Of a stretch of 8,783 nt of DNA, positions 1-8,783 are shown piece by piece. The DNA comes from Nitrospinae bacterium RIFCSPLOWO2_12_FULL_45_22 (GTDB lineage: Bacteria; 2-12-FULL-45-22). How positions within the stretch are numbered: position 1 is the stretch's first letter; each line of letters starts with the position of its first letter. The position numbers were made by a program, and so were the translations under genes. The DNA lies in contig MHDQ01000053.1 of assembly GCA_001803565.1 (NCBI GenBank), forward strand, positions 1 through 8,783, read 5' to 3'. The notes beneath the pieces were generated by a model. It saw nothing but the letters and a program-made list of their open reading frames with translations. It was not told the DNA's origin and searched no databases.

Positions 1-1052
1 CTACAGCTATGATGCTCCCTATAATACTGGGTATTTTACGGGCCATGGCCAATTTAAGGAGTCAAGAAGCTGGTGGTGAAGCATCTAGTTATGCTACCGG
101 ATCCATGTTATTTATTGCCTATGCCGCTTCTATTGGTGGTATCGGGACACCTATTGGAACTGTTCCCAATCTTATTGGTATTGGCATGATAGACCGATTA
201 TTAGGGATCAAGATAACCTTTTTTACCTGGATGCTGCTCGGTTTACCTCTGGTAATAGTTATGTATCTAATCCTTTTCTTTTTAATAAAAGGGCTTTATC
301 CAACTCAATCAACCGGTATGGGCGGCTTGAGGGAATACCTAACAGCGGAGAAGCAGGCACTAGGTGGATGGAGCCGGGGCCAGATGAATGTCCTGATCGC
401 ATTTGCTATCATGATAAGCCTATGGCTCTTACCTGGTTTTATAGCCTTATTTGAAGGAGCCGAAGGCCCCTTATATAAACTCTACAGCCGTATATTGCCA
501 GAAGGAGTAGTAGCTATTATCGGTGTTTCTTTCCTCTTTTTTCTGCCTACTAACTGGAAACAGAAAGAATTTACCCTATCCTGGCCTCAGGCCTCAAGGA
601 TTGACTGGGGCACTATCCTGCTATTTGGCGGGGGGTTATCTCTGGGCAGTATGGTTTTTTCAACCAGGCTGGCAGAGGTTATGGGGCAGAAAATTATAGG
701 ACTTACCGGTGCGCAATCTTTATGGAGTATTACCGCGGTTGCTGCCCTTTCAGCTCTTATTCTCACGGAATTCACTTCCAATACCGCTGCTGCTAATATG
801 ATCATCCCGGTTTTTGTTGCTGTCTCAAAAACCGCGGGTGTGAGTGGTATACCCCCGGCCCTGGGGGCTTGCCTGGCGTGTAGTCTTGGCTTTATGCTCC
901 CGGTATCTACCCCACCTAATGCCATTGTCTATGGCACTGGTTTGGTTCCTATAACCAGGATGATCAAGACCGGTATTATCCTGGACATATTCGGCCTCTG
1001 TGCCATAGTACTAATGCTAAGACTCCTCTGCCCTCTACTAGGCTTGCTCTAA
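1..1052 (+). CDS. DASS/SLC13-family anion:cation symporter, 5'-truncated by the window edge
   Basis: This is a membrane carrier of the divalent anion:sodium symporter family, which imports dicarboxylates, citrate or sulfate; the substrate here cannot be told. The frame is open from base 3, and the first codons read T-A-M-M-L-P-I, the end of the conserved first Ser-Asn-Thr region of the family. The gene therefore starts upstream, probably with about 100-150 residues missing. The second SNT motif is intact (codons 777-785), as are the paired loop motifs GTPIGTVPN in the first half and STPPNA (codons 906-923) in the second, which mirror each other as expected for the inverted repeats of the fold. 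Long hydrophobic segments run throughout, and the stop is TAA. Its position beside CoA-activating enzymes suggests uptake of the acid used by the cluster (inference). Family assignment is strong; substrate is unknown. Confidence 0.9.
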   Translation, partial: TAMMLPIILGILRAMANLRSQEAGGEASSYATGSMLFIAYAASIGGIGTPIGTVPNLIGIGMIDRLLGIKITFFTWMLLGLPLVIVMYLILFFLIKGLYPTQSTGMGGLREYLTAEKQALGGWSRGQMNVLIAFAIMISLWLLPGFIALFEGAEGPLYKLYSRILPEGVVAIIGVSFLFFLPTNWKQKEFTLSWPQASRIDWGTILLFGGGLSLGSMVFSTRLAEVMGQKIIGLTGAQSLWSITAVAALSALILTEFTSNTAAANMIIPVFVAVSKTAGVSGIPPALGACLACSLGFMLPVSTPPNAIVYGTGLVPITRMIKTGIILDIFGLCAIVLMLRLLCPLLGLL

Positions 1053-1091
1053 TACCCCAAAAAAAGAGGGTGGGCAAAGGCAAACGACTGC

Positions 1092-1120
1092 TAGACATCC
1101 TGGTGAATTATTGATATAGT
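1092..1120 (+). promoter_or_regulatory. Candidate sigma70/SigA promoter ahead of the CoA-transferase
   Basis: TAGACA (1092-1097) and TATAGT (1115-1120) each differ from the consensus -35 and -10 hexamers at one base and are separated by exactly 17 bases. Transcription would start near 1127. A start there leaves only about 10 untranslated bases before the ATG at 1137, without a Shine-Dalgarno site, but a normal leader before a TTG at 1164. This is a sequence match only, with no experimental support. Confidence 0.45.
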
Positions 1121-1136
1121 AAGGCAAAAGTTTAAA

Positions 1137-2396
1137 ATGGGTGAAGAAGGAAAGGTGGGACAATTGGGGCCATTAAGCGGGGTAAGGGTGTTGGATTTTA
1201 CCCGGGTTATTGCAGGTCCGTTCTGTACTATGATGCTGGGGGATTTAGGGGCCGAGGTTATCAAGATCGAGCCACCCCACGGTGGTGATGATGCTCGGGC
1301 GGTAGGCCCTCCTTTTGTTAAGGGTGAGAGTGCCTATTTTATGAGCTTCAATCGTAATAAGAGGAGCCTGGCCCTAAATTTGAAAACCCCGGAAGGTAGG
1401 GCTTTAGTCCATCGTTTAGTAGAGCAATCTGATGTAACGGTCGAGAATTTCCGTCCCGGCATAGGTACCAAGCTGGGTATTGACTATCCAACTTTAAAAG
1501 AGATCAACCCCCGCATTATCTGCTGTTCTATTTCTGCCTTTGGCCAGACTGGTCCCTTGTCAAACGAACCAGGATATGATATCACTATCCAGGCCATGTC
1601 TGGTGCGATGAGTATAACCGGCGAGCCCGATAGTCCACCGGTAAAGATCGGTGTTCCTCTAGGAGATATTGCCGGGGGTATGTATGCCGCATATGGCATT
1701 ATCAGTGCCCTCTATGCCCGGGAGCATACTGGCCAGGGCCAGGCTATTGATATTTCCTTGTATGATGCCTTAGTGGCCCAACTCTCTTATCATGCTGGCT
1801 ATTATCTCATGGGGGGAGTCATACCCCAGCCGCAGGGTACAGGCCACCCTAATCTCGTTCCTTATCAGGCCTTTAAGACCAGGGATATTTATATCATAGT
1901 GGCTATTTTTACCGAGGAATTCTGGCAGAAGTTCTGCCAGATCATCGGCAAAGAAGGGCTTATCCAGGACCCTCGCTTCAAAGATAATGCCAGCCGGGTA
2001 AAACACCGCTACTTATTAATCCCTATCCTGGAAAAAGTCTTTGAAACTAAGACCGGTGAGGAGTGGTTAGCTATCCTTAAAGGTATACCTTCGGCGCCTC
2101 TCAATACTATAGATCGGACCCTTAATCACCCACAAACCCATGCGCGCCAAATGATAGAGAATATCTGTCACCCGCAATGCGGTGATATAAGAGTGCTGGG
2201 CAATCCGGTTAAACTATCTGATATGAGTGGCTTTTCGTTTAAGCCTCCGCCATTGCTAGGGCAACATACAGAGGAAATCCTTCGGGATTATCTGGGATAT
2301 TCGCCAGAGGCAATCACAGGGCTAGCAAATAAGCGTATCATAAAGATTAAGGGAAGCGTTCAGCCGTCAGCAATCAGTGGTCAGCTAGACAAATAA
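1137..2396 (+). CDS. Family III (CaiB/BaiF) acyl-CoA transferase
   Basis: It would move CoA between carboxylic acids in the cytoplasm, activating the pathway's acid at the expense of another thioester. The N-terminus carries the family signature GVRVLDFTRVIAGPF (residues 15-29) and LGDLGAEVIKIEPP (34-47). The middle has SGAMSITGEPDSPPVKIGV followed by Asp177, which aligns with the catalytic Asp of formyl-CoA transferase and CaiB, and then the TGQGQAIDISLYDA motif. At 419 residues it is slightly longer than the usual ~400. The extra length is at the C-terminus, where residues from about 406 are encoded by an inverted-repeat element. The start is uncertain. ATG 1137 has a poor ribosome site, whereas TTG 1164 follows AGGTGG by 5 bases and gives a typical family N-terminus beginning L-G-P-L-S-G-V. 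Which acids are donor and acceptor cannot be inferred. Confidence 0.92.
   Translation: MGEEGKVGQLGPLSGVRVLDFTRVIAGPFCTMMLGDLGAEVIKIEPPHGGDDARAVGPPFVKGESAYFMSFNRNKRSLALNLKTPEGRALVHRLVEQSDVTVENFRPGIGTKLGIDYPTLKEINPRIICCSISAFGQTGPLSNEPGYDITIQAMSGAMSITGEPDSPPVKIGVPLGDIAGGMYAAYGIISALYAREHTGQGQAIDISLYDALVAQLSYHAGYYLMGGVIPQPQGTGHPNLVPYQAFKTRDIYIIVAIFTEEFWQKFCQIIGKEGLIQDPRFKDNASRVKHRYLLIPILEKVFETKTGEEWLAILKGIPSAPLNTIDRTLNHPQTHARQMIENICHPQCGDIRVLGNPVKLSDMSGFSFKPPPLLGQHTEEILRDYLGYSPEAITGLANKRIIKIKGSVQPSAISGQLDK
1153..1166 (+). promoter_or_regulatory. Shine-Dalgarno site supporting an alternative TTG start of the CoA-transferase
   Basis: AGGTGG at 1153-1158 stands 5 bases before an in-frame TTG (1164-1166). 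The same AGGTGG word occurs in the clear ribosome site of the DsrE-like gene. The leader of ATG 1137 has only a weak AAGG. Together with the predicted promoter, this makes the TTG a credible true start. Confidence 0.4.
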
Positions 2397-2521
2397 AAAC
2401 AACCGCTAGGCGTAAGTGGTAAGGCGTAAGGAGAGGACAAATGAGAAATTCCCCTTACCTTTCACGCCTAACGCCTTACGATAAGTTAAGCTGAAAGCTG
2501 ATGGCTAATAGCTGAACGCTT
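2354..2521. repeat. Nested inverted-repeat element overlapping the CoA-transferase 3' end
   Basis: The outer arms are 2354-2386 and 2489-2521. Reverse-complementing the right arm matches the left at about 26 of 33 positions, with perfect ends AAGCGTTCAGC and TCAGCT. The inner arms are about 2411-2432 and 2451-2480, both built of CGTAAG/TAAGGCGT words. Each arm consists of short degenerate direct repeats (TCAGC/ATCAG outside, GTAAGGC inside). The left outer arm and the stop codon of the CoA-transferase overlap. The right edge lies 23 bases before the next start codon. It holds no gene. It looks like a MITE- or REP-like palindromic element, but no transposase or target duplication is evident. 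Confidence 0.8.
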
Positions 2522-2544
2522 ACAGATTAAGTAAGGATACAATT

Positions 2545-3717
2545 ATGCGGCTGTATGAATACGAAGCGAAGAAGATTTTGCCGAGCCGGGGTATAGCAGT
2601 ACCCAGGGGACAGGTCTTGAGCCCGGGAGAGAAGATAGACACCTCACGCCCCGGAGTGCTTAAGGCACAGGTATTAAGCGGTGGCCGCCAGAAGGCCGGT
2701 GGTGTCGTTATCGTTTCTGGGCCTGACCAAATAGCTGATACCGTGCAAGCGCTTTTCCAGAAACCTATACATGGGTTGCCGGTAACAAAGATTATATGGG
2801 AGGAGTTTATAGAAGTAGAGAGAGAGTTTTTCCTGGGGGCTATTTATGATAGTAGCCGAAAGAGCCCCCTGGTATTCTTTAGCCCTGAAGGCGGCGTAGA
2901 GGTAGAGCTGCTGACGGAAAAAGATCCCGGGCGCCTTTTCTATAGAGATTTTGATATCCTGCAAGGTTTTTCTGAGTATCAGGCCCGAGAGCTGATCGCG
3001 GAAGCAGGTTTGCAGGGATCAGAGCTGCTAAAAATATCTGATATCTTGTACCGTATGGTGTCCCTGTTTCTGGATCTTGATGCTACCATACTAGAGATTA
3101 ATCCCCTGGCACAAACGAAGGATGGTAATTATATAGCCCTGGACTGCCATATAGATATTGATGATGATGCCCTCTATCGGCATAAGGAATTAGAAACACA
3201 GTTTGGTATTCTAAAGAGAGAAGGAGGGGGAGGTCGGCAGGTAACCGAGCTAGAAAGGCAGGCGGCAGCTATTGATAACCTGGACCACCGGGGGGTAGCG
3301 GGCCGGGTGATAGAGTTTGACGGGAATCTCGCCCTCCTGATTGGCGGTGGTGGAGCAAGCCTGGCAGCGTTTGATGCTATCAGACGCCATGGTGGCCGGC
3401 CAGCTAATTATTGTGAGATCGGTGGTAACCCGACGGTCCTTAAAGTAAAGGAGTTGACCAAACTACTACTATCTAAACCCGGGGTAGAGAAGATTGCTGT
3501 AATAATGAATGTAGTAAGCAATACCCGGGTGGATTTAGTAGCCCGGGGAGTGATAAAAGGGGTGCTGGAATTGGGCAGAGACCCAGCTAAAACCATTGCT
3601 GTCTTCCGTATCCCGGGGGCCTGGGAAGAAGAAGGGTATAAGATATTAGCCAGGTATGGGGTGCCTTATTGCGGCCGGACGGTCTCTATTGATGAGGCAG
3701 CTAAGGAGGCCGTATAA
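2545..3717 (+). CDS. SucC-like ATP-grasp CoA ligase beta subunit, without an alpha partner nearby
   Basis: The family couples ATP or GTP to formation or breakdown of an acyl-CoA, classically succinyl-CoA. The sequence is full length (390 residues) and starts with the typical MRLYEYEAKKIL. It has KAQVLSGGRQKAGG (40-53) of the ATP-grasp domain, FLGAIYD and SPEGGVEVE, and LEINPL with Asn186 plus Asp200, matching the Mg-binding Asn/Asp of SucC. The C-terminal CoA-ligase domain has EFDGNLALLIGGGGASLA (257-274), HGGRPANYCEIGGN and IPGAWEEEGYKILA. It is divergent: the usual N-G-A-G-L-A-M is I-G-G-G-G-A-S, and the usual IFGGI-RCD stretch is VVSNTRVD. The start ATG has AAGGA 7 bases ahead. No SucD-like alpha subunit, which bears the phosphorylated His, is present in the window. 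It may pair with a distant alpha subunit or use another acid. Confidence 0.85.
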   Translation: MRLYEYEAKKILPSRGIAVPRGQVLSPGEKIDTSRPGVLKAQVLSGGRQKAGGVVIVSGPDQIADTVQALFQKPIHGLPVTKIIWEEFIEVEREFFLGAIYDSSRKSPLVFFSPEGGVEVELLTEKDPGRLFYRDFDILQGFSEYQARELIAEAGLQGSELLKISDILYRMVSLFLDLDATILEINPLAQTKDGNYIALDCHIDIDDDALYRHKELETQFGILKREGGGGRQVTELERQAAAIDNLDHRGVAGRVIEFDGNLALLIGGGGASLAAFDAIRRHGGRPANYCEIGGNPTVLKVKELTKLLLSKPGVEKIAVIMNVVSNTRVDLVARGVIKGVLELGRDPAKTIAVFRIPGAWEEEGYKILARYGVPYCGRTVSIDEAAKEAV

Positions 3718-3766
3718 TCTGCGTCCTAAATATAATTTATAACAGTTATTCGGGGAGGTGGGAAAT

Positions 3767-4195
3767 ATGGAACTGTTACTTATTTGCCGAGATGCTTTAG
3801 AGAATTCTATTATTGGTAATCTGTTAGTAGCCCTGGAGGAGAAAAAGGCCGGGGCAGATGTAGGAATCCTTTTTACCCAGGAGGCGTTAGCGTCTTTAGC
3901 GGGCCAATCCTTAGATTGGTCACCACTGTTCCGGGATCGAGATACCAGGGCAAAGATAGCCAAGAATGCTAAAAGTATGGGTATTCCCTTAGCCCATGCC
4001 AAGGATGCCCGGCAAACTGATACTTATCAGTTGTTAAAGGCAGCAAAAGAGGCTGGCGTAAATCTGATGGCCTGTCCAGCCTGGACAGCCTTGTTAGGTA
4101 TTCAGGAACGATTACCTGGGGAGTTAACCAAAGTTGACTCCGCAGCCACCCTGAAGTGCCTGAAAGAGGCTAAGAGGGTAATAGGTACTTTTTAA
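3767..4195 (+). CDS. DsrE/DsrF-like small protein
   Basis: This is a 142-residue cytoplasmic protein that resembles DsrE-type proteins, a family of small proteins that includes sulfur carriers in sulfur relay and also many of unknown role. It has an alternating beta/alpha pattern, with a first strand MELLLICRDA, a second strand GADVGILFT, and the sequence GVNLMACPAWTALLG (97-111). Cys103 sits where the family's reactive cysteine usually lies after a strand. Cys7 and Cys131 are the other cysteines. I chose ATG 3767 because GGAGG (3754-3758) is 8 bases upstream; an upstream GTG at 3758 overlaps that ribosome site and is unlikely. It follows the SucC-like gene by 49 bases. A role in sulfur or persulfide supply to the Fe-S or Sec enzyme is speculation; family assignment is moderate. 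Confidence 0.7.
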   Translation: MELLLICRDALENSIIGNLLVALEEKKAGADVGILFTQEALASLAGQSLDWSPLFRDRDTRAKIAKNAKSMGIPLAHAKDARQTDTYQLLKAAKEAGVNLMACPAWTALLGIQERLPGELTKVDSAATLKCLKEAKRVIGTF

Positions 4196-4202
4196 TAACA
4201 GG

Positions 4203-4252
4203 AATTTTGTTTGAGCAAAATTTAGAGACAAAAGTTTTTCCCTAAAACTTTT
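4203..4252. repeat. Two AT-rich hairpins after the DsrE-like gene
   Basis: AATTTTG (4203-4209) pairs with CAAAATT (4216-4222) around a 6-base loop. AAAAGTTTT (4230-4238) pairs with AAAACTTTT (4244-4252) around TCCCT. Both stems are perfect, but low GC and the lack of a following T-run argue against a strong intrinsic terminator. They may slow or process the transcript, or be the edge of the adjoining repeat element. Confidence 0.45.
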
Positions 4253-4255
4253 CAG

Positions 4256-4399
4256 ACATTTAGCCACAGAGTGACGGAGGACACAGAGTAGCAGCAGGGC
4301 CTTGCCCTGCCATAAAGGTAAAGGCTTTAAGCAGAGCAAGGCTCTGCAACTACCCTTCCTCTGAGTTCTCTGGGCCTCTGTGGCTGAACTGTTACCTAA
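4256..4399. repeat. CACAGAG-type nested inverted-repeat element with internal hairpins
   Basis: The outer arms start AGCCACAGAG (4262-4271) and end CTCTGTGGCT (4376-4385), with further imperfect pairing of CACAGAG words inside. The inner arms contain two hairpins: GCAGGGC-CTT-GCCCTGC (4294-4310) and GCAGAGC-AAG-GCTCTGC (4331-4347). These are inverted copies of each other, differing by a compensatory G-C to A-T swap. TAAAG (4313-4317) and CTTTA (4325-4329) can pair in the centre. The right end continues into TTACCTAAT (4392-4400), as in the element near 5302. There is no credible coding frame; the 4196-4431 spacer holds this element, the two hairpins and the next ribosome site. Confidence 0.8.
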
Positions 4400-4431
4400 T
4401 AACTAATTCAGGAAAAAGGAGGGATGAGACT

Positions 4432-5280
4432 ATGGCATGGACGGAATGGAAAAGAACGGACGTTGCAGGATGTAAGCAGGAAGAGATCATTTATGAAAAG
4501 AAGTACCGGGATAAGGGTGGAGGTGTAGCCCGGATTCTCTTCAATCGTCCCCAAAGGATGAATTCCTTTACTGAAAAAGGTATACAGGAATTGTGCTTAT
4601 GTTTAGATAATGCCAGTAATGATTCCACTATTGGGGTAGTAGTTATAAGCGCGGTAGGAGATCATTTCGGCACTGGTGGGGATGTTGAATGGGAGGCCGG
4701 TCCCTCGTTCCGCTACTTGTTTCTCAGCTCTACTGGCTACAATCGAATTATTCGTTTTTGCCGTAAACCTATTATCGCTGCCGTAAAAGGCTATTGCATT
4801 GGTGGCTCCCACCACCTGGCCTATTTTTGTGACTTTACTATCGCAGCAGATAATGCCATCTTTGGTCAGAATGGTCCCCGGGTTGGGAGCCCAGCCCATG
4901 GGTTTGTCGTCTCATACCTGGCCCGGGTGGTAGGGGCCAAGAAGGCCCGGGAGATATGGATGCTCTGCCGGCGTTACACAGCCCAGGAGGCATTACAAAT
5001 GGGCCTGGCAAATAAAGTAGTCCCCGTGAAGCAGTTAGATGCAGAGGTTGATCAGTGGTGCGATGAGCTCATGGATATAAGCCCCACCTGTTTATCCCTG
5101 GTAAAGGCCAGCTTTGATGGTGATATAGACTATATGGATGGTGATTTTGGTCGCTATCTGGTGCAGATGGCGCCGGATTTTTTTGATGGCGAAGAGGTAA
5201 AGGAAGCGCAGCAGGCTTTCTTTGAGAAAAGGACACCCAATTTCTGGAAGAACCGTATGCCTAAAGATGCTGGCAGCTAA
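4432..5280 (+). CDS. Crotonase-fold enzyme of the MenB/BadI group with altered active site
   Basis: Crotonases act on CoA thioesters. The closest named relatives I recognise are MenB (naphthoyl-CoA synthase) and BadI (2-ketocyclohexanecarboxyl-CoA hydrolase), from the shared block AIFGQNGPRVGS (142-153) and VGAKKAREIWMLCRRY (167-182), then LANKVVP and the tail FFEKRTPNFWK. The oxyanion-hole parts are present: FGTGGD (79-84) and GYCIGGSHH (120-128). Differences matter: MenB/BadI have S-x-D-x-G at the active site, whereas this has S-P-A-H-G (153-157), so the catalytic Asp is Ala. The C-terminal Tyr of MenB aligns with Phe. A roughly 20-residue N-terminal extension precedes the first strand. The start ATG follows AAAGGAGGG with 8 bases between. 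The reaction (hydratase, hydrolase or other) cannot be assigned; anaerobic context and neighbours suggest a cyclic or branched acyl-CoA. Confidence 0.87.
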   Translation: MAWTEWKRTDVAGCKQEEIIYEKKYRDKGGGVARILFNRPQRMNSFTEKGIQELCLCLDNASNDSTIGVVVISAVGDHFGTGGDVEWEAGPSFRYLFLSSTGYNRIIRFCRKPIIAAVKGYCIGGSHHLAYFCDFTIAADNAIFGQNGPRVGSPAHGFVVSYLARVVGAKKAREIWMLCRRYTAQEALQMGLANKVVPVKQLDAEVDQWCDELMDISPTCLSLVKASFDGDIDYMDGDFGRYLVQMAPDFFDGEEVKEAQQAFFEKRTPNFWKNRMPKDAGS

Positions 5281-5301
5281 TAGTTAGGAAGGTTTTAAAA
5301 A

Positions 5302-5440
5302 CGTAACCGTTCACCACAGAGAACGCAGAGACTTGGTTCCTGCGTCATTGGTTAATAATTAATGACTGATGACCAATGACTATTTATTCTCTGCGTTCTC
5401 AGCGTGCTCCGTGGTTATCCGTGGCGAATGATTACCTAAT
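5302..5440. repeat. Second CACAGAG-type nested inverted-repeat element
   Basis: The left arm around 5302-5331 contains GTAACCGTTCACCAC and GAGAACGCAGAGA. The right arm 5388-5437 contains TCTCTGCGTTCTC (a perfect 13-base match in reverse complement) and GTGGCGAATGATTAC, giving the outer pairing GTAAyCrTTCrCCAC. The inner arms are GTCATTGGT (5344-5352) and ACCAATGAC (5372-5380). The right end TTACCTAAT (5432-5440) repeats the end of the element at 4256-4399, so the two are relatives. The spacer 5281-5475 contains no gene beyond this element. Confidence 0.8.
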
Positions 5441-5475
5441 CATTATAACCATTGAGGGGAAATGGAGTATCGGCT

Positions 5476-6621
5476 ATGAATACCAAAGATATACTTGAAC
5501 AATTATCTTACACCAATATTTCTAAAACCTCGCAGCAGGCTATAGGGGAATGGAAGGCCCGGGGGAAAAAGGTCATCGGATATACCTGTCTCTATGTGCC
5601 TGAGGAGATCATGTATGCATTAGATGTGCTGCCAATAAGGATATACGGTAGCCTTAATGGCAGTACCAAAGGGGAATCATTACTCCAGGTGAATATATGC
5701 TCCTTTGTCCGGAGTTGCCTGTCTCAGGGGCTAGAAGGTGAATACAATTTCTTAGACGGTATCGTTGCTCCCAGGACTTGCAGTCAGATAGTTAAGCTCT
5801 ATGATGTCTGGGACTTCTCCATAAAGATGCCTTTTTCCCACTTGATAGACCATCCTCACATGGTTTCTGATCTGGCCATTTCTTATTATAATAAAGAGAT
5901 AAACAAATTTGTAAAACATCTTGAAGAGTTTACCGGTAACAGTCTTACCGAGGCTAATTTGAGGCATGCTATAGAGGTTTATAATGAGAATAGGCGCCTG
6001 CTGCGGGAGATATACAACTTAAGGAAAGCAGAAATGCCGCCTATTAATGGAGTAGAGACATTAGATATTATCCGCTCGACAACCATACTCCCCAAAGACC
6101 AGAGCAATGCCCTTTTAAAGGGATTACTAACAGTCCTCAAAGAAAGGAAGGTGGACCCTTTCAGAGGGAAAGGACACCCAAGAATTCTGATTACAGGTAT
6201 CATTCTCGATAACTTTGCCCTGGTACAACTAGTAGAAGATTCAGGCGCGATCGTCGTAGCCGACGATCTATGTGTGGGGAGCAGGTATTTCTGGGATATG
6301 GTTACCCTTAATGGTACTCCCTTGAACTCTCTTACCAGATACTACATAGAGAAAATCCCTTGTGCCTGTATTTATCCCCGCGATAAGCGCTTCCAGCACA
6401 TAGCGTATATGGTGAGAGATTTTAATGTAGCCGGGGTTATAAGCTTCCAGATAAAATTCTGTGATAACATTACCTATGATAACCCCCGCTTGAAGGATGA
6501 GCTGGATGAGTTAGGTATCCCGGTACTGGAACTTGATACAGAATACTCTAATATAGGTGTCGGACAGCTTAAGACCAGGGTTCAGGCATTCCTGGAAGTA
6601 ATGGCGAGAGGCCAGGTTTAA
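5476..6621 (+). CDS. 2-Hydroxyacyl-CoA dehydratase / benzoyl-CoA reductase subunit, HgdB/BcrC type
   Basis: This is one half of a heterodimeric Fe-S enzyme that uses ATP-driven low-potential electrons from a separate activator ATPase to dehydrate 2-hydroxyacyl-CoA or reduce an aromatic acyl-CoA. Three cysteines in the family's ligand positions are present: Cys75 in NICSFVRSCL, Cys102 in APRTCSQIVKLYD, and Cys329 in FQIKFCDNITYDNP. The C-terminal half has DDLCVGSRYFWDMV and the ending DTEYSNIGVGQLKTRVQAFLE, as in HgdB/BcrC-type chains. The length of 381 residues matches BcrC (~380). I use ATG 5476 with GGAG (5464-5467) 8 bases before it; a TTG eight codons upstream is less likely. The next gene begins 20 bases downstream, so the two are surely co-transcribed. 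Substrate class (dehydratase or ring reductase) is open. Confidence 0.93.
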   Translation: MNTKDILEQLSYTNISKTSQQAIGEWKARGKKVIGYTCLYVPEEIMYALDVLPIRIYGSLNGSTKGESLLQVNICSFVRSCLSQGLEGEYNFLDGIVAPRTCSQIVKLYDVWDFSIKMPFSHLIDHPHMVSDLAISYYNKEINKFVKHLEEFTGNSLTEANLRHAIEVYNENRRLLREIYNLRKAEMPPINGVETLDIIRSTTILPKDQSNALLKGLLTVLKERKVDPFRGKGHPRILITGIILDNFALVQLVEDSGAIVVADDLCVGSRYFWDMVTLNGTPLNSLTRYYIEKIPCACIYPRDKRFQHIAYMVRDFNVAGVISFQIKFCDNITYDNPRLKDELDELGIPVLELDTEYSNIGVGQLKTRVQAFLEVMARGQV

Positions 6622-6641
6622 CAAATTTAGGAGGGGCAGCC

Positions 6642-7889
6642 ATGGGACAAACAGGAGAAGGAATTAAAAGATTTTCCCTAAAGACCAGTAAGCAACTATG
6701 GCCATTAATTAAGGATTTTTATGCCAAGGCCAGGCAAAAGAAAAAAGAAGGAAAACCTATCTGTTGGTATATGTCAGGGGTACCTAAAGAGTTGCTTTAT
6801 GCGATGGATATCACACCGATAATGGCGGAGGGATTCTCTGGACAAATGGCCGCCAAGGGTGAGGCAGTAGCAAAATACCTGGAGCTTGCCGAAGTAGAGG
6901 GTTTTGGGAGGGACTCGTGATCCTTGCACAGGGGCTTCGTGGGAGCCCTCTTGTCCGAAGATGACCTTATTATACCCAGACCCGATTTTATGCTAGGTCT
7001 TACCTGCATGTGTGACGGACTGTCCAAATCGAGTGTGGCTATTACCGAAAAGGTTAAAATACCCCTTTTTCTTATAGATGCTCCAAGGGCCATCCAGATT
7101 ACCCCTGATGGTGAAATAGACGAAGAGAAGATTCAGGATTATGTAGAATATATGGCGCTACAGTATGGTGAACTGGTAAAATTTTTAGAAAATCAAACCG
7201 GTCACAAGCTAGATAAGGAAAAGTTAAAAGAGACCTGCCGACTTACCAATCAGGCCCTTGAATTATGGGATGAGACAAGTGAGCTGAGAAAGGCCATCCC
7301 CTCACCCATGAGTGCCTTAGATGAGGCGATCTTTCTCTTCATCCCTATGGCCTTCCTTGGCACAAGGGAAGCAGTAGCTATCCTCGAAGGGGTTAGAAAT
7401 GAAGTAGCAGCGCGGGTAAAAAATGGCCAGGGCGTCATTGATGATGAAAGACACCGTTTACTTTTGCTAAGTGGCCCTGCCTGGTGGTATGACCTGGGTA
7501 TTTTAAATTACTTTGAAGAGCTTGGTGCCGTTCTAGTTAAAATGGGGGTAGATATAGGCTGGGCAAAAGGTAGGTTAGACCCAGAAAGGCCGGCGGAAAG
7601 CTGGGCTAAGCGCTTGATCTTGAATTATGGTACCTTAGATTCCTTACCGGTTCATATAGCCTGTATCAAGGAGCTTGTTAGGGATTATAAAGCGGATGGT
7701 GCGGTTATCCTCTCGCATTGGGGATGCCGGGTACTGGGAGGGCAGCACCTGGCCATTAAAGAGGCTATATATCAAGAGTTTGGCATACCTACCCTTATCC
7801 TCGATGGCGATTTATGCGATAGCCGCCACCGTGCCAGCCGCGAACAAGACCTGAATAAGATAGAAGAGTTTATTGAAATGCTGGAATAG
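6642..7889 (+). CDS. Selenocysteine-containing HgdA/BcrB-type Fe-S subunit (in-frame TGA read as Sec)
   Basis: This is the partner of the preceding subunit. The frame from ATG 6642 (AGGAGGGG at 6629-6636) runs to TAG 7887-7889, interrupted only by TGA at 6918-6920. Codons before and after the TGA are in the same phase, giving 415 residues, close to BcrB (~430). Family features on both sides: PICWYMSGVPKELLYAMDI (39-57); then GFGRDS-TGA-SLHRGFVG, which aligns with the family's G-Y-S-R-D-x-C-S-Y-x-R; CMCDG with Cys124; WYDLGILNYFEELGAVLV; Cys362 in SHWGCRVLGGQ; and an ending LDGDLCDSRH...IEEFIEML. The TGA replaces the first cluster-ligating Cys, so the set would be Sec93/Cys124/Cys362. A hairpin of SECIS type follows. 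Alternatives are a nonsense mutation or sequencing error at this Cys codon. The next gene follows 6 bases after the stop. No activator ATPase is in view. Confidence 0.88.
6918..6949 (+). promoter_or_regulatory. Sec-encoding TGA with candidate bacterial SECIS hairpin
   Basis: After the TGA come 10 bases. GGGGCT (6931-6936) then pairs with AGCCCT (6944-6949) in a 6-bp stem with one G-U pair. The 7-base interval TCGTGGG may close further by a U-G pair, leaving the loop CGUGG with G second. The loop lies 16-23 bases after the TGA, inside the window where bacterial SECIS loops recognised by SelB are found. ACA (6928-6930) and TGT (6952-6954) could extend the base of the stem past a small bulge. 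SelB binding is inferred from form and spacing only. Confidence 0.7.
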
Positions 7890-7895
7890 TCAGGT

Positions 7896-8588
7896 ATGAC
7901 ATGGGATAAAAAACCAATTGGCATTGTTTGTGCACTGGCAAGGGAGGTCGAGGGATTCCATAATTTATGGGATAAGGGTCAATACCAGACTTTTACGATC
8001 AAAGGGAGGAATTTTTATCCAGGTTTTATGGCGGGTAGAGAGACTGTTATAGTAGAATCAGGCTGGGGTAAAGTACGGGCAGCTTCTGCTACGCAATTAT
8101 TGCTAGACCAGTTCTCCCCGGCTGCTATTATAAATGTGGGCGTAGCCGGTGCCATTAACCCTGAGAGGGAGATTGGTGATATTATATTCTCTGAGGCAAC
8201 TCTAGAATATGATTTTCATAGCAATGAAGAGGTGGGACAAAAACCCAAAAAGGCCGATAAAAACCTTCTACAACTAGCCCTAAAAGCCAGTCTATCCTCC
8301 TCTTATCAATCACAAATCTTCACTGGCTTGATAATATCTGGTGATCAGGATATTAATAGCCGAGAAAAGAAACAATTCCTATGGGAGAAGTATAAGGCCC
8401 AGTGCGGCGAGTGGGAAGGAGCCGCTATAGCTACAGTAGCCAGGATCAATAATATACCCTGGCTGATAATAAGGGCTATATCGGATTTGGCAGAGGAGAA
8501 TTTTGCCTCAGAGTTTGAGAACCATCTGGCTTTGGTAGCCCGGAACTCGGCAGATACAGCAGTAAGGCTACTCAATGAATTAGATTAG
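7896..8588 (+). CDS. MTA/SAH-nucleosidase-type (MtnN-like) purine nucleosidase
   Basis: Members cleave the glycosidic bond of methylthioadenosine, S-adenosylhomocysteine, 5'-deoxyadenosine or futalosine in the cytoplasm. The 230-residue length is normal. Visible motifs are GIVCALAREVEG (9-20) with Glu17 in the place of the E. coli catalytic-site Glu12; VESGWGKVRAASATQLLL; INVGVAGAINPE; and SGDQDI. Also present are GEWEGAAIATVA with Glu174, and RAISD with Asp197, the general acid position. The E-M-E of typical MtnN is E-W-E here, and the middle loop is diverged, so the nucleoside used may differ. The ATG is only 6 bases after the previous stop, with a weak site (GGA overlapping the end of that gene), suggesting translational coupling to the Sec-containing subunit. 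A metabolic reason for this coupling is not obvious; removal of a 5'-deoxyadenosine or SAH by-product is a guess. Confidence 0.85.
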   Translation: MTWDKKPIGIVCALAREVEGFHNLWDKGQYQTFTIKGRNFYPGFMAGRETVIVESGWGKVRAASATQLLLDQFSPAAIINVGVAGAINPEREIGDIIFSEATLEYDFHSNEEVGQKPKKADKNLLQLALKASLSSSYQSQIFTGLIISGDQDINSREKKQFLWEKYKAQCGEWEGAAIATVARINNIPWLIIRAISDLAEENFASEFENHLALVARNSADTAVRLLNELD

Positions 8589-8627
8589 GGTAGGGCTATT
8601 ATCCTGAATTATGCAAATATATGCCTA

Positions 8628-8783
8628 TCATTCCCAGGCTAATTCCTCCTCCTCAAATTCCCCTCTATCTTCATTAAATACCCAGGACTTTATCTCCCCC
8701 TTTCCCTTATTATCCAGGCTCACTATCACATAGGAATAAAAAGACCAGGAAACCTGTTCCTGGTCTGACCGGGAAGGGATAGG
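8628..8783 (-). CDS. Possible C-terminal end of a leftward gene, cut by the window edge
   Basis: Reading leftward from 8783, 51 codons are open and end at TGA (8630-8628). The translated tail looks protein-like, with a hydrophobic stretch WSFYSYVIVSL, then the charged GKGEIKSWVFNEDRGEFEEE and a final ELAWE. Its sense strand is purine-rich, like the confirmed genes. If real, it converges on the nucleosidase gene with 39 bases between stops. A stop-free run this short has close to a one-in-ten chance of arising at random, and the hairpin at 8742-8766 offers a competing reading. I do not recognise the family. Confidence 0.42.
   Translation of the reverse strand, partial: PIPSRSDQEQVSWSFYSYVIVSLDNKGKGEIKSWVFNEDRGEFEEEELAWE
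8735..8766 (-). terminator. Possible leftward intrinsic terminator
   Basis: AGACCAGGAA (8742-8751) and TTCCTGGTCT (8757-8766) form a perfect 10-bp stem around a 5-base loop. On the - strand the stem is followed at once by TTTTTATT (8742-8735). This is the classic form for ending a gene that enters from the right. On the + strand no T-run follows. It conflicts with the reading of the same bases as the end of a coding region, so only one of the two interpretations is likely fully correct. Confidence 0.42.

Follow-up and report, generated by a model that had tools for sequence, protein, structure and literature searches.

At an open [4Fe-4S] site, benzoyl-CoA reductases and 2-hydroxyacyl-CoA dehydratases catalyze reductions that are among the most demanding in biology. 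A gene for a member of this superfamily lies on a short contig of a draft Nitrospinae genome (8,783 nucleotides, analyzed in full and referred to here as the window), and its reading frame is interrupted once, by a TGA codon, where a cysteine ligand of that cluster is expected. Is this TGA a true stop, an error, or a codon for selenocysteine (Sec)? By examining the reading frame, the alignment to solved structures, the paralogs and Sec machinery of the same genome, and a selection of other genomes, we find the Sec reading of the TGA (6918-6920) strongly supported, while selenium incorporation, the cluster and the activity remain inferences. We consider it highly probable that the codon specifies Sec and that the product is the catalytic subunit of an ATP-activated radical enzyme with two subunits, belonging to the benzoyl-CoA reductase (BCR)/2-hydroxyacyl-CoA dehydratase superfamily.

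The gene (6642..7889, + strand) encodes a catalytic subunit of the HgdA/BzdO type (HGD-D) of 415 residues, and a Shine-Dalgarno-like AGGAGGGG (6629..6636, + strand) precedes its ATG at 6642. The frame consists of 92 sense codons, the TGA at residue 93, 322 further sense codons and a TAG, and examination of the whole frame revealed no other stop or frameshift; the first-pass annotation, which had described two such stretches around a single TGA in a protein without decay, is confirmed on both points. The PF06050 (HGD-D) match runs across the TGA, covering residues 46-414 of the joined protein (E 1.3e-63; 216.1 bits against a gathering score of 28.4). Constraint is alike on either side: compared with a paralog on contig C148 of the same genome, identity is 58% and 59% for the two parts, and in both, to a similar extent, the changes fall mostly in codon position 3.

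The position of the TGA was assessed by alignment to the structures of BzdO (8s02_A) and HadB (3o3m_A). Residues 93, 124 and 362 align with BzdO Cys95, Cys128 and Cys380, and likewise with the corresponding cysteines of HadB, so that the earlier claims of a TGA at an Fe-S ligand cysteine and of two retained ligand cysteines (Cys124, codon 7011..7013; Cys362, codon 7725..7727; both + strand) also stand. In BzdO it is through these three cysteines that the protein binds its catalytic [4Fe-4S]-OH2 cluster, and Glu65 lies beside the water (PMC11971306); its counterpart in the window protein, counted along the structure alignment, is Glu63. From the alignment to Cys95 and this published ligand assignment, the TGA (+ strand) falls on a ligand of the substrate-facing cluster. 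The three cysteine cluster ligands typical of HGD-D proteins are accordingly not all present, two cysteines and one Sec codon forming a conservative variant. An AlphaFold model of the window's two proteins alone reached a pLDDT of only 37 and was not used as support.

What kind of enzyme the gene belongs to is suggested mainly by its partner, an HgdB/BzdN-type HGD-D subunit encoded just upstream (5476..6621, + strand). The partner carries all six cysteines that bind the [8Fe-9S] double cubane in BzdN (positions 36/73/100/263/293/327), its best matches are double-cubane and bzdN models, and since it keeps all six a reductase resembling benzoyl-CoA reductase fits better than a plain dehydratase. 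It is still possible, if less likely, that Sec is present in a 2-hydroxyacyl-CoA dehydratase of the HadBC/HgdAB type: HadB is the best NCBIfam match of the catalytic subunit, and neither protein has a histidine at the position of BzdO His131. Against this, HadC has alanine at the Cys263 position of the double cubane, and the crotonase encoded nearby resembles BadI/MenB. The first-pass annotation had left the enzyme as a dehydratase or reductase; of these, the reductase half is favored and the dehydratase half is the less likely.

The equivalog cut-offs of the bzd type (TIGR03191/TIGR03190) are unmet (82.3 against 448.6 bits for the catalytic subunit, 211.3 against 453.8 for the partner), as are those of HadBC (NF052455/NF052456; 136.6 against 750 and 206.3 against 700). 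Like the window pair, the BzdNO core of class I benzoyl-CoA reductase (PDB 8s02; PMC11971306) consists of two HGD-D subunits, with the same catalytic-cluster ligand positions, Glu65, and six double-cubane cysteines in the partner. It differs in that the window protein has Sec for Cys95 and leucine (Leu95 and Leu127) for Tyr97 and His131, scores only 82 bits to the bzdO model, and has no adjoining bzdPQ. Compared with (R)-2-hydroxyisocaproyl-CoA dehydratase, HadBC (PDB 3o3m), the three-ligand coordination of the cluster is the same, but Sec stands in place of Cys84 (in HadB numbering, as counted along the alignment) and HadC lacks the full double-cubane set. As HadB is the best solved-structure match (E 6.7e-29) and leucine occupies the Tyr97 and His131 positions, these sequence comparisons leave room for a substrate other than benzoyl-CoA itself and for a chemistry that may differ from benzoyl-CoA reduction.

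The neighboring genes, all on the + strand, encode a family III CoA-transferase (1137..2396), a succinyl-CoA-synthetase-beta-like ATP-grasp protein (2545..3717), a DsrE-like small protein (3758..4195, a weak match), a crotonase nearest to MenB and BadI (2-ketocyclohexanecarboxyl-CoA hydrolase) models although below their cut-offs (4432..5280), and an intact MTA/SAH nucleosidase (7896..8588) that starts 6 bases past the stop of the Sec gene. The CoA-transferase and the crotonase likely belong to the same pathway as the Sec enzyme, and together with the succinyl-CoA-synthetase-like protein they would fit an anaerobic acyl-CoA pathway. The window, which is the whole contig, has no activase (BcrAD/BzdPQ); ten BcrAD/BadFG matches are present elsewhere in the genome. 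A DASS/citrate-type sodium:anion symporter whose gene is truncated by the start of the contig (3-1052) may import the acid substrate of the pathway. Imperfect inverted repeats occupy three intergenic gaps (2404-2473, 4259-4388 and 5319-5400), two of which contain CACAGAG or GCAGAGA/CTCTG-type sequence.

The source genome (G000) is a fragmented draft of 3.67 Mb in 321 contigs, 85% complete, with whose composition the contig is coherent. It encodes a very large expansion of the family, with 59 open reading frames of the HGD-D type, of which some are partial (in the window and in L047-L050, L053, L054 and L080-L106). Among 35 alpha-type HGD-D proteins from this genome, column 93 is Cys in 32 and Sec in three, whereas none of the 35 departs from Cys at columns 124 and 362; the check proposed earlier, for relatives with TGA or Cys at this residue, has within this genome returned two further TGA genes. 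The first is the paralog on C148, whose TGA lies at exactly the same codon and which has its own adjoining HgdB/BzdN-like partner. The second, on C231, encodes a bzdO-like protein (404.6 bits; cut-off 448.6) whose TGA, in the motif GFARDL-U-SYLK, falls on the same ligand; next to it lie UbiD genes and a bzdN-like gene (433.6 against 453.8). Nowhere else in the alpha-type HGD-D genes does an in-domain TGA occur, and with about 400 columns available, the probability that three in-frame TGAs coincide by chance is about 6e-6. The bzdN-like/bzdO-like pair with Sec at this ligand (L106:3865-6518, + strand) has nearby two UbiD-like genes, one of them partial, and an Mrp/NUBPL-type ATPase; possibly this is an anaerobic aromatic-acid locus.

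A tree built by maximum likelihood places the window protein as sister to the C148 protein (100/100), and the C231 protein as sister to a Cys protein on C153 (100/100). Its strongly supported branches force at least two separate Cys/Sec changes, and that the exchange happened independently more than once within a single genome suggests that selection, and not drift, was at work.

The paralogs also bear on whether Sec93 binds the cluster at all. Sec could be inserted without being a permanent ligand, acting instead as a redox-active or hemilabile residue, perhaps together with Cys41 and Cys122, with the third ligand site taken over or vacated by another cysteine. Cys41 is found in both sister Sec proteins and in none of the 32 Cys paralogs, and in the alignment it occupies the place of Ala45 of BzdO, which neighbors Glu65 of the active site; Cys122 is uncommon elsewhere. 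We nevertheless regard this arrangement as improbable: the column is an invariant cluster-ligand cysteine in 32/32 Cys paralogs, and the C231 protein has Sec with neither Cys41 nor Cys122. A Sec93 that ligates the cluster, as inferred from the alignment, is the reading we retain.

Could the TGA instead encode one of the ordinary amino acids, namely Trp, Gly or Cys? In-frame TGA is found in several genes, and the other genes of the window all end in TAA or TAG. Across the stretches that were read, however, TGA terminates 32/152 large ORFs, mostly with only short read-through, from which we reject reassignment of TGA throughout the genome: it is otherwise a normal stop. The tRNA with anticodon UCA that was found is the tRNA-Sec (75.3 bits; also called by ARAGORN), and the confinement of in-domain TGA to this one ligand position likewise speaks against general decoding, leaving the ordinary-amino-acid reading very little room. 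A long TGA read-through on L054 was considered as a further selenoprotein and rejected, as it resembles two adjacent in-frame oxidoreductase subunit genes.

The selA, selB, selC and selD genes, which the first-pass annotation had named as a check on its Sec proposal, are all accounted for. Besides the tRNA-Sec, the genome encodes SelA and SelB side by side, and a SelD (L049:1749-2804, - strand) that has its own in-frame TGA in GGGUACK and is itself a selenoprotein. The contig of the SelD gene also encodes a Cys-type relative of the window protein. With this machinery and with a 58% identical paralog bearing TGA at the same codon, the proposal of Sec at the TGA is supported.

A candidate bacterial SECIS hairpin directly follows the TGA (6921..6965, + strand), its apical loop lying 18 nt past the UGA and containing a G, and gives the reading modest support. 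All three Sec genes have a possible hairpin with a G in a loop lying 16-18 nt after the UGA, that of the C148 paralog at the same position as in the window gene. Tested against a synonymous-codon null, the hairpins gave p about 0.04 for the window gene and 0.06 and 0.01 for the others, each unadjusted; the fold of the window hairpin has a shuffle z-score of only -1.5, and Rfam gave no match in the window. Because several Cys paralogs fold into equally strong hairpins, the SECIS evidence is supportive and not decisive.

The distribution of the TGA version was surveyed in 98 genomes, then in 386 relatives, plus small phyla of 3, 1, 3 and 39 genomes. None of about 430 sampled genomes has it: there were many HGD-D matches, with no TGA inside. 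Sampling was shallow in places (in the 386-genome search only four candidates were scored in each genome with many), and the source phylum is represented by only two genomes. Profile scans of contigs with the window protein and with a two-Sec alignment found no relative, the window's own genome possibly being excluded. As no other sampled genome has TGA here, cross-species confirmation is lacking. That absence and the draft state of the genome are what could favor a pseudogene, or a sequencing or assembly error that turned a Cys codon into TGA and made a remnant of the downstream 321-codon ORF, but this is hardly credible given a TGA at one codon common to three genes, a frame otherwise intact and similar constraint on both sides.

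Returning to the Sec-ligated reductase, we hypothesize the following mechanism. The SelA/SelB/SelD/tRNA-Sec system of the genome would decode the TGA as Sec. A BcrAD/HgdC-type activase encoded elsewhere in the genome would feed low-potential electrons to the double-cubane partner. Their next acceptor would be a [4Fe-4S] cluster that has Sec93, Cys124 and Cys362 as protein ligands and a water molecule bound to its fourth iron, and from this cluster electrons or hydrogen would go to an acyl-CoA; the CoA-transferase and BadI-like crotonase may handle substrate and product. The selenolate ligand is inferred to tune the potential of the cluster or to guard it against oxidation. That radical acyl-CoA (Birch-type) reductases contain a natural selenolate-ligated catalytic [4Fe-4S] cluster, which evolved on two independent occasions within a single genome and both times at one and the same ligand of the iron, we regard as likely.

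How does this compare with known selenoproteins? Selenium has been tied to benzoyl-CoA reduction before: BamF is a selenoprotein of class II benzoyl-CoA reductase, and BamE of the same enzyme is another (PMC5109826). The class II enzyme, however, uses tungsten, is independent of ATP and is built of unrelated proteins. Another comparison is with DUF523, which we take to be the TudS family. TudS is a one-domain relative of the BCR/2-hydroxyacyl-CoA dehydratase superfamily (PMC11971306). DUF523 (COG1683/YbbK) is a predicted selenoprotein in Desulfosarcina sp. BuS5, with the motif SxSUG and no TGA homolog found in other organisms (PMC12013277); its Sec is also a prediction, but the protein is single-domain and no CoA reductase or dehydratase. 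A catalogue from May 2026, which covers 119 families and subfamilies of prokaryotic selenoproteins, has no entry for benzoyl-CoA reductase, 2-hydroxyacyl-CoA dehydratase or PF06050, the predicted DUF523 selenoprotein being the nearest (PMC13188914), and a search for literature pairing selenocysteine or selenoprotein with these enzymes found no such protein among the papers retrieved. Sec-containing HdrA, MvhD/VhuD, an Fe-S oxidoreductase-like protein (GlpC) and nitrogenase-alpha are known or predicted (PMC13188914), so an Fe-S selenoprotein is not new in itself. They share with the window protein, as inferred here, the use of Sec in an Fe-S or electron-transfer protein, but belong to different families. 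None of them is known to us to have Sec at the [4Fe-4S]-OH2 cluster that faces the substrate in a radical acyl-CoA enzyme, and for this family of radical enzymes Sec at the catalytic cluster is new, to the extent that these searches show.

If the Sec reading holds, these proteins of an anaerobic bacterium would be, to present knowledge, the first selenium-containing forms of the enzymes that degrade aromatic and other hard-to-reduce CoA compounds without oxygen. The use of selenium in anaerobic aromatic degradation may be under-counted, because standard annotation would split such a gene in two. The natural Sec/Cys pair at one ligand offers a ready-made experiment on the role of selenium in a catalytic iron-sulfur cluster, to which selenium adds spectroscopic handles (Se X-ray absorption and 77Se EPR). 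If true, the finding would mean that selenium serves to tune or protect the very cluster that reduces the substrate.
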